Assembly: GCF_001921215.1 (NCBI RefSeq)
Contig: NZ_MSIF01000002.1
Location: 124,001 to 188,000 of the forward strand
Direction of reading: 5' to 3'
Length of the DNA: 64,000 nucleotides
Source: Actinophytocola xinjiangensis
GTDB taxonomy: Bacteria; Actinomycetota; Actinomycetes; Mycobacteriales; Pseudonocardiaceae
Shown here one piece after another: positions 1 to 64,000 of this stretch. The notes beneath the pieces are model-generated. The model saw only the letters and a program-made list of their open reading frames with translations. It made no database searches and was not told where the DNA came from. Position 1 is the stretch's first letter; every line of letters starts with the position of its first letter. The translations under genes and the position numbers were made by a program.

Positions 1-1
1 G

Positions 2-1714
2 AAACCGTTCTTCTGCCGGACAACGGAGTTCGGCCTGGCGGCGGCCGAGGAGTCCCGGTGCGCGGCGCCGACCACCGTCGACTACCAGTACCGCACCACC
101 AGCAACGACTTCCGTCCGTTGCCCGACCCCGACGACCCGCCGGCCGACGCCGCGACGGTCACCGTCGGTGGCGAGCAGCGGCCCTACGTGGTGCGGGTGG
201 AGACCGGCACGATCAACCGCGCGGTGTACGAGATCGCCGCGCTGCACACCGGGGACGGCCCGTCGCCGACCAGGCCGTCGGCCGAGCCGGCGTGGAACGG
301 CCGGCTGGCCTACGTGTTCGGCGGCGGCTGCAACGGCGGCTACCACCAGGGCGACCGGACCGCCGGGGTGCTCAACGACCTGCTGCTCTCCCGTGGCTAC
401 GCGGTGGCGTCCTCGACGCTGAACGTGCTGGAGAACAACTGCGGCACGGTGCTGTCGGCGGAGACCGCGATGATGGTCAAGGAGCGGTTCGTCGAGGTGT
501 ACGGGCCGGTCACGCACACCATCGGCTGGGGAGGGTCGGGCGGCGCGATCCAGCAGTACCAGATCGCCGACGCCTACCCGGGGATCCTCGACGGCATCGT
601 GCCGACCGTCGCCTACCCCGACCCGCTGACCGTGCTGAACACGGTGGCCGACTGTGGTCTGCTGAACACGTTCTTCGCCGGTCACGGCAGCGACTTCACC
701 GCCGAGCAGCGCCGCGCGGTGTCCGGTTTCGGCAACTACGCGACGTGTGTGGAGTGGGCACGGCAGTTCCTCAGCCGCTTACGTCCGACCGACAGCTGCG
801 CCACGGCCGTCCCGGAGGCGGCACGGTGGGAGATGCGCGGGAACCCCAAGGGCGTGCGGTGTCTGGCGGCCGAGCAGTGGGTCAACCAGCTGGGGCGGGA
901 CACGAAGACGGGGTTCGTGCGTTCCTGGATGGACAACACCGGCGTGCAGTACGGGCTGGCGGCGCTGGGGTCGGGGGCGATCTCCGGTGAGCAGTTCGCG
1001 CGGCTGAACGCGGCGCTCGGCGGCTACAACGTGCTCGGTGACCGGGTGGGCAAGCGGATGGTGGCCGACCCGGTGGCGCTGTCGTCGGCCTACGAGACCG
1101 ACCTGTTCAACACCGCCGGGCTCGGCCTGCGCGACACCCCGGTGATCGACAACCGCACCTTCCTCGACCAGAAGGAGGGCGGGGACATCCACACCGCGGA
1201 GATGTCGTTCGTCATCCGTGAGCGGCTGATCGAGGCCAACGGCGACGCCGACAACCAGGTGATCATCATCGGTGGGCCGGAGCAGGACCGCCAGGACAAG
1301 GCCCTGGCCTACGCGCTGGACGCGATGGAACGCTGGCTGAACGCGATCGCCGCCGACCCCTCCGACGCCGACCGCGCGTCGAAGGTGGTCGCCAACAAGC
1401 CCGACGACCTGGGCGACGGCTGCTACCTGCCCTCCGGCGAGCGGGTCCGCCAGAAGCTGAGCTACCCGGGCGAGGGCCGCTGCGCGGAGTTGTACCCGCT
1501 GTCGGCCAACCCGAGGCTCGCGGCCGGCGCCGACCTGGCGATGAGCGCCCTCAAGTGCGAGTTACGGCCGATCGACTTCGGTGAGTACCCGGTGCCGTTC
1601 ACCCCCGAGCAGCGTTCGGTGCTGCGCGACGCCTTCCCCGGCGGCGTGTGCGACACCGACCGGGCCGGGGTGTCCCAGTCCCGCGCCGAACACCGCTGGC
1701 TGCGCTACGACTGA
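2..1714 (+). CDS. DUF6351-family hydrolase, 5' truncated by window edge
   Basis: The frame is open from the window edge, so the N-terminus, where this family normally has a signal peptide, is missing; about 570 residues are visible. They show a tannase-like alpha/beta-hydrolase layout: a Gly-rich block VFGGGCNGGYHQG, then GWGGSGGAIQQY (nt 527-562) whose Ser is the likely nucleophile, several scattered Cys suggesting an exported disulfide-bonded protein, and a C-terminal block FPGGVCDTDRAGVSQ that I recognise from DUF6351 proteins. The substrate is unknown for the family. The gene converges on the AfsR-type regulator and overlaps its 3' end by 10 nt. An internal TTG at 119 is not a credible start, because conserved sequence continues upstream of it. 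Confidence 0.8.
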   Translation, partial: KPFFCRTTEFGLAAAEESRCAAPTTVDYQYRTTSNDFRPLPDPDDPPADAATVTVGGEQRPYVVRVETGTINRAVYEIAALHTGDGPSPTRPSAEPAWNGRLAYVFGGGCNGGYHQGDRTAGVLNDLLLSRGYAVASSTLNVLENNCGTVLSAETAMMVKERFVEVYGPVTHTIGWGGSGGAIQQYQIADAYPGILDGIVPTVAYPDPLTVLNTVADCGLLNTFFAGHGSDFTAEQRRAVSGFGNYATCVEWARQFLSRLRPTDSCATAVPEAARWEMRGNPKGVRCLAAEQWVNQLGRDTKTGFVRSWMDNTGVQYGLAALGSGAISGEQFARLNAALGGYNVLGDRVGKRMVADPVALSSAYETDLFNTAGLGLRDTPVIDNRTFLDQKEGGDIHTAEMSFVIRERLIEANGDADNQVIIIGGPEQDRQDKALAYALDAMERWLNAIAADPSDADRASKVVANKPDDLGDGCYLPSGERVRQKLSYPGEGRCAELYPLSANPRLAAGADLAMSALKCELRPIDFGEYPVPFTPEQRSVLRDAFPGGVCDTDRAGVSQSRAEHRWLRYD

Positions 1715-4578
1715 GCCGGCTGCCGGGCCATGGCGGCCTGGGTGTCGGCCAGACCGGCGAGCGCCAGGGCCCGCTGGTGGCGGTGGCCGAGGTTCTCGGC
1801 GATGACCAGCGCCTGCTCGTAGTGCTCGACGGCGTCGGCGTGCGCGCCGTTCAGACGGTGCAGTTCCCCCAGGACCAGCAGCGGGTCGGCGGCCTTGAGC
1901 CGGAAACCGGCCTCGCGGGCGATGGCCGCGCAGCGCCACGCCCAGGCGAACGCCTCGGCGCGCATCCCCAGCCGCCAGTACACGGTGGCCAGCACGTGCA
2001 GCTGCGCCTCACCGATCCGGCTGCCCAGCTCGACGACCATCGCGCGGGAGCGTTCCAGGTGCGTGCGGGCGGCGTGGTCGTCGCCGGACCAGTGGTCGGT
2101 CTGGCCGAGCATGAGGTGGACGATCGACTGGAGGTAGGGGTTGTCGACCTCGGTGGCCAGGGCCAGGGCGGTGGTCAGGTGCCGGCGGGCCTCGTCGTGG
2201 CGGCCGAGGTGGGCGAGCACGTCGCCGATCCTGGCCTGGATGTGGGCGTGCAGGACCGTCGGCACGTCGTCGAGGCCGGACACCAGCTCGACGCAGGTCC
2301 GGGCGGCGGCCAGCGCGGCCCGGTGCTGGCCGAGCTGGGTGTGGGTGGAGCTGATGGTGATCAGCGGCAGCGCCGCGAACAGCGGCTCACCGAGGTCCAG
2401 GTACAGCGTGTGCGCGCGCTGGCCACTGGCCAGTGACTCCTCGACGCGGCCGAGCCGGGAGTAGGTGGCGGCCAGGACGCGGGTGATGTGCGCGTAGGCG
2501 AGCCGGTCGCCGCCGGTCACCGCGCGCAGCGCCGCCTGGCACAGGGCGAGCGAGTCGTCGAGGTGGGCGTTCTGCAGGTACCTGGCCAGGACGAGCGCCA
2601 GGTCGACGGTGACCGCCGGGCGCCCGGCGCCCAGCGCCACGGCCACCAGCGTGGCGCGTTCGGCCGCCAGCCAGGCGCGGGCCGCGCGCGGGGTGTCCAG
2701 CGCTGGCCGGGGCGGGTCGGCCGGGGGCGGGACGGGCCGGCGCATGACCTCCTGCGGCTCGACCTGCGCCACGGCCGTGGCCGCCGCGTCGAGGTAGTGC
2801 GCCTCCAGCCGGCGCGTGGCGGCGTCGCGCCCGGCGGCGGTCTCCTCGGTGGTGACCAGCTCGGCGGCGTAGGCGCGGAGCAGGTCGTGGGCGCGGAGCC
2901 GGCCCTCTGGGGAGCGTTCCAGCAGGTAGGCGCTGACCAGCAGGTCGACCGCGCTGCGGGTGGCGTGCAGGTCGGTGCCGGCGAGCGCGGCCAGCGCCAC
3001 GGTGTCGGTGTCGGCGCCGGGATGCAGGCCGGTGAGGCGGAACAGCCGGGCGGCCGGGGCGGGCAGGCCCCGGTAGGACCAGGAGAACACCGCGCGCACC
3101 GACGAGTGGGCGTCGCCGTCGACGTGCAGCACGTCGAGCCGGCCGTGTTCGTCGGACAGTTCGGCGACCAGGTCGGCCAGCCGGGTCGCGGGGCGCGAGT
3201 TGGCCAGCTCGGTGACGATCCGCAGCGCCAGCGGCAGCCGCGCGCACTGCTCGACCAGCACGTCGATCGTGGCCCGGTCGGTGTCCGCGCGTGTGCGCAG
3301 CAGCCGGCCGACCAGCGCCGAGGAGTCGCGCCCGGACAGCGGGCCGAGTTCCAGCCGCCGCGCCCCGTCGCGGACCACCAGGCCGGTGAGCGCGTCGCGG
3401 CTGGTGACCACGACCGCGCAGGTCGGGGTGCCGGGCAGCAGCGGGCGGACCTGCTCGACGGTGCGCGCGTTGTCCAGCACGACCAGCAGCGCCCGCCCGG
3501 CGCACTCGCTGCGCAGCCGCATCGCCCGCCCGTCGGTGTCCGGTGGGAGCTGGTGGCTGGGCACGCCGAGCTGGTGCAGGACGGTGCCCAGCGCCTCGTT
3601 GGCGCGCAGTGGCTCGTCGGGGCCGTAGCCGCGCAGGTCGACGTGCAGCTGGCCGTCGGGGAAGCGGTCGGCGGCCAGCCGCGCCCAGTGCACCACCAGC
3701 GCGGTCTTGCCGACGCCGCCCGCGCCGGAGACCACCACCAGCGGCCCGGCGCCGGCTGCGGTGTCCAGTTCGGACAGCTCGACGTCGCGGCCGACGAAGT
3801 CGGCGACGACGTGCGGGAGCTGGCGGGGCACGGGGCGGCGGGCCTGCTCGGCGTCGAGGTCGGCGCCGGCGAGGATGCGCTGCTCGACGGCCCGCAGTTC
3901 GGGGCCGGGTTCCAGGCCGAGCTCGTCGACCAGGCGGCGGCGGGTGCGGCGGAACACGGCGAGCGCGTCGGCCTGCCGGCCGCAGCGGTGGAGCGCGGTC
4001 ATCAGCTGCCCGCACAGCCGTTCCCGCAGCGGGTGCCGGGCGACGGCCTCGGTGAGCTCGCCGGTGATCTCGGTGTGCCGGCCGGCGCGCAGCTCGGCGT
4101 CGTAGAGCAGTTCCCTGGCCGACTCGCGACGCTCGGCCAGGCGCCAGGCCTCGCCGAGGACCCCCACGGCGTCGACGCCGTCGTAGGCCTCGCCGTACCA
4201 CAGGGACAGTGCGCGGCGGATGGTGGTGGCGCGGCGGGCCGGGTCCGGTTCGTCACGCGCCCGGTCCAGCAGGGCCTCGAAGCCGACGGCGTCGACCTCG
4301 TCGTCGTGGGTGGCCAGCCGGTAGGCGCCGTGCTCGAACCGCAGCCGCGCCGGGTCGTCGAGCACCCGGCGCAGGCGGGTCACGTGGACCTGGAGGCGGC
4401 TGGAGCCGGGGGTGTACGGCTCGCCGGGCCACAGGGCGTCGAACAGCGCCTCGGTCGACACCCCGGTGTCCGGTCCGGACAGCAGCACCGCGAGCAGCTT
4501 GCGCTGCAACGTTCCCAGGGACACCACCGTGCCGTCGGCGCGCACGATCCGCACCGGGCCGAGAACCTGGAACTCCAT
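1705..4578 (-). CDS. AfsR/SARP-type transcriptional regulator (BTAD, NB-ARC, TPR)
   Basis: A 957-residue regulator built like AfsR. It has an N-terminal OmpR-like winged helix (residues 1-90, beginning MEFQVLGPVRIV) and a bacterial transcriptional activator domain (about 95-245, including PLRERLCGQLMTALHRCGR). A STAND/NB-ARC ATPase follows with P-loop SGAGGVGKT near residue 286, then a Walker-B-like LLVVLDNARTVEQV. C-terminal TPR-like helices run from about 600 to the end. Such proteins bind direct repeats near promoters and activate secondary metabolism or development, with ATP binding as the switch. The start at 4578 is chosen because an AGGAGG lies just upstream and homology begins exactly there; the frame stays open further upstream without conserved sequence. 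It is divergent from a WXG-like gene pair. Confidence 0.92.
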   Translation of the reverse strand: MEFQVLGPVRIVRADGTVVSLGTLQRKLLAVLLSGPDTGVSTEALFDALWPGEPYTPGSSRLQVHVTRLRRVLDDPARLRFEHGAYRLATHDDEVDAVGFEALLDRARDEPDPARRATTIRRALSLWYGEAYDGVDAVGVLGEAWRLAERRESARELLYDAELRAGRHTEITGELTEAVARHPLRERLCGQLMTALHRCGRQADALAVFRRTRRRLVDELGLEPGPELRAVEQRILAGADLDAEQARRPVPRQLPHVVADFVGRDVELSELDTAAGAGPLVVVSGAGGVGKTALVVHWARLAADRFPDGQLHVDLRGYGPDEPLRANEALGTVLHQLGVPSHQLPPDTDGRAMRLRSECAGRALLVVLDNARTVEQVRPLLPGTPTCAVVVTSRDALTGLVVRDGARRLELGPLSGRDSSALVGRLLRTRADTDRATIDVLVEQCARLPLALRIVTELANSRPATRLADLVAELSDEHGRLDVLHVDGDAHSSVRAVFSWSYRGLPAPAARLFRLTGLHPGADTDTVALAALAGTDLHATRSAVDLLVSAYLLERSPEGRLRAHDLLRAYAAELVTTEETAAGRDAATRRLEAHYLDAAATAVAQVEPQEVMRRPVPPPADPPRPALDTPRAARAWLAAERATLVAVALGAGRPAVTVDLALVLARYLQNAHLDDSLALCQAALRAVTGGDRLAYAHITRVLAATYSRLGRVEESLASGQRAHTLYLDLGEPLFAALPLITISSTHTQLGQHRAALAAARTCVELVSGLDDVPTVLHAHIQARIGDVLAHLGRHDEARRHLTTALALATEVDNPYLQSIVHLMLGQTDHWSGDDHAARTHLERSRAMVVELGSRIGEAQLHVLATVYWRLGMRAEAFAWAWRCAAIAREAGFRLKAADPLLVLGELHRLNGAHADAVEHYEQALVIAENLGHRHQRALALAGLADTQAAMARQPAQS

Positions 4579-4674
4579 CGCAGCCTCCTGGCCGGACCCT
4601 ACCCACGGGCCTGGCGCGGACCGGCGAGTTTCGGTTCTGGCCGAACATGTAAGCGCGATGCAAGTGTTTGTTCG

Positions 4675-4680
4675 TACCGT
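4675..4680 (+). promoter_or_regulatory. Candidate -10 box for a leaderless WXG-like mRNA
   Basis: TACCGT ends seven bases before the ATG at 4688, and no Shine-Dalgarno lies between. This fits transcription starting at or next to the start codon. No convincing -35 hexamer is seen. A short dyad, TTCGG-6-CCGAA, lies upstream at about 4630-4645 between the two divergent genes and could be an operator. Confidence 0.35.
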
Positions 4681-4687
4681 CCGGTCC

Positions 4688-5824
4688 ATGTCATTCTCCG
4701 TAGACACGGACGCCCTGTGGTCGTTCCGCGACCTGGTGGGCAACCTGAAATCCGATGCCATGGCGATGGACGCGTTCATCTCCGAGAACAGGGTGATGAG
4801 CCTGCACGAGGAGGGCCTGGCGAACCGGCTGGCCTTCGGCCACGAGGGCATCGTGCGGGACATGCAGTACCGGGTGGGCATGCTGCGCGACGAGGCGGGC
4901 AACTCCGCGAAAGGCGTGGAAAACACCGCCGTCCTCTACGAGGAGCAGGAGCAGGACAACGCCCAGACACTCGACGAGGCCTACCCTGACGCCGGGGCCT
5001 ACGAGCAGGACCCGGACCGTGCGGGGGAGCCGGACTCGGCGGGCAAGTCCGGGTTCCCGCACTACCGGGCGGAGAACGCCCTGACGATGGGGGACATCCC
5101 GACCAAGGCCGAGATGATGGCCCACGACGTGGAGGACTGGGCGCGCACCGGCCTCGACGGGATCAGCATGATCGGGCTGTGCCGCATGGTCTGGGAGAAC
5201 GCGGTCGGTTTCGACCTGACCGACTGGATCCGCAAGTGGTACTTCGGGGACTGGGAGGGCTGGGCGAGGTGCGTCCAGATGTGGAAGGCGTGCGCGGAGA
5301 CCACCGACATCATCGCGGAGAACCTCTGGGCCGGTATCGGTGAGCTCGCCGAGACCTGGGAGGGGCGCGCGTTCGAGGACGCCGACACCTACTTCCGGCA
5401 GTTCCGCGACGCCATCTACGTCGAGCACGACGCGTTCTCCGCCCTGGAGAAGATCTACGAGCTGATCATGGAGGCGATCTTCGAGATCCACCTCCTGATG
5501 AACGACGTGATCAACACGGCGGTGGACCTCGCGATCCAGATCGCGACGTTGGGCACGGCCGGAGGGATCAAGGCGGCCATCAAGGCGGCGCTGAGCGTCG
5601 GCGCCTCGAACCCGGTGTCCACGCTCATCAACTGCGTCAGCTCGCTCGGCACGCTGCTCACGCTCGCCTCGGACGTGGTCAAGATCGTCGAGACGGTGTC
5701 CTCGGCCACCGATCTGCCGCAGGTCCCGGCGTGCGAGCTGGAGAAGTTCGACCCGGTGGGCCGGGAGTACGGCTACGAGTACCAGGAGCAGGAGCAGCCG
5801 CCGACCGATGTGGAAGGACCCTGA
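4688..5824 (+). CDS. WXG100-like putative type VII secretion substrate
   Basis: A 378-residue, largely helical protein without a signal peptide. The first 100 residues look like an ESX/WXG100-type helical hairpin (MSFSVDTDALWSFRDLVGNL onward). A second hairpin later contains AETWEGRAFEDADTYF, a W-x-G turn followed by a Tyr-rich helix. A hydrophobic segment (TALDL-type Ala/Ile-rich stretch, about residues 270-330) precedes an acidic, Gln/Glu-rich tail. This build resembles proteins exported by actinobacterial type VII systems, but no ESX machinery gene is in the window, so secretion is inference. The downstream gene starts two bases after its stop, so the two are almost certainly one transcript. 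Confidence 0.6.
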   Translation: MSFSVDTDALWSFRDLVGNLKSDAMAMDAFISENRVMSLHEEGLANRLAFGHEGIVRDMQYRVGMLRDEAGNSAKGVENTAVLYEEQEQDNAQTLDEAYPDAGAYEQDPDRAGEPDSAGKSGFPHYRAENALTMGDIPTKAEMMAHDVEDWARTGLDGISMIGLCRMVWENAVGFDLTDWIRKWYFGDWEGWARCVQMWKACAETTDIIAENLWAGIGELAETWEGRAFEDADTYFRQFRDAIYVEHDAFSALEKIYELIMEAIFEIHLLMNDVINTAVDLAIQIATLGTAGGIKAAIKAALSVGASNPVSTLINCVSSLGTLLTLASDVVKIVETVSSATDLPQVPACELEKFDPVGREYGYEYQEQEQPPTDVEGP

Positions 5825-5825
5825 G

Positions 5826-6296
5826 ATGACCAACCCGTTCCTGCGTGACCTGCCGCCGCCCCCGGTCAGCCGCGAGACGATGCGCGCCCTCGAACAGCAG
5901 ACGCTGCACCGCATGGAGACCGGGGGCAATCCGGTGTTCGCCGAGCTGGCCCGCGAGGTGCGGGCCGGGCGGACGACGCTGCGCGAGGCGGCGACCAGCC
6001 TGGCCTACCGGGACGCCTTCGACGAGGCCGCCGCCAACCTGGAGAAGGCGTTGCGTGGCTTCAGCGTCGACGAGATCGCCCAGCTCGCCGACGGCCGCAA
6101 CGTCGACGAGCTGCTGTCCCGGATCCCGGACGAGACGCCCGAGCCTTCGGCGGAGCCCGACCCGGAGCCGCCGGCCCGTCCGGCCGACGACGAGGACTTC
6201 GACGGCCCGATCATGACCAGCCCACTGCCGCCGGTCAGGGACGCCGATCCGGGTCAGCATCCCCAGCGTGCGCGCTGGAACCGCCGCTGGGACTAG
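5826..6296 (+). CDS. Small acidic/proline-rich partner of the WXG-like protein
   Basis: 156 residues, not recognised. The N-terminal two thirds are predicted helical (RETMRALEQQTLHRMETG, then FDEAAANLEKALRGFSVDEI), followed by an acidic Pro/Glu/Asp-rich tail ending in Trp-containing basic residues. It has neither a signal peptide nor a membrane segment. It starts one base after the stop of the WXG-like gene, within the sequence TGAGATG, and its job is probably tied to that protein (chaperone or co-substrate is a guess). Its TAG stop shares the palindrome CTAG with the stop of the convergent sulfotransferase gene, giving a 4-nt overlap. Confidence 0.75.
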   Translation: MTNPFLRDLPPPPVSRETMRALEQQTLHRMETGGNPVFAELAREVRAGRTTLREAATSLAYRDAFDEAAANLEKALRGFSVDEIAQLADGRNVDELLSRIPDETPEPSAEPDPEPPARPADDEDFDGPIMTSPLPPVRDADPGQHPQRARWNRRWD

Positions 6297-7165
6297 TTGG
6301 GGTGCAGCCAGGCGACGAGGTCGGGGGTGGCCAGCTCGCCGACCCGGCGGTCGTAGTGCTCGGTGGCGCGCTCGTCGAGCACCGCCCGCCACTGTCCACT
6401 TGAGCCGGTACGGAAGAAGCCCTGGTTGTCCCGCCACAGTCCCGCGTCGACGCCTGGCGCGAGCTCGTCGGCGCGGCGGCGCATGCTGTCGAAGGTGGCG
6501 GCCTTGGCCAGTTCGGTGATCCGTTCAGGGGTGTGGTCGATCGACAGGGCCGCCGCCAGCCGGCCGAGTTCGCCCGGCAGGTCGGCCTTCAGGTCCTGGT
6601 AGTGGAACAGGGCGACGTTCGGGGCGTCGCGGCGGTCCCAGAACGTTCGTTGGTGGTGCACGATGTTCGCGAGTGTCACTCCCCGGGTGGTCGAGTGGAG
6701 CGCGAACTCGGCGTCGGCCCAGCGGTAGAAGCGTTCCAGCGGGTCGGCCGGCGGCGGGCCCTCGATGCGGGCCCTGGCCTCGGCGGAGAGGTTGGCGGTC
6801 GCGTTCTCGAACGACACCATGACGTCACGCGGATCGCGGCCGACACCCACATAGGTGACCTCCGGATGGTGGGGCAGGCCGTCGAGCGGGGTATGGGTCT
6901 TGATGAAACGCCTGTGCCGCTGGGCTTCCAGCTGCGCGTGGACATCGGTCACGTTGTGCGTGGTGGTGTCCAGCCACGGTGAGATCTCGGTCAGTGGTCG
7001 GTCGAGGTCGGGGGTGTCGAAGATCAGCAGGGCGCACAACATCTGCATCCACGTCGTGCCGCTTTTTGCCGGTGTGCTGATCACGACGTCACCCGGACGG
7101 ACACGGAATCCGTTCCACAGGGCGCTGTCGCTGATCAGAGTTCGGTACCTCCGGGGCTCGGTCAT
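6293..7165 (-). CDS. Sulfotransferase domain protein
   Basis: A 290-residue cytosolic PAPS-dependent sulfotransferase candidate. The 5'-phosphosulfate loop TPAKSGTTW is at residues 31-39. A conserved FIKTHTPLDGLP block follows, then VGRDPRDVMVSFEN, which fits the 3'-phosphate-binding region. The C-terminal G-x-x-G-x-W motif appears as TGSSGQWRAVLDE. Length and order match the sulfotransferase 1 family that transfers sulfate to hydroxyl or amine groups of small molecules; the acceptor is unknown. The ATG at 7165 is chosen because homology begins there; the frame upstream has no family sequence. It is transcribed divergently from the Tat-exported amidohydrolase, with only 69 bp between them. 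Confidence 0.88.
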   Translation of the reverse strand: MTEPRRYRTLISDSALWNGFRVRPGDVVISTPAKSGTTWMQMLCALLIFDTPDLDRPLTEISPWLDTTTHNVTDVHAQLEAQRHRRFIKTHTPLDGLPHHPEVTYVGVGRDPRDVMVSFENATANLSAEARARIEGPPPADPLERFYRWADAEFALHSTTRGVTLANIVHHQRTFWDRRDAPNVALFHYQDLKADLPGELGRLAAALSIDHTPERITELAKAATFDSMRRRADELAPGVDAGLWRDNQGFFRTGSSGQWRAVLDERATEHYDRRVGELATPDLVAWLHPN

Positions 7166-7234
7166 CGTTCGAGTTTGCCACGGGTGCGACAATTTCTCCT
7201 GATTGCCAAGGAAAGGCTCTTTCGGGGAGGGCTC

Positions 7235-10200
7235 GTGAACGAGGCAGAAATCACCCGCCGCGAGGTTCTCGTCGGCGCCGGCCTGCTGGCCGGCACGACC
7301 GTTCTGGGCGGTGGTGCCACGACATCCGCGGCCTCCGCGCTGACCGAGGACCTCACGGTGGCCGAGGGCACCAACATCGCCGCGCACGTGTCGCCCGACG
7401 GCACGGCGGTCGCGTTGGACCTGGTGACCGCCATCTGGACGGTGCCGATCGTCGGCGGGCCGGCACGCCGGCTGACCGGCGACGACACCGACGCGACCCA
7501 GCCCTGCTGGTTCCCCGGCGGGCGCGCGCTGGCCTTCCAGGCCTACCGCGACGGCAACTACCACCTGTGGACGATCCGGCCCGACGGCACCGGCGCCCGC
7601 CAGCTCACCACCGGCCCGTTCGACCACCGCGAGCCCCGGGTGTCCCCCGACGGCGCGACGATCGCGTTCGCCTCCGACCGGGGCGGGACCGGCAGCTACG
7701 GCCTGTACACCCTGGAGGTGGCCACCGGCGCGGTCACCGCCCGCACCGACACCCCGGCCGAGGAGGCCATGCCGGCCTGGTCGCCGGACGGAACCCGCCT
7801 CGCGCACACCGTCGACGCCACCGCGATCGACGTGCTGGACCTGGCCACCGGCGCCACCACCCGCGCGGTCACCGCCCCGGCCGGCGCGACCCTGTTCGGC
7901 CCGTCGTTCGCGCCCGACGGCACCACGCTGGCCTATGTGCGGATCGCCGGCGCCACCGCCGAACTGGTCGTGGGAGACCGGGTGGTCAGCGACGACGGCG
8001 AGGACGTGTTCGGCTTCGCGCCGACCTGGCTGTCGGCCACCGAACTCGCCTACACGGCCGATGGCCAGGTCAAACGCCGCCGGCTCGACGGTGGCGCCAC
8101 GGTGGTGCCGTTCGCGGCGCGGGTGCCGGTGGTGCCCCGCCCGCACTACGACCGCGCCGTGCCCGACCTCGACCCGACCCGCGAGCGCCCGGTCGTCGGC
8201 ATCGCGTCGCCGGTGGCCTCGCCGGACGGCACCCGGGTCGCCTTCCGCGCGCTCAACGCGCTGTGGCTGCTCACGGTCGGCGACCCGACGCCGGTCACGC
8301 TCGTCGAGGACGGCTACTTCAACTCCGACCCCGACTTCGCCCCCGACGGCCGGTCGATCGTCTACGCCTCCGACCGCGCCGGTGACGCCGACCTGTGGCG
8401 CCACGACCTGGCCACCGGCGACCGGCATCGCCTCAGCGCCCTGCCCGGCGCGCAGCTGACCCCCCGGTTCTCCCCGGCCGGCGACCGGATCGCCTACACC
8501 GACCACGACGGCGCCGTGTGGGTGCTCGACGTGGCCACCGGCACCCCGACCCAGGTCGTCGCGCCGCTGTTCATGCCGGGCCGGCCGTCATGGTCGCCGG
8601 ACGGGCGCACGCTCGCGCTGGCGGCGGTCAAGCCGTACTCGCGCCGGTTCCGCGAGGGCACCAGCCAGGTGCTGACCGTCGAGGTGGCCACCGGCGCCCT
8701 GACCTACACCGAGCCGCTGCCGCACGCGTCCATCGCCACGCGCGGCGACGACGGCCCGGTCTGGTCACCCGACGGGCGGTACCTGGCGTTCGTCGTCGAG
8801 TCGTGCGCGTGGGTGGTGCCGGTCGACGCGGCCGGCCGGTTCACCGGGCCGGCGAGGCAGGTCACCCGCGAGGTGACCGACTCGCTGTCCTGGCTGGGCG
8901 CGGACCGTCTGCTGTACCTGCACAACGGGACGCTGCGGTCGGTCCCGGTGGCCGGTGGGCGGCCGGCGGACATTCCGGTGAGGTTGCGCTGGCGTCCGGC
9001 GCGGGTCCGTGGGCGGGAGGTGATCCGGGCCGGCGCGTTGTGGGACGGCCGGTCGGCCGGTCTGCGCCGGTCGGTCGACATCGTGGTCGAGGACGGCCGG
9101 GTCGCCGACGTGCTGCCGCAGGGGAGTCGACCGTACACGGTGGACGCCCGGGAGCTGACCGTGATGCCGGGCCTGATCGACGCGCACAACCACTGGCACC
9201 TGCGCGGCCGGCAGTGGGGCGATCGTCAGGGCCGGCTGTGGCTCGCCTACGGCATCACCACGACCCGTTCGCCGGGCGACCCGGCGTACCAGCTGGTGGA
9301 GACCCGGGAGGCGCTGGCCGCCGGCACGCGGACGGGGCCGAGACTGTTCGGCACGGGCGAGGCGGTCGACGGTTCCCGCGTGTACTACAACTTCATGCGC
9401 CCCACCCGGTCGCTCGCCCAGCTGACGCTGGAACTGGAGCGGGCGCGGGCGCTGGGCTACGACCTGATCAAGACCTACGTCCGGCTGCCGGTGCACGCCC
9501 AGCGCAGGGTGGTGGGCATGGCTCACCGGGCGGGCATGCCGCTCTCGTCGCACTACCTGTACCCGGCCGAGCGCATCGGCATGGACGGCATGGAGCACAC
9601 CGGGGCGACCAACCGGCTCGGCTACTCGCACACGGTGTCCCGCCTGGGCCGCGCGTACGCCGACGCGGTCACCCTGTTCGTGCGTTCGGGCATGTCTCTC
9701 ACCCCGACCCTGTTCAACTCGAGCGCCATCTACGCGCAGGACCGCTCGTTGGTGGAGGACGCGCGGACCAGAACCCTGTTCCCCGCCTGGGAGTACCAGC
9801 GCTACGTGGAGAAGGCGGATTCGGCCGGCACGCCCGCCGGTGAGGCGGCGGCGGCGCTGCTGGCGGCCAACGTGGACATGGTGCTGCGGGTGCACCGGGG
9901 CGGCGGCTACGTCATCGCCGGCACCGACGCGCCGCTGGACAACGTCGCGGTGTCGCTGCACGCGAACCTGCGCGCGATGGTCCGCCACGGCTTCACCCCC
10001 CACGAGGCCCTGACCACGGCGACGGTCAACCCGGCCCGCTGGCTGGGCCTGCCGGGGCGGCTCGGCGAGGTGCGCCGGGGCGCGCACGCCGACCTGTCGT
10101 TCGTCACCGGCGACCCGCTGGCCGACATCCGCGCGGCGGCCGCCGTGGAGATGGTGATGGTCGGCGGCCGGCTGTCCACGGTGCCCGACCTGCTCGCCCC

Positions 10201-10303
10201 GTTCCCCGCGTCCTCGTCGTCCCCCGTCGCCCGGCCCGCCCACCGCCACGACGACCGTTTCTGGTGGCACGAACCGGAGTGGTCCCAGCACTACTGCTGC
10301 TGA
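7235..10303 (+). CDS. Tat-exported TolB-like propeller / amidohydrolase fusion
   Basis: A 1022-residue two-domain exported enzyme. The start is GTG 7235, placed behind a GGGGAGG ribosome site; an earlier in-frame start lacks one. The N-terminus carries a twin-arginine signal (TRREVLVGAGLLAG). Residues about 40-600 form a PD40/TolB-type beta-propeller with repeated SPDGTRVAF-like blades. Residues about 610-1010 are an imidazolonepropionase-like amidohydrolase with the metal motif IDAHNHWH near residue 650, MEHTG near 785 and the catalytic-Asp strand AGTDAPL near 895. The family hydrolyses cyclic amides or peptides; the propeller may guide substrate. The substrate is not predictable. Confidence 0.88.
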   Translation: MNEAEITRREVLVGAGLLAGTTVLGGGATTSAASALTEDLTVAEGTNIAAHVSPDGTAVALDLVTAIWTVPIVGGPARRLTGDDTDATQPCWFPGGRALAFQAYRDGNYHLWTIRPDGTGARQLTTGPFDHREPRVSPDGATIAFASDRGGTGSYGLYTLEVATGAVTARTDTPAEEAMPAWSPDGTRLAHTVDATAIDVLDLATGATTRAVTAPAGATLFGPSFAPDGTTLAYVRIAGATAELVVGDRVVSDDGEDVFGFAPTWLSATELAYTADGQVKRRRLDGGATVVPFAARVPVVPRPHYDRAVPDLDPTRERPVVGIASPVASPDGTRVAFRALNALWLLTVGDPTPVTLVEDGYFNSDPDFAPDGRSIVYASDRAGDADLWRHDLATGDRHRLSALPGAQLTPRFSPAGDRIAYTDHDGAVWVLDVATGTPTQVVAPLFMPGRPSWSPDGRTLALAAVKPYSRRFREGTSQVLTVEVATGALTYTEPLPHASIATRGDDGPVWSPDGRYLAFVVESCAWVVPVDAAGRFTGPARQVTREVTDSLSWLGADRLLYLHNGTLRSVPVAGGRPADIPVRLRWRPARVRGREVIRAGALWDGRSAGLRRSVDIVVEDGRVADVLPQGSRPYTVDARELTVMPGLIDAHNHWHLRGRQWGDRQGRLWLAYGITTTRSPGDPAYQLVETREALAAGTRTGPRLFGTGEAVDGSRVYYNFMRPTRSLAQLTLELERARALGYDLIKTYVRLPVHAQRRVVGMAHRAGMPLSSHYLYPAERIGMDGMEHTGATNRLGYSHTVSRLGRAYADAVTLFVRSGMSLTPTLFNSSAIYAQDRSLVEDARTRTLFPAWEYQRYVEKADSAGTPAGEAAAALLAANVDMVLRVHRGGGYVIAGTDAPLDNVAVSLHANLRAMVRHGFTPHEALTTATVNPARWLGLPGRLGEVRRGAHADLSFVTGDPLADIRAAAAVEMVMVGGRLSTVPDLLAPFPASSSSPVARPAHRHDDRFWWHEPEWSQHYCC

Positions 10304-10362
10304 GGTCCCGCCGGCAAGAATTCCGTTGCCACCCAACGGCCTGGGGCGGCCATACTCCGGCC

Positions 10363-11211
10363 GTGGACGGACGCGCGGGCATCGACGCGGCTCTGGTGCG
10401 GCGGCTGATCGCCGCACAGTGTCCACAGTGGAGTGATCGGCCGGTCCGCCCGGTCGACGTCGACGGCTGGGACAACCGCACCTACCGCCTCGGCGACGAC
10501 CTGACCGTGCGGCTGCCGACGGCCGGCGCGTACGCCGCCGCCGTCGGCAAGGAGCATCGCTGGCTGCCCAGGCTCGCGCCGTGGCTGCCGGTGCCGATCC
10601 CGGAGCCGGTGGCGTTGGGCCGCCCCGCGTTCGGCTATCCGCACCCGTGGTCGGTCCGCCGCTGGCTCGACGGCGCCACCGCCAGCCCCGCCACGGTCGG
10701 CGACCTGACGGCGTTCGCCGTGGCGGTCGGGGAGTTCGTGGTGGCGCTGCAACGGATCGACCCCACCGGTGGCCCGACGGCCGGCGCCCACTGCTTCCAC
10801 CGGGGCACCCCACCGGCCCACTACGACGACGAGACCAGGAAAGCGCTTGCCACGTTGGACGGCCGGATCGACACGGTCAGGGCCGAGACGGTGTGGACCA
10901 CGGCCCTGACCGCCGACTGGCACGGCCCCCCGACCTGGTTCCACGGCGACATCGCCCACGGCAACCTGCTGGTCCGCGACGGCCACCTCGCCGCCGTGAT
11001 CGACTTCGGCACCAGCGGCGTCGGCGACCCGGCCTGCGACCTGGTCATCGCCTGGACGATGTTCCACGGCCCCAGCCGCGACGCGTTCCGCGCCACCGTC
11101 GCCCAGGACGAGGGGACCTGGGCCCGCGCCCGGGGCTGGGCGCTGTGGAAGGCGCTGATCACCGCCGACCTCAGGGTGGTCGACGAGGTACTCACCGACC
11201 CCACCGGCTGA
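10363..11211 (+). CDS. Aminoglycoside phosphotransferase-family kinase
   Basis: 282 residues of the APH/choline-kinase fold. The catalytic loop reads HGDIAHGNLLV near residue 194, and the metal-binding segment IDFGTSGVGDPACDL follows near 212. The N-lobe begins with VDGWDNRTYRLGDDLTVRLP, typical of the APH group that phosphorylates small molecules or antibiotics. The GTG start at 10363 puts the N-terminus where family members begin; the frame extends upstream into the previous gene without matching sequence. No substrate can be inferred, and resistance should not be assumed. Confidence 0.85.
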   Translation: MDGRAGIDAALVRRLIAAQCPQWSDRPVRPVDVDGWDNRTYRLGDDLTVRLPTAGAYAAAVGKEHRWLPRLAPWLPVPIPEPVALGRPAFGYPHPWSVRRWLDGATASPATVGDLTAFAVAVGEFVVALQRIDPTGGPTAGAHCFHRGTPPAHYDDETRKALATLDGRIDTVRAETVWTTALTADWHGPPTWFHGDIAHGNLLVRDGHLAAVIDFGTSGVGDPACDLVIAWTMFHGPSRDAFRATVAQDEGTWARARGWALWKALITADLRVVDEVLTDPTG

Positions 11212-11225
11212 CCAGCGCCGGCTGA

Positions 11226-11375
11226 TCAGCCAGCCGGCCGCAGGTAGTACCCGGCGAGGTCGGCGAGCACGTGGGTCGTGCCGAAGTGCAGGACGGCGCC
11301 CAGACCGTACAGGTCGGTCAGCTCGTCGAGTTCGCCGGTGCGCAGGGTCTCCGGCGGGAGATACTCGATGGCATG
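11226..11375 (-). pseudogene. Remnant resembling a Ser/Thr kinase or lanthipeptide-synthetase kinase C-lobe
   Basis: The minus strand encodes about 50 residues ending at TGA 11228-11226. The segment AIEYLPPETLRTGELDEL followed by TDLYGLGAVLHFGTTH reads like the activation-loop end of Hanks-type kinases (xYxxPE ... SDxYxLGxxL). There is no ATG/GTG start and no upstream catalytic loop, and a different frame takes over upstream, so this looks like a decayed 3' end. Which kinase family it came from is uncertain. Confidence 0.4.
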
Positions 11376-11612
11376 CAACGGGTCCCGACGTGGTTGTAGA
11401 TCTGGACCTTGCCGTCGGTGACCGGGTCGCCGTTGTGAGTGGCCGCTGGCTGCGTGGGTGTTGGCCGTGTGGTTGGTGGCCGGGTAGCCGCTCGCCCGGT
11501 GGCCGTGGGACGGAAGCCGAAACCAGGGCGCGCCCCGGGGGTCCCCCCGGTTTCTACTTTACCGGGTGGGGGTGTCGGGGGTGGGGGTGAGAGGTGGGTT
11601 GTCCACAGGGCG

Positions 11613-11646
11613 GGCGGGCCGACTGGAGTGATGTGGTCGGCCCGCC
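11613..11646 (-). terminator. Hairpin downstream of the DUF5980-like gene
   Basis: A perfect 11-bp stem, GGCGGGCCGAC facing GTCGGCCCGCC, with a 12-nt loop lies about 40 bases past the stop of the minus-strand secreted-protein gene. There is no U-run, as is usual for actinobacterial intrinsic terminators. The surrounding 11400-11690 is GT-rich and shows no credible coding; a TTGTCCACA nonamer sits at 11599-11607. Confidence 0.6.
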
Positions 11647-11686
11647 GCTGTGTTGTTGTCGTTGTTGTTGTGTTGGCGTTGTGTGG

Positions 11687-12136
11687 TCAGGCCCAGCAGT
11701 TGGTCTCGTAGGAGTAGCGCAGCAGGACGGGGACCGTCTGGGTTTCGGTGCCGTCGGTGGCCCAGACCTCGCCGATGTGGTCGCCTTCCGGGGCCGGCGC
11801 GATCGACACCTGGACGTAGCCGTTGATGTAGGAGCCGTCGTGTGAGCCGGGTGGGAACGTGGTGCCGCCGGTGCTGGTCGTCCCGGGCGGGAAGTTCCTG
11901 ATGCCGGTGGTGATCGTGGTCGTCCAGGTGCCGGTGACCGGCGCCAGGACGTAGGCGCTGGGGTGGCCGCCGCCCGGCTGCAGGCAGATCCCCTGACCGT
12001 AGTCCTCCAGGGTCCACGTCGCCGTCGTTGTCGCCGTCGCTGTCGCGGCGCTGGCCGGGGCCGTGCTGGTGAGAACCAGCAGGGCCGCCGCCAGCATTCC
12101 CAGCGTGAGTCGGACACCGCGTCGGATCGATCTCAT
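11687..12136 (-). CDS. Secreted DUF5980-like protein
   Basis: 149 residues with a clear Sec signal: basic MRSIRRGVR, a Leu/Ala-rich core and an ASA cleavage site near residue 31. The mature part is Thr/Gly-rich beta sequence (TWTLEDYGQGICLQPGGG, later YSYETNCWA) with two Cys that could pair. It resembles the small exported DUF5980 family, whose function is unknown. It stands alone between a GT-rich non-coding stretch and the XRE regulator gene. Confidence 0.75.
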   Translation of the reverse strand: MRSIRRGVRLTLGMLAAALLVLTSTAPASAATATATTTATWTLEDYGQGICLQPGGGHPSAYVLAPVTGTWTTTITTGIRNFPPGTTSTGGTTFPPGSHDGSYINGYVQVSIAPAPEGDHIGEVWATDGTETQTVPVLLRYSYETNCWA

Positions 12137-12291
12137 TCGAGACCTCCAGTTTCCGTTACCCCGCCTCAGTTCTCGCGCCGCGGCCGAGGCTGGGCGCGCT
12201 CCCGAAGCGTAGCCGGCCGCCGCTGTCGGACACCTCTGTTTGCCCGATCGGACAGCCAGACAGCGGCCGTCCGGCAGCGACCCTGTCGCCG

Positions 12292-13140
12292 CTAGAGCGA
12301 CTTGAGCTGCTGGCGGAGGAGGTTGGTCGTCTCGTCCGGCGACATCGCGAGGGACGTCGCCTCATCGAACGTTGCCACGAACCGCTTCACGTCATCGGCG
12401 TCATCGATCCACGCACCGCCAGCCGGGTACTCCAGATACACGCCGGGCAGGGCCTCGGGTTCGGGATAGTCGACGAGGACGAACGATCCGTTCATCGTGC
12501 CGTATCCGCCAGCTGCGAAAGGGATCACCTGGAGGGTGATGTTCGGCCGGTCGGCGAGTCCGATGAGGTATTCGAGCTGTCCGCGCATCACTCCTGGGCC
12601 GCCGATCTGGCGGTGAACCACGGCTTCGTCGACAATCGCGTGCAGAGTCATGGGGTCGGCACCTTCGAGCGGCTTCTTCCGCTCCATGCGGGTGGCGACC
12701 GCGCTTTCTGGTCGCATATCCGGGTTGTGCAGTGGGCTGCCCGCGCCGATCAGAGCCTGTGCGTAGGACTTGGTTTGAAGCAGGCCGGGAAACACTATCG
12801 GCGCCAGCTCGCGTTCGCGTACAGCCTCGCGCTCGGCGTTGACGAGTTTGCGGAACGCCTTGGAAGCGCCGGCGGTCAGGCGCACGGATCGAGGTTCATC
12901 CTTGGCGTCGTCGTAGAGCCTGGCCGCCAGCGTCAGGTCCCCTGAGGTGACGTCGTAGTAGGTCAGGAGCATGTGCACGGTGCTCCACACCGGGAGTACT
13001 TCGCCGGTTTCGTAGCGGCTGACCGTGGGACGTTTGGTCCGCAAGTGGTCAGCCGCCTCGTCCATGGACTTGTCCGCGCGCCTACGTACGTCGCGCAGGA
13101 AAGCCCCGAGTCGCTTCTTGAGTCGTGTTGGTGTCGCCAC
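12292..13140 (-). CDS. XRE-family regulator with DUF5753 domain
   Basis: 282 residues. The N-terminal helix-turn-helix (LGAFLRDVRRRADKSMDEAA through KRPTVSRYETGEVLP, residues about 12-50) is followed by the DUF5753 ligand/partner domain (about 90-275) with FPGLLQTKSYAQALI and the conserved LQVIPFAAGGYG. This is the Scr1-type regulator that in Streptomyces and relatives pairs with a small DUF397 protein in a toxin-antitoxin-like module. Here the DUF397 gene lies 57 bp upstream on the same strand, so the two probably share a transcript. Confidence 0.92.
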   Translation of the reverse strand: MATPTRLKKRLGAFLRDVRRRADKSMDEAADHLRTKRPTVSRYETGEVLPVWSTVHMLLTYYDVTSGDLTLAARLYDDAKDEPRSVRLTAGASKAFRKLVNAEREAVRERELAPIVFPGLLQTKSYAQALIGAGSPLHNPDMRPESAVATRMERKKPLEGADPMTLHAIVDEAVVHRQIGGPGVMRGQLEYLIGLADRPNITLQVIPFAAGGYGTMNGSFVLVDYPEPEALPGVYLEYPAGGAWIDDADDVKRFVATFDEATSLAMSPDETTNLLRQQLKSL

Positions 13141-13197
13141 GAACAGGACTCTATGCCGATCCCGCCTTTCGTGCGATCACACGAGTGGTTGTACTTG

Positions 13198-13491
13198 TTA
13201 GTGACGCAGCGTGTTCTCGCGGACGGCGTGGAGGAGGCCGCGCAGGTCGGCGAGAAGCACCGGTCCTTCGGGGTTCTTGCTGTCCCGGACGGCATCGAGG
13301 GTGCCGACGAGTTCGACGCACTCGTTGTTCTCGCCGCCGGAGAAGCTGCTCTTGCGCCACTGCATGCCCAGTTCAACGCAAGCGCTGTTCTCGCCGCCCG
13401 AGAAGCTGCTCTTGCGCCAGTGGAGGCCCAGTTCAACGCAGGCGTTGTTGCCGCCGCCGGAGAAGCTGCTCTTGCGCCAGTGAATTGCCAT
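13198..13491 (-). CDS. DUF397 protein with triplicated WRKSSFSGG motif
   Basis: 97 residues. A normal DUF397 protein has one N-terminal W-R-K-S-S-[YF]-S-G-G ... C-V-E block followed by V-R-D-S-K-x-P-x-G-P and a C-terminal helix. Here the first block occurs three times in a row (residues 4-23, 24-43, 44-63), each 20 residues long, before VRDSKNPEGPVLL. The corresponding 60-bp DNA units are nearly identical. ATG 13491 is preferred because GAGGG lies upstream and the repeat begins right after MAI. It is the likely partner of the XRE regulator encoded just downstream. Confidence 0.88.
   Translation of the reverse strand: MAIHWRKSSFSGGGNNACVELGLHWRKSSFSGGENSACVELGMQWRKSSFSGGENNECVELVGTLDAVRDSKNPEGPVLLADLRGLLHAVRENTLRH
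13303..13482 (-). repeat. Three 60-bp tandem coding repeats in the DUF397 gene
   Basis: Units occupy 13482-13423, 13422-13363 and 13362-13303. Each encodes a [HQ]WRKSSFSGG block plus a Cys-Val-Glu-Leu block; differences are confined to a few positions. The units are in frame and exactly 20 codons long, which fits recent duplication by slippage or unequal recombination. Confidence 0.95.
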
Positions 13492-13626
13492 GATCGTGTG
13501 CCCTCGGTTCATGTGATGTGGGGTCGAACGTGGTGGTGAAGCGTCTTCCATTGTCCACCGGCCGGTGGGCCAGCGGTGCACCAGTCTGGGTGACGCACGG
13601 TGGCAGCCTACGTGATCTCCACTAAT

Positions 13627-13668
13627 GGGTACGTACCCGATTGAGGGATCGACTCGTGTACGTACACG
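13627..13668. promoter_or_regulatory. Two GTACGTAC-centred palindromes, candidate operator pair
   Basis: GGGTACGTACCC (13627-13638) and CGTGTACGTACACG (13655-13668) are perfect palindromes with the same core, 29 bp centre to centre. They lie in the 400-bp region between the minus-strand DUF397/XRE genes and the plus-strand genes from 13892. A weak minus-strand -10, TAGGCT (13610-13605), lies just downstream of the first for DUF397 transcription. The rest of 13492-13891 shows no convincing gene; a short plus-strand frame from 13625 ends at 13834 without recognisable content. Confidence 0.55.
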
Positions 13669-13891
13669 CCTTATTGTTCATGTGTCGGCGGGGTGGTGCC
13701 CGCTCGGGGCCGGGGGCGTTCGCGTGGTGGTGAAGCACCCCGAACCCCGCCGACCCCACTTCGACCAGCCGGGCCACGTGAAGGACGGACCAGATGAACC
13801 AGGCACAGCCGCCGCGTGTGTTTCGGCAGAGTAGTCCCCGCCCGTCGGTCAGAACGATGTCCCCGCCGGTGACCTCCGCGCGGAGGCGGCG

Positions 13892-14374
13892 GTGACCTGG
13901 AACGAGGTCGACGCGCTGTTGCAGGAGGCTGGCAAGCGCGGGTTCATGTGGCACCAGTACCGGGTCGACCGGCACGGCCCCGACGTCCTGGCAGGGGTCT
14001 TCCAGTGGGAGGGCTTCGCCGACGTCGTCGTGATCCTCGACGACACGCACGCCCACGCCTATCGCACGCCGACCGGCCCGGACACCGACGTGTTCGCGCC
14101 GACCCGGGTGACCTGGTGGTACGGGGACAACACGCGACTGTGGCAGTCCCGCCCCGGCCTGCTGCCGGTCACCGGAATCAACGGTGACAGTCTCGTGTGG
14201 ACATTGCGTGCCCTGTTGACGCTGCCCGAACCCGGACACCCGCAGGCGCCGGTGACCGTCGTGCCCGCTCTTCCCGGTACCGGTATCTCGGGGGCCCGTG
14301 TGCCCGTCCGGATCCGTCGCCGGACCGTGACCCGTCCACCGCAGGAAACTCGACAGTTTGGAGCAACATCATGA
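13892..14374 (+). CDS. Hypothetical protein, first of a coupled pair
   Basis: 160 residues, not recognised. The first 110 look like a compact alpha/beta domain (TWNEVDALLQEAGKRGFMWH, then GVFQWEGFADVVVILDDTHA and a Trp-rich strand VTWWYGDNTRLW); the C-terminal 40 are basic and probably disordered. GTG 13892 is the only plausible start, but the frame stays open to 13835 and sequence such as DLRAEAAVTWNEV looks coherent, so the N-terminus could be longer or an upstream frameshift could exist. Its TGA overlaps the ATG of the next gene. Confidence 0.6.
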   Translation: MTWNEVDALLQEAGKRGFMWHQYRVDRHGPDVLAGVFQWEGFADVVVILDDTHAHAYRTPTGPDTDVFAPTRVTWWYGDNTRLWQSRPGLLPVTGINGDSLVWTLRALLTLPEPGHPQAPVTVVPALPGTGISGARVPVRIRRRTVTRPPQETRQFGATS

Positions 14375-14688
14375 CCGTGACCCCGTTCGCCCTGGTCAAC
14401 CCGGACGACCAGCGGATGGTCTTCGCCTACGGGATGGACATAGAGCTGCCCTCGGGTCGCGAGGCGGTCACGTTCCGCCGGGAGGCGTCCGGGCAGCCGA
14501 TGATCGGCGTGCACGGCTCGGCCGAGGCGGCCCACCGCCGGTTCAGCATGGTCACCCCACTGGACCTGATCTGGGAACCCGGCTGCCGCTGCTGCCTCTG
14601 CTTCACCACCGGCCAACCCTGCGACGACACCACCTGCGACCCCGAACCCCCCTCCGGCGAGCACCCCAACCCCATCCTCCACCACTGA
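14371..14688 (+). CDS. Small cysteine-rich hypothetical protein
   Basis: 105 residues starting at an ATG that overlaps the previous stop (ATGA), so the two are translationally coupled. The C-terminal part carries six Cys within about 20 residues, in the order C-x-CC-x-C, then a Cys seven residues on and another five further, which suggests a small metal site. The N-terminus (VNPDDQRMVFAYGMDIELP) looks like beta sequence. I do not recognise a family. Confidence 0.65.
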   Translation: MTVTPFALVNPDDQRMVFAYGMDIELPSGREAVTFRREASGQPMIGVHGSAEAAHRRFSMVTPLDLIWEPGCRCCLCFTTGQPCDDTTCDPEPPSGEHPNPILHH

Positions 14689-14713
14689 TCGGGCTACGGG
14701 CCGGTCCTCAAGT

Positions 14714-15130
14714 TCAGCGCCACCCCGCGCCGATCAGTCGTGGACGCTTCTCCTGGGCGCCCCAGTCCACGGCATCGCGAATCTTCGCGGAAAGATTCGC
14801 GATGTCGACCCCTGAGTCGGCCAGGTCCACGTCGACGACGGTGGGGACTTCGAGGATGTCAGCGTCCTCGCTGGCAAATTCCAGTGTCAGCAGGGTCGCC
14901 TCGAGCCGCACGCTGCGCAGGCAGCCGTAGACCGTGAACCCCCGCTCGTTCGAGACGTTGTAGGAGTCCATTCCGGACAGCACCTCCTGTGCGTCCGGCT
15001 CGTAGGTGGATCGCTGGATCGAGAAGGATCTGCGAACGCCGGTCTCGTCAACCCCGCTGACCCCCACCTCAAGGGCCTGCTCATCCACGTGGTCCTCGAA
15101 GAACCCGACTTCGGTGCCGCTCAGTCTCAT
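14714..15130 (-). CDS. Imm10-like putative immunity protein
   Basis: 138 residues, acidic, soluble, no signal. Central segments SGMDSYNVSNERGFTVYGCL and LEATLLTLEFASEDADILEV resemble the Imm10 family of polymorphic-toxin immunity proteins. No cognate toxin lies next to it, so it may be an orphan immunity gene; assignment is by remembered pattern only. It is convergent with the Cys-rich gene. Confidence 0.5.
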   Translation of the reverse strand: MRLSGTEVGFFEDHVDEQALEVGVSGVDETGVRRSFSIQRSTYEPDAQEVLSGMDSYNVSNERGFTVYGCLRSVRLEATLLTLEFASEDADILEVPTVVDVDLADSGVDIANLSAKIRDAVDWGAQEKRPRLIGAGWR

Positions 15131-15246
15131 CCGCCCTGCCGTTCGAGTGTGGGAGGTCCGCCGCCGTTGAGGTCAACGATGGGCTCTCCGGTCGTCAGTT
15201 GTCCACAGGTTGATCTTCGCGTAGTCGGAACTGACGGTGTCGGGGA

Positions 15247-16122
15247 CTATCCTTGACGCAGGGTTCTCGGGGTTCGCTCGCGGAACGCGGTGATCGTGTC
15301 CGTGACCCAGCCGGGGTCGTCGAGCCAGCAGAAGTGGCCGCTGTTGGGCAGCGTGGCGAGCGTGGCGTTCGGGAACAGACCGGCCAGTGCGGCGGCGACG
15401 TCGGGCGGCGTGTTCAGGTCGACACCTCCGGCGACGACCAGGACCGGGGCATCCATTGTGGACAGGGCGGCGCGGGTGGTTTCCGGCTGGAAAGCGCCTT
15501 CCGCGCCGAACGCGGCGGCGGCGGTCGCGTTGCGCAGCCGTTCGCAGTCGGCGTGGTAGGACCGGGTGGTCTCGTCCCAGTGGCGGAAGCCGAACGGCGC
15601 GATCGCGGGGAAGTCGTCCGGGCCGGCCTTCCCGGTGGCGATACGTTCGAAGGCGGCCGCCGCCGGGGCGAACCACGGCTCGTTCGCCCGCTGGGCCACC
15701 ACCGCGCGCCGCGCGTCCGCGGTGACCTCCAGACCGACGGCGTGCGGGCTCGGGTTCAGCAGCACGAGGCTCGCGACGCGGTCGGGATACCGCGCGGCGT
15801 AGGTGAGGACGACGTTCGTGCCGGCCGAGTGGCCCAGCAGATCCAGCGCGGGCAGACCGAGGTGGCCGCGCAGGGCCTCGACGTCGTCGGCCAGGTGGTC
15901 GCAGCGGTAGGTGGCGGGGTCGGCCGGCGTCGCGGACCCGCCGGTGCCCCGGTTGTCGAGCAGGACCAGCTCGTGCCGGGCGGACAGACCGCCGAGGTCG
16001 CCGAGATGACCGGAGTCCAGGCCGGGGCCGCCGGGGACACAGATCAACGGATCACCCGCACCGCGCAGGTGGTAGGCGAGAGCGGTTCCGTCGCGCGCGG
16101 TGAAGGTCGGCATGCGCGGCAT
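15247..16122 (-). CDS. Alpha/beta hydrolase, proline-iminopeptidase-like
   Basis: 291 residues with the complete hydrolase layout: oxyanion PGGPGLDSG near residue 30, LLDNRGTGGS near 54-63, nucleophile elbow LLGHSAGTN (Ser99), a late Asp in the DLNTPPD strand and catalytic His in NSGHFCW. The early GGPG and DNRGTG blocks resemble the proline iminopeptidase branch (S33), but many esterases share them. The start at 16122 has GGGAGG upstream; ATG 16113 is an alternative. Confidence 0.88.
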   Translation of the reverse strand: MPRMPTFTARDGTALAYHLRGAGDPLICVPGGPGLDSGHLGDLGGLSARHELVLLDNRGTGGSATPADPATYRCDHLADDVEALRGHLGLPALDLLGHSAGTNVVLTYAARYPDRVASLVLLNPSPHAVGLEVTADARRAVVAQRANEPWFAPAAAAFERIATGKAGPDDFPAIAPFGFRHWDETTRSYHADCERLRNATAAAAFGAEGAFQPETTRAALSTMDAPVLVVAGGVDLNTPPDVAAALAGLFPNATLATLPNSGHFCWLDDPGWVTDTITAFRERTPRTLRQG

Positions 16123-16170
16123 GGTCCTCGGCCTCCCGGCACGCCGGCAACCACATTTCGGCGCCGGGGC

Positions 16171-17184
16171 TCAGCTGTCGAGAGCGGACAGGAGGGCCGA
16201 CGCGACCAGGGAGACGGCCGGGTCGGCGTCGTCGGCCAGCGTGCGCAGGAGCGCGCGGGCGTGGGCGGGAGGCAGGTCGACGAGGGCCTGGGTCAGGCGC
16301 AGGCGCACCTCACGATCCGCCCCGGCGGCGGTGAGTTCGTCGGCCAGGGCGCCCATGATCTGGTCCGTGCACGCCGGCTCCCGCGCCAGCGTCCCGAGAA
16401 GCTCGGCCGCCTCCACGTCCTTCCTGCCCTCGACGACCATGCGGATCAGTTCGGGCACGGCCGCGGTGTGGCCGCGCGCCCCCAGCGCCAGGGCGGCGTG
16501 GGCGCGGACCGACGGATCCGTGTCGCCCAGCGACTCGGTCAACGCGGCGGTGACGGCGTCGGCTGTGTCGGCGGCGTCGGCGGGGAGGGCGGTGAGGGCC
16601 AGGACGGCGCGCCGCCGGACCTCGACCTGGGGCGAGCGGGCCCCGGCGACCAGCGCCGGGACGGCCTCGCCGCCCGATCTGGCCAGTGCCCAGCGGAGGG
16701 CACCGGCGACGTTCGGGTCCGGCTCGGTGAGGACCGCCCTGGCCAGCAGCTCCGAGGGCAGATCCTCGTCCGGCGCCAGCACGGCCTGCTGGCGCCGCGA
16801 CGCGTGCCGGGAGTTGAGGCCGTGGACCAACTCGACGATGCGCAGCACCCCCGCCCAGTCGAACGGCGCCGAGGCGTCGACGGTGCGCAGCCGGTCCAGC
16901 AGCTCCCGTTCCCGCGCCAGGCGCCGCTCGGTCTGGCGGATGAGGTCGGCGACCAGGGTGGCCGGTTCGAAGGCCGGATCGGCCAGCGCCCGGCCGATCT
17001 GGCGCAGGGACAGGCCCAGCGACCGCAGGCTCTCCACGTGGAAGATCCGGCGGATGTCCTCCTCCGAGTACTCACGGTAACCGCCGACCGTGCGGCCCGT
17101 GGGCCGGACCAGGCCCAGCGCGTCGTAGTGGCGCAGCATCCGGGTGCTCACCCCCGAGCGGCGGGCCACCTCACCGATCAGCAT
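16171..17184 (-). CDS. MerR-type regulator fused to HEAT repeats
   Basis: 337 residues. The first 70 are a MerR winged helix (LIGEVARRSGVSTRMLRHYD, then GYREYSEEDIRRI), followed by the dimer helix. From about 130 to the end it is HEAT/armadillo-like repeats (AGARSPQVEVRRRAVLALTA, DPSVRAHAALALGARG). In MerR proteins the C-terminal region is the sensor, so here a HEAT solenoid replaces a ligand pocket, which suggests sensing of a protein or peptide. The start codon overlaps the stop of the upstream HEAT gene (TGATG); a GTG one codon earlier is possible. The operon promoter carries a MerR-type operator, so it probably regulates itself. Confidence 0.88.
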   Translation of the reverse strand: MLIGEVARRSGVSTRMLRHYDALGLVRPTGRTVGGYREYSEEDIRRIFHVESLRSLGLSLRQIGRALADPAFEPATLVADLIRQTERRLARERELLDRLRTVDASAPFDWAGVLRIVELVHGLNSRHASRRQQAVLAPDEDLPSELLARAVLTEPDPNVAGALRWALARSGGEAVPALVAGARSPQVEVRRRAVLALTALPADAADTADAVTAALTESLGDTDPSVRAHAALALGARGHTAAVPELIRMVVEGRKDVEAAELLGTLAREPACTDQIMGALADELTAAGADREVRLRLTQALVDLPPAHARALLRTLADDADPAVSLVASALLSALDS

Positions 17185-17807
17185 CACCGGCCCATGATGA
17201 CGATCCGGTCCGCCTCCTCGACAGCCGCCTCGACATCGGCGTCCGGGTCACGCAGGAGACGCCGGGTCGCCTCGGCATGAGCGCGCACCGCCGGATCTGC
17301 GCTGGTCAGGGCCGCCTCCAGGACAGTCTCGTCACCCAGGGTGGCCAGGGCGCGGCTCAGACTCAGCCGGACCTGGCGGTCGCCCCGGCCGAGCTGGGCG
17401 GCCAGGTCAACGGCCAGCTGGTGGCGCGCGCCGTCGGGCACCAGGACCACCGCCGCCCGCCACGCGCTGCGCGCGACCTCGTCGTCGGCGTCGTGCAGCA
17501 ACGCGCGGGTGATCACCGGCCAGGCGTCGCCGTCGCCGATCTTGGACAGGGTGTGCAGGGCCTGGGCGCGGGCCTGCGGCACCGGCGACGTCAGCTCGGC
17601 CAGCAGCGCCGGGAGCGTGGTGTCGGTGGGCAGGCGGGTCAGGGCCCAGGTCAGCATGTCGCGCACGAAGAAGTCCGGCTCGACCGCGCAGCGCGCCACG
17701 AGCGCGTCGACCAACCGCGGGTCGGGATGGGTCCCGGCGGTCAGGGCGGCGTGCAGGCGGGTCGACGATGCCTCGGCGTTCAGGGCCGTGAGCAGGCGCG
17801 TGTGCAT
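17184..17807 (-). CDS. Stand-alone HEAT-repeat protein
   Basis: 207 residues, almost entirely helical pairs of HEAT type: DFFVRDMLTWALTRLP, SPVPQARAQALHTLSKIG, DADDEVARSAWRAAVVL, GRGDRQVRLSLSRALATLG. The repeats resemble those in the MerR fusion encoded immediately downstream, so the pair may have arisen by duplication and fusion. ATG 17807 is chosen because AGGAGG sits eight bases before it. HEAT solenoids bind proteins; no catalytic residues are evident. Confidence 0.85.
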   Translation of the reverse strand: MHTRLLTALNAEASSTRLHAALTAGTHPDPRLVDALVARCAVEPDFFVRDMLTWALTRLPTDTTLPALLAELTSPVPQARAQALHTLSKIGDGDAWPVITRALLHDADDEVARSAWRAAVVLVPDGARHQLAVDLAAQLGRGDRQVRLSLSRALATLGDETVLEAALTSADPAVRAHAEATRRLLRDPDADVEAAVEEADRIVIMGR

Positions 17808-17827
17808 GGGGATCACCTCCTGACCAC

Positions 17828-17858
17828 AGTGAAGACCTTGTCACCGTGTCAGGGTCAA
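17828..17858 (-). promoter_or_regulatory. MerR-type promoter with 19-bp spacer and 23-bp dyad
   Basis: Read on the minus strand: -35 TTGACC (17858-17853), a 19-bp spacer, and -10 TTCACT (17833-17828). Over the spacer lies an interrupted dyad at 17834-17856, with half-site GACCnTGnCAC and its mirror around one central base; nine of eleven arm positions pair. A lengthened 19-bp spacer with a dyad between the hexamers is the classic architecture of promoters activated by MerR proteins through DNA untwisting. The MerR-HEAT gene is in the operon it drives. Confidence 0.8.
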
Positions 17859-17868
17859 GGGCGCCCCG

Positions 17869-18639
17869 CTACTTCTCGCTCGCCTCGTCGTAGCGGTCGG
17901 CCATCGCCTGGTAGGCGTTCACCATCGTGACCTCGCGGAAATGTTTCGCGGCCTTCTCCAGGTCCCAGGACACCGTGTCCGCGTGGCGCCCGCGATCCAG
18001 GCCGCCCATCGTCAGCCGGAGCATGAAGTCACGTTCGGTGTCCAGGATGAACCCGCTGAGGGTCGTGCCGGTGCCGGTGTCGCCCAACAGGACGGTGGCC
18101 TCCTCCCACGGGCCGTCCTCGGTGCGCTCGGCCAGGGTGTCCGGCTCGTAGATGTCGCGCATGAGTTGCATCATCAGGTCGTAGCGTCCGGTCCTGGTCC
18201 GGTACTTCTCGTCGTGCAGCGTGTTGTTCGACATGTCGGCGCGACCGAAGCCGATCGCGATCGTCCCCTTGAGGTTGTTGATCGCGCGCTCGGGATCCTC
18301 GGCGTAGATGGCGCGGCCCTCGCAGATCCGGACCCCGGCCGTGTTCGCACCGTTCGAACTGAACAGCTCGCCGTCGAACCTCACGTAGTCCAGGTACTCG
18401 GCGAACTCGCGCACGTGGTCGGCGAACATGTCGCAGGCCTTCCAGCCCTCGATGGTGGCCGCCTTCACCTCCTCGAACGACCGGGTGCTGGGCGGCGTGG
18501 GGGGCTTGGGCCCGCCGCCACCGCCCCCGCCGAAGTCGCCGAGGCCGCCGTCGCTGTCGCTTCCGCACGCGGTGAGCAGCAGGCTGACGGCGAGGACCGC
18601 CGCGATGGCCAGCCGCCGCGGGTGAACAGGGGTGGGCAT
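17869..18639 (-). CDS. Putative lipoprotein
   Basis: 256 residues with a lipoprotein signal: basic start, Leu/Ala core and lipobox LLTAC with Cys25. A Gly/Pro-rich linker follows, then a globular domain of about 200 residues (SFEEVKAATIEGWKACDMF, later DLMMQLMRDIYEPDTLAERT) with one likely disulfide pair. The overall look is that of the small actinobacterial cell-surface lipoproteins related to DUF3558, but I cannot confirm the family. It is transcribed as a single gene, ending 10 bp upstream of the MerR-type promoter. Confidence 0.75.
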   Translation of the reverse strand: MPTPVHPRRLAIAAVLAVSLLLTACGSDSDGGLGDFGGGGGGGPKPPTPPSTRSFEEVKAATIEGWKACDMFADHVREFAEYLDYVRFDGELFSSNGANTAGVRICEGRAIYAEDPERAINNLKGTIAIGFGRADMSNNTLHDEKYRTRTGRYDLMMQLMRDIYEPDTLAERTEDGPWEEATVLLGDTGTGTTLSGFILDTERDFMLRLTMGGLDRGRHADTVSWDLEKAAKHFREVTMVNAYQAMADRYDEASEK

Positions 18640-18745
18640 GACGTCCTCCGGAGCTCAGTGGGTCTGGGCACGCCGGTGCCCACAACTGAGCGTGACGCTA
18701 GGTCGCCGGCAACCCCACCGGGGTCCGGTGAACACCGGACAGGCG

Positions 18746-18961
18746 CTACACCCGCTCCTTGACGATCGCCGCGATCAGCTCCGGGCTACAGCCCACGGCG
18801 GTGGCCAGCGCGCGGTAGGACCACCGCCTCGGGTCGGACTCCCGCAGGCGGCGGACCAGCGCGTTGCGTTGCTGTCGATGTCGTTCGGCCAGGGCGAGGG
18901 CCGCCTCGGCCGCGCGATGGTGCTCGCGGGCCTGCTGCGCGGCGATGTCCGAGACGCCCAC
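18746..18961 (-). CDS. Small helix-turn-helix-like protein in the Ro60 operon
   Basis: 71 residues beginning with GTG three bases after the Ro60/TROVE stop, so it is certainly co-transcribed. The first half is a charged Ala/Arg helix (HHRAAEAALALAERHRQQRN), the second reads like a helix-turn-helix (WSYRALATAVGCSPELIAAI). Such proteins can bind DNA or structured RNA. Its position next to an RNP gene suggests a Ro60- or Y-RNA-related role, which is inference. Confidence 0.65.
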   Translation of the reverse strand: MGVSDIAAQQAREHHRAAEAALALAERHRQQRNALVRRLRESDPRRWSYRALATAVGCSPELIAAIVKERV

Positions 18962-18964
18962 CGG

Positions 18965-20560
18965 TCACAGACCCCGGGCGAAGTCCGAGATCAGCGTCGG
19001 TACCGAGGCGTCGAACCCGGCGACGTCGAGCATGCCGGGATCGGTCGGGTCGGCGATCGAGAACCGGGTCGCCGTCATGCCGACCACCACCAGCTTCGCG
19101 TCGATGCCGGTGTGGTCGCGGTAGCGCGCCAGCGCCTGGTGCGGGTGGACGCTCCCGGCCCACGTCTCGTTGTCGGTGTAGCAGACGAACGTGTCCACCT
19201 CCAGGCCCCGGTCCAGGGCCGCCAGCATCGGCAGCGCGCAGTCCGTGGCACCGAACGGCAGGTCCGACACCGCGCGGACGGCGTCGTCCAGCCGCTGACC
19301 AGGGCTGATCGACAGCGTGCTGAGCGCCCCGAGCCCGCCGCCGGTGAAGCCGACGATCTCGTAGGCCGACTCCGTCGACGCGGTCACCAACGACAGCGCC
19401 GCCGACGCCTCACGCGGGGTGATCGGCAGGCCGCTGACCGGGTGGAAACTCATCGACCCGGACACGTCCAGCGCCAGCATCAGCCGCCGGCCCGACGGCT
19501 CCACCGCGCCGAACGCCGCGTAGAACGCCTGGTCCAGCGCGTCCACGACCGGGCGCGACGGCTCCCACCGCGACTCGCCCCTGGCGCTGTGGCCGGCGGC
19601 GTAGGTGCGCTGGGCGACCAGCACGTTCACCGGGTGCACCCTGGCCGCGCGCAGCCTGTCCGGATCGGACAGTCGGGCGGCGACCTCGGCGGTGCGGGCC
19701 GACAGCGGAGACAGCAGGCCCAGCCGGGTCAGGCGTGGCAGCTGACGCAGCAGCGCCGTCTGCGGCATTCCCCGCTCCAGCAACGCCTCCCACACCACCG
19801 GCGCGTTGAGGTGCTCGTCGGGCAGCATCTCCCACGACAGGCCGAACTCGGTGACCAGCGCCGCGACCTGCTCGGCCGACGTCGCCGCCCGCGCCCGCCG
19901 GAAACCGTCCACAACGGACAGCCCGTCGACCGGGGTGTCGTCGTGGCCCAGGATCCAGCGGAACAGGGCGGTACGCCGCTCGTCGTCGGTCCTCGGGTGG
20001 GCCAGGCGCAGCAGGTCGCGGTGCGACCAGCCCTCACGCTGGCGGTACTTCACCGCCTGGAACGCGACCTCGTCCACCGGCCGGTCCAGGTACCAGTTGG
20101 CCACCGCGCGGCGCAGGCCACGGCCCCAGCCACGGAACTGCTCGACGTAGCGGGCGAACAGGAACAGGTGCGTGCCGGTACGCGCCACCAGCGGCAGCGC
20201 GTCCAGCGCGGCCCGGCGGCCATCGTCGTCGCCCAGCGAACAGGCGGCGGCGAGCGCGAAGATCGCCGGGTTCTGCCGGGGCGCCCGCCCGCCGTGGGAC
20301 ACGGCGACGATCTCGGCCACCAGTTCGGTGGTCGCCGTGGTCGCCATCTCCAGCACGACACCGGCGTTGTCCCTGGTCAGGTCGGGGGCGTCGGTGTAGT
20401 AGGTGCCGCCGTCGGTGCCCAGGACGAGGAAGCGGCGCAGCCTGGTCGCCGCGTCGACGGTGAAGGTGTGGCCGCCGGCGTTGTTGGGGACCTGACGGGC
20501 GTCGGCCGGCTGGGACTGGGGGGTGGCGCGGGTGCTGATGGCGGTGAGCGGATCGGCCAC
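18965..20560 (-). CDS. rsr: Ro60 orthologue (TROVE + VWA domain), Rsr-like
   Basis: 531 residues. Residues about 20-340 form the TROVE HEAT-like ring (PNNAGGHTFTVDAATRLRRF, then RFLVLGTDGGTYY), which in Ro proteins binds misfolded RNA ends in its cavity and Y RNA on its rim. Residues about 350-531 are a von Willebrand A domain with the MIDAS motif DVSGSMS near residue 365. Bacterial Ro (Rsr) acts in RNA quality control, and with Y RNA it can tether to PNPase. GTG 20560 has GAGGAG upstream. Two Y-RNA-like sequences lie directly upstream on the same strand, and a small HTH-like gene follows. Confidence 0.93.
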   Translation of the reverse strand: MADPLTAISTRATPQSQPADARQVPNNAGGHTFTVDAATRLRRFLVLGTDGGTYYTDAPDLTRDNAGVVLEMATTATTELVAEIVAVSHGGRAPRQNPAIFALAAACSLGDDDGRRAALDALPLVARTGTHLFLFARYVEQFRGWGRGLRRAVANWYLDRPVDEVAFQAVKYRQREGWSHRDLLRLAHPRTDDERRTALFRWILGHDDTPVDGLSVVDGFRRARAATSAEQVAALVTEFGLSWEMLPDEHLNAPVVWEALLERGMPQTALLRQLPRLTRLGLLSPLSARTAEVAARLSDPDRLRAARVHPVNVLVAQRTYAAGHSARGESRWEPSRPVVDALDQAFYAAFGAVEPSGRRLMLALDVSGSMSFHPVSGLPITPREASAALSLVTASTESAYEIVGFTGGGLGALSTLSISPGQRLDDAVRAVSDLPFGATDCALPMLAALDRGLEVDTFVCYTDNETWAGSVHPHQALARYRDHTGIDAKLVVVGMTATRFSIADPTDPGMLDVAGFDASVPTLISDFARGL

Positions 20561-20677
20561 GGCGGGCTCCTCGGGGGACGGGCGACCGGCAGGGCCGCGG
20601 GCGAGTGAGCGACGACCGGAGCTTTGACAGAGTTAACCGGCCGCCTCCGGCCCGCGGTGTCCTGCCGGCGTGAGCGG

Positions 20678-20807
20678 ATCGCGGGCAAGGGTGTGACGAC
20701 CGGGATTGCCCACCGCTCTACCCCAGAGCTCAGCACGGACGAGCCGTGCCGACGGGAGTCGAACCCGCACCTGTGGGTCCGATAACCGATCATCTTCGGC
20801 CCGCGAT
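20678..20807 (-). ncRNA. Y RNA with circularly permuted tRNA-like module (YrlA type)
   Basis: About 130 nt. The ends pair in a 9-bp stem (ATCGCGGGC 20807-20799 with 20686-20678). A CGAA / ACACCCTT internal loop follows, then a second 9-bp helix (GATGATCGG with CCGGTCGTC, two G-U pairs). The GGGCCGA / CTTGCCC elements facing each other match the Ro-binding stem of Y RNAs. Inside are a CCCAC/GTGGG stem, a T-arm with canonical loop TTCGACT (20763-20757), a closed acceptor-like hairpin GCACGG/CCGTGC, and a D-arm GCTC-TGGGGTA-GAGC. T-arm, acceptor and D-arm in this order is the permuted tRNA mimic known from YrlA. The true 5' and 3' ends are unmapped. Confidence 0.85.
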
Positions 20808-20818
20808 TGGCGAGGAGG

Positions 20819-20916
20819 GGGTGGGCAAGTGGTGCCGACCGGAGTCGTCCGGCAGGCCGGACAGTGCGGGAATCGAACCCGCGCACACCAGGTAACCGAT
20901 CGTCGTCGGCCCACCC
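20819..20916 (-). ncRNA. Second Y RNA, reduced tRNA-like module
   Basis: About 98 nt ending 11 nt upstream of the larger Y RNA. Terminal 8-bp stem GGGTGGGC / GCCCACCC; internal loop CGACGA / GCACCACTT; 7-bp helix CGATCGG / CCGGTCG. The GGGCCGA / CTTGCCC signature and the segment GATCGGTTA are shared with its neighbour. The distal part has a T-arm with loop TTCGATT and an acceptor-like hairpin GTCCGG-CCTG-CCGGAC, but no D-arm and no clear anticodon-like stem. Sequence elsewhere differs from the neighbour, so this is an old duplication or an independent Y RNA. A possible 5' extension reaches the predicted start near 20940. Confidence 0.8.
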
Positions 20917-20946
20917 GGACCTCGCGCTGTTCTGTTGTCGACCTCG

Positions 20947-20975
20947 ACTGTAATGGGTTACAGGTTGCCGCGCAA
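20947..20975 (-). promoter_or_regulatory. Predicted promoter for the tandem Y RNAs (and Ro60)
   Basis: On the minus strand, TTGCGC (20975-20970), a 17-bp spacer and TACAGT (20952-20947) make a good housekeeping-type promoter just after the glycosyltransferase stop. Transcription would start near 20940, about 25 nt before the first Y RNA stem. Nothing between it and the Ro60 start (20560) looks coding; 20561-20677 holds only the Ro60 leader with its ribosome site. Confidence 0.6.
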
Positions 20976-20982
20976 AGGAATT

Positions 20983-21963
20983 TCAGACCAGTCGCGGAAG
21001 CTCGCTGGCGACCTCGTCCGGCGAGGGCAACGCGGCGATCTCGGCGGCCACCGCCTTGGCCGCGTCCCGGAACTCACTTCCGTTGGGCGCCAACAGCGTC
21101 CGGGCCGTCTCGGTGATCGCCTCCGGCGAGGTTTCCTCGGGCAGCAGCCGCGCCCCGGCGCCGGCGGCCAGCAGCGCCTCGGCGTTGGCGAACTGGTCGG
21201 CCCCCTGCGGCAGCACCAACTGCGGGACCCCGGCCGCGAGCGCGCCCAGCGTCGTGCCGCTGCCGCCGTGGTGCACCACCAGGTCCACCCCTGCCAGCAG
21301 CCGCGCCTGCGGCACCCACGCCGAGGCGACCACGTTCGCCGGCAGGTCGACCAGCGTCGGCGCCATCGGGCCGGCCACCAGCACCGTCACCCCCAGCCGC
21401 GCCAGGCCGGCGACCGCCGTGGCCAGGACCTCCGTGGCGCCGAACGCGGTGCCCAGGGTCAGGTAGACCAGCGGGCGGTCCAGCGTGGGCGGCTCGCCCG
21501 GCTCGGCGAAGGGCACCGGGCGCACCGGGACCCGCCGCGCGCTGGCCAGGAAGTCCTTGTCCTGCAAGGACGGCGGGCAGATGTCCAGGTGCGTGCCGGT
21601 GGCCTCGGCGACCCGCGTCGGCAGTTCCAGGCCGATGCCGTCGGGGAACATCCGGCCGAAGCCGTGCCACAGGCCGGGGACACCGGCCCGGTGCGCGGCG
21701 ATCGCCGCCCCCGGGACACCCCAGCCGTGGATCACCAGGTCGGGGGACAACCGCGCGATCTCCGGGGCCAGGTCCTCGGCGTAGATCTCGTAGAACACGT
21801 CCGCCGGGCGGAACGGGCGCAGGCCCGCCGACGCCAGCGGGGCGTGGACGTGCTCCCCGGCGGCGAACCACACCTCGTGCCCGGCGTCGCGGGCCGCCTC
21901 GGCCAGCGGAATCATCGGATACGTGTGGCCGACCGAGGCGAGGCTGGCGAACAACAGACGCAT
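20983..21963 (-). CDS. UGT/GT1-family glycosyltransferase
   Basis: 326 residues with GT-B fold of the macrolide/MGT group. The N-terminus MRLLFASLASVGHTYPMIPL is the classic acceptor-domain start. The C-terminal donor site has VVHHGGSGTTLGALAAGVP then PQGADQFANAEAL near residues 228-260. At 326 residues it is shorter than the usual 380-420, with the N-terminal domain condensed. It transfers a nucleotide-activated sugar to a small molecule; no partner sugar genes are nearby. Its start is separated from the YggT gene by 16 bp. Confidence 0.88.
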   Translation of the reverse strand: MRLLFASLASVGHTYPMIPLAEAARDAGHEVWFAAGEHVHAPLASAGLRPFRPADVFYEIYAEDLAPEIARLSPDLVIHGWGVPGAAIAAHRAGVPGLWHGFGRMFPDGIGLELPTRVAEATGTHLDICPPSLQDKDFLASARRVPVRPVPFAEPGEPPTLDRPLVYLTLGTAFGATEVLATAVAGLARLGVTVLVAGPMAPTLVDLPANVVASAWVPQARLLAGVDLVVHHGGSGTTLGALAAGVPQLVLPQGADQFANAEALLAAGAGARLLPEETSPEAITETARTLLAPNGSEFRDAAKAVAAEIAALPSPDEVASELPRLV

Positions 21964-21979
21964 GCGGCGAAACTACCGC

Positions 21980-22255
21980 CTACAGGCTGAAGGCCACCGA
22001 CCGCAGGATCAGTGCGGCGATGAACACCACGGTGAACGCCAGGTCGATCGCGACCCCGCCCGCCCGCAGCGGACGCAGCCGCCGCCGCAGCGGCGCGATC
22101 ACCGGCTCGGTGGCCCGGTGGGTCAGGCCACGTGCCCGGCGCACCCACCGGGGACCGACCGAGGCCACCGCCATCCAGTCGAGCACCAGCCGGGCGAGCA
22201 TCACCACGATGAACGCCGTCAACACGTACCCCACCAGGTCGCCCACGAAGTCCAT
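21980..22255 (-). CDS. YggT-family small membrane protein
   Basis: 91 residues with two membrane segments: residues about 4-26 (DLVGYVLTAFIVVMLARLVL) and the C-terminal one (AIDLAFTVVFIAALILRSVA). A basic linker between them contains the family motif TEPVIAPLRRRLRPL. YggT proteins are linked to osmotic stress tolerance and cell-division neighbourhoods, with unclear mechanism. Start 22255 is favoured by a GG-rich stretch seven bases upstream; ATG 22264 is an alternative. Confidence 0.85.
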   Translation of the reverse strand: MDFVGDLVGYVLTAFIVVMLARLVLDWMAVASVGPRWVRRARGLTHRATEPVIAPLRRRLRPLRAGGVAIDLAFTVVFIAALILRSVAFSL

Positions 22256-22292
22256 AACGACCATCCTGACGGTTTCGTGCCCGGTTGTCAGT

Positions 22293-22874
22293 TCAGGATC
22301 GTGCGCCAACCTGCCGGATGAGGTGTTCGATCAGGGTCAGCAGGACGTTCTTGCTCGACTCCCGGTCGCGGGCGTCACACAGCCGGATCGGGACCGCCGG
22401 GTCCAGGTCCAGCGCGTCGCGGACCTCGTCGACCGTGTAGGTGGGGGCGCCATCGAAGCAGTTCACCGCCACCACGAACGGCAGGCCCCGGTTCTCGAAG
22501 AAGTCCACCGCGGCGAAGGAACTGTCCAGCCGCCGGGTGTCGGCCAGCACGATCGCGCCCAGCGCGCCCTTGGCCAACTCGTCCCACAGGAACCAGAACC
22601 GCTCCTGACCGGGCGTGCCGAAGACGTAGAGGATCAACTCGGAGTTGATCGTGATCCGGCCGAAGTCCAGGGCGACCGTCGTGGTCGTCTTGGCCTCCAC
22701 ACCGCTCAGGTCGTCGACGCGCTCGCCGGCGCCGCTGAGCACCTCCTCGGTGCGCAGCGGCGCGATCTCGCTGACCGCGCCGACCATCGTGGTCTTGCCG
22801 ACCCCGAAGCCGCCCGCGACCAGCACCTTCACCGCCGCGACCGTCCCGGTCGGGTCAGAGTTTCCGGACACCAT
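22293..22874 (-). CDS. cvnD: Conservon GTPase-like protein CvnD
   Basis: 193 residues, small Ras-like ATP/GTP-binding protein. P-loop GGFGVGKTT at residues 21-29; switch-II-like YVFGTPGQERFWFLW; base-recognition strand VAVNCFDG. This is the fourth member of the cvnABCD conservon, a signalling array of sensor kinase, roadblock protein, DUF742 protein and GTPase that has been likened to eukaryotic G-protein systems. The start ATG lies inside the end of cvnC (20-nt overlap). Confidence 0.93.
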   Translation of the reverse strand: MVSGNSDPTGTVAAVKVLVAGGFGVGKTTMVGAVSEIAPLRTEEVLSGAGERVDDLSGVEAKTTTTVALDFGRITINSELILYVFGTPGQERFWFLWDELAKGALGAIVLADTRRLDSSFAAVDFFENRGLPFVVAVNCFDGAPTYTVDEVRDALDLDPAVPIRLCDARDRESSKNVLLTLIEHLIRQVGARS

Positions 22875-23229
22875 CAAGCACCGCCTGGAGGAGCTGGAGA
22901 TCGGGGGCACGATCGGAGGTCGTGCTCGGTGGAGAACGGAACAGCAGGTAGCCGGCGTCGATCAGGTCACCGATGAGGATCTTGGTGACCGCCAGCGGGA
23001 GACCGACGTGCGCCGACACCTCCGCCACCGACGTCGGCGCAGCGCACCGCTCGACGATGCGCACGTACTCCTGCTCCATCCGCGCCAGGGGCTGGTCCCA
23101 GTGGGCCGCGACCACCAGCGTGATCATGTCGAGGTCGTGGCGCGCGCCGGTCCGGCCACGGGTCACCGCGTACGGGCGGACCAGGGGACCGGCCGCCTCG
23201 TCGAACCAGGGCTCCCGCCGGTTGGTCAT
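22855..23229 (-). CDS. cvnC: Conservon DUF742 protein CvnC
   Basis: 124 residues. The conserved VRPYAVTRGRT near residue 18 and the winged-helix-like half (TSVAEVSAHVGLPLAVTKIL, then DLIDAGYLLF) identify DUF742. It probably acts as the DNA- or protein-binding adaptor of the conservon. Its start overlaps the stop of cvnB by 4 nt, and its end overlaps cvnD, so the three are translationally coupled. Confidence 0.93.
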   Translation of the reverse strand: MTNRREPWFDEAAGPLVRPYAVTRGRTGARHDLDMITLVVAAHWDQPLARMEQEYVRIVERCAAPTSVAEVSAHVGLPLAVTKILIGDLIDAGYLLFRSPPSTTSDRAPDLQLLQAVLDGVRKL

Positions 23230-23651
23230 GACGGCAGCGGGGGCGCCTGCGGCTCGAAGAGGCTGGGCCGCGTGGTGGTGCTCAGGAACTCACCGACCCG
23301 GAACACCATCTGGTTCATCTCGTAGGCCACCGAGCCCATGTTGGCGCTGTCGTCCGTCAGCAGCGCCAGACAAGCGTTTTCCCCGGCGGAGGTGACGAAC
23401 AGGATCGCCCGGTCCAGCTCGATCACGCTCTGGCGCACGTCACCGCCGTCGAACCGGGTACCGGCGCTGCGGGCCAGGCTCTGCAGGGCGGAGGCCATCG
23501 CCGAGAAGTGCTCGGCGTCCTCCTGCGACATCTGGGTGGAACGACCGAGCAGCAACCCGTCGGTGGACAGGACCACCGCGTACCGCACGCCGGCCAGGCG
23601 CCGGACCAGGTCGTCGAGCAGCCAGTCCAGGCGGCGCGTGTTGGATGTCAC
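23226..23651 (-). CDS. cvnB: Conservon roadblock/LC7 protein CvnB
   Basis: 141 residues. A roadblock/LC7 fold: RLAGVRYAVVLSTDGLLLGR, AMASALQSLARSAGTRFDGG and ILFVTSAGENACLALLTDD. Roadblock proteins act as regulators of small GTPases, here the neighbouring CvnD. GTG 23651 is the likely start, 32 bp after the cvnA stop. Confidence 0.92.
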   Translation of the reverse strand: MTSNTRRLDWLLDDLVRRLAGVRYAVVLSTDGLLLGRSTQMSQEDAEHFSAMASALQSLARSAGTRFDGGDVRQSVIELDRAILFVTSAGENACLALLTDDSANMGSVAYEMNQMVFRVGEFLSTTTRPSLFEPQAPPLPS

Positions 23652-23683
23652 CGTCGTCCTCCTCGTCGGTCATGGCTCGTCGG

Positions 23684-25978
23684 TCAGGGGGTCGGCCGGC
23701 CCGGATCGGGGCGGGTGCGCCCCCGGCGGGTGCCGGACTCGATCGCGGAGAACAGGTCCCGGGAGCTCGCCGGGGACCGCTCGCGCCGGGTCGAGGGCTG
23801 GGTCGAGGGCTGGGTGGGGGCCGACGGCGGCGAGGTCGACAGCTGCGGGGCGAGGTTGGCCTGCCGGCGGCGCCGGGGCAGCTCGGGACGGCCGGTGGTG
23901 GGGGCCGGCTCCGCCGCGGCCGGAGCCGGGGGCGGCGGCGCGGCACGCTCGACCCGTTCGGTGCGGGTGTCCTGGGCCACCGCCGGGACCTGGGCGTGCC
24001 GGGGTGCCGGCGGCTCCTCGGTCGGCCACTCGACGGCCGGGGCCCGGTGGCGTCGCGGGGGTGGGGTGGTGTGGTCGGGCCGCACGCCGTTCACCTCGCT
24101 TCTGACGGTCAGGTCGGTCGGGATGAGCACGATCGCGCGCACCCCGCCGTAGGCGGACTCGGTCAGCCGGACCGTCACGCCGTTGCGCGCGGCGATCTGA
24201 CCGACCACCAGCAGACCCATCCGGGAGTCGCTGGACAGGGTGGTCGCGCTGAAGTCCGGCGGACGCGTGAGCAACTCGTTGAGCTGGTCGAGGTGCTCCT
24301 CGGTCATGCCGAGACCCTGGTCGACGACCTCCACCGCGACCCCCCGGCCCACGACGTTGCCCGCGACCTCCACCCTGGACTCCGGCGGGGAGAACGACGT
24401 CGCGTTCTCCACCAGCTCGGCCAGCAGGTGGATGAGGTCGGCCACCACGTTGCCCACGATGGACACGTTGGCCAACTGTCCGGTCAGGACCCGCGCGTAG
24501 TCCTCGGTCTCGGCGATCGCACTGCGCACCAGCTCCACCAGCGGCACCGGGTTGCGCCACTGCCGGCCTGGCTGCTCGCCGCCGAGGATGATCAGGTTCT
24601 CCGCGTTGCGCCGGGCGCGGGTGGCCAGGTGGTCGAGCTTGAACAGCAGCTCCAGACGCCGCGGATCCTCCTCGCCGTGCTCGGCGTGGTCGAGCAGCTC
24701 CAACTGGCGGTGCACGACGATCTGGCTGCGGTGGGCGATGTTGAGGAACAGCGCGTTGACCCCGTCGCGTGTGCGGGCCTCGGTGACCGCCGCCGCCACG
24801 GCACTGGACTCGGCGTGGTTGAACGCCTCGGCGACCTCACCGATCTCGTCGCCGCCGAAGTCCAGCGGCTGGATCTCGGTGGTGACGTCGACCTGCTCAC
24901 CGGAACGCAGCCGGGTGATGATGTCGGGCAACCGCTCGTCGGCCAGGGTGAGCGTCTCGGACCGCAGTCGCCGCAGCCGGCTGATCAGCCGCCCGGAGAT
25001 GCGCAGCGTCACCACGCTCGCGACCAGCGCGGCCACCAGCATCGCGATGCCGGCGATCAGCCAGCCGGTCGCGGTGCGCTCCCCGGAGTCGACCGCCGAG
25101 TCGACCACGGCGGTGTTCTGGCTGCGCCACAGCTCGATCAGCTCGGTGCCGACGGTCGCGGCGGCGTCCTGCCAGTCGGCGCGGCTGACCGGCAGCGCGT
25201 CGGTACCCCGGCCGACACCGCGTTCCAGCAGGGCGTTCTCCACACCCGTGAGCCGCTGCCACTCGGGGCTGGCGCGCAGCGCGTCCAGACGAGCGCGGTC
25301 GGCCTCGCGCAGCAGCGGGCCCACGGAGTTCAACGTCGACTGGTAGGAGCCGACCTGGCGGGAGTACTCGTGCAGCCGCTCGGCGGTCATGTCGCCCGCG
25401 GCCACCAGGGCCAGCGCGTTGCCGCGCGACATCGACTCGGCCGCCTCGAACAGTTCCACGGTCATCGCCCCGTCGGCGGCGGACTCGGCGTCGGGCATGT
25501 TGCCGGCCAGCGAGCGGGAGGCGTTGAGGATCCGGTCGACGATCTGGTTGTAGAAGCCGTAGATCTGGTCCGGTGGCGCGGCGCCGGCGTCCACACCGCC
25601 CCGGACCTGCGCGAAGGCGGCGATCGCGGTGTCCTGGTCGTCGGTGCTGCCGCCGCTGAGCGCGTTCTCCTGCGCGGCGAGCAGCGCGCCGGAGCTCAGC
25701 AGCTGGTCGACCCGTTCGCGGGCACCGGTCAGGCCGTCGGTCACCGACCGGTCGCCGGCGAGCAACATCATGCTCAGCCGGCGTTCCTCCTGGAGGACCT
25801 CGGCGAACTCGATGGCCGGTTCGATCGCCTCGCGCAGTTCGACGGCCTCGTCGCGGACCTCGTAGCCCTCGAAGGTCAGGAACCCGGCGAAGCCGACGCC
25901 GATGGCCAGCAGCGTCACACTGGGAATCAGTGCGATGGACAGGATCCGTGTGCGAACTCCGAGCCGGATCTTCCTCAC
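23684..25978 (-). CDS. cvnA: Conservon sensor histidine-kinase-like protein CvnA
   Basis: 764 residues. A membrane anchor at about 15-35, an extracellular nitrate-sensor-like helical domain (about 40-305), a second membrane segment (AGIAMLVAALVASVVTL), a HAMP-like linker, a DHp-like helix pair (HRQLELLDHAEH) and a HATPase domain (ELVENATSFSPPESRVEV, then VDQGLGM and GLLVVGQIAARNGVTV). The last 125 residues are Pro-rich and disordered. GTG 25978 follows GGGG at good spacing; TTG 25984 is possible. It is the sensor of the conservon. Confidence 0.92.
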   Translation of the reverse strand: MRKIRLGVRTRILSIALIPSVTLLAIGVGFAGFLTFEGYEVRDEAVELREAIEPAIEFAEVLQEERRLSMMLLAGDRSVTDGLTGARERVDQLLSSGALLAAQENALSGGSTDDQDTAIAAFAQVRGGVDAGAAPPDQIYGFYNQIVDRILNASRSLAGNMPDAESAADGAMTVELFEAAESMSRGNALALVAAGDMTAERLHEYSRQVGSYQSTLNSVGPLLREADRARLDALRASPEWQRLTGVENALLERGVGRGTDALPVSRADWQDAAATVGTELIELWRSQNTAVVDSAVDSGERTATGWLIAGIAMLVAALVASVVTLRISGRLISRLRRLRSETLTLADERLPDIITRLRSGEQVDVTTEIQPLDFGGDEIGEVAEAFNHAESSAVAAAVTEARTRDGVNALFLNIAHRSQIVVHRQLELLDHAEHGEEDPRRLELLFKLDHLATRARRNAENLIILGGEQPGRQWRNPVPLVELVRSAIAETEDYARVLTGQLANVSIVGNVVADLIHLLAELVENATSFSPPESRVEVAGNVVGRGVAVEVVDQGLGMTEEHLDQLNELLTRPPDFSATTLSSDSRMGLLVVGQIAARNGVTVRLTESAYGGVRAIVLIPTDLTVRSEVNGVRPDHTTPPPRRHRAPAVEWPTEEPPAPRHAQVPAVAQDTRTERVERAAPPPPAPAAAEPAPTTGRPELPRRRRQANLAPQLSTSPPSAPTQPSTQPSTRRERSPASSRDLFSAIESGTRRGRTRPDPGRPTP

Positions 25979-26051
25979 CCGCAACCCCCGACCGAACCGT
26001 TTGTCTTCTCCTGGCAGGAAAAACGACCCTTGTGAGGTCGTGGCGGCCGCG

Positions 26052-26057
26052 ACAGTA
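26052..26057 (-). promoter_or_regulatory. Candidate -10 box for cvnABCD
   Basis: TACTGT on the minus strand would start transcription about 65 bp before the cvnA start. No strong -35 is seen. It lies between the ferredoxin gene and cvnA, suggesting the conservon can be transcribed separately from the P450 operon. Confidence 0.35.
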
Positions 26058-26101
26058 GCACGCGTCGGGTGGCGCAGTCGATCACTTCTCGCAGGTCAAT
26101 T

Positions 26102-26139
26102 CGTTCCACTGTGGTCGCTTGTGACTCCACAGTGGAACG
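26102..26139. promoter_or_regulatory. 13-bp inverted repeat between ferredoxin gene and conservon
   Basis: CGTTCCACTGTGG (26102-26114) and its perfect complement CCACAGTGGAACG (26127-26139) flank a 12-nt loop. It begins four bases past the ferredoxin stop, so it may terminate the P450-TetR-ferredoxin transcript. There is no U-run. A partial third copy (GTCCACTGTG) overlaps the end of the ferredoxin gene, which would also fit a repressor site. Confidence 0.6.
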
Positions 26140-26142
26140 GAT

Positions 26143-26334
26143 TCAGTCCACTGTGATGGCACCGGCCGGGCACATCTCGGCGGCCTCACGGACGGCGTCG
26201 TGGTGCTCCGGTGCCGGCGCCGGGGTCACCACCAGCACCGTGCCGTCGTTGTCGTCCTGGTCGAAGACCGCCGGTGCCACGAGCACGCAGTTGCCCGCGC
26301 CGCAACACTTTCCTCGGTCGGTGGTGACGTTCAC
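26143..26334 (-). CDS. Ferredoxin, probably [3Fe-4S], partner of the P450
   Basis: 63 residues. Cluster ligands read C-C-G-A-G-N-C near residues 10-16 and C-P-A-G-A-I near the C-terminus. The position that is the second Cys of a [4Fe-4S] site is Gly here, the pattern of single [3Fe-4S] ferredoxins that feed electrons to actinobacterial P450s. GTG 26334 overlaps the stop of the TetR gene (GTGA). It is the third gene of the P450-TetR-ferredoxin operon. Confidence 0.92.
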   Translation of the reverse strand: MNVTTDRGKCCGAGNCVLVAPAVFDQDDNDGTVLVVTPAPAPEHHDAVREAAEMCPAGAITVD

Positions 26335-26984
26335 CCGGCTTCTCCCTCGGTCGTGAACGGTGCCTGCCACAGGGCGACGATCGCGTCGACCAGACCGGTG
26401 GCCGCCGCGGTCCAGTTCGGACGCGGGGTCGGCCGGCCGGCGGCGACGGCGCGTTCCCGGTCGGCGATCGTGCACATGATCAGGAAGCGCGCCATCTCAC
26501 CGCGTTCGACGCGGACGTGCGCCGGCATGTCCGGCAGACACCGGTTGATGCCGTCGATGGTCTCCAGCATCGCCGGCTCGGCGATCGCCTCCTCGACCAT
26601 GATCTCGCCGTACTGCGGGCAGGCCAGCAACTGCGCGGTGAACCGGCCGAACCACGTTGTGCCGCCCAGGTTGTCCAGGTACTCGGCGAACGGGTGGACC
26701 AGGCAGTCGACCCAGTCGCGGGTGTCGGTCGAGCCCCGGATGCCGGAGACCCTGCGCTCCCGCAGGATCTCCAGCTCGGCGGAGTGCCGGCGCACGATCG
26801 CCCGCACCAGGTCGGCCTTCGTGCCGAAGTGGTAGTTCACCGCGGCGGTGTTGCCCTGCCCGGCGGCCTCGCTGATCTGCCGGTTGGACACCGCGACCAC
26901 GCCCTGCTCGGCGAACAGCCGCTCGGCGGTGCGCAGGATCCGTTCCCTGGTCAGCCGGACCTGGTCAAGGCGCCTGGTCCTCAC
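26331..26984 (-). CDS. TetR-family transcriptional regulator
   Basis: 217 residues. An N-terminal TetR helix-turn-helix (LTRERILRTAERLFAEQGVV, then ISEAAGQGNTAAVNYHFGTK) and a long helical ligand domain with a C-terminal region of the PsrA-like type. The start is the GTG at 26984, which overlaps the P450 stop by 4 nt; the open frame upstream lies inside the P450 gene and is not used. It most likely controls its own P450-ferredoxin operon. Confidence 0.9.
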   Translation of the reverse strand: MRTRRLDQVRLTRERILRTAERLFAEQGVVAVSNRQISEAAGQGNTAAVNYHFGTKADLVRAIVRRHSAELEILRERRVSGIRGSTDTRDWVDCLVHPFAEYLDNLGGTTWFGRFTAQLLACPQYGEIMVEEAIAEPAMLETIDGINRCLPDMPAHVRVERGEMARFLIMCTIADRERAVAAGRPTPRPNWTAAATGLVDAIVALWQAPFTTEGEAG

Positions 26985-28198
26985 CACCTGACGGGGACCT
27001 CGCGTAGACCGCCGACCACCAGACCCTCCACCTTGTTCAGCTCCTCGGGGGCCACCGCCAGCTCCAATGTGGGCAGCCGGCGCAGCAGCACCTCCAACGC
27101 GACCTGCAACTCGGTGCGGGCAAGCGCCTGTCCCAAACAGGAATGCGCGCCCGACCCGAACGACAGGTGCGGGTTGGGGTTGCGGGTCAGGTCGATCGAC
27201 TCGCCGTCGGGGAACACGTCCTCGTCGCGGTTGGCCGCACCCATGCTGCACAGCACCGTCGTGCCGCCGGGGAACGTGGTGCCGGCGACCTCGGCCTCCT
27301 CGGCGATGTAGCGGACCATGCCCAGGCCCGGGTTCGGGTCGTAGCGCAGGGACTCCTCGACCGCGTGGCGCACCAGCGACGGGTCGGCCAGCAGTTGTTC
27401 CCACAGCTCGCGGTTGGCCAGCAGCATCGCCACCATCTTGGCGATCATGTTGGCGGTCGTCTCGTGCCCGGCGACCAGCAGGCCGATGCCGGTCGCGGCA
27501 AGGGTTTCGTCGGACATGCGCTCGCCGGCGGAGTCGGTGGCCGAGATCAGCTCGCTGAGGATGTCCTCGCCGGGGTCGGCCTTCTTGGCGGCGATGTGCT
27601 GGCCGAGGTAGCCGAAGAACTCGCCCATCGACGCGGCGACCTCGTCCTCGCGGTAGCGGGTCAGGTTGAGGATCATGTCCGACCAGGTGGAGAAGCGGTC
27701 GCGGTCGCTGTCCGGGACACCGAGCATGTCGCAGATGACCCAGACCGGCAGTGGGAAACCGAACTTCGCCTTCAGATCGGCCGGCGCGCCGGAGGCGACC
27801 ATGCCGTCGATCAGGGTGTCGGCCATCGCCTCGATCTCCGGGCGCAGCGCGTTCATCCGCTTGGCGGTGAACCAGCGGTTGATCAGCCGGCGCCAGCGCA
27901 GGTGGCCCTCACCGGACTGCGGGATCAGCTGGGCCATCGAGCTGTTGAACAGGCCGCCGGACTCGGTGTCGGTCAGCCGCGCGGCGTCCGGAGCGGACAG
28001 TTCGCGGGTGAACCGCGAGTCGGCGAGAACCTGCTTGACCTGGTCGTACCTGGTCAGCAGGGTTCCCGCGTCACCGCTGGGAAAAGTGATCGGGGCGACC
28101 GGGCACTCGGTGCGCAGCCGGACCCACTCCTGCGGGGCCTCCAGCGCCGACGGGCTTGGCAGGGGGTAGCTCAGCACCTGGTCGACACCGTGGTCCAT
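26981..28198 (-). CDS. Cytochrome P450
   Basis: 405 residues of a soluble bacterial class I P450. I-helix oxygen-binding motif LLVAGHETTANM; K-helix ExxR in HAVEESLRYDP; heme-binding loop FGSGAHSCLGQALA with the axial Cys. Length and motif order match CYP105/107-type enzymes. It leads an operon with a TetR regulator and a [3Fe-4S] ferredoxin, both coupled by 4-nt overlaps, directly upstream of a conservon. P450 genes are known companions of some conservons. The substrate is unknown. Confidence 0.95.
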   Translation of the reverse strand: MDHGVDQVLSYPLPSPSALEAPQEWVRLRTECPVAPITFPSGDAGTLLTRYDQVKQVLADSRFTRELSAPDAARLTDTESGGLFNSSMAQLIPQSGEGHLRWRRLINRWFTAKRMNALRPEIEAMADTLIDGMVASGAPADLKAKFGFPLPVWVICDMLGVPDSDRDRFSTWSDMILNLTRYREDEVAASMGEFFGYLGQHIAAKKADPGEDILSELISATDSAGERMSDETLAATGIGLLVAGHETTANMIAKMVAMLLANRELWEQLLADPSLVRHAVEESLRYDPNPGLGMVRYIAEEAEVAGTTFPGGTTVLCSMGAANRDEDVFPDGESIDLTRNPNPHLSFGSGAHSCLGQALARTELQVALEVLLRRLPTLELAVAPEELNKVEGLVVGGLREVPVRW

Positions 28199-28296
28199 CG
28201 CGCATCATCCTCCGAGGTTGATCGTCCACAATGGGTGAGCAGTCAACCGCCGAACGACGGAGTACGTCAAGGATTGGTCAAACAGGTGATTTAAGA

Positions 28297-30489
28297 TCAC
28301 ACTTCGGTGAGGCTCCCGTCAGCCAGGTGCTCCTCGACGGACCTGGGCAGCAGATAGGCCGTTCCGCCGCCGGGTTGACCGTGCCAGGCAACGGTGTGGC
28401 CGGAGAGCGTCCGCAGCTCCCGGGAGACGCGGTACCGGTGTGGACCCTGCTGGGCGCGCTCGGCCCGCAGGGACATCGCGGTGAACTCCGTCCCGGCGGC
28501 GAAGGTCAGGTTCCCGGCCGTCGGTCCATGACGGACGATCTCCCGGCCCGGCATGAGAACGGCGAGATGCTTGTCCGCCAACAGGGTCAGCGGAGGCTCG
28601 CCGGGAAGAGGCTGAACCGGCCAGTCGTTCAGCGCCTGGGCGGTGTTGCGATCGCCCCGGCCGGCGCGCAGGCTCGACGGCAGAAGAGTGAGGGAGCCGA
28701 GCAGATAGGCGCCGGCGTTCCAGAGCTGACCGAACAGTTGCGGATCCCGTGGCTTGCCGCGATCGTAGCTGGCGACCTGCCACTGCGTGCCGACACGTTC
28801 CAGACAGAGGGCGCCTTCCTCGGCGGCGAGGAGGCGGTAGGCGGCGGGCAGAGCACCGGCCTCACTGATCTGCCGCTCGATGATGTCCAGGACCCGACGC
28901 TCCCTGGCGGTCAGCTCCGGCGGTTGCTGGGTGCCAGGTTGCTGCGCGGCGGGTTGCTGCGCGGCGGGTTGGGACGGGCCCGCCTGGAAGGGGATGGCGG
29001 CGGAGTGCGCGCCGGACCGGGGTGAGGTGGGTTCGGCCGGCGCGGTCAGGTCAGGTTGGTGCGCGCCGGACGGTGGAGTGGCCGGATACGTGCCGGGCTG
29101 GGATCCCTGCGCCGGAGGGTTCGTGCCGGGTGCGCCTGGGAAGCCGCTGGCCTGGTGGGTGGCTGGTTCGGCTTGGGCGCTGTGGTCCGGTGTGGCGGCG
29201 GCGTGGTGGGCGCCGGATTGGTCCTGTCCGCCGGGGTCGGGGGCGCCGGTGGGTTCGTGGGTGTGGGGTGGGGTCGGAGTGCCGGGCCGGTCCGGCCCGG
29301 CAGGGTCCGGGGCGCCGGTGGGTTGGTGGGTGCCGGAGGGGGCCTGGGCTTGCTGGTCCGGTGTGTTGGTGGAGCCGGGTGAGGCTGCGGAACCGCCGGC
29401 CTGGTGTGCGCCGGGCAGGGCTCCATCGGCTTGGGTGTGGGCGGCTTGGTGGGTGTGGGGTGAGGGTGGGGTGCCGGGTTGGTCCTGTCCGGCAGGGTCC
29501 GGGGTGCCGGTGGGTTGACGGGTGCCCGATTGGGCCTGGGCGCCGGTTTCGTGGGTGTTGTCCGGGTCGGGTCGCCGCTGGGCCGCAGCGGTGGTCTCGA
29601 CGTGGGTGCCCGGTGGGGACTGCGTGCCGGGCCGGGCGGGCGTGTCCTGGGCCTGGTGGTGGGGGACCTCGCCGGTCAGGGCCGTGTAGGCGGCGTCCTT
29701 GGTCTGCTGGTCCAGCACCGGTGGGGTGAAACCGTTGGCGCGGAGGTGGGTGACCAGGTCCGGCTCGGGTGGGATGCCGTGTTTGGCCAGGTAGTGCGGC
29801 AGGGACGCGGGCCAGATCCAGGTGCCGTCGGTGTGGAACGCGGCGGGGACGTCGGCGGCGCTGGTCGGGTCGAACAGGTCGGGGTCGAAGCCCCGGCCGC
29901 CCATCACGACGTGGGCACCGTTCAGATAGGCCAGGATCGCGGCGCGGTCGGCCTCGGCGACCGGCGGGCGGTTGACCACCGGTTTTCCGGCGGCGTCGCG
30001 GTGGTCGAAGAGGCGGGCGTGGCGGAAGCGCCACGCCACCTCCGCCACCCGTTCCGCGTGGGGCAGGACGGTCTTCATCCAGGCGGGCACGGTGTCCGGG
30101 TTGCGGGGAAACGCTTCCAGGTCATCGAGGACGGCGGTGCGTGGCGGGAGCTGGCGCCACAGCGGATCCTCCTTGAACGTGAAGTTGACCGTCGTCCGGA
30201 TCGGGTACTCGACGATCATGCTGGCCGACGACCAGGTGCCGGCGCCCTCGGCGTACATGCCGGCCCGCAGGCGCAGGAAGAACTCCGCCGCCTCCGGCGG
30301 GGCGTCCCACTCGCGCAGCTGGCCGTCGATGCCCATGATGTGGCCGACCAGCTCCTGGTGACCGCCGCACGCGCGGAACAGGACGCGGATCTGGTCACGG
30401 TCGGCGGGGGCGCGCACCACCAGCAGGTCGGCGATCTTGCGTTGCAGGTCGCGCTGTTCGTCCAGGCGCAGTCGGGGGTGGCCGGTCAT
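28297..30489 (-). CDS. TNT-domain NAD glycohydrolase toxin candidate
   Basis: 730 residues in three parts. Residues about 1-260 include a segment with FNFTFKEDPLW related to the upstream protein and to YezG-type immunity domains. Residues about 265-505 are a Pro/Thr/Gly/His/Gln-rich repetitive linker. The C-terminal 110 residues match the tuberculosis-necrotizing-toxin layout: PGREIVRHGPTAGNL, AGTEFTAMSL, HRYRVSRELRTLSG and GQPGGGTAYLLPRSVEEHL, with the Arg and Gln that matter in TNT present. TNT domains hydrolyse NAD+. There is no signal peptide, so export would need another route. Its ATG overlaps the upstream stop (ATGA). Confidence 0.7.
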   Translation of the reverse strand: MTGHPRLRLDEQRDLQRKIADLLVVRAPADRDQIRVLFRACGGHQELVGHIMGIDGQLREWDAPPEAAEFFLRLRAGMYAEGAGTWSSASMIVEYPIRTTVNFTFKEDPLWRQLPPRTAVLDDLEAFPRNPDTVPAWMKTVLPHAERVAEVAWRFRHARLFDHRDAAGKPVVNRPPVAEADRAAILAYLNGAHVVMGGRGFDPDLFDPTSAADVPAAFHTDGTWIWPASLPHYLAKHGIPPEPDLVTHLRANGFTPPVLDQQTKDAAYTALTGEVPHHQAQDTPARPGTQSPPGTHVETTAAAQRRPDPDNTHETGAQAQSGTRQPTGTPDPAGQDQPGTPPSPHTHQAAHTQADGALPGAHQAGGSAASPGSTNTPDQQAQAPSGTHQPTGAPDPAGPDRPGTPTPPHTHEPTGAPDPGGQDQSGAHHAAATPDHSAQAEPATHQASGFPGAPGTNPPAQGSQPGTYPATPPSGAHQPDLTAPAEPTSPRSGAHSAAIPFQAGPSQPAAQQPAAQQPGTQQPPELTARERRVLDIIERQISEAGALPAAYRLLAAEEGALCLERVGTQWQVASYDRGKPRDPQLFGQLWNAGAYLLGSLTLLPSSLRAGRGDRNTAQALNDWPVQPLPGEPPLTLLADKHLAVLMPGREIVRHGPTAGNLTFAAGTEFTAMSLRAERAQQGPHRYRVSRELRTLSGHTVAWHGQPGGGTAYLLPRSVEEHLADGSLTEV
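28930..29660 (-). repeat. Low-complexity repetitive linker in the TNT-domain gene
   Basis: Imperfect GC-rich repeats encode variations of G-x-H-Q-P-T-G-A-P-D-P-A-G-x-D-x-P-G-T-P. Units are roughly 25-35 codons with shuffled versions of the same phrases, so length is likely to vary between strains. Confidence 0.75.
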
Positions 30490-30944
30490 GACGGGGAGCC
30501 TCCTGCCTGCTCGACCAGCCGACGCAGCCAGCCGGGGACCTTCTCCGCCGGGCGGGGAAAGGTCGCGAGATCGCGCTGGAACACCGCCGCCGGGATCGGC
30601 GGCTCCCACAGCGGATCGTGCTCGTAGTTGTAGAAGATGCGGAACTCGCCCGGCGGGTTGAGCACGTACCGCGCGGACAGCCACGCGCCACGCTCGGGCC
30701 GGTACATCAGCCGGCGCAGCTCGACCAGCGCCTGGGCCGCACCGGCGGGCGGGTCGACCTCGGCGTGGGAGAAGTCGGACATGATCACGGTGAGGCCGAA
30801 GTCCTGGACCCCCTCGGCGATCTTCGCTATCAGGTCGATCCGGCGCCAGCTCTGGGGCGCGGCGCCGATGAGGGCGGCGCCGGTCTGTTGGAGCAGCTCG
30901 TCATAGCGCTGCTCCTGGGTCTGTGCTGCCCACGGCTCGGACAT
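30486..30944 (-). CDS. YezG-like partner/immunity candidate for the TNT protein
   Basis: 152 residues, soluble, acidic. The C-terminal half (YRPERGAWLSARYVLNPPGE, then FYNYEHDPLWEPPIPAAVF, ATFPRPAEKVPGWLRRLVEQ) aligns by eye with the N-terminal domain of the downstream TNT protein and resembles the DUF600/YezG immunity family. Gene order and the ATGA overlap suggest it neutralises or chaperones the toxin, which is inference. ATG 30944 has AGG five bases upstream. Confidence 0.6.
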   Translation of the reverse strand: MSEPWAAQTQEQRYDELLQQTGAALIGAAPQSWRRIDLIAKIAEGVQDFGLTVIMSDFSHAEVDPPAGAAQALVELRRLMYRPERGAWLSARYVLNPPGEFRIFYNYEHDPLWEPPIPAAVFQRDLATFPRPAEKVPGWLRRLVEQAGGSPS

Positions 30945-31134
30945 GTCCTGGATATCCCCTGCTGGTCGTCGTGTCGCCGGAAGTGGGTTCTGATCCTGCC
31001 ATTGGGTGGGCGTCGGGGTTGGGTGACCGTGGCCGGTTGGCCGACTTCGTGGGCCCGTGGCTGTTCTTCGGTCCGCCGGCCGAACCGCCGTGGCTGTGCG
31101 GCCATTTGACGGACTTCTGTCTGAAATCAGCCAT

Positions 31135-31157
31135 CTTTCGTTGACCGTCAACGAAAG
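31135..31157. promoter_or_regulatory. Perfect 23-bp palindrome overlapping a -35 box
   Basis: Arms CTTTCGTTGAC and GTCAACGAAAG flank a single central C. The right-hand TTGACC (31141-31146) plus TACGGT (31164-31169), 17 bp apart, forms a plus-strand promoter for the three secreted sugar-enzyme genes. A bound repressor would cover the -35. The palindrome also lies upstream of the divergent YezG/TNT genes. The rest of 30945-31271 shows no gene. Confidence 0.75.
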
Positions 31158-31271
31158 TCGTCGTACGGTCACATCGCGTTGTGAGCCAGGTAACAGAGGG
31201 TCTGGTTCGTGGCGCTTCTCCGTATGTCGAGTCCCCCCTGCTCACGGCTCTACCAGAGGAGAACCCCTTCG

Positions 31272-33641
31272 ATGTCCCTGCCTGCCCGCCGGGCCAGATG
31301 GTTCCTGCCCGTGTTGACCGCGTCCCTGTTCGCCCTGTCGGCGCCCGGCGCCGCCGCCGAGGACCTGCCGCCGCAGGAGCCGGGGGTGACCTTGCGGGTG
31401 TTCGACCTGCAGACGTCCCTGTCCCGCCTCTGTGTGCTCAAAGCCGGCCAGACACCCAACGTCGACAAGCTCATGCCGACCATCAACTGGACCACGACGG
31501 CCGACTTCGGGATCGGTGACCACTTCCTGTCCGAGGTCACCGGGAACATCAACATCCCGGCCGACGGCACCTACGCCTTCCGGCTCATCAGCGACGACGG
31601 CTCCCGGTTGCGGATCGACGACGCGCTCGTGATCAACCACGACGGGCTGCACGGCGCCACCCCCAAGGACGGGTCCGCGCAGCTCACCCAGGGGTACCAC
31701 TCGCTGCGGATCGACCACTTCGACAACGAGGTCGACCAGCAGATCACGTTGCAGTGGCAGCCGCCGGGCGCCTCGGGGTTCACCGTGGTGCCGAACTCCG
31801 TGCTGAGCACGGACGCCGACGTGGTTCGGGTGACCGCACCCGGGCGCAAGGAGTGTGAGGGCGGCGCGGACAGCCCGGGTGACGGGTTGCCGCTGACCGG
31901 CGTGCATCCCGGCTACACGCTGACCAACCTGCGGCCCAACGGGTTCGAGCCCCAGGTGACCGGGATCGACTGGCTGCCCGACGGGCGCGCGGCCATCACC
32001 ACCTGGGGTGGCACGGACAACGAACTGGGCGAGGTGTACCTGCTCGGCAACGTCACGGGCGGCACCGACCCCGGCCAGGTCACCACGCAGCGGATCGCCC
32101 AGGGGCTCAAGGAGCCGATGGGGATCAAGTTCGTCGACGGGAAGCTCTACGTCTCCGAGAAGACCGGGCTCACCGAACTGAACGACACCAACGGCGACTG
32201 GGTCACCGACGACTACCGCACCATCGCCACCTGGCCCTTCGGCGGCAACTTCCACGAGTTCGCGTTCGGGCTCCTCTACCGGGACGGGTTGTTCTACCTC
32301 AACCTGTCCGTGGCCATCAACTACGGCGGGGAGACCACCAACCCCCAGCCGGCCCCCAACCGGGGGACCACCATCTCGGTGAACAAGGCGACGGGGCAGG
32401 TGTCCTACGTCGCCGGCGGGCTGCGCACACCGCACGGCATCGGGTGGGGGCCCGACGGCGACATCTTCGTGACCGACAACCAGGGGGCCTGGCTGCCGTC
32501 GTCGAAACTGCTGCACGTCAAGCAGGACCGCTTCTTCAACCACTACATGAACCCGGCGGGGCCGTTCGACGGGCGGGCCGTCACCCAACCCGTGTTGTGG
32601 TTGCCGCAGAACGAGATCGCGAACTCGCCGAGCAACCCCGTCCAGCTGACCTCCGGCCCGTTCGCCGGGCAACTCGTCTACGGGGACGTCACCTACGGCG
32701 GGCTGCAACGCGCCTACCTGGAGAAGGTCAACGGCGAGTACCAGGGCGCGGTGTTCCGGATGACCCAGGGCCTGGAGTCGGGCGTGAGCCGGATCAGCCT
32801 CGGGCCCGACGGCGCCATCTACACCGGCGGCATCGGCGCGGGCGGCAACTGGGGCCAGGAGGGCAAGCTCAACTTCGGCTTCCAGAAACTCACCCCCAAC
32901 GGCACCAACGCCTTCGACATCCTCGCCATGCGCGCCGTCGAGGGCGGGTTCGAGCTGGAGTACACCCAGCCGCTGTCCACCCAGACCGTGACCGACCTCG
33001 CCGGCAAGTACCTCGCCACCCAGTGGCGCTACCAGCCCACCGCCAGCTACGGCGGCCCCAAGATCGACGAGCAGCAGCTGACCATCGCCTCGGCCACCCC
33101 CTCGGCCGACCGCACCAAGGTCACCGTCCTGATCAACGGGCTCCAGCCGGGACGCGTCGTACACCTGCAGTCGCCCCGGCCGTTCTCCTCGGAGTCCGGG
33201 GAAACGCTGTGGAGCACCGAGGCCTGGTACACGCTCAACGCGATGATCGGCGTCGAGCAGCGCGTCGGGCAGATCACCGGTATCGGCGGCAAGTGCGTCG
33301 ACGTCGACAACTCCGGCACCGCCGACGGCACCAAGGTCCAGCTCTGGACCTGCAACGGCACCGGCGCCCAGCAGTGGACCCTGCCCGGCGACAACACCGT
33401 CCGCGCGCTGGGTAAGTGCCTGGACGTCGACAACTCCGGCACCGTCAACGGCACCGTCACCCAACTGTGGACGTGCAACGGCACCGGCGCCCAACAGTGG
33501 GTGCCGCAACCGGACAACACCCTGCGCAACCCGCAGTCCGGCCGCTGTCTGGACGCGGCCGGCAACTCCAGCGCGGACGGCACCGTGCTGCACATCTGGG
33601 ACTGCACCGGCGCGGCCAACCAGCAGTGGCTGCTGCCCTGA
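31272..33641 (+). CDS. Secreted PA14 / sugar-dehydrogenase-like propeller / ricin lectin protein
   Basis: 789 residues. Sec signal with APGAAA cleavage near residue 32. A PA14/GLEYA-type beta domain (about 45-185: GDHFLSEVTGNINIPADGTY, LISDDGSRLRIDDALVINHD). A glucose/sorbosone-dehydrogenase-like propeller (about 215-610: GIDWLPDGRAAITTWGG, GGLRTPHGIGWGPDGDIFV). A C-terminal ricin-type lectin of about 125 residues with repeated QLWTCNGTGAQQW. ATG 31272 has GAGGAG upstream; a longer frame lacks a ribosome site and would bury the signal. It is first of three co-directional secreted enzymes sharing the lectin, so all probably bind the same polysaccharide. Confidence 0.85.
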   Translation: MSLPARRARWFLPVLTASLFALSAPGAAAEDLPPQEPGVTLRVFDLQTSLSRLCVLKAGQTPNVDKLMPTINWTTTADFGIGDHFLSEVTGNINIPADGTYAFRLISDDGSRLRIDDALVINHDGLHGATPKDGSAQLTQGYHSLRIDHFDNEVDQQITLQWQPPGASGFTVVPNSVLSTDADVVRVTAPGRKECEGGADSPGDGLPLTGVHPGYTLTNLRPNGFEPQVTGIDWLPDGRAAITTWGGTDNELGEVYLLGNVTGGTDPGQVTTQRIAQGLKEPMGIKFVDGKLYVSEKTGLTELNDTNGDWVTDDYRTIATWPFGGNFHEFAFGLLYRDGLFYLNLSVAINYGGETTNPQPAPNRGTTISVNKATGQVSYVAGGLRTPHGIGWGPDGDIFVTDNQGAWLPSSKLLHVKQDRFFNHYMNPAGPFDGRAVTQPVLWLPQNEIANSPSNPVQLTSGPFAGQLVYGDVTYGGLQRAYLEKVNGEYQGAVFRMTQGLESGVSRISLGPDGAIYTGGIGAGGNWGQEGKLNFGFQKLTPNGTNAFDILAMRAVEGGFELEYTQPLSTQTVTDLAGKYLATQWRYQPTASYGGPKIDEQQLTIASATPSADRTKVTVLINGLQPGRVVHLQSPRPFSSESGETLWSTEAWYTLNAMIGVEQRVGQITGIGGKCVDVDNSGTADGTKVQLWTCNGTGAQQWTLPGDNTVRALGKCLDVDNSGTVNGTVTQLWTCNGTGAQQWVPQPDNTLRNPQSGRCLDAAGNSSADGTVLHIWDCTGAANQQWLLP
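33267..33641 (+). repeat. Ricin-lectin cassette, copy 1 of 3
   Basis: About 375 bp encoding three beta-trefoil repeats, from VGQITGIGGKCVDVD to NQQWLLP. It is very similar at DNA level to copies at about 36103-36477 and 37830-38204. Each cassette forms the 3' end of its gene. Confidence 0.85.
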
Positions 33642-33669
33642 CACCCTGCGAAAGAAAGTGACGACAACG

Positions 33670-36477
33670 ATGTTGAGTACCGCGCGCGGTCTCGCTCGCC
33701 TCGGAGCGGCCGCGTTACTGACACTGGGCGCCGCCTCGGCCGCGTCGGCGCAGCCGCCACCCACGGCGGCGGCCCCCACGTTCCAGCAGGTCACTCTGGC
33801 CAAGGGCGAACCCGAGATGGGTGAGCCGATGTCCATGGCCGTGCTGCCCGACCGGTCGGTGCTGCACACCTCCCGCGACGGCACCGTGCGGCACACCGAC
33901 GCCGCCGGCACCACGAAGATCGCCGGCAAGCTCACCGTCTACTCCCACGACGAGGAGGGCCTGCAGGGCATCGCCGCCGACCCGAACTTCGCCAGCAACC
34001 GGCACGTGTTCCTGTACTACGCGCCCCCACTGTCCACACCGGCCGGTGACGCGCCGTCGGACGGCTCGGACTTCTCCGCCTGGGACGGGGTCAACCGGCT
34101 GTCCCGGTTCACCCTCAACACCGACGGCACGCTCAACCTCGGCTCCGAACAGCGGGTGCTGGACGTGCCGGCCAGCCGTGGCATCTGCTGCCACGTCGGC
34201 GGCGACATCGACTTCGACGCCGCCGGCAACCTGTACCTGTCCACCGGCGACGACACCAACCCGTTCGCCTCCGACGGGTACAGCCCGCACGACGAGCGCA
34301 CCACCCGCAACCCCGCGTTCGACGCCCAGCGCAGCAGCGGCAACACCAACGACCTGCGCGGGAAACTGTTGCGGATCAAGGTGAACGCCGACGGCGGGTA
34401 CAGCATCCCGGCGGGCAACATGTTCGCCCCCGGCACCGCCAACACCCGCCCCGAGATCTACGCCATGGGCTTTCGCAACCCGTTCCGGTTCAACGTCGAC
34501 AAGGCCACCGGCACCGTCTACCTCGGCGACTACGGCCCGGACGCGGGCGCGGCCAGCGGCACCCGCGGCCCGGCCGGGCAGGTCGAGTTCAACCGGATCA
34601 CCGGGCCCGGCTTCTACGGCTGGCCCTACTGCACCGGCCGCAACACCACCGCCGAGACCTACAACCACTTCAACTTCGCCACCGGCTCCTCCGGCGGCAA
34701 GTTCGACTGTGCCGGCGGGCCGACCAACAACTCCCCGCACAACACCGGCCAGCAGAAACTGCCCGCGCCCAAGGCCGCGTGGCTGCCCTACGACGGCTGC
34801 TCGGTGCCCGACCTCGGCTGCGGCAGCGAGTCGCCGATGGGCGGCCCGGTCTACCGCTACGACGCCGACCTGAACTCGTCGGTGAAGTTCCCGCAGTCCC
34901 ACGACGGGCACTTCTTCGCCACCGAGTTCGGCCGGCGCTGGATCAAGGACATCACCGTCAACGGCGATGGCTCGCCCGGCACCATCAGCCCGTTCGCCTG
35001 GACCGGCACCCAGGTCATGGACTCGGCGTTCGGCCCGGACGGCGCGCTCTACGTCCTGGACTACGGCACCGGCTGGTTCAGCGGCGACGAGAACTCGGCG
35101 CTGTACCGGATCGAGTACACCGCCGACGGGCTCGCCCCGATCGCCAAGGCCGCCGCCGACAAGACCTCCGGGGCGGCGCCGCTGGCCGTGCAGTTCTCCT
35201 CGGCCGGCTCCACCGACCCCGACGGCGGCCCGCTGCGCTACGCGTGGGCCTTCGGCGACGGCGGCACCTCCACCGCCGCCAACCCGGCCCACACCTACAC
35301 CGCCAACGGCGAGTTCACCGCGACCCTCACCGTCACCGACGAGACCGGCGCGACGGCCTCGGCGAGCGTGCGGATCACCGTCGGCAACACCGCGCCGAGA
35401 GTGACGCTGGACCTGCCCAAGGACGGTCAGCTGTTCGACTTCGGCGAAGCGGTGCCGTTCCGGATCACCGTGACCGACCCGGAGGACGGCACGATCGACT
35501 GCACCAAGGTCAAGATCAGCTACATCCTGGGCCACGACTCCCACGGCCACAAACTCACCGAGGCCACCGGCTGCTCGGGCACCGTGCAGACCCCGCAGGA
35601 CGGTGAACACGACCCCAACGCCTACATCTACGGCGTGTGGGACGCCGAGTACACCGACGGCGGCGGGCTGACCACCCACACCCAGCACGTCACCCAGCCC
35701 AGGACCCGGCAGGCCGAACACTACGGCTCGTCGGCGGGCGTGCAGGTCGCCGACCACGCCAACGCGCACGGCGGCCGGACCGTCGGCTACATCGAGAACG
35801 GCGACTGGGTCGGCTTCGAGCCCTACGAACTGTCCAACGCGACGACGTTCACCGCGCGGGTGTCCTCGGCCGGCGCCGGCGGCACCATCGAGGTGCGGGC
35901 CGGGTCGGCGACCGGAACCCTGCTGGGGTCGGTCGCGGTGACGCCGACCGGCGACTGGGAGACGTTCACCGACGTCACCACCACGCTGGCGAACGTGCCC
36001 AGCGGCACCACCACGCTGGTACTGCGGTTCACCGGCGGCGCCGGGTCGCTGTTCGACGTGGACGAGTTCCGGTTGGGCACCGGCGCCGGCGGCGGTCCCC
36101 GCGTCGGCCCGATCACCGGTATCGGCGGCAAGTGCGTCGACGTCGACGGGTCGAACACCGCCGACGGCACGAAGATCCAGCTCTGGACGTGCAACGGCAC
36201 CGGCGCCCAGCGCTGGACCGTCGGCACCGACGGGACGCTGCGCGCGCTGGGCAAGTGCCTGGACGTCAGCGGCGGCGGCACCGCCAACGGCACCGTCACC
36301 CAGCTGTGGACGTGCAACGGGACGGGCGCCCAGCGGTGGGCCGCGCAGTCCGGCGCACTGCGCAACCCGCAGTCCGGGCGGTGTCTGGACGCGTCCGGCA
36401 ACTCCAGCGCCGACGGCACCGTGCTGCACATCTGGGACTGCAACGCCGCCGGCAACCAGACCTGGACCCTGCCCTGA
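33670..36477 (+). CDS. Secreted PQQ-type sugar dehydrogenase with PKD, CBM6 and ricin lectin
   Basis: 935 residues, signal peptide ending ASA near 28. Residues about 35-480 match soluble glucose/sorbosone dehydrogenases (GLQGIAADPNFASNRHVFLY, YAMGFRNPFRFNVD, FGPDGALYVLDYG). A PKD domain (about 490-580: RYAWAFGDGGTS), a linker, a CBM6-like domain (about 675-805: GYIENGDWVGFEPYEL) and the C-terminal ricin lectin follow. It would oxidise a sugar outside the cell, if it binds PQQ like its relatives. ATG 33670 is taken; GTG 33658 in frame is an alternative. It begins 28 bp after the previous gene, so one transcript. Confidence 0.88.
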   Translation: MLSTARGLARLGAAALLTLGAASAASAQPPPTAAAPTFQQVTLAKGEPEMGEPMSMAVLPDRSVLHTSRDGTVRHTDAAGTTKIAGKLTVYSHDEEGLQGIAADPNFASNRHVFLYYAPPLSTPAGDAPSDGSDFSAWDGVNRLSRFTLNTDGTLNLGSEQRVLDVPASRGICCHVGGDIDFDAAGNLYLSTGDDTNPFASDGYSPHDERTTRNPAFDAQRSSGNTNDLRGKLLRIKVNADGGYSIPAGNMFAPGTANTRPEIYAMGFRNPFRFNVDKATGTVYLGDYGPDAGAASGTRGPAGQVEFNRITGPGFYGWPYCTGRNTTAETYNHFNFATGSSGGKFDCAGGPTNNSPHNTGQQKLPAPKAAWLPYDGCSVPDLGCGSESPMGGPVYRYDADLNSSVKFPQSHDGHFFATEFGRRWIKDITVNGDGSPGTISPFAWTGTQVMDSAFGPDGALYVLDYGTGWFSGDENSALYRIEYTADGLAPIAKAAADKTSGAAPLAVQFSSAGSTDPDGGPLRYAWAFGDGGTSTAANPAHTYTANGEFTATLTVTDETGATASASVRITVGNTAPRVTLDLPKDGQLFDFGEAVPFRITVTDPEDGTIDCTKVKISYILGHDSHGHKLTEATGCSGTVQTPQDGEHDPNAYIYGVWDAEYTDGGGLTTHTQHVTQPRTRQAEHYGSSAGVQVADHANAHGGRTVGYIENGDWVGFEPYELSNATTFTARVSSAGAGGTIEVRAGSATGTLLGSVAVTPTGDWETFTDVTTTLANVPSGTTTLVLRFTGGAGSLFDVDEFRLGTGAGGGPRVGPITGIGGKCVDVDGSNTADGTKIQLWTCNGTGAQRWTVGTDGTLRALGKCLDVSGGGTANGTVTQLWTCNGTGAQRWAAQSGALRNPQSGRCLDASGNSSADGTVLHIWDCNAAGNQTWTLP
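36103..36477 (+). repeat. Ricin-lectin cassette, copy 2 of 3
   Basis: Same organisation as copy 1, with the QLWTCNGTGAQRW repeat twice and the LHIWDCN end. Long stretches match copies 1 and 3 base for base. Confidence 0.85.
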
Positions 36478-36503
36478 GTTCCCCCTGCCCCAAGGAGTCT
36501 GCG

Positions 36504-38204
36504 ATGTCCCGACTACGACAAGCGTTCGCGGCGGTCGCCGTGACCGCCGCGACGGTCCTGGCCCTGTCCCCGGCCACGGCGTCGGCCGACGACCCGGCCT
36601 ACAAGGTGCTGGTGTTCTCCAAGACCGCCGGATTCCGGCACTCGTCCATCCCCAACGGCATCCAGGCCCTGCGCGATCTGGGTGCGGACAACAACTTCAC
36701 CGTCGACGCCACCGAGGACGCGGCGGCGTTCAGCGGCACGAACCTCGCCCAGTACCGGGCGGTGGTGTTCCTGCTGACCACCGGTGACGTGCTCGACGAC
36801 GGCCAGCAGGCCGCGTTCGAGTCCTACGTGCGGGCCGGCGGCGGCTACGTCGGCGTGCACTCGGCGTCGGACACCGAGTACCAGTGGCCCTTCTACGGCG
36901 GGCTCGTCGGCGGCTACTTCCACTCGCACCCGGCGATCCAGCAGGCCACCGTGCGGGTGGAGGACCGCGCGCACGCGTCGTCGGCGCACCTGGGCAACGA
37001 CTGGGTGCGCACCGACGAGTGGTACAACTTCCAGACCAATCCGCGCTCGACCGCGCGGGTGCTCGCCCGGCTCGACGAGAGCACGTACTCCGGCGGGAAC
37101 ATGGGTGATCACCCGATCGCCTGGTGCCAGCCCTACGAGGGCGGCCGGTCCTGGTACACGGCCGGCGGGCACACCGAAGGGTCCTACACCGAACCCGCGT
37201 TCCGCACCCACCTGCTGGGCGGTGTGCGGTACGCGGCCGGCGTCACCAAGGCCGACTGTCGCGCCGAGACCGGCTACACCACGCTGTTCGGCAACTCCAC
37301 CACCGGCTGGAGCCAGGCCGGCCCCGGCAGCTTCGCCCTCGCCGACGGCACCCTGACCTCCCAGGGCGGCATGGGAATGCTGTGGTACTCGGCCAAGGAG
37401 TTCGGCGCGTACTCGCTCAAGCTGGACTGGCGGATGGCCGGCGACGACAACTCCGGGGTGTTCATCGGCTTCCCGCCCAGCGACGACCCGTGGTCGGCGG
37501 TCAACAACGGCTACGAGATCCAGATCGACGCCACCGACGCCGCCGACCGCACCACCGGCGCGGTCTACGGGTTCCAGTCCGCCGACATCGCCGCCCGCGA
37601 CGGCGCGCTCAACCCACCCGGCGAGTGGAACACCTACGAGCTGCTGGTCGAGGGCGAACGGCTGCAACTGTTCCTCAACGGCGTGAAGATCAACGACTTC
37701 ACCAACACCGACCCGGCCCGCAGCCTCCTCCAGGGCCACATCGGTCTGCAGAACCACGGCGACGGCGACGAGGTGTCCTTCCGCAACGTCCGGATCAAGG
37801 AACTGTCCGGCGGCGGCGACGAGCGCGTCGGCCAGATCACCGGGCTGGCCGGCAAGTGCGTCGACGTCGACAACTCCGGCACCGCCGACGGCACGAAGAT
37901 CCAGCTGTGGACGTGCAACGGCACCGGCGCCCAGCGCTGGACCGTGGGCACCGACGGGACACTGCGCGCGCTGGGCAAGTGCCTGGACGTGCAGAGCAGC
38001 GGCACCGCCAACGGCACCATCACCTGGCTGTGGACCTGCAACGGAACCGGTGCCCAGCACTGGGTCGAACAGGGCGACGGGACGCTGCGCAACCCGCAGT
38101 CGGGCCGCTGCCTCGACGCCGCCGGCAACAGCTCCGCCGACGGGACACAGCTGCACATCTGGGACTGCCTGGCCAGCGCCAACCAGCGCTGGGTCCTGCC
38201 CTGA
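36504..38204 (+). CDS. Secreted ThuA / DUF1080 (3-keto-sugar hydrolase-like) / ricin lectin protein
   Basis: 566 residues, signal peptide ending ASA near 32. Residues about 35-250 are a ThuA-like (glutamine-amidotransferase-like) domain (KVLVFSKTAGFRHSSIPNGI, GGGYVGVHSASDTEYQWPFY). Residues about 255-435 are DUF1080, a concanavalin-like fold now known as 3-keto-disaccharide hydrolase (GDDNSGVFIGFP, GYEIQIDATD, LQGHIGLQNHGDGDEVSFRN). A ricin lectin ends the protein. ThuA and DUF1080 both appear in 3-keto-sugar routes, so with the two upstream dehydrogenase-like proteins this suggests oxidation of a glycoside followed by cleavage of the keto product. AAGGAG lies before ATG 36504. Confidence 0.88.
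   Translation: MSRLRQAFAAVAVTAATVLALSPATASADDPAYKVLVFSKTAGFRHSSIPNGIQALRDLGADNNFTVDATEDAAAFSGTNLAQYRAVVFLLTTGDVLDDGQQAAFESYVRAGGGYVGVHSASDTEYQWPFYGGLVGGYFHSHPAIQQATVRVEDRAHASSAHLGNDWVRTDEWYNFQTNPRSTARVLARLDESTYSGGNMGDHPIAWCQPYEGGRSWYTAGGHTEGSYTEPAFRTHLLGGVRYAAGVTKADCRAETGYTTLFGNSTTGWSQAGPGSFALADGTLTSQGGMGMLWYSAKEFGAYSLKLDWRMAGDDNSGVFIGFPPSDDPWSAVNNGYEIQIDATDAADRTTGAVYGFQSADIAARDGALNPPGEWNTYELLVEGERLQLFLNGVKINDFTNTDPARSLLQGHIGLQNHGDGDEVSFRNVRIKELSGGGDERVGQITGLAGKCVDVDNSGTADGTKIQLWTCNGTGAQRWTVGTDGTLRALGKCLDVQSSGTANGTITWLWTCNGTGAQHWVEQGDGTLRNPQSGRCLDAAGNSSADGTQLHIWDCLASANQRWVLP
37830..38204 (+). repeat. Ricin-lectin cassette, copy 3 of 3
   Basis: Same organisation as copies 1 and 2; the second repeat reads WLWTCNGTGAQHW. 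Differences are mostly third-position or single-residue changes. Confidence 0.85.
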
Positions 38205-38219
38205 CGGTCCGGGGCCCGG

Positions 38220-39620
38220 TCACCGTTCGCGGTCGCCGGGCCCCGGGTCCCCGGCGTCCGCACGCCCGCCGGGCAGCGCGGCGACCAGGACGGCGCCGAC
38301 CGCGAGGAGCGCCGCGGCGACCGTGAGCGCCAGGGAGTAACCGCCGTGACGGGTGGCCAGGGTGACCATCACCGCCACCCCGACGGCACCGCCGATCTGC
38401 TGGACCGAGGTGAACATCGCCGACCCGAGCCCGGCGTCGTCCCCGGTGGTGCCCGCGACCGCGGTGACCGCCAGGACCGGCAGGCTCAGACCACAGCCCA
38501 GGCTGGTCACCAGCATGCCCGGCAGCACCGCCGTCGCGTACTCCGACCCCGGCGCGATTCCGGACAACAGCAGCAGTCCGACCCCGCTGACCAGGAACGA
38601 CACGACGAGCGACCAGCGCGCCCCCAACCTGGTCACCGCGCGCGAGGACAGCCACATGCCGGCGAGGATGCCGGCGCCGTAGGGCAGGTAGGCCACACCG
38701 GCCTGGAGCGGGTCGTAGCGCAGCCCGGTCTGGAGGTGGATCATCAGCAGGAACGCCATCGCGTAGAAGGCCGCCGAGAACAGCAGGGTCGCGCCGTTGG
38801 CGACCGCGCGGGTCCGGGCCAGCAGGAACGAGAGCGGCACCAGCGGCTCGCGCGTGCGTGACTCGACCACCACGAACCCGACCGACAGGACGACGGCCAG
38901 CAGCAGGGACACGACGACGGCCGGGTCACCCCACCCCGACTCCCCGGCCTGGAGCAGACCCAGGACCAGGCACAGCACCGCGGCGGTGCCCAGGACCGCG
39001 CCCGGCACGTCCAGGCGGGTCCGGCGGGCGGCGCGGCTCTCGGCGACCAGCCGGGGCAGCAGCACCAGGGCGACGCCGGCCACCGGCAGGTTGATCAGGA
39101 AGATCCAGCGCCAGGACGCCAGGCCGGTCAGCGCCCCGGAGATGACCAGGCCGGCGGTGGCACCCAACGCCGAGATGCCGCCCCAGACGGCCAGCGCCCG
39201 GGTGCGTTCCCGGGTGCCGGGGAACAGCAGGGTGATCAGCGACAGCGCTGCGGGGCTGGCCATGGCCGCGCCGGCGCCCTGCGCGAACCGTCCGGCCACC
39301 AGCTGCCAGGGCTGCTGGGCGAGCCCACAGGCGAGGCTCGCCACACCGAACAACGCCACCCCGGCGAGGAACACGCGGCGCCGGCCCAGCAGGTCGGCCG
39401 CGCGCCCGAACAGCAGCAACAGCCCACCGAAGGCCAGGAAGTACGCGTTGACCACCCAGGCGAGACCCGGCGCGCCGAAGCCCAGGTCGTCGCGGATGCT
39501 GGGCAGCGCGACGCTCACCACCGTGTCGTCCAGGACCAGCATGAACTGGACGAAGCACAGCACCACCAGCGCCGGGCCACGGCCGCGCACCGACGCCCGA
39601 CTGGGGGAGTTGATCACCAT
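38220..39620 (-). CDS. MFS drug/proton antiporter, DHA2 (14-TM) type
   Basis: 466 residues, hydrophobic throughout with about 14 membrane segments. Motif A appears as GRAADLLGRRRVFLAG between TM2 and TM3; motif C-like GAGAAMASPAALSLI follows. DHA2 exporters of this kind (EmrB/QacA) pump drugs or secondary metabolites. The gene diverges from an AraC-type regulator with 85 bp between the starts, suggesting that regulator controls it. Confidence 0.92.
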   Translation of the reverse strand: MVINSPSRASVRGRGPALVVLCFVQFMLVLDDTVVSVALPSIRDDLGFGAPGLAWVVNAYFLAFGGLLLLFGRAADLLGRRRVFLAGVALFGVASLACGLAQQPWQLVAGRFAQGAGAAMASPAALSLITLLFPGTRERTRALAVWGGISALGATAGLVISGALTGLASWRWIFLINLPVAGVALVLLPRLVAESRAARRTRLDVPGAVLGTAAVLCLVLGLLQAGESGWGDPAVVVSLLLAVVLSVGFVVVESRTREPLVPLSFLLARTRAVANGATLLFSAAFYAMAFLLMIHLQTGLRYDPLQAGVAYLPYGAGILAGMWLSSRAVTRLGARWSLVVSFLVSGVGLLLLSGIAPGSEYATAVLPGMLVTSLGCGLSLPVLAVTAVAGTTGDDAGLGSAMFTSVQQIGGAVGVAVMVTLATRHGGYSLALTVAAALLAVGAVLVAALPGGRADAGDPGPGDRER

Positions 39621-39705
39621 GCGTCGACGCTAGGTCGGCCGTCAGGTTGGCCACAATCCGCGACGGGGCCAGATCATGTCGCGTTGGGGACATAGGCTGT
39701 GTGGC

Positions 39706-40464
39706 GTGACCGAAGTCGACCCCTGTGCCGCCCCGACCGGTGTCGGCGCCATCGTCGTCGGACACTTCCCGCTGACGTCAGGGGAGTGGATCGTGGCGCA
39801 CAGCCACCCGCAGCACCAGCTGGCCTGGACCCGCAGCGGCGTCCTGGGCGTCGCCGTCGACGACTCGTACTGGGTCCTGCCGCCCACCCGCGCGCTGTGG
39901 CTGCCCGCCGGGATCGTCCACCGCACCGGCGCGACCCGCGACGCCGTGCTGTGCAGCCTCTACGTCGAACCGGACCGGTGCGCCCTGAACTGGACCCGCC
40001 CCACACCCGTCGGCGTCGACGGGCTGCTGGCCCACCTGATCACCCACCTCGCCCGCACCGACCTCGCCGACGACGCACGGCTGCGCGCCGAGGCCGTCGT
40101 ACTGGACCTGCTGCGTCCCGTGCCGGACACACCCATCGACGTGCCCACCCCGGTCGACGACCGCGTCCGGGCCGTGGCCGACGCGCTGCACGCCGATCCG
40201 GCCGACCCACGCGGCCTGGACGCCCACGCCCGCGCCGTCGGCGTGAGCCGGCGCACCCTGACCCGGCTGTTCGTCCGCGACACCGGCCTGAGCTTCGACC
40301 GCTGGCGCACCCACCTGCGACTGCGGGCCGCGCTGCCCCTGCTCGCCGAGAAACACCCGGTGGCGGTCGTCGCCCGCGCCGTCGGCTACGCCACACCGAG
40401 CGCGTTCCTCGCGGCCTTCCGCCGAACGACCGGCACCTCTCCCCGGCGCTACCTCGGTGACTAG
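39706..40464 (+). CDS. AraC-family regulator with cupin sensor
   Basis: 252 residues. N-terminal cupin-like half ([34 protein letters not shown]) and C-terminal double helix-turn-helix ([50 protein letters not shown]). GTG 39706 is chosen because a -10 box TAGGCT (39693-39698) ends seven bases before it, fitting a leaderless message; ATG 39676 would lie upstream of that box. It is the likely repressor or activator of the divergent MFS gene. Confidence 0.88.
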
Positions 40465-40475
40465 ATTGTCCCCCC

Positions 40476-40952
40476 ATGGGGGACACACCGGTCGAGATCT
40501 ACACCGACGGCGCGTGCTGGCGCAATCCCGGGCCAGGCGGCTGGGGAGCGCTGCTGCGCCACGGGGTCCACGAGAAGACCCTGTGCGGCGGCCAGGCCGA
40601 GGAGACGACCAACAACCGGATGGAGCTGACGGCGCCGATCGAGGCCCTCAACCATCTGAAGCGGCCGTCGGTCGTGGCGCTGTACACCGACAGCACCTAT
40701 GTGCGTAACGGCATCACCAAGTGGGTCGTCAACTGGAAACGCAACGGCTGGCTGACCACCGCGAAGCAGCCGGTCAAGAACGAGGATCTGTGGCGGGGCC
40801 TCGACGAGGCGACCGCCCGGCACACCGTCACCTGGCACTGGGTCAAGGGCCACGCCGGCCACCCCGACAACGAGCGCGCCGACCAGCTGGCCCTGGCCGG
40901 GCTGGAGGACGCGCTGCGCGCCGCCGGCCTGGACCCCGCCACCTACCGGTGA
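40476..40952 (+). CDS. rnhA: Ribonuclease HI
   Basis: 158 residues, a standard RNase HI that removes RNA from RNA-DNA hybrids. All four catalytic acids are present: Asp in YTDGAC, Glu in [12 protein letters not shown], Asp in YTDSTYV and Asp in DNERAD, and the HWVKGHAGH loop with the active-site His is intact. The basic handle region ([20 protein letters not shown]) is kept, as in the E. coli enzyme. ATG 40476 has no Shine-Dalgarno; it lies 12 bp after the AraC gene. Confidence 0.96.
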
Positions 40953-40974
40953 CGGAAAGTCGCCGGGGGCGGGG

Positions 40975-41004
40975 TGTCCATCGGCGGGGGTCCCGTTCGT
41001 AGTC
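40975..41004 (+). promoter_or_regulatory. Possible ECF42-type promoter of the YCII-sigma pair
   Basis: TGTCCA (40975-40980), a 17-bp spacer and CGTAGTC (40998-41004) lie 40 bp before the YCII gene. The hexamers resemble the TGTCGA / CGTC elements described for ECF42 sigma factors that control linked DGPF genes. The -35 has one mismatch from what I remember. Confidence 0.3.
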
Positions 41005-41044
41005 ATGCTGTACCTGACGACGAACCCCGAGGGGACGCCCCACC

Positions 41045-41395
41045 ATGAAGTACATGCTGCTGATCAACGCCGGTGCCGTCGACGAGAACGGCGGGGCGGC
41101 GGAGTGCACGGTCGAGGACTGGATGCTCTACGACAAGCAGGTCCGCGACGCCGGGATCCTCGTGTCCGGCGAGTCGCTGGCCGACCTGGTGACCGCCACC
41201 ACGGTCCGCGTCGACCGCAACGGCGCGCCCACGGTGACCGACGGCCCGTTCGCCGAGACCCGGGAGGTGCTCGGCGGGTTCTACGTCATCGACGTGCCCG
41301 ACCTGGACGTCGCCCTGGACTGGGCGGCGCGGTGCCCGGGCGCGCGCGGCAGCGGCTCGGTCGTGGTGCGCCCGGTCGCGACCTTCGGCGACTGA
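41045..41395 (+). CDS. YCII-related DGPF-domain protein
   Basis: 116 residues of the YCII/DGPF fold, a small dimeric ferredoxin-like protein. MKYMLLINAG start, VSGESLADLVTATTVRV, the signature VTDGPFAETREVLGGFYVID and a final VVVRPVATF strand. Its stop is one base before the GTG of the next gene, an ECF sigma factor; this pair is the defining arrangement of ECF42 loci. Confidence 0.93.
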   Translation: MKYMLLINAGAVDENGGAAECTVEDWMLYDKQVRDAGILVSGESLADLVTATTVRVDRNGAPTVTDGPFAETREVLGGFYVIDVPDLDVALDWAARCPGARGSGSVVVRPVATFGD

Positions 41396-41396
41396 C

Positions 41397-42683
41397 GTGG
41401 ACGTGTCGGCCTCGGTCTCGACCTCGGCTTCGGTCTCGGCTTCGGTCGAGGCGGTGTTCCGGGAGGAGCGCGGCCGGCTGCTGGCCGCGCTCGCCCGGCG
41501 TTTCGGCGACCTGGACCTGGCCGAGGAGGTCACCTCCGAGGCGATCGAGGCGGCGCTGACACACTGGCCGGTCGACGGTGTTCCGCCCCGGCCGGGCGCG
41601 TGGCTGATGACCACCGCCCGGCGGCGCGCCGTCGACCGCCTGCGCCGCGACCGGACCTACGCCGCTCGCCTCGCCCTGCTCCAGGCCGAGGCCGACCTGG
41701 CCGCCCCGCCCCCGACGGTCGACGGCGACCTGCCCGACGAGCGGCTGCGGCTGTTCTTCACCTGCGCCCACCCCGCCCTGCCGACCGAGGACCACGCCGC
41801 GCTCACCCTGCGTTGCCTGGCGGGCCTCACCACACCGGAGGTCGCCCGCGCGTTCCTCGTCCCGACCGCGACGATGGCCAAGCGGATCGTGCGCGCCAAG
41901 ACGAAGATCCGCGAGGCCCGCATCCCGTTCCGCGTCCCCGAGCCGCACGAGCTGCCCAGCCGGCTCCCCAGCGTCCTCCAGGCGATCTACTCGGTGTTCA
42001 CCGAGGGCTACGCGGCCAGCTCAGGCCCCGACCTGCAACGACTCGACCTCGCCGAGGAAGCCGTCCGCCTGGCGCGGGTCCTGCGCCGGCTGCTGCCGAC
42101 CCAACGCGAGGTCGCCGGCCTCCTGGCACTCCTGCTGCTGGTCCACGCCCGTCGCGACGCCCGCACCGGCCACCACGGCGACCTGGTCCTGCTCGCAGAC
42201 CAGGACCGCACCCGCTGGGACCGCCCCATGATCGACGAAGGCCGTGACCTGGTGATCGAGGCGTTGCGCGGCGGCCCACCCGGCCCCTACGGCGTCCAGG
42301 CCGCGATCGCCGCCCTGCACGACGAGGCCGACGACGTGGCGGGCACCGACTGGCCGCAGGTGGTCGCGCTCTACGACGTGCTGCACGCGCTCACCCCTGG
42401 CCCGGTCGTCGCCCTCAACCGGGCGGCCGCCGTGGCCATGCGCGACGGACCGCAAGCGGGACTGGCCCTGCTCGACGCTCTCGCCGACGAACCACGCCTG
42501 CGCGGCTACCCACCGCTACCGGCCGCCCGCGCCGACCTGCTGGCCCAACTGGACCGCCTCGACGAGGCCGAGCACGCGTACACGGAGGCGCTGGAACTGG
42601 CCGGCACGGAGCCGGAACGCGCCCACCTCCGCCGCCGGCTCACCGCCGTCCGGTCAGCACCCGGCCGCCGCTCCCGGACCTGA
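41397..42683 (+). CDS. ECF42-group sigma factor with C-terminal TPR-like domain
   Basis: 428 residues. Sigma region 2 (VEAVFREERGRLLAALARRF, GAWLMTTARRRAVDRLRRD), region 4 (TLRCLAGLTTPEVARAFLVP then TMAKRIVRAKTKI), and about 230 extra C-terminal residues with DUF6596/TPR-like helices (PLRG-type repeats, GPVVALNRAAAVAMRDGPQA). The long C-terminal extension and linkage to a YCII gene place it in ECF42, which lacks a classical anti-sigma factor. The N-terminal dozen codons are a Ser/Val/Ala repeat, so a start further in is possible. Confidence 0.92.
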   Translation: MDVSASVSTSASVSASVEAVFREERGRLLAALARRFGDLDLAEEVTSEAIEAALTHWPVDGVPPRPGAWLMTTARRRAVDRLRRDRTYAARLALLQAEADLAAPPPTVDGDLPDERLRLFFTCAHPALPTEDHAALTLRCLAGLTTPEVARAFLVPTATMAKRIVRAKTKIREARIPFRVPEPHELPSRLPSVLQAIYSVFTEGYAASSGPDLQRLDLAEEAVRLARVLRRLLPTQREVAGLLALLLLVHARRDARTGHHGDLVLLADQDRTRWDRPMIDEGRDLVIEALRGGPPGPYGVQAAIAALHDEADDVAGTDWPQVVALYDVLHALTPGPVVALNRAAAVAMRDGPQAGLALLDALADEPRLRGYPPLPAARADLLAQLDRLDEAEHAYTEALELAGTEPERAHLRRRLTAVRSAPGRRSRT

Positions 42684-43197
42684 CCCACCGAGTTGTCCAC
42701 AGGCACGGGCCGACACCCCCAGAACCGTCGGCCCTGCCGATTACGCTGGAAATCGGGGGGCCCCCGGGCGCCGGGAGGGTGAAAGAGAGGGTGCGGGGCG
42801 GGCTTCGGGGGCTGGGAGGCACCGGATGCCGGAGCAGACCGCGCCGGGTGGTGAGTGACCAGCTTTGCCGGGGCGGCCGGGCGGCGAGTGACCGGTCTGC
42901 GGGGCGAGGCTGCCGGGTGGGCGGCAGGGTGACAACTGGCCCTGGCGGGTCCGGCGCCGGGTGGGTCGGGAGCCGGGTGGCGACCGAGTCAGGAAGGCAT
43001 GGCCGCCAGTGCCGAGAGGGCGCGCGATCCGGCGCCGAACGTCGAGGGACAGACCGGGCAGGCGCGGGGGAGACCTCTCCGGCTCCAGCGGCGGGAAACG
43101 GCTCACTGTTTCGGGTAGGGGCGAAACTGGCCCGGGGACGGCCGTCGGTGGGGGAGCGTACGAGGTGGACTGTCCCCTGGAGAGCGGAGTCGGGTCG
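42684..43197. other. 514-bp intergenic stretch without a gene
   Basis: No frame here has family-like sequence. It holds a TTGTCCACA nonamer (42693-42701), a terminator hairpin (42707-42734) and two imperfect copies of a GG[TC]GAGTGACC[AG]G motif near 42849 and 42889. The promoter of the propeller gene must lie here, but I see no clear hexamers. Confidence 0.7.
42707..42734 (+). terminator. Terminator of the YCII-ECF42 operon
   Basis: GGGCCGAC (42707-42714) pairs perfectly with GTCGGCCC (42727-42734) across a 12-nt loop, 24 bp after the sigma-factor stop. No U-run follows. Confidence 0.6.
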
Positions 43198-44580
43198 ATG
43201 CGTGTGGTGATCGTCGGGCTGGTCGCGGTGTTGGTGGTCGCCGCGGCGGCGGTGGTGGTGACGATCCAGGCCGAGCCCCAGCTGGTCAGTGGCCGGCCCT
43301 CGGCCTTTTCGGGCACCGGTGAGCAGGGCGATGACTCGGTGCACGAGCTTGAGGAGGTGGCCTCGTTCGAGGAGGGGCGTATGCCCAAGGAGTACGGGCC
43401 GCTCTCCTCGCCCGACCCGGCCCTGGTGGAGATCCACGACGGTGTCGGCTACGTCGCCTACACCACCGCGAAGTTGCTCCATGTGACCGCCATCGACCTG
43501 GATTCCGGTGAGGTCACCTGGAAACGCAGTCTGGGGGTGAGCACCGTGATCGGGTCGGTCGACATGACGGTGACCGACGCGGGGCTGCTGTTCGTGTTGA
43601 GTTTCTCGTCGTCCTACGCGCAGTTCAGCACGATGATCAGTCGGGAGGACGGGGAGGACATCTGGCACGGGTCGGAGCCCAACCTCACCGTCGGCGGTGT
43701 GGTGGCCGGCAACCTGGTGGTGTACGACCGGGAGAAGGACACCTCGAACCTGCATCCGCTGACCGCCGACGCGCCGTTGGCCGAACCGGCCTGGTCGGTG
43801 CCGGCCGACGGTGGCCGGACCAGCGAGGTCTACCAGGACACGACGGCCGACCGGGCGTTGCCCAGGGACGAGGCCGAGGTCGCGCAGGGCCTCGACGTCG
43901 GCACCAACCCCGACGAGCGGCAGTACATCGCGCACGTCGTCATGTACAGCGGGGCGCTGTCGGTGCGTGAGCTGGGGAGCGGGACGGTCGTGTCGGAGGG
44001 CAACGCCGGCGAGAAGATGGTCGACGTGGTGTTCTTCGACGACACCCTCTACGTCTACCGGCAGACACCGCGCACGTTGGCCGCCTACGCCGCCACCGAC
44101 CTGACGGCTCCGAAGTGGACGGTCGAGACGCTGGCCGCGGTCGACGGCTCGCGCATCGAGATGTGCGCGGAGAACCTGCTGTGCCTGATGACCCAGACCC
44201 GAGGCGGCACCGTCCTGCACGGCATCGACACCGCCACCGGCGAACAACGCTGGAAGACCGCCGACCTCGTCGCGCCGGACCCGGTGATGGCCGGCGAGTA
44301 CGTCGCGGTCAGCCACCACGGGGGCACGGCGCTGCTCGACCCGGACAGCGGCGAGCAGATCACCGGGTTCAGTGGCGCCAAGGCCGCCCTGCCCGGCGAC
44401 GGCGTCGTCATCGGGTTCGACGACCCCGACATCCAGCTGCTGGCGCCGGGGGAACGCGAGCCGACCTCGCTGGGCAGCATGCCTGACGTGACGATGTCCA
44501 ACGGGGGCTGCGAGTGGACCGACCAGGTCGCCCTGTGCGCCGGCCCCTCGACCTACACGCTGTGGCGCTACCGGGGTTGA
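43198..44580 (+). CDS. Membrane-anchored PQQ-like beta-propeller protein
   Basis: 460 residues. One N-terminal membrane helix (MRVVIVGLVAVLVVAAAAVV) with no lipobox or clear cleavage site, then a propeller of PQQ-enzyme-like repeats: VTAIDLDSGEVTWKRSLG, GTVLHGIDTATGEQRWKTAD, GGTALLDPDSGEQITGF. Catalytic residues of PQQ dehydrogenases are not apparent, so it is probably a binding or scaffolding protein facing outside. ATG 43198 has GGAG upstream; the longer open frame has non-coding composition. Confidence 0.8.
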   Translation: MRVVIVGLVAVLVVAAAAVVVTIQAEPQLVSGRPSAFSGTGEQGDDSVHELEEVASFEEGRMPKEYGPLSSPDPALVEIHDGVGYVAYTTAKLLHVTAIDLDSGEVTWKRSLGVSTVIGSVDMTVTDAGLLFVLSFSSSYAQFSTMISREDGEDIWHGSEPNLTVGGVVAGNLVVYDREKDTSNLHPLTADAPLAEPAWSVPADGGRTSEVYQDTTADRALPRDEAEVAQGLDVGTNPDERQYIAHVVMYSGALSVRELGSGTVVSEGNAGEKMVDVVFFDDTLYVYRQTPRTLAAYAATDLTAPKWTVETLAAVDGSRIEMCAENLLCLMTQTRGGTVLHGIDTATGEQRWKTADLVAPDPVMAGEYVAVSHHGGTALLDPDSGEQITGFSGAKAALPGDGVVIGFDDPDIQLLAPGEREPTSLGSMPDVTMSNGGCEWTDQVALCAGPSTYTLWRYRG

Positions 44581-44632
44581 CGCACCGCCGAGTCCGTCGG
44601 GCTCGCCTCGGCGGTGCGGGAGGGTCGGTCCG

Positions 44633-45520
44633 TCAGCGGAGTTCCGCGATGACCTTGGCGAAGTCCTCCATGTCGGGTTCGAGGGCGGTGACGTAGTTGA
44701 CGCCCAGCGTCTCGCGGGTGTGGCGCAGCTGGTCGGCGATCTGGGCGACCGTGCCCACCAGCATCCCGGGGATCTCCAGCAGCTCCTCCACCGACAGGCC
44801 GCCCCGGTCCACCCACTCCGCCACCGCCGCCCGACGGTCGTTGGTCACCCGGACCATCTGGAGGGGGAAGTTCAGCTCGACCTCCCTGGCCCGCTCACCC
44901 AGCAGCCCCTGGGCGTAGCGGATGCGTTCGGCGACCCTGGCCGCCGTGGCCAGCGGCGCCAGCTCGCCGTCCCTGGCCGGTTTCTCCACGCCGCTGAAGG
45001 TGATGATGTCGGCGTGCCGGGCCGCCAGGCGGAGCATGCGGTCACCTCGGCCGGCCAGCAGCAGGGGGATGGGTTTCTGCGCCGGCCTCGGCTCGTGGGC
45101 CGGGTCCGCCAGCAGGCGGCGGACCTCGGTGACCGTGCGTTCCAGGTGGTCGATGCGCTTTCCCGGTGAGGCGAACGGGAGACCCGCCTCGTCGAACTCC
45201 GCCTTCACGTAGCCCGCACCCAGGCCCAGTTCCAGGCGACCGTCGGTCAGCTGGTCGGTGCCGGCGATGTCCCTGGCCAGCAGCGCGGGGTTGTAGAAAC
45301 TGGTGTTGATCACCAGCGTGCCCAGCCTCGGTCGTTCGGTCGCCTCGGCGGCCGCCACCAGGGCGGGGAACGGGGCCGGCATGCCCAGATGGTCCGGCAC
45401 CACGATCACGTCGAAGCCGAGGGCCTCCGCTTTGCGGCACTTGGCCACCCATTCGTCGCGGGACGCCGGTGCCATCAGGTTCACCGCGAACCGGAAAGGG
45501 CGGTGGGGGCGTTGAGTCAT
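44633..45520 (-). CDS. LLM-class F420-dependent oxidoreductase (MSMEG_2516-like)
   Basis: 295 residues of the luciferase-like TIM barrel. FRFAVNLMAPASRDEWVAKC start, VVPDHLG, GTLVINTSFYNPALLARD, and the cofactor-loop GRLELGLGAGYVKAEFDEAG, typical of a mycobacterial/actinobacterial F420 subfamily. The natural substrate is unknown. The start is uncertain: ATG 45520 has GGAG only two bases away, while GTG 45538 is also in frame. It is convergent with the propeller gene. Confidence 0.88.
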   Translation of the reverse strand: MTQRPHRPFRFAVNLMAPASRDEWVAKCRKAEALGFDVIVVPDHLGMPAPFPALVAAAEATERPRLGTLVINTSFYNPALLARDIAGTDQLTDGRLELGLGAGYVKAEFDEAGLPFASPGKRIDHLERTVTEVRRLLADPAHEPRPAQKPIPLLLAGRGDRMLRLAARHADIITFSGVEKPARDGELAPLATAARVAERIRYAQGLLGERAREVELNFPLQMVRVTNDRRAAVAEWVDRGGLSVEELLEIPGMLVGTVAQIADQLRHTRETLGVNYVTALEPDMEDFAKVIAELR

Positions 45521-45693
45521 AACTCCGACACTAGCCACGTCTCTTTTCCCGGAATCAGCGCGGACTCACAGAACAATGCGCCCGACGAAACGAGACACGG
45601 TCGTATCGGAATTCCCGCCCAGTAAATCGGCGTTGCTCGTTCCCGCGCACTCTCCTAAGATGAAAATTAGCTGGTTAACGATTGGGGTGCGGG

Positions 45694-47571
45694 GTGGACG
45701 ATTCCACAATTCGGTTACGTGTACTCGGCTCTCTCGAACTCGACACCGGTGGCGAGTGGAACCGGGTCCACGGCCGGCGCAAGGGCGCGCTGCTCGCCCG
45801 GCTGGTCGCCGCCCACGGCCGCACCGTGCCCACCGCCAAACTCGTCCGCGAGGTCTGGTCGGTCGGCGTCTCGCGGCGAAGCCTGGCCGCGTTGCAGAGC
45901 ACGCTGTCGCTGCTGCGGCGGATCCTCGAACCCGACCGCGCGCCCCGCGCCCGGCCCCGGGTCCTGGTCACCACCCCGTCGGGCTACGCGCTGCGGCTGC
46001 CCGACCCGTCGGTCGACGTGTGGCACTTCGAACGGCTCGTGCTCGACAGCGGCCGCCACCGGGACCGGCCCGGCCAGCTCGACCGGCTCGAACAGGCACT
46101 GGCGCTGTGGGACGGCCCGGCCTACGCCGAGTTCGCCGGCCAGGCCTGGGCCGGCGCGGAAACCGAACGCCTCGACGAGCTGTACCGCCAGGCCGTCGAG
46201 TACCACGCCGAGGCGTTGATCGCCGCCGGTGACCTCACCGGCGCGATCGTCGGGCTCACCACCCACACCGACGACCACCCGCTGCGCGAGGACGCCTGGC
46301 GCCTGCTCGCCCTCGCCCTCTACCGCGCCGGCCGCCAGGGCGACGCGCTCTCGGCGCTGCGCCGGGGACGCGGCGCGCTGCGCGACCAGCTCGGCGTCGA
46401 CCCCGGACCCGCGCTGCGCCAACTGGAAACCGACATCCTCGCCCAGGACCGGCGGCTGATGACCGCCGGCCGCCACCCCGAAGCCCCGCTGGTCACCGGC
46501 CAGCAGCCCGGGGCGCCGTTCGTCGGCCGGGAACACGAACTCGGCCGGCTGCACGCGGCCGCCCAGCAGGTGGGCACGGCGACCTCCCCCGCGGTCGCCG
46601 TGCTCACCGGTGACGCCGGCATCGGCAAGACCGCCCTCGCCGCGCGGCTGGCCGGTGAGCTGGCCGACCGCGGCTGGCGCAGCGCCACCGGCCGCTGCCC
46701 CGACCCCGCCGCCGGCGCCCCCGCCGGCTGGGCGGTGACCGAACTGGTCCGCGACCTCGCCGCCCGTGTGCCGCCCGACCAGCGCACCCGCGCCCGGATG
46801 GCCCCGGTCCTCGACGAGCGCGTCGACCTGCCGTTCCCGCTGCGCCAGGCCGTCGCCGGCTACCTGCGCGGGCTGGCCACCGACGCGCCGCTGCTGCTGG
46901 TGGTCGACGACGCGCACGCCGCCGACCCGGCCACCCGCTCGCTGCTCACCGACCTGCCCGGCCTGCTCGACGGCGCCCCCGTGCTGCTGCTGGTGCTCTA
47001 CCGGCCCGGTGAGCTCACCGGCGGGCTCGGCGCGCTCGCCGGCCACGTCACCGAACGCGTCACGCTGCGCGGCCTGAGCCGCCCGGCGGTCACCGGGCTC
47101 GTCGAGGCCGTGCGCGGCGCGGCCCCCGACCCGGCGCAGGCCGTCGCCGTCGCCGACCGCACCGGCGGAAACCCGCTCTACGTCAGGGAACTGGCCCGCG
47201 CGGTTGACCCGGGGACCGACCTGCCGGACGGCCTGCGTGACGTGCTGCGCCCCAGGGTCGCGGCGCTCTCGCCGACGGCCCGGCAGCTGGTGGAACGCGC
47301 GGCGGTGGCCGGTGGCGACGTGGACGTGGCGGTGCTCGGCGCGGCGCTGGGGGTCGACGAGGACACCACCGTCGCCGCCGTCGAGGAGGCGATGGCCGTG
47401 GGCATCCTGGCCGAGGCCGGCGGCACCCGCCCGAGGTTCGCTCACCAGATCGTGCGCGACGCGGTGCTCGCCGACCTGTCCTCGGTGCGGCGCGCGCGGC
47501 TGCGGGCCGTGCTGGCCCACCACTCAAGGGTGGCCGGAGACCGACTGGTGGGGGTGGCCACCATGGGATAG
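45694..47571 (+). CDS. SARP-type regulator with AAA ATPase, shortened C-terminus
   Basis: 625 residues. Winged-helix domain (IRLRVLGSLELDTGGEWN, RRKGALLARLVAAHGRTVP), BTAD (ERLDELYRQAVEYHAEALIA, HPLREDAWRLLALALYRAGR), then an AAA/LuxR-LAL-like ATPase with P-loop LTGDAGIGKTAL near residue 306 and LLLVVDDAHAADPAT. It stops soon after the ATPase (LRAVLAHHSRVAGDRL), without the TPR region that similar proteins carry. GTG 45694 is preferred over TTG 45682. It lies 5 kb from the type II PKS operon, making it a candidate cluster activator. Confidence 0.88.
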   Translation: MDDSTIRLRVLGSLELDTGGEWNRVHGRRKGALLARLVAAHGRTVPTAKLVREVWSVGVSRRSLAALQSTLSLLRRILEPDRAPRARPRVLVTTPSGYALRLPDPSVDVWHFERLVLDSGRHRDRPGQLDRLEQALALWDGPAYAEFAGQAWAGAETERLDELYRQAVEYHAEALIAAGDLTGAIVGLTTHTDDHPLREDAWRLLALALYRAGRQGDALSALRRGRGALRDQLGVDPGPALRQLETDILAQDRRLMTAGRHPEAPLVTGQQPGAPFVGREHELGRLHAAAQQVGTATSPAVAVLTGDAGIGKTALAARLAGELADRGWRSATGRCPDPAAGAPAGWAVTELVRDLAARVPPDQRTRARMAPVLDERVDLPFPLRQAVAGYLRGLATDAPLLLVVDDAHAADPATRSLLTDLPGLLDGAPVLLLVLYRPGELTGGLGALAGHVTERVTLRGLSRPAVTGLVEAVRGAAPDPAQAVAVADRTGGNPLYVRELARAVDPGTDLPDGLRDVLRPRVAALSPTARQLVERAAVAGGDVDVAVLGAALGVDEDTTVAAVEEAMAVGILAEAGGTRPRFAHQIVRDAVLADLSSVRRARLRAVLAHHSRVAGDRLVGVATMG

Positions 47572-47615
47572 CTGAGCAGGTCAGCGCGTACGGCACCGGT
47601 CGGGCACGGGTTAAC

Positions 47616-48089
47616 ATGCCAGGTGTGCACCCCGGTGAAGACGTCTTCCTGGCTCGGATCAGCCTCGTGTCGCGACGGCTGAAGAGCGAAGCCCAACGGC
47701 GGCTCGGGCAGCACGGTGTGCACTCGGGCCAACAGTTCATCCTGGGCTGCCTGTGGGAACGGGACGGGATCACGCCCGGCGAGATCGCCACCAAGATCAA
47801 CGTCGAGGCGCCGACCGTGACCAGGGCGGTACAGCGGATGACGACCTCCGGTCTGCTGTCGGTGGACGCCGACGAGCAGGACGGCCGTCGCGTCCGGGTC
47901 TGGCTGACCCCCAAGGGCGAACGGCTGCGCGAGGTGGTCCCCGCGATCACCAGGGGCCTGGAGGACGACGCGCTGTCCCTGCTGTCTCCCGCCGAACGGG
48001 AGACCCTCTACGACATGCTCGAACGCATCGGCAAGGCGCTCGACCACGGCGGCGACGGCGACGTCGTCCCGGAGGACGAACCGGTCTGA
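47616..48089 (+). CDS. MarR-family transcriptional regulator
   Basis: 157 residues with a MarR winged helix: HSGQQFILGCLWERDGITPG, EIATKINVEAPTVTRAVQRM, GLLSVDADEQDGRRVRVWLT. MarR proteins repress neighbouring genes and respond to phenolic compounds, which would fit an aromatic polyketide locus. ATG 47616 follows an AT-rich GGTTAAC and lacks a ribosome site. Confidence 0.92.
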   Translation: MPGVHPGEDVFLARISLVSRRLKSEAQRRLGQHGVHSGQQFILGCLWERDGITPGEIATKINVEAPTVTRAVQRMTTSGLLSVDADEQDGRRVRVWLTPKGERLREVVPAITRGLEDDALSLLSPAERETLYDMLERIGKALDHGGDGDVVPEDEPV

Positions 48090-48131
48090 CCCGGTCGGGC
48101 GCGCCGAGCCTGAACCGATGAGGGTGACCGC

Positions 48132-48788
48132 GTGCCAACGGACATGATGACCGAGCTCGACCTGCTGCCGTTCCTCCGCGCCCACGAGTGCTTCCGGCGT
48201 GACTTCGCCCGGCTGCGCGAACTGCTCAACTCGACCCGGCCGCTCGACGAGGACGAGGCCGCCGCGCTGGCCGAGCACTGGGCCGGCCTGTCGGCCGTGC
48301 TGGACCACCACCACGAGAACGAGGACCGGGCGATCTTCCCCCGGGTGGCCGAGGTGTTCCCGGCGAGCCGGGAGGCCATGCGCGCCCTCGAACACGACCA
48401 CGTCCGCCTCGACGACCTGCTCGACCAGGCCGCGCTGGCGATGCCCCGGCTGCGCTCCGGGGCCGACCGGCGGCGGGCGGCGGCGCTGGCGGTGCAGCTG
48501 GAGGAGATCGTGCGCACCCACCTCGACGCCGAGGAACGCGAACTCGTGCCGCTGATCGCCGACTGTTTCTCCCGCGACGAGTGGGCCGGCATGGAGCTGC
48601 GCACGACCCGCGAGCTGGAGGAGGCCGGGCTGTTCCCGTTCCTGCTGCCGTGGATCGCCGAGGGGATGGACGCGGGGCTGGTCGAGCTGGCGCTCGACGG
48701 GTTCGGCGAGGCAGCGCGCACCGCCTACCACGGGGAGTGGCTCGGTGCCTACGAGCGGCGCCGCGCGACGTTGTGGCCGGTGGACTGA
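48132..48788 (+). CDS. Hemerythrin HHE-domain protein
   Basis: 218 residues. The diiron ligands appear as H in LRAHECFRRDF, H-H-H-E in VLDHHHENEDRAIFPR, H in ALEHDHVRLDDLL and H-x-x-x-E in RTHLDAEERELVPL. Such HHE proteins bind oxygen, NO or iron in the cytoplasm. GTG 48132 is the only sensible start. It is followed after one base by the SDR gene, so they are co-transcribed. Confidence 0.9.
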   Translation: MPTDMMTELDLLPFLRAHECFRRDFARLRELLNSTRPLDEDEAAALAEHWAGLSAVLDHHHENEDRAIFPRVAEVFPASREAMRALEHDHVRLDDLLDQAALAMPRLRSGADRRRAAALAVQLEEIVRTHLDAEERELVPLIADCFSRDEWAGMELRTTRELEEAGLFPFLLPWIAEGMDAGLVELALDGFGEAARTAYHGEWLGAYERRRATLWPVD

Positions 48789-48789
48789 G

Positions 48790-49566
48790 GTGGCGGTTCT
48801 GGTCACCGGGGCGAGCTCGGGCATCGGGTACGCCTGCGCGGTGCGGCTGGCGGCCGCCGGCCGGGAGGTGCTGGTCCACGGGCGGACCCCGGAGCGTGCC
48901 GAGCGCGCGGCCGGGTCCGTGCGGGGGGAGGTCGACGGCGCGCGGGTCGTCCCGGTGCACGCGGACCTGTCGTCGCTGGCGGCGGTGCGGGCGCTGGCCC
49001 GGACGGTGGGGCGGCTCGACGGTCTGGTCAACAACGCCGGGCTGTTCGCCGGCAACGACGTCGAGCACGAGCGCCGGGTGTCGGCCGACGGGCACGAGCT
49101 GCACTGGGCGGTGAACTACCTGGCGCCGTTCGTGCTGACCGGTTTGGTCGACGCGCCGGTGGTGGTGAACGTCGTGTCCGGCATGCGCGCGTCGCTGCGC
49201 TGGGACGATCCGGGGCTGGTCGAGGGCTGGGACCGGGTGGTGGCCTACGGGCAGTCGAAGCTCGCGCTGACGATGTTCTCGGTCGAGCTGGCGGCGCGGG
49301 CGCCGCACCGGTCGGTGTTCGCGGTGAATCCGGGCTATGTGGACACCCGGTTGGTGCGGGAGAGTTTCGGCGGCGCGGTGAACTCGGCCGACTCGGGGGC
49401 GCGGTGGGTGGCCGCGCCGCTGCTGCCCGGGTTCACCGGGACCTCGGGCGGCTTCCTCGACGCCGGGGAATGGTCGGCGCCGCCGCCGCTGGCCGCCGAT
49501 CCTGGCGCGCGGGCGCGCCTGTGGGAGCTGACCGGGACCCAGCTCGACTCGACCGTCCCCGGCTGA
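48790..49566 (+). CDS. Short-chain dehydrogenase/reductase
   Basis: 258 residues. Cofactor motif TGASSGIGYA near the N-terminus, NNAG in DGLVNNAGLFAG, and catalytic Tyr-x-x-x-Lys as YGQSKLALTMF, with a Ser in VVSGMRAS. It resembles the retinol dehydrogenase-like SDR group. GTG 48790 begins right after the hemerythrin stop; the longer frame runs into that gene. Confidence 0.9.
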   Translation: MAVLVTGASSGIGYACAVRLAAAGREVLVHGRTPERAERAAGSVRGEVDGARVVPVHADLSSLAAVRALARTVGRLDGLVNNAGLFAGNDVEHERRVSADGHELHWAVNYLAPFVLTGLVDAPVVVNVVSGMRASLRWDDPGLVEGWDRVVAYGQSKLALTMFSVELAARAPHRSVFAVNPGYVDTRLVRESFGGAVNSADSGARWVAAPLLPGFTGTSGGFLDAGEWSAPPPLAADPGARARLWELTGTQLDSTVPG

Positions 49567-49591
49567 GCCACTCAGCCGGGGACGGCCCCGG

Positions 49592-50428
49592 TCAGGACAG
49601 GGCCTTGGCGAGCAGGGTGACCTGGTCGGGGTTGGCCGAGCACGGGTGCAGGACCAGCTCGTCGCAGCCGGCGGCGGTGAACGCGTCGACCGCGTCGCGG
49701 ACCGCCTCGGGGGTGGTGAGGGCGTTGGCGGCGGTGAACCTGGCGAACTCGCCGAGGAAGTCGTAGTAGTCGAGCAGGTGCTCGCGCGCGTCGTCGGCGC
49801 CCTGGGCGCCCAGGGCGAAGTAGGCGATGGCGGTCATCCGGGGCGAACCGGGCCGGGCGTGGGCGGCCCAGGACTCGTGGACCTTGGGGGCCAGCGCGCT
49901 GAACATGTCGGCCCGGCCGCCGGTGGCGATCCAGCCGTCGGCGAGTTCCCCGACGCGGTGGATGGCCGGATCGGCGCGGGCGCCCAGCAGGATCGGGATC
50001 GAGGGCTGGGCGGGACCGATCTCCGGCGAGGACCAGGCGGCCCGCATTTCCTTGACCAGAGCGGGAAAACGCTGTCCCCGGTCGTGGTAGGACGCGCCGG
50101 TCGCCTCGAAGTCGTCGGCCCGGCCACCGACCCCCAGGCCCAGCGTGAGCCGGCCGCCGGACAGGTGGTCGACGGTCGCCGCCTGCTTGGCGAGCAGGGT
50201 GGCGCTGGGGCGGTAGGGGGCCACCAGCACGGTCGTGGCCAGTCCGATCCGGACGGTCACCGACGCGGCGGCGGCCAGCACCGTCAGCGGGTCGCCGTTG
50301 CCGTAGACGAGCCGGTCCAGGACGGCCAGCGAGGAGAAGCCCTCGGCCTCCGCGCGCCGGGACCACTCGACGACCTCGGCGCCGGTGAAACCAGGAATGG
50401 TCGAGGGCAGGCCAATACCGATGTCCAT
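49592..50428 (-). CDS. LLM-class F420-dependent oxidoreductase
   Basis: 278 residues. TIM-barrel flavin/F420 enzyme: MDIGIGLPSTIPGFTGAEVV, LVAPYRPSATLLAKQAATVD, SGGRLTLGLGVGGRADDFEA. A second, distantly related LLM gene lies at 44.6 kb. It is divergent from the type II PKS operon with 210 bp between starts, so it may belong to the cluster as a redox tailoring enzyme. Confidence 0.88.
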   Translation of the reverse strand: MDIGIGLPSTIPGFTGAEVVEWSRRAEAEGFSSLAVLDRLVYGNGDPLTVLAAAASVTVRIGLATTVLVAPYRPSATLLAKQAATVDHLSGGRLTLGLGVGGRADDFEATGASYHDRGQRFPALVKEMRAAWSSPEIGPAQPSIPILLGARADPAIHRVGELADGWIATGGRADMFSALAPKVHESWAAHARPGSPRMTAIAYFALGAQGADDAREHLLDYYDFLGEFARFTAANALTTPEAVRDAVDAFTAAGCDELVLHPCSANPDQVTLLAKALS

Positions 50429-50499
50429 GACATCACTCCTTGAGTCGGGTAATCAACTCATCCGAAGTTACCGGCGCGGAGAGGTGACGGGCAAGTCAC

Positions 50500-50517
50500 T
50501 CGAATACGGGTCGAATC
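50500..50517 (+). promoter_or_regulatory. Candidate SARP-binding direct repeat
   Basis: TCGAATA and TCGAATC are separated by CGGG, giving an 11-bp period, the geometry and sequence (TCGA-heptamers, 4-bp spacing) known for SARP activators. A -10-like TAGCGA follows at 50528. A further TCGAATG lies at 50593-50599. The site is between the LLM gene and the PKS operon. Confidence 0.55.
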
Positions 50518-50543
50518 CGTTTCAGGGTAGCGATCCGGGGGCG

Positions 50544-50592
50544 TTCCGTCCGTAACGGAATTTCTTGACACCGGTCAGCGACTCGGTAATTG
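50544..50592 (+). promoter_or_regulatory. Promoter of the type II PKS operon with an inverted repeat
   Basis: TTGACA (50565-50570), a 16-bp spacer and TAATTG (50587-50592) form a strong promoter about 45 bp before the first gene. Directly upstream, TTCCGT-5-ACGGAA (50544-50560) is a short inverted repeat that could be a TetR/MarR-type operator. Confidence 0.6.
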
Positions 50593-50638
50593 TCGAATGC
50601 AGAAGAATCGCCAACCAATGGGCGCAGGGAGTTTCGAC

Positions 50639-51202
50639 ATGACTCGCGTGGCGATCATTTATTACAGTTCCGGCGGGACCATCGGTCGCCTCGCGGAGTC
50701 CGTGTGCGCGGGGGCCGCCGGCTCCGGGGCGCAGGTGCGGACCACCGAGCTGCCGGCCAGCGACTCAGGGTCACTGGCCGACGCCCTGGCCGCGCTGGAA
50801 TGGGCCGACGGCGTCGTGTTCGGCACACCGGCCTGTTTCGGCAACGTCGCCACCCCGGTGAAGCGGCTCATCGACGGCGCGTGGCCGTTGTGGCAGCAGG
50901 AAAAGCTGTCGAACAAGGTCGTCGCCGGGTTCACCGCGGCCGGGTCGGAGCACGGCGGGCACGAGAGCACGCTGCTCGCCCTGTTCCAGAGCGTCTACCA
51001 CTGGGGCAGCCTGATCGTCCCCGCCGGCTACGCCGACCCCGCCGTCCGCCGGGCCGGCGGCAACCCCTACGGCGTGTCCGCCAGGGCGCACCGCGACGGC
51101 TCGGTCGACGACGTCGCGCTGGACGCCGCGCGGTACCTGGGACAGCGGATCGCCGCGTTCGCCGCGCTGCTGTGCCGCGAGCCGGCCGGCGTCGCCGGCT
51201 GA
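50639..51202 (+). CDS. Flavodoxin-like NAD(P)H:quinone oxidoreductase (WrbA-type)
   Basis: 187 residues. FMN phosphate-binding start VAIIYYSSGGTIGRLAESV, then GVVFGTPACFGNVATPVKRL and GFTAAGSEHGGHESTLLALF, all typical of WrbA/flavodoxin-like quinone reductases. In the type II PKS operon it probably reduces a quinone intermediate. It is the first gene after the promoter; ATG 50639 has GGGAG upstream. Confidence 0.9.
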   Translation: MTRVAIIYYSSGGTIGRLAESVCAGAAGSGAQVRTTELPASDSGSLADALAALEWADGVVFGTPACFGNVATPVKRLIDGAWPLWQQEKLSNKVVAGFTAAGSEHGGHESTLLALFQSVYHWGSLIVPAGYADPAVRRAGGNPYGVSARAHRDGSVDDVALDAARYLGQRIAAFAALLCREPAGVAG

Positions 51203-51231
51203 CATCCCCGACGAAACACCAAGGAGGACAC

Positions 51232-52344
51232 GTGTCGAGTACCGTTCGGGTCGGCGTGCTGGGGGCGGGGTGGGGCGCGGGCCTGCACCTGGAGGGCTTC
51301 CACCGCACCGAGGGAGCCGAGCTGGTCGCCATCTCCAGCCGCACGCTGGACCGCGCGCGGGACCGGGCCAGCCAGTACGGCATCCCGCTGGTCACCGACT
51401 CGCTCGACGAGCTGATCGACGCGGTCGACGTCGTCTCGGTCGCCACCCCGCCCGGCGCGCACCTGGAAGCGGTGCGCCGCGCGGTGGCCGCCGGGCGGCA
51501 CGTGCTGTGCGACAAGCCGCTGGCCGCCGACATCGGCCACGCACGCTCCATCGTGGACGCCGTGACCGCGTCCGGGGTCCGGCACGCCAGCGGGTTCATC
51601 TGGCGTGACGACCCGGGTCTGGTCCGGGTGCGGGAACTGGTGGCGCAGGACGCGATCGGCGCGCTGGTGGAGATCCAGTCGACCTGCCCGCTTGGCGTCC
51701 CGCAGCTGCCGGCGACCTGGATGTACCAGGCCGACGAGGGCGGCGGCGCGCTGGCCCAGCACGGCAGCCACGTCATCGACCGTGCCCGCTGGCTGGTCGG
51801 CGGTGAGATCACGCGGGTGCGCGGACGTCTGGCGCACGACCTCGCCGACGCCGCCGCGCCCCGCCGGTTCCACGACATCACCGAGGCGTTCGCCTGGGCG
51901 CGGGACAACGACGGCGCCGCGTTCACCGGCGAGCGGGTCCCGGTCACCGCCGACACCGGCTACGAGTTCAGCGCCGACTTCGACAACGGTGTGCGGGCCC
52001 GGTTCTGGGAGGCCTGGCACCTGCCGGGGCCGGTGGACGACGAGGTCACCCTCTTCGGCGAGCGCGGCGCGCTGGTGTGGCGCGGGCCGGCCGGGGTGTG
52101 GCTGCACCGCCACGGCGAGGACCCGGTGCGGGTCGAGGTCCCCGGCACGGCGGCGTCCGGGGCGAACACGCCCCGGGAGGTCGGGCTGCGCAAGTGGGCG
52201 GGGCTGGCCACCAGTTTCGTCGAGTCCATCACCAGCGGTGTCCACAACGGACACCCGACGATCCTGGACGCCTGGGCGGTCGCCGCCGTGTCCGACGCCG
52301 TGCACCGCAGCCACCGTTCCGGTGGCTGGGAACAGGTCGCCTGA
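51232..52344 (+). CDS. Gfo/Idh/MocA-family oxidoreductase
   Basis: 370 residues. N-terminal Rossmann start VGVLGAGWGAGLHLEGFH, VVSVATPPGAHLEAVRRAVA, and the family-defining HVLCDKPLAADIGHARSIVD (C-x-K-P). C-terminal alpha/beta domain with GGGALAQHGSHVIDRARWLV. These enzymes usually act on sugars or cyclitols with bound NAD(P); in a polyketide operon the substrate is open. GTG 51232 has AAGGAGG. Confidence 0.9.
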   Translation: MSSTVRVGVLGAGWGAGLHLEGFHRTEGAELVAISSRTLDRARDRASQYGIPLVTDSLDELIDAVDVVSVATPPGAHLEAVRRAVAAGRHVLCDKPLAADIGHARSIVDAVTASGVRHASGFIWRDDPGLVRVRELVAQDAIGALVEIQSTCPLGVPQLPATWMYQADEGGGALAQHGSHVIDRARWLVGGEITRVRGRLAHDLADAAAPRRFHDITEAFAWARDNDGAAFTGERVPVTADTGYEFSADFDNGVRARFWEAWHLPGPVDDEVTLFGERGALVWRGPAGVWLHRHGEDPVRVEVPGTAASGANTPREVGLRKWAGLATSFVESITSGVHNGHPTILDAWAVAAVSDAVHRSHRSGGWEQVA

Positions 52345-52360
52345 GATCCCGGAGGTCATG

Positions 52361-52684
52361 ATGAGTGAGGAACACGGTTACCGCGTGCTGTTCATGCTCC
52401 GGCTGCGGCCGGACTCGCAGCGGGAGTTCCTGCGCGCCTACGAACAGGTCCGCTGGCAGGTCGCCGCCGTGTCGGGGCATCGTGGCGACCAGGTCTGTCA
52501 GTCCACAACGGACCCCGAGCAGTGGGTGATCACCAGCCTGTGGCGGTCGGAGGCGGACTTCCTCGCCTGGGAGCGCACTCCCGAGCACCGCACGGCGGCC
52601 GCGCCGATGATGGCCCACGTCGCCGAGCGGCAGTCGCTGCGGTTCACCGTCCACCGGGAGACCACCGCGGCGGTGGCGCGGTGA
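52361..52684 (+). CDS. Antibiotic biosynthesis monooxygenase (ABM)-like protein
   Basis: 107 residues, a single ferredoxin-like ABM domain: YRVLFMLRLRPDSQREFLRA, CQSTTDPEQWVITSLWRSEA, DFLAWERTPEHRTAAAPMM. Small ABM proteins oxidise aromatic polyketides to quinones without a cofactor, or act as cyclase-like helpers. GGAGG precedes two adjacent ATGs; the second (52361) has better spacing. Its stop overlaps the next start (GTGA). Confidence 0.88.
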   Translation: MSEEHGYRVLFMLRLRPDSQREFLRAYEQVRWQVAAVSGHRGDQVCQSTTDPEQWVITSLWRSEADFLAWERTPEHRTAAAPMMAHVAERQSLRFTVHRETTAAVAR

Positions 52685-53868
52685 GCGAGGTCATCGTCGC
52701 CGGTGCCGGTGTCGGCGGGCTGGCGGCGGCGATCGCGCTGCGCCAGGCCGGCCACCGGGTCACCCTGCTCGAGAAGTCCACACAGGACGGAACGGGTGGG
52801 GCGGCGCTGGGCGTGCAGTCCAACGCCGGGCTCGCCCTGCGGGCGTTGGGCGTGGCGCGACCCGTGCTGGCCGACGGCATCCCGGTCCGCGAGTACCTGC
52901 TGGTGTCCTGGCGCGGGCGGCCACTGGCCGGCTGGTCGCTGGAACAGGTCGCCGCACGCCTGGGCGTGCCGAGCGTGACCGTGCCCAGGGCCACGGTGAT
53001 GTCCGCGCTGCGCGCCGCCGCGCCGGCCGCCACCACCGGCGCGACCGTCACCGGCGTCACCGAGGACGCCACCGGGGTGACCGCCCACCTCACCGACGGC
53101 TCGGCCGTGCACGGCGACCTGCTCGTCGGCGCCGACGGCCTGCACTCCGCCGTGCGCCCGCACGTCACCGGCGAGCACACCCCGCCGGTCGACGCCGGCT
53201 ACGTCTCCTGGCGCGGCACCGCCGAGACCACCGTGGCTCCCGTCGCGGGCGGCACGGCCGTGCACGTCGTGGGCTCCGGCCGGTCCTTCGGCGCCTGGCC
53301 GCTGCCGGGCGGACGCACCTACTGGGTGGCGACCCTGGCGCGCGGCGACGACCCGTGGCGCGAGTTCGCCGGCGCCCCGCCGGTGGCCACCACCCTGCTC
53401 GACGCCACCGACCCCGACACCGTGCTGCGCACCCCCATCCACGACCGCGACCCGGTGTCCACCTGGCACACCGGCGCCACCGTGCTGCTGGGCGACGCCG
53501 TGCACCCGATGCAGCCGACCACCGGGCAGGGCGCGTCGCAGGCGCTGCTCGACGCGCTCGCGCTGGCCACCGCGCTGCGCGGCGTCGACCTGACCGACCC
53601 CCGGGCCCGGCGGCGCGCGCTGGACGCCTACCAGGCCCGCCGGGCGCCGGCCGCCGAGGAGATCGTCGCCGAGGCCCGCCAGCTCGGGCGGCTGCACCAC
53701 CTGGACTCGCCGGTCGCCACCCGCGTGCGCGACCTGGTGCTGCGGGCGACCCCGCGCCGGGTGTGGCAGCGGCGCACCGAGGCCCGGCTCGACGAGCTGG
53801 AGCTGTTGGCGGACTGGAACTCCCCGACCACCGACCAGGAGGCGTTCTCATGGAACGACACGCACTGA
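52681..53868 (+). CDS. FAD-dependent aromatic monooxygenase
   Basis: 395 residues of the p-hydroxybenzoate hydroxylase group. FAD-binding VIVAGAGVGGLAAAIALRQA, the DG motif in GDLLVGADGLHSAVR, and GATVLLGDAVHPMQPTTGQG. It is expected to hydroxylate or oxidatively modify the polyketide using NAD(P)H and oxygen. Its 3' end overlaps the start of the next gene by 19 bp. Confidence 0.93.
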   Translation: MSEVIVAGAGVGGLAAAIALRQAGHRVTLLEKSTQDGTGGAALGVQSNAGLALRALGVARPVLADGIPVREYLLVSWRGRPLAGWSLEQVAARLGVPSVTVPRATVMSALRAAAPAATTGATVTGVTEDATGVTAHLTDGSAVHGDLLVGADGLHSAVRPHVTGEHTPPVDAGYVSWRGTAETTVAPVAGGTAVHVVGSGRSFGAWPLPGGRTYWVATLARGDDPWREFAGAPPVATTLLDATDPDTVLRTPIHDRDPVSTWHTGATVLLGDAVHPMQPTTGQGASQALLDALALATALRGVDLTDPRARRRALDAYQARRAPAAEEIVAEARQLGRLHHLDSPVATRVRDLVLRATPRRVWQRRTEARLDELELLADWNSPTTDQEAFSWNDTH

Positions 53869-54572
53869 CCTTCGCCGTGCGGCCGGGCACCGAGCGGGCG
53901 GCCCGGCAGGTGCTCGCCGGCTACCCGCGCCCGGACACCGAGATCGACGGCGGCGCGCGGCTGCTGGGCACGTCGGTCTTCTTCTGGCGCCACCACGTGG
54001 TGCGGGTGATGGACGTCGACGGGCCACTGCCGCTGATCATGCGGCACCTGTCGACGCAGCCGGCGATCCGCGAGACCGAGACCGCGCTCAACCCGCTGCT
54101 GGCCGAACCGAGGGACCTCGGCGACCAGGACGCGGTCCGGGGCTTCTTCGCCCGCGCCATGATGACCAGGGTGATCCACCGGGTCACCGAACCCCGGCTG
54201 CTGCCCTCCTCCGGGGACCGGATCCGGATCGCGCTGCGCTACCCGGTGGCACCGGGCCGGGCCGCCGAGGCGGCCGAGGTGATCAAGGGAGCCCGGTCGC
54301 TGCTGGGCGCCGAGACCACCACGGTGCTGGCCAGTACGACCGTGTTCCGGCACGGTGACCTGCTGGTCCGGGTCGCCGACTTCGTCGGGACCCTCGACCA
54401 GGCCGCCGAGCACCTCGGCCGCACGGTCATCGGCCGGCCGGCCACCTCGGCGCTGACCCCGCTGCTCGAACCCGGCTGGGACCTGACCACCGAGGACGGG
54501 TTCGGCCGGTTCTTCGCCGAGCAGCGGCTGGCGCTGGTGACCCACCGCCAGGCCGAGACGGTCACCCGGTGA
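53850..54572 (+). CDS. SchA/CurD-like domain protein, tandem
   Basis: 240 residues. Two related halves, beginning HALTFAVRPGTERAARQVLA and RIRIALRYPVAPGRAAEAAE, each with TSVFFWRHHVVRVMDVDG- or STTVFRHGDLLVRVADFVG-type strands. These match the SchA/CurD domain found in spore-pigment (whiE/sch/cur) and pentangular polyphenol clusters, whose role is unsettled. CAGGAG lies before ATG 53850, within the monooxygenase gene. Confidence 0.85.
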   Translation: MERHALTFAVRPGTERAARQVLAGYPRPDTEIDGGARLLGTSVFFWRHHVVRVMDVDGPLPLIMRHLSTQPAIRETETALNPLLAEPRDLGDQDAVRGFFARAMMTRVIHRVTEPRLLPSSGDRIRIALRYPVAPGRAAEAAEVIKGARSLLGAETTTVLASTTVFRHGDLLVRVADFVGTLDQAAEHLGRTVIGRPATSALTPLLEPGWDLTTEDGFGRFFAEQRLALVTHRQAETVTR

Positions 54573-55411
54573 GCCCGCTGTCAGGGTGGACGGTCGCGGT
54601 GATCGGCCTGGGCACCATGGGCTCGGGCATGGCGCACCGGCTGACCGATCAGGGCGCCACCGTCCGCGCGTACAACCGCACACCCGGCCCGGTCGTCACC
54701 GCCGCGACCCCGGCCGACGCCGCCCGGGGCGCCGACCTGGTCCTGGTGTCGGTGGCCGACGACGACGCGCTGCGCGCGGTGCTCACCGGCCCCGACGGGG
54801 TGTTCGCCGCCGCGCCGCCGCTGGTGGTCAACGCGACCACGGTGGCGCCGGCGACCGTGCGGGAGCTGGGCGGGCCGCTGGTGGACGCCGGGGTGCTCGG
54901 CAACGGCCAGCACGCGCGCGACGGCCTGCTGCGCTGGTACGTCGGCGGCCCGGACTCCCTGGTGCGCCAGGCACAACCGGTGCTGGCCGCACTCGGCCAG
55001 CAGGTGCGCCACGTCGGTGCGCTGGGCGACGGGATGGCGCTGAAGCTGGTCATGAACCTGGTGATGGGCGTGGAGATGCAGGTCCTCGCCGAGGCGGTGG
55101 CCCTCGGCGGCGCCGCCGGCCTGGACCGCCAACTGGTCCTGGACACGATCACCGGCAGCGGGTTCGCGGCGCCGGTGATGCGGTTCAAGGCCGCCAGGAT
55201 GGTTGGCCGCGACTACGAACGCCCCGACTTCCGCCTGCGGCACATGGCCAAGGACCTGGCGCTGGCCGTGGCCCAGGCCGGCGGCACCGACCTGCCGATG
55301 ACCGCCGCCTCGGCCATCAGCCACGCCGCCGCCGTCGGCCGGGGCCTCGGCGAACAGGACTGTGCGGCCATCGTCGAACAGCTCACCGGCGCGCGGGTGG
55401 GGGCGCGGTGA
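54569..55411 (+). CDS. NAD(P)-dependent beta-hydroxyacid dehydrogenase / imine-reductase-like
   Basis: 280 residues. Rossmann start VAVIGLGTMGSGMAHRLTDQ, DLVLVSVADDDALRAVL, and C-terminal helical domain with GDGMALKLVMNLVMGVEMQV. The family Lys of hydroxyisobutyrate dehydrogenases is present in that KLVMN segment. Imine reductases share the fold. Its presence in an aromatic PKS operon is unusual. Both ends overlap neighbours by 4 nt (GTGA). Confidence 0.88.
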   Translation: MSPLSGWTVAVIGLGTMGSGMAHRLTDQGATVRAYNRTPGPVVTAATPADAARGADLVLVSVADDDALRAVLTGPDGVFAAAPPLVVNATTVAPATVRELGGPLVDAGVLGNGQHARDGLLRWYVGGPDSLVRQAQPVLAALGQQVRHVGALGDGMALKLVMNLVMGVEMQVLAEAVALGGAAGLDRQLVLDTITGSGFAAPVMRFKAARMVGRDYERPDFRLRHMAKDLALAVAQAGGTDLPMTAASAISHAAAVGRGLGEQDCAAIVEQLTGARVGAR

Positions 55412-56343
55412 GCGTCGACGTCCACGGGCACATCAGCCCGCCGGAGTCGATCGCCCGGTTCCCCATGCCGCGCAGCCTCGGCGACGTCGAGGGGATGATC
55501 GAACGCAAGCTCGCGGTGGGCATCGAGCTGACCGTGGTCGGCAGCCCCGTCGGGGCGGGGGCGATGGTCCCGGTCCCCGGCGTGGACAACTACGCCCAGA
55601 CCGAGGACACGCTGCGCGAGTTCCACGACTGGCTCGCCGGGCAGGTCGCCGAGTACCCCGACCACCTGCGGGCGCTGGTGTACGTCAACCCGTTCGGCGG
55701 GGACAGGCACCTGGCCGCCGCGCTGGAGACGTTCACCGGCGGCGGGTTCGTCGGGTTCGTGGTGAACACCAGCGTCGCCGGGCGCTACCTCGACGACCCG
55801 GCCGCCGACGACTTCTTCGCCATGGCCGACGGGATGCGCGCGCCGGTCATGCTGCACGCGCCCGCCCAGCCGGCCGCCGGCGCCGGGCTGAGCGACCTGC
55901 GGTTCGTCGAGCAACTCGGCCGGTTCTGCGACGTGACCGTCGGCGTCGCGTGCTGTGTGCTCGGCGGCTGGCTGGAGAAGTACCCCGGCCTCGACCTGGT
56001 CGCCACCGCGGCCGGCGGCGCGCTCGCGCTGCTGCCGGAGAAGCTCGACCTGATCTACCACGCCCCGCACTGGGGGCGCGCCCCACGGCGCCCGCTGCCG
56101 TTGACCCGCCCGCCCAGCGAGTACCTGCGGCGGCTGTGGGTGGACACGTCCTCGCCCAGCGCGGTGGGGCTGCGGGCCAACCTGGAGGTCTTCGGCGCCG
56201 ACCGGATCCTGCTCGGCACCGACTCCCCACCCCTGGCCGGCATGGAGTCGCCGGTCATCGCGGCGATCGACGACCTGCCCATCGGCGAGGGAGACCGCCA
56301 GGCCGTCCACAGCGGCAACGCCGAACGGCTCTTCCGGCTGTAG
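55408..56343 (+). CDS. Amidohydrolase_2 (ACMSD-like) family enzyme
   Basis: 311 residues. TIM-barrel start VDVHGHISPPESIARFPM with the metal H-x-H, a mid-barrel VMLHAPAQPAAG His, and the late acid strand ADRILLGTDSPPLAGMESP. This is the ACMSD/2,3-dihydroxybenzoate decarboxylase branch, which decarboxylates or hydrolyses aromatic acids. A decarboxylase acting on a polyketide carboxylate would fit but is inference. Confidence 0.85.
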   Translation: MSVDVHGHISPPESIARFPMPRSLGDVEGMIERKLAVGIELTVVGSPVGAGAMVPVPGVDNYAQTEDTLREFHDWLAGQVAEYPDHLRALVYVNPFGGDRHLAAALETFTGGGFVGFVVNTSVAGRYLDDPAADDFFAMADGMRAPVMLHAPAQPAAGAGLSDLRFVEQLGRFCDVTVGVACCVLGGWLEKYPGLDLVATAAGGALALLPEKLDLIYHAPHWGRAPRRPLPLTRPPSEYLRRLWVDTSSPSAVGLRANLEVFGADRILLGTDSPPLAGMESPVIAAIDDLPIGEGDRQAVHSGNAERLFRL

Positions 56344-56358
56344 AAGGAGATCCAGCAC

Positions 56359-56793
56359 ATGGAGACCGACATGAAGACCGCCACCGACGCGGTGCACCAG
56401 CGGCCGGCCGACCGGCCGGTCCACCAGGTCCACGAGACCGACATCCCGGCCGACCGCCGCCGGGGCGGGGTGATCCGCACCCTGCTCAGCCCGCGCAACG
56501 CCGCCACCACCTCCGGGTTTATGGGCGTGGCCGAACTGGCGCCCGGCGAACGGATCGCCGAGCACTACCACCCCTACAGCGAGGAGTTCCTGTACGTGGT
56601 CGCCGGCGAGCTGACCGTCGACCTCGACGGCCAGGCCCGCACCCTGCGCGCCGGTGACGCGCTGCTCGTCCCGCCGGGCACCCGCCACCGGCTGCGCAAC
56701 ACCGGCCAGGTCGACGTGCGCGCGGTGTTCCAGCTCGGGCCGCTGGCCCCGCGCCCGGAGCTGGGGCACGTCGACACCGAGCCGGCGCGATGA
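56359..56793 (+). CDS. Cupin polyketide cyclase (TcmJ/RemF-like)
   Basis: 144 residues. Single cupin barrel: [20 protein letters not shown] with metal ligands H-x-H-x4-E, then [17 protein letters not shown] with the third His. Cupin proteins of this kind sit next to the KS gene in pentangular polyphenol and spore-pigment clusters and help close later rings. GAAGGAG precedes the start, and its stop overlaps the KS start (ATGA). Confidence 0.9.
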
Positions 56794-58061
56794 GCAGGCG
56801 GGTCGCGGTCACCGGGATCGGCGCCGTCGCCCCCGGCGGCATCGGGGTCAAGGCGTTCTGGGAGCTGCTCACCCTCGGCCGCACGGCCACCCGGGGCATC
56901 ACCCTGTTCGACCCCACCGGTTTCCGCTCCCGGATCGCCGCCGAGTGCGACTTCGACCCGATCGCCGAGGGCCTGCGCGAGCAGGACACGCACCGCGTCG
57001 ACCGGCACGTCCAACTGGGACTCGTCGCCACCCGCGAGGCCGTCGAGGACGCCGGGCTCGACACCGCCGGGGCCGACCCGTGGCGCACCGCCGTCAGCAT
57101 GGGCACCGCCGTCGGCTCGACCACCCTGCTGGAGGACGAGTACGTGGTGGTCTCGGGAGGCGGGCGGGACTGGCTGGTCGACCCGGCGCTCGCCCACCCG
57201 CACCTCTACCCCGCGCTGGTGCCCAGCACGCTGGCCGCCGAGGTCGCCACCGCGTGCGGGGCCAGGGGAGCGGTGATGACCGTGTCCACCGGGTGCACCT
57301 CCGGGCTCGACGCCGTCGGCCACGGCGCCGCGCTCATCGAGGACGGCCGCGCCGACGTGGTGGTCACCGGCGCGGCGGAGGCCCCGATCTCGCCGATCAC
57401 CGTCGCCTGCTTCGACGCGATCAAGGCCACCAGCACCCGCAACGACGAGCCGGAGCGCGCCTCCCGCCCGTTCGACGCCACCCGCGACGGGTTCGTCCTT
57501 GGCGAGGGCGCGGCGGTGCTCGTACTGGAGGAACTGGAACACGCACGGCGCCGGGGCGCGACCGTGTACTGCGAGATCGGCGGGTTCGCCACGTTCGGCA
57601 ACGCCTACCACATGACCGGCCTGACCACCGAGGGCGTCGAGATGGCCAGGGCGATCACCGCCGCGCTCGACCACGCGCACGCCAACCCCGACGAGGTCGG
57701 CTACGTCAACGCGCACGGGTCGAGCACCAAGCAGAACGACCGGCACGAGACGGCCGCGGTGAAACGCAGCCTCGGCGGGCACGCCCGCGCCACGCCGATG
57801 AGCTCGATCAAGTCGATGATCGGCCACTCGCTGGGCGCGATCGGCAGCCTCGAACTCGTCGCCTGCGTGCTGGCCATGGACCGGGGGGTGCTGCCGCCGA
57901 CGGCGAACTACACCCACCCCGACCCCGACTGCGACCTGGACTACGTGCCCAACCAGGCCCGCGAGACCGCCACCGACCTGGTGCTCAGCGTCGGCAGCGG
58001 GTTCGGCGGGTTCCAGTCAGCGGTGGTGCTCGACGCGGCCGGACGGCGGGGTCGCTCGTGA
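56790..58061 (+). CDS. Type II PKS ketosynthase alpha (KS)
   Basis: 423 residues, full-length KS. Active-site Cys in [16 protein letters not shown] near residue 169; His in [15 protein letters not shown] near 306 and in [16 protein letters not shown] near 344. It condenses malonyl units on the ACP as heterodimer with the chain length factor encoded next, whose GTG overlaps this stop. The minimal PKS sits mid-operon, preceded by the cupin cyclase gene. Confidence 0.97.
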
Positions 58062-59269
58062 CCGGCGTGGTGGTCACCGGCCTGGGCGTGGTGGCGCCGA
58101 CCGGGTCCGGGGCCGACCAGTTCTGGGCGGCGACCCTGGCCGGGGACAGCGGCGTCCGGCCGATCAGCCGGTTCGACCCGGCCGGCTACCCGGTGCGCGA
58201 GGCCGGCGAGGTCCGGGAGTTCGACCCGACGGGCCTGATCGACCCGAGGGTCGTCGTGCAGACCGACCTGTGGACCCAGTTCGCGCTGGTCGCCACCCGT
58301 CAGGCGCTGGACGCCGCCGGGCTGGACCCCGCCGCGCACGACCCGTTCGACATCGGCGTCACCACCTCGGCCTCCTCCGGCGGCAACGCCTTCGGGCAGC
58401 GGGAGATCCAGGCGCTGTGGGCCCAGGGGCCCCGGTTCGTCGGGCCGTACCAGTCGATCGCCTGGTTCTACGCGGCGTCGACCGGGCAGATCTCCATCGC
58501 GCACAACCTGCGCGGGCCGTGCGCGGTGCTGTCCACCGAGTCGGCCGGCGGGCTGGACGCGGTCGCGCACGCCCGCACCGCCATCCGGGGCGGCTGCCGG
58601 GTCCAGGTGTGCGGCGGCACCGAGGCACCGGTCAGCCCGTACGCGCTGACCTGCCAGCTGCCCTCCGGTCTGCTCGCCGAGACCGGCGGCTACCGGCCCT
58701 TCGCCCGCGACGCCGGCGGCTACCTGCCGGGCGAGGGCGGCGCGGTTCTCGTCCTGGAGGACGACGAGCACGCCGCGCGGCGGGGCGCCCCGGCGCTGGC
58801 GCGGGTCGCCGGCCACGCCGCCACCTTCGCCGGCGGCGACGACTGGGCACTGAGCACCGAGGCGCTCACCGCCGCCATCCGGCTCGCCCTGGCCGACGCG
58901 GGCGTGCCGGCGCGGGAGGTCGACGTGGTGTTCGCCGACGCCATGGGTGTGCCCGGCGCCGACGCCGCCGAGGTCGCGGCGCTGGCCGCCACGGTCGGCG
59001 CCGTCCCGGTCACCGCCCCCAAGGCTGGCCTGGGCCGGGCCTACTCGGGCACCGGCGCGCTGGACGTGGCCACCGCCGCGCTGGCGCTGGCCACCGGCCG
59101 GATCCCGCCCACCCCCGGCGTCACCGGCGCCGACCTCGACCACGACCTCGACCTGGTCACCGGCCGGGCCAGGGACGTGCCGCTGCGCCACGCGCTGCTG
59201 CTCGCCAGGGGGTTCGGCGGCTTCACCTCCGCGCTCGTCCTCAGTTCGCCAGCACACACCGACAACTGA
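58058..59269 (+). CDS. Type II PKS chain length factor (KS beta)
   Basis: 403 residues. KS-like fold ([39 protein letters not shown]) without the catalytic Cys. In typical chain length factors the Cys position is Gln within T-E-Q-A-G-G-L-D. Here it reads [11 protein letters not shown] near residue 161, so Ser replaces Gln. That Gln is important for malonyl-ACP decarboxylation/priming in the best-studied systems, so initiation here may differ. It sets chain length together with KS alpha. Confidence 0.95.
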
Positions 59270-59279
59270 AGGAGTCTCC

Positions 59280-61172
<1,893 letters not shown>

Positions 61173-61187
61173 GAGGAGACCTGACTC

Positions 61188-62360
61188 GTGAACAACGCAA
61201 CCGGTGTCGCCGCGTCCCCGCTGGACACCGCCCGGCTGGTGGCCGTCGAACTGGACGGGCGCGGCGCGGAGATCGAGCAGGCGCGCGGCCTGCCGCCCGA
61301 CCTGGTCGACCGCTTCCGGGACAGCGGCCTGTTCGGGCTGGCGCTGCCCCGGACGCTGGGCGGCGCGGAGTGCGCGCCGCTGACCGTGGTGGAGGTGGTG
61401 GAGGAGATCGCCCGCGCCGACCCGTCGGCCGGCTGGACGCTGCTCATCGGGCAGGGCGCGGGTTTCCTGGCCTGGCTCGACCCGGCCACCGCCAGCGAGG
61501 TCGTCGCGCACACCCCGCGGCCGGTCGTCGCCAGCTCGATGGCCCCGGCCGGGCGCGGCGAACAGACCCCCGACGGGTACCTGCTGTCCGGGCGGTGGCC
61601 GTTCACCAGCGGCTGCGCGCACAGCGACTGGCTGATGGCCGGCTTCGTGGTCACCCGCGACGGCGTGCCGGTGACCGACGAGTCGGGCCGGCCGGTGCAG
61701 CGGATGGCGTTCGTGCCGTCCTCGGAGGTGACCGTCGTGGACACCTGGCGGGTCGCCGGGCTGCGCGGCACCGGCAGCCACGACGTCACCGTGACCGGCT
61801 CCCTGGTGCCCCGGGAGTTCACCGCCGACCCGTTCTTCGAGCCGGCGCGGCTGCCCGGCCCGCTGTACGGGGCGTCGATGTTCAGCTTCCTGATGACCAT
61901 GATGGCCGGGTTCCCGCTGGGGGTCGGCCGCCGGGCGCTGGACGAGTTCCACGTGGCCGCGCACCGCAGGGTCAAGCAGCCGGCCGGCACATCGATGGCC
62001 GAGGAACCGGTGGTGCAGGCCGCGATCGTGCGCTGCGAGTCGCGGCTTCGGGCGGCCCGCGCGCTGGTCGTGGAGTCGCTGGGCCGCCTCACCGAGGTCG
62101 TCGAGTCGACCGGGCACGCCGAGCCCGCGGTGCGCGCGCGGCTGGCGGCCTCGGTGCTGCACGCGATGGAGACCGCGCGCGAGGTCGTGGAGACCGCGCT
62201 GCACTCCTGCGGCGCCAGCTCGATCTACGCGACGCACCCGTTGCAGCGCTGCTTCCGCGACATCCACGCCGCCGCCCAGCACGTCGCGTTCGGCCAGGAG
62301 GCGCTCAAGCGGCTCGGCCGGATCGAGCTGGGTCTGCCGGCGCCGGTCTTCCTTGTCTGA
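61188..62360 (+). CDS. Acyl-CoA-dehydrogenase-like flavoprotein (monooxygenase type) 2
   Basis: 390 residues, the same length as the preceding paralogue and collinear with it: FRDSGLFGLALPRTLGGAEC, ADPSAGWTLLIGQGAGFLAW, GRWPFTSGCAHSDWLMAGFV, GTGSHDVTVTGSLVP, HAAAQHVAFGQEALKRL. Two such genes in a row suggest two hydroxylations or a heteromeric enzyme. GTG 61188 has GAGAGGAG upstream. Confidence 0.9.
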   Translation: MNNATGVAASPLDTARLVAVELDGRGAEIEQARGLPPDLVDRFRDSGLFGLALPRTLGGAECAPLTVVEVVEEIARADPSAGWTLLIGQGAGFLAWLDPATASEVVAHTPRPVVASSMAPAGRGEQTPDGYLLSGRWPFTSGCAHSDWLMAGFVVTRDGVPVTDESGRPVQRMAFVPSSEVTVVDTWRVAGLRGTGSHDVTVTGSLVPREFTADPFFEPARLPGPLYGASMFSFLMTMMAGFPLGVGRRALDEFHVAAHRRVKQPAGTSMAEEPVVQAAIVRCESRLRAARALVVESLGRLTEVVESTGHAEPAVRARLAASVLHAMETAREVVETALHSCGASSIYATHPLQRCFRDIHAAAQHVAFGQEALKRLGRIELGLPAPVFLV

Positions 62361-62379
62361 CAACCGAAAGGGGGATCAC

Positions 62380-62703
62380 GTGCACCGCACGCTGATCGTC
62401 GCGCGGATGGCCGAGGGGTCGGGGCCGGCGGTCGCCGGCCTGTTCGCCGCCTCGGACGCCACCGCGCTGCCGGCCAGGGTCGGGGTCCGCTCCCGGACCC
62501 TGTTCCGCTACCAGGACCTGTACTTCCACCTGATCGAGGCCGACGGCGAGGTCGCGCCCCGGGTCGACGAACTGCGCGCGGACCCGCTGTTCCGCCGGCT
62601 GTCCGACGACCTCGACGCGCACATCACCCCCTACGACCCGGCGACCTGGCGCTCGCCCGCCGACGCCATGGCGACGTCCTTCTACCACTGGGAAAGCTCG
62701 TGA
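62380..62703 (+). CDS. TcmI-family polyketide cyclase
   Basis: 107 residues matching the small ferredoxin-fold TcmI cyclases along the whole length: VHRTLIVARMAEGSGPAVAG, FAASDATALPARVGVRSRTL, FRYQDLYFHLIEADG, FYHWES end. These close later rings of tetracyclic and pentacyclic polyketides. GTG 62380 has AAAGGGGG in front. Confidence 0.95.
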   Translation: MHRTLIVARMAEGSGPAVAGLFAASDATALPARVGVRSRTLFRYQDLYFHLIEADGEVAPRVDELRADPLFRRLSDDLDAHITPYDPATWRSPADAMATSFYHWESS

Positions 62704-62713
62704 GGAGAACGGC

Positions 62714-63727
62714 ATGACACAGGTAGCCGACCGGTCGGTCATCATGCGCCTGATGTTCGGCGCCTGGCTGCAACAGGCGCTCTACGTCGTGGCGAAGCTG
62801 GACGTCGCGGACGCGCTGGCCGAGGGCCCGACCGACATCGACACGCTGGCCAAGCGGGTGGGCGCCGACCCGGCCGCGCTGGCCAGGTTCCTGCGCGCGC
62901 TGATCTCGGCGGGCGTGTTCGAGGAGCCGGAGACCGGCCGGTTCGCGCTCAACGGCCCCGCCGAGTACCTGCGCTCGACCGTCGCGGACACCCACCGCTA
63001 CATCGCGGTGCTGCACGGCGAGGAGGCCTACGCCGCGTGCGCGGAGGCGCTGCACACCGCGCGGACCGGCAAACCGGCCTTCGACAAGGTGTACGGCCGG
63101 CCCTACTTCGAGCACATCGCCCTGGACCCGGAGGCCAGGGCGACCTTCGACGCCGCCATGGGGGAGCGCACGACGGTCCCGGTGGTGGTCGGCCAGTGCG
63201 ACTTCGGCACCGAGGGCGTGGTCGTGGACGTCGGTGGCGGTACCGGCTCCCTGTTGGCACAAGCGCTTTCCGGGCGTCCGGGGCTGACCGGCGTGCTCTA
63301 CGACCTGCCGGAGTCCTCGGCCGACGCGCGGGCCAACGTGGAGCGTCTCGGTCTGGCCGACCGGATCAGGGTGGTCGGCGGGAGCGCCTTCGACGAGGTG
63401 CCGGCCGGCGGCGACGTCTACACGATCTCCCGGGTGCTGCACGACTTCGACGACGAGCAGACGCTGACCATCCTGGGCAACCTGCGGCGGGCGATGACGC
63501 CGGGCGCGCGGCTGATGGTGTTCGACGCGTTGCTGGCCGACCGGCCGGGCTTCAACCCGGGGCGGATGGCCGACCTGGGCATGCTGATGGTCCTCGGCGG
63601 CCGCTACCGGACCGAGGCCGAACTGCGGGACCTGTTGGGGCGCGCGGGTTTCCGGGTCGTCGAGGTGCGCCACGCGCGGGGCGCGGACCCCCGGGCGGAG
63701 AGCGTGCTGGAGGCCGTGCCGCGCTGA
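62714..63727 (+). CDS. SAM-dependent O-methyltransferase (TcmO/DnrK-like)
   Basis: 337 residues. N-terminal dimerisation winged helix (ALYVVAKLDVADALAEGPTD, ALARFLRALISAGVFEE), SAM loop VVDVGGGTGSLLAQALSG near residue 171, TGVLYDLPES, and catalytic-region VYTISRVLHDFDDEQTLTIL. It methylates a phenol of the polyketide. It is the last gene of the operon, followed by a strong terminator. ATG 62714 has GAGGAG. Confidence 0.94.
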   Translation: MTQVADRSVIMRLMFGAWLQQALYVVAKLDVADALAEGPTDIDTLAKRVGADPAALARFLRALISAGVFEEPETGRFALNGPAEYLRSTVADTHRYIAVLHGEEAYAACAEALHTARTGKPAFDKVYGRPYFEHIALDPEARATFDAAMGERTTVPVVVGQCDFGTEGVVVDVGGGTGSLLAQALSGRPGLTGVLYDLPESSADARANVERLGLADRIRVVGGSAFDEVPAGGDVYTISRVLHDFDDEQTLTILGNLRRAMTPGARLMVFDALLADRPGFNPGRMADLGMLMVLGGRYRTEAELRDLLGRAGFRVVEVRHARGADPRAESVLEAVPR

Positions 63728-63750
63728 TCGTCGGTCATCTCCACAGGGAG

Positions 63751-63785
63751 AAGGGCCCGCCACCGGGAACCGGTGGCGGGCCCTT
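63751..63785. terminator. Strong terminator of the type II PKS operon
   Basis: A perfect 16-bp stem begins AAGGGCCCGCCACCGG (63751-63766) and closes on its complement (63770-63785) with only a GAA loop. It stands between the methyltransferase and the convergent SDR gene and can serve both. Confidence 0.9.
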
Positions 63786-63803
63786 CGGGTGCGACACCCT
63801 GGG

Positions 63804-64000
63804 TCAGGAGGTGCCGCCGGTGACCCGCACGATCTCGCCGGTGATGCTCTGGTTGGCCTGCGAGGACAGGAACACGACGGTGTCGGCGACGTGCTGGCAG
63901 GAGGGCAGCCGCCTGGTCGGCAGGCGCGAGGTCTGCTCGTCCATGATGTCCTGCGGGATCTCGAAGGGCAGGTCCTTGCCGTCGATGACCCAGCCCGGCA
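63804..64000 (-). CDS. SDR-family protein, C-terminal part (runs off window)
   Basis: 65 codons are visible, ending at TGA 63806-63804. The end DTVVFLSSQANQSITGEIVR then VTGGTS is the typical C-terminus of classical short-chain dehydrogenases (x-F-L-x-S-x-x-x-x-x-I-T-G-x-x-x-x-x-x-G-G). A ketoreductase of the cluster or an unrelated SDR is possible; the catalytic part lies outside. Confidence 0.85.
   Translation of the reverse strand, partial: PGWVIDGKDLPFEIPQDIMDEQTSRLPTRRLPSCQHVADTVVFLSSQANQSITGEIVRVTGGTS

Follow-up and report, generated by a model that had tools for sequence, protein, structure and literature searches.

A predicted chromosomal Ro60 operon with three Y RNAs of different architecture in Actinophytocola xinjiangensis

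A stretch of 64,000 nucleotides from the Actinophytocola xinjiangensis genome (contig NZ_MSIF01000002.1), referred to here as the window, holds a locus that we identify, with a probability of about 0.9, as three Y RNAs upstream of a Ro60 gene. We take the whole to be a chromosomal Ro ribonucleoprotein (RNP) operon. The order on the minus strand is Y-A, Y-B, Y-C, ro60 and a 71-aa helix-turn-helix (HTH) gene, with gaps of 12 nt (Y-A/Y-B), 21 nt (Y-B/Y-C), 34 nt (Y-C/ro60) and 3 nt (ro60/HTH gene), and the whole locus is compact, at about 2.2 kb. It is a true bacterial equivalent of the Ro60 particle that controls RNA quality in animals, and its nearest known kind is the bacterial Ro RNP of the Deinococcus/Salmonella type. 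Systems of this type are already known; the notable extras here are a third RNA that lacks an effector domain and a loop motif like that of animal Y RNAs.

The Ro60 protein, its neighbours and its distribution

The ro60 (rsr) gene (18965..20560, minus strand) encodes a protein of 531 aa from a GTG start, with a TROVE ring and a vWA domain. Both domains exceed their Pfam cut-offs (PF05731, TROVE, E 1.5e-45; PF25045, Ro60-vWA, E 3.4e-60), and full-length matches were obtained with D. radiodurans Rsr (2nvo, E 2.8e-121) and a Xenopus-type Ro60 (1yvp, E 2.1e-108). At the positions of the Xenopus Ro60 residues K170, R174 and H187, which we take to be Y RNA contacts, the window protein likewise has K, R and H. 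The NCBIfam Rsr equivalog NF041674 also matches over the full length (550.2 bits, E 4.1e-165), under its cut-off of 900 bits; as this cut-off is tight and was missed, we limit the claim to a predicted Ro60/Rsr-like orthologue and do not assign the protein to the NCBI equivalog. The genome contains one TROVE gene and one PNPase gene over the cut-off (879.8 bits). An rtcBA RNA-repair operon was considered and, on the position of rtcB, rejected, since the single RtcB match lies on contig C7 and the window on C12. At E <= 0.001, no PADLOC defence model matched either Ro60 or the product of the HTH gene.

The downstream gene (18746..18961, minus strand) is a conserved neighbour of Ro60. AlphaFold2 predicts a 40-residue helix followed by a helix-turn-helix for its product, with a mean pLDDT of 94.6. 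In 27 of 66 related genome loci, a relative (tblastn, E < 1e-10) begins between -4 and 288 nt from where the ro60 match ends. Among 60 viral contigs, 15 carry one at E <= 1e-3, at a distance of up to 30 nt in 12 cases and of 374, 711 and 1196 nt in the others. In the phage collection, all five records that match the HTH protein carry Ro60 as the adjoining gene. A PDB sequence search with the HTH protein gave no match below E 0.13 and Foldseek none at E <= 0.001 (best E 0.65, to mitoribosomal proteins); the weak matches seen were to Pfam MRP-L20, under its cut-off (E 2e-6), and to a spanin (E 5e-4). The protein may be a regulator of the operon or a partner in the Ro RNP. Both genes had been recognised in a first-pass annotation of the sequence, which described a TROVE/VWA gene and a small HTH-like gene, and both are borne out by the domains and the predicted fold.

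The closest named Ro60 locus is that of Actinophytocola xanthii (74%). The distribution of the gene raises the question of whether the locus came from a phage, as a Ro RNP cassette that has a role of phage type, such as RNA remodelling in infection, and was recently domesticated on the chromosome. A Ro60 relative is carried by 347 phage records, and Gordonia phage BearBQ has the same order of Y RNAs, ro60 and HTH gene. The spread within the Pseudonocardiaceae is also patchy: a match at E <= 1e-3 is found in 14 of 297 genomes, ours among them; five of these matches (again including our own) cover nearly the whole of Ro60 and one is a strong partial match. However, the best relatives lie on contigs of Pseudonocardiaceae and Nocardia genomes (67-76%), the highest values in the annotated phage collection and on viral contigs being 67% and 68%, and the neighbours of ro60 that were examined encode glycosyltransferase-like, MerR and HEAT-repeat proteins rather than phage proteins. 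We therefore consider a recently domesticated phage cassette unlikely, with perhaps one chance in four of being right, and retain a chromosomal Ro RNP operon as the preferred reading.

Three Y RNAs and their relatives across Ro60 loci

The three RNAs of the operon differ in architecture. Y-A (20819..20916, minus strand, 98 nt) combines a stem of the Ro60-binding type with a partial tRNA mimic, consisting of a T arm (20866..20882, GCGGG-TTCGATT-CCCGC) and a closed acceptor-like hairpin with no clear D arm. Y-B (20679..20806, minus strand, 128 nt) carries a full, circularly permuted tRNA mimic: a T arm (20752..20768), a closed acceptor-stem hairpin (20733..20749), which is supported by folding as well as by the consensus fold described below, and a D arm (20715..20729). 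Y-C (20595..20657, minus strand) is a minimal RNA of 63 nt, with the Ro60-binding-type stem and an inner helix and no effector domain. In all three, a 5' side of GGGC-C-G[AG] faces CUUGCCC or CUCGCCC, leaving a single bulged C, and the inner helix ends in CGG, followed by UUANC. This last element is UUACC in Y-A (20891..20895), directly 3' of the inner helix, and UUAUC in Y-B (20781..20785), both on the minus strand and both fitting the UUAYC type that is frequent in the family; at the same position Y-C has the variant UUAAC (20632..20636, minus strand). No oligo-U tail was found on the window Y RNAs.

The first-pass annotation had proposed two tandem structured RNAs with the Ro-binding layout of Y RNAs. 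Those at 20819-20916 and 20679-20806 are upheld as predicted RNAs, and the GGGCCGA facing CTTGCCC and the GATCGG in the second helix that it described are present in both; its count fell short by one, Y-C having been missed. It was also right that mechanically drawn ORFs overlap the structured RNAs, as the ORF list confirms. That account made no mention of tRNA-like parts in Y-A or Y-B.

Single-sequence folding of the RNAs is weak (z -2.28, -1.88 and -0.94, the Y-C value not being significant), so the support for them is comparative. Sixty-six related genome loci were picked by the Ro60 protein alone. An alignment of 12 sequences was reduced to eight (seven minimal RNAs and Y-C; L019, L024, L030 and L061 were dropped before the model was built), from which a covariance model, R1, was made with a structure that we supplied; one model sequence, L046, is doubtfully delimited, a later reading giving 82 nt instead of 63. 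On the window and the 66 loci (67 sources; 647,069 bases, both strands) R1 gave 117 matches at E <= 1, and on 64 further loci (59 viral contigs and five genome loci, 323,752 bases; L143 was omitted from this second search) another 106, for a total of 223 matches in 131 sources (0.97 Mb), 116 of which had a match. At least one match was found in 60/66 genome loci, 52/59 viral loci and 3/5 other genome loci; L147 and L148 gave none. The 15 of 131 sources that lack a match include some that begin close to ro60. With four matches set aside, from loci that were not pre-oriented, and the window's three handled apart, 216 matches were counted, none of them antisense and none inside or after the ro60 match. 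Among 113 sources, the window included, 46 had one match, 35 two, 25 three and seven four.

Covariation is strong in these homologous loci, and the first-pass reading of a Ro60 gene with tandem Y RNAs is supported on this count, which it had itself named as a check. In the first-search alignment, which was fitted to R1 and thus to our own structure, 95.1% of 2016 cells pair and 14 of 18 pairs show double changes. None of 500 shuffles reached the observed values, and sliding the partner by one column reduced pairing to 52.1% or 49.4%. Among the window RNAs, R1 scores Y-C highest, at 75.0 bits, Y-C being itself one of the eight model sequences; Y-A follows with 36.3 bits (E 3.2e-4), and in Y-B only the 5' part is matched (20733-20806, E 0.078). 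Genome-wide, Y-C was the sole match at E <= 0.001, a limit that Y-A and Y-B themselves do not reach, and no further Y RNA copies were found elsewhere at that limit with R1, which is strong only for the minimal class. The sister locus in A. xanthii (L002) has a 3' half resembling Y-C; just this half is seen because the sequence begins 107 nt before ro60.

A detector that combines motif and pairing, with a 5' pattern requiring TT[AC]NC and a top score of 16, provided a measure of the chance level. At a score of 16, which Y-A reaches, it marked exactly the places of Y-A, Y-B and Y-C on both strands of the 64 kb, with one other place at 15 and five others at 14. At 14, the 66 related loci gave 132 places in 81,761 nt of sense upstream DNA versus 16 in 930,019 nt of control DNA. 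Class counts were made at scores of at least 14; candidates at 13, 'minimal' and other, were excluded since many of them are cut-off tRNA-mimic RNAs. On this basis 131 RNAs were found in 58 of the 66 genome loci (40 with T and D arms, 47 with a T arm, five with a weak T arm, one with a D arm only, nine minimal and 29 other) and 115 in 46 of 60 viral loci (15, 25, one, none, 43 and 31, respectively). The eight genome and 14 viral loci without a detector hit include some that start too close to ro60 and some that have R1 matches. Minimal RNAs, of 61-78 nt, occur in eight genome and 33 viral loci, the 43 viral ones often being near-identical (35 distinct sequences). Judged from these sequence-based class assignments, effector-less Y RNAs are a recurrent class across loci.

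The distance from the end of the last R1 match to the ro60 match has a median of 51 nt (10th-90th percentile 27-202, range 9-960; 113 sources, window included). The first-pass annotation had placed a promoter on the same strand; our consensus promoter scan, which actinobacterial promoters can escape, lent it no support, giving no sigma-70-like site in 18500-21200, nor did a scan of the same interval find a terminator-like site. With the short distance to ro60, this makes one processed transcript the simplest reading: Y-A, Y-B, Y-C, ro60 and the HTH gene probably form a single transcription unit, from which, to judge by the spacing, the Y RNAs would be cut. The same short distance, together with the position of Y-C, which ends 34 nt before the GTG, could be taken to mean that Y-C is a cis-regulatory leader, a Y-like stem of its own mRNA that Ro60 binds to repress or stabilise the message. 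Such autoregulation seems improbable to us as the explanation of Y-C, at roughly one chance in five: 22 of 52 minimal Y RNAs lie further upstream than the last place, in arrays with several RNAs, and the closing stem is common to minimal and other Y RNAs. A role as leader and a role as free Y RNA are compatible with each other. We continue to read Y-C as a Y RNA of the operon.

tRNA-like domains, known RNA families and the UUAYC motif

For over 250 bacteria and phages, Chen in 2014 reportedly described one or more tRNA-like Y RNAs in every species. To examine the mimic of Y-B, it was aligned with 26 of 53 listed relatives, hand-chosen for diversity, using MAFFT. RNAalifold, with no structure imposed on these 27 RNAs, recovered the Ro stem, inner stem, T arm, closed acceptor and D arm, and 18 of the 30 pairs of this consensus fold show double changes; the D-arm pairs are invariant in the alignment and thus uninformative either way. 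Although the T-loop and D-arm sequences are tRNA-like and there are weak matches to tRNA-Sec (E 0.13 and 3.2), we regard it as very improbable that the RNAs are decayed tRNA or tmRNA genes that happen to lie near a TROVE gene, given that ARAGORN finds no tRNA at the site, that the permuted order of T arm, closed acceptor and D arm sits inside a covarying stem of the Ro60 type, and that R1 places a Y RNA match upstream of ro60 at 112 of the 125 genome and viral loci searched.

At gathering thresholds, Rfam yields nothing in the window, so membership of the RNAs is shown by our own covariance model. The Rfam comparison suggested in the first-pass annotation did bring up two families, all matches being sub-threshold. 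In a permissive search of 551 bases, nematode sbRNA (RF01656) gave the best Rfam match of the region, to Y-C (20594-20659, 33.8 bits, E 3.7e-5), followed by Y-B (23.8 bits, E 0.016) and Y-A (23.4 bits, E 0.02); all three miss the gathering score of 38, which is passed in one Nocardia locus and one viral locus. YrlA (RF02553) matched Y-B (21.7 bits, E 0.041) and Y-A (13.7 bits, E 8.6) against a gathering score of 69. Nocardia relatives reach up to 49.1 bits with YrlA (E 8.6e-9), still under gathering, and none of 15 relatives had a YrlA match at gathering. The order of T arm, closed acceptor and D arm is common to YrlA and Y-B, whereas the YrlA consensus, by our reading of the alignment, has AACUAC in the position, following the inner helix, that UUAYC occupies in window-type RNAs.

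Nematode sbRNAs (RF01656) and vertebrate Y RNAs have a bulged C in their lower stem, and their loop opens on its 5' side with UUAUC (PMC4726728, PMC4450293); the window RNAs have the same bulge and, in this position, an element of the UUAYC type or its variant. They differ from the nematode family in matching it under gathering and in lacking an oligo-U tail. In PMC4726728, bacterial Y RNAs are termed not homologous with the vertebrate clades, and the likeness may reflect a common Ro60-binding constraint instead of descent. Of 136 regex candidates in the family, 130 continue with TC or CC after a forced GGTTA. Of 203 distinct R1 matches, 171 have UUAYC, 14 UUCUC, nine UUAAC and nine something else, a count that leans towards the motif because R1 itself carries it. 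Some low-GC viral RNAs keep UUAUC and lose the preceding GG. UUAUC is required for the DNA-replication activity of sbRNAs, as stated in PMC4726728 and PMC4450293. These two and a nematode exosome paper were the only literature retrieved on UUAUC with Y RNA or Ro60, in a search that did not cover the texts of the main bacterial Y RNA papers.

Among characterised bacterial systems, Deinococcus radiodurans Rsr-Y RNA (RYPER with PNPase) and Salmonella and Mycobacterium smegmatis Rsr-Yrl have a Ro60 orthologue with adjoining Y RNAs, and a closing stem of the Ro60 type with a tRNA-like effector domain, as found here (PMC8394870, PMC7790460, PMC4726728). The window locus differs from these in its three Y RNAs of three architectures, one of them without an effector domain, in the UUAYC loop motif, in the downstream HTH gene and in that rtcB does not adjoin it.

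Possible roles of the Y RNAs

The shape of the closing stems, for which the comparative evidence is given above, suggests that each Y RNA would bind the exterior of the Ro60 ring via its bulged-C stem, as animal Y RNAs do. The tRNA-like parts of Y-A and Y-B could then serve as effector modules that recruit a tRNA-recognising partner or PNPase, like the Deinococcus Y RNA, with the result that Ro60 would feed structured or damaged RNA to a nuclease. By analogy, we give roughly even odds to such recruitment by Y-A and Y-B, with delivery of RNA by Ro60 to a nuclease. Because PNPase is encoded in the genome, a RYPER-like complex is possible.

Y-C, on the other hand, would offer Ro60 a grip with nothing to tether. 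Its most likely role in our view, still held tentatively and with less confidence than recruitment by its two neighbours, is that of a plain gate, which would block the substrate surface and compete with the tethering RNAs. Lying within the ro60 mRNA leader, Y-C could in addition allow Ro60 to act on the transcript that encodes it.

More broadly, though with only about one chance in three in our estimate, actinobacterial and viral Ro RNPs could represent a modular kit in which full-mimic, partial-mimic and effector-less Y RNAs are supplied from one operon, their ratio deciding between a Ro60 that is tethered to a nuclease and one that is just gated. UUAYC, tied so far in animals to DNA replication, would on the same tentative proposal belong to the Ro RNP ancestrally and be conserved in bacteria, vertebrates and nematodes alike.

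For annotation there is a gain, as the window RNAs reach no Rfam threshold and ORFs can be drawn over them. The motif offers a test of whether the DNA-replication motif of vertebrates and nematodes is an ancient element of the Ro RNP. Finally, since three Y RNA architectures occur in one compact natural locus, single-RNA deletions would allow the putative roles as tether and as gate to be separated.

Y RNAs with alternative inserts

A subclass of Y RNAs of approximately 100 nt carries, as its insert, two GC-rich hairpins that replace the tRNA mimic (the permuted T arm, closed acceptor and D arm); the first hairpin is GCCCTC...GAGGGC in most members. It was found in eight loci with a Ro60 relative, from Cellulomonas, Nocardioides and two actinobacterial MAGs (L014:3865-3966, L031:3837-3938, L032:3862-3965, L034:3840-3939, L037:3864-3965, L038:3862-3965, L039:3860-3964 and L040:3866-3966), and in all eight is the final RNA ahead of ro60. 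The two-hairpin insert is possibly a further effector module.

The low-GC viral contigs L106-L110, L112, L114, L115, L119 and L120 each encode a minimal Y RNA (Ro60-binding stem and inner helix) of 69-72 nt with the UUAYC loop motif. Upstream of it, each has a 157-164 nt match from our motif-plus-pairing detector, classed as neither tRNA-like nor minimal. In the three inspected, the insert contains a GGACGG-type hairpin and the T-loop motif is absent; this insert may be a non-tRNA effector module.

Gene neighbour and a distant relative

The 71-aa HTH gene (18746-18961) is a conserved neighbour downstream of ro60 in both bacteria and phages. Its protein has mitochondrial ribosomal proteins as top matches by sequence and by fold, all weak.

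The Ro60 of L048, a Candidatus Brocadia MAG contig, is 50% identical to that of the window, and two minimal Y RNAs are present. Candidatus Brocadia is distant from Actinobacteria. The locus may reflect either horizontal transfer or a mis-binned contig.

tRNA predictions

ARAGORN placed a tRNA-Arg on the plus strand at 23883-23979, within the long minus-strand ORF 23684-25984. This call is probably false, since Rfam did not confirm it at gathering.

In L056, an Eremiobacterota MAG, the ro60 locus is flanked on both sides by tRNA genes, with 14 Rfam tRNA matches between 1819 and 5764.

On plasmid pAQ7 of Picosynechococcus sp. PCC 7002 (L152:1157-1411), Rfam predicts two tRNAs of 107 and 123 nt, above gathering score, directly upstream of a TROVE gene; the first of them overlaps a match to YrlA (RF02553) that is itself sub-threshold. 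These calls are probably also false, arising from tandem Y RNAs whose tRNA mimics are permuted.
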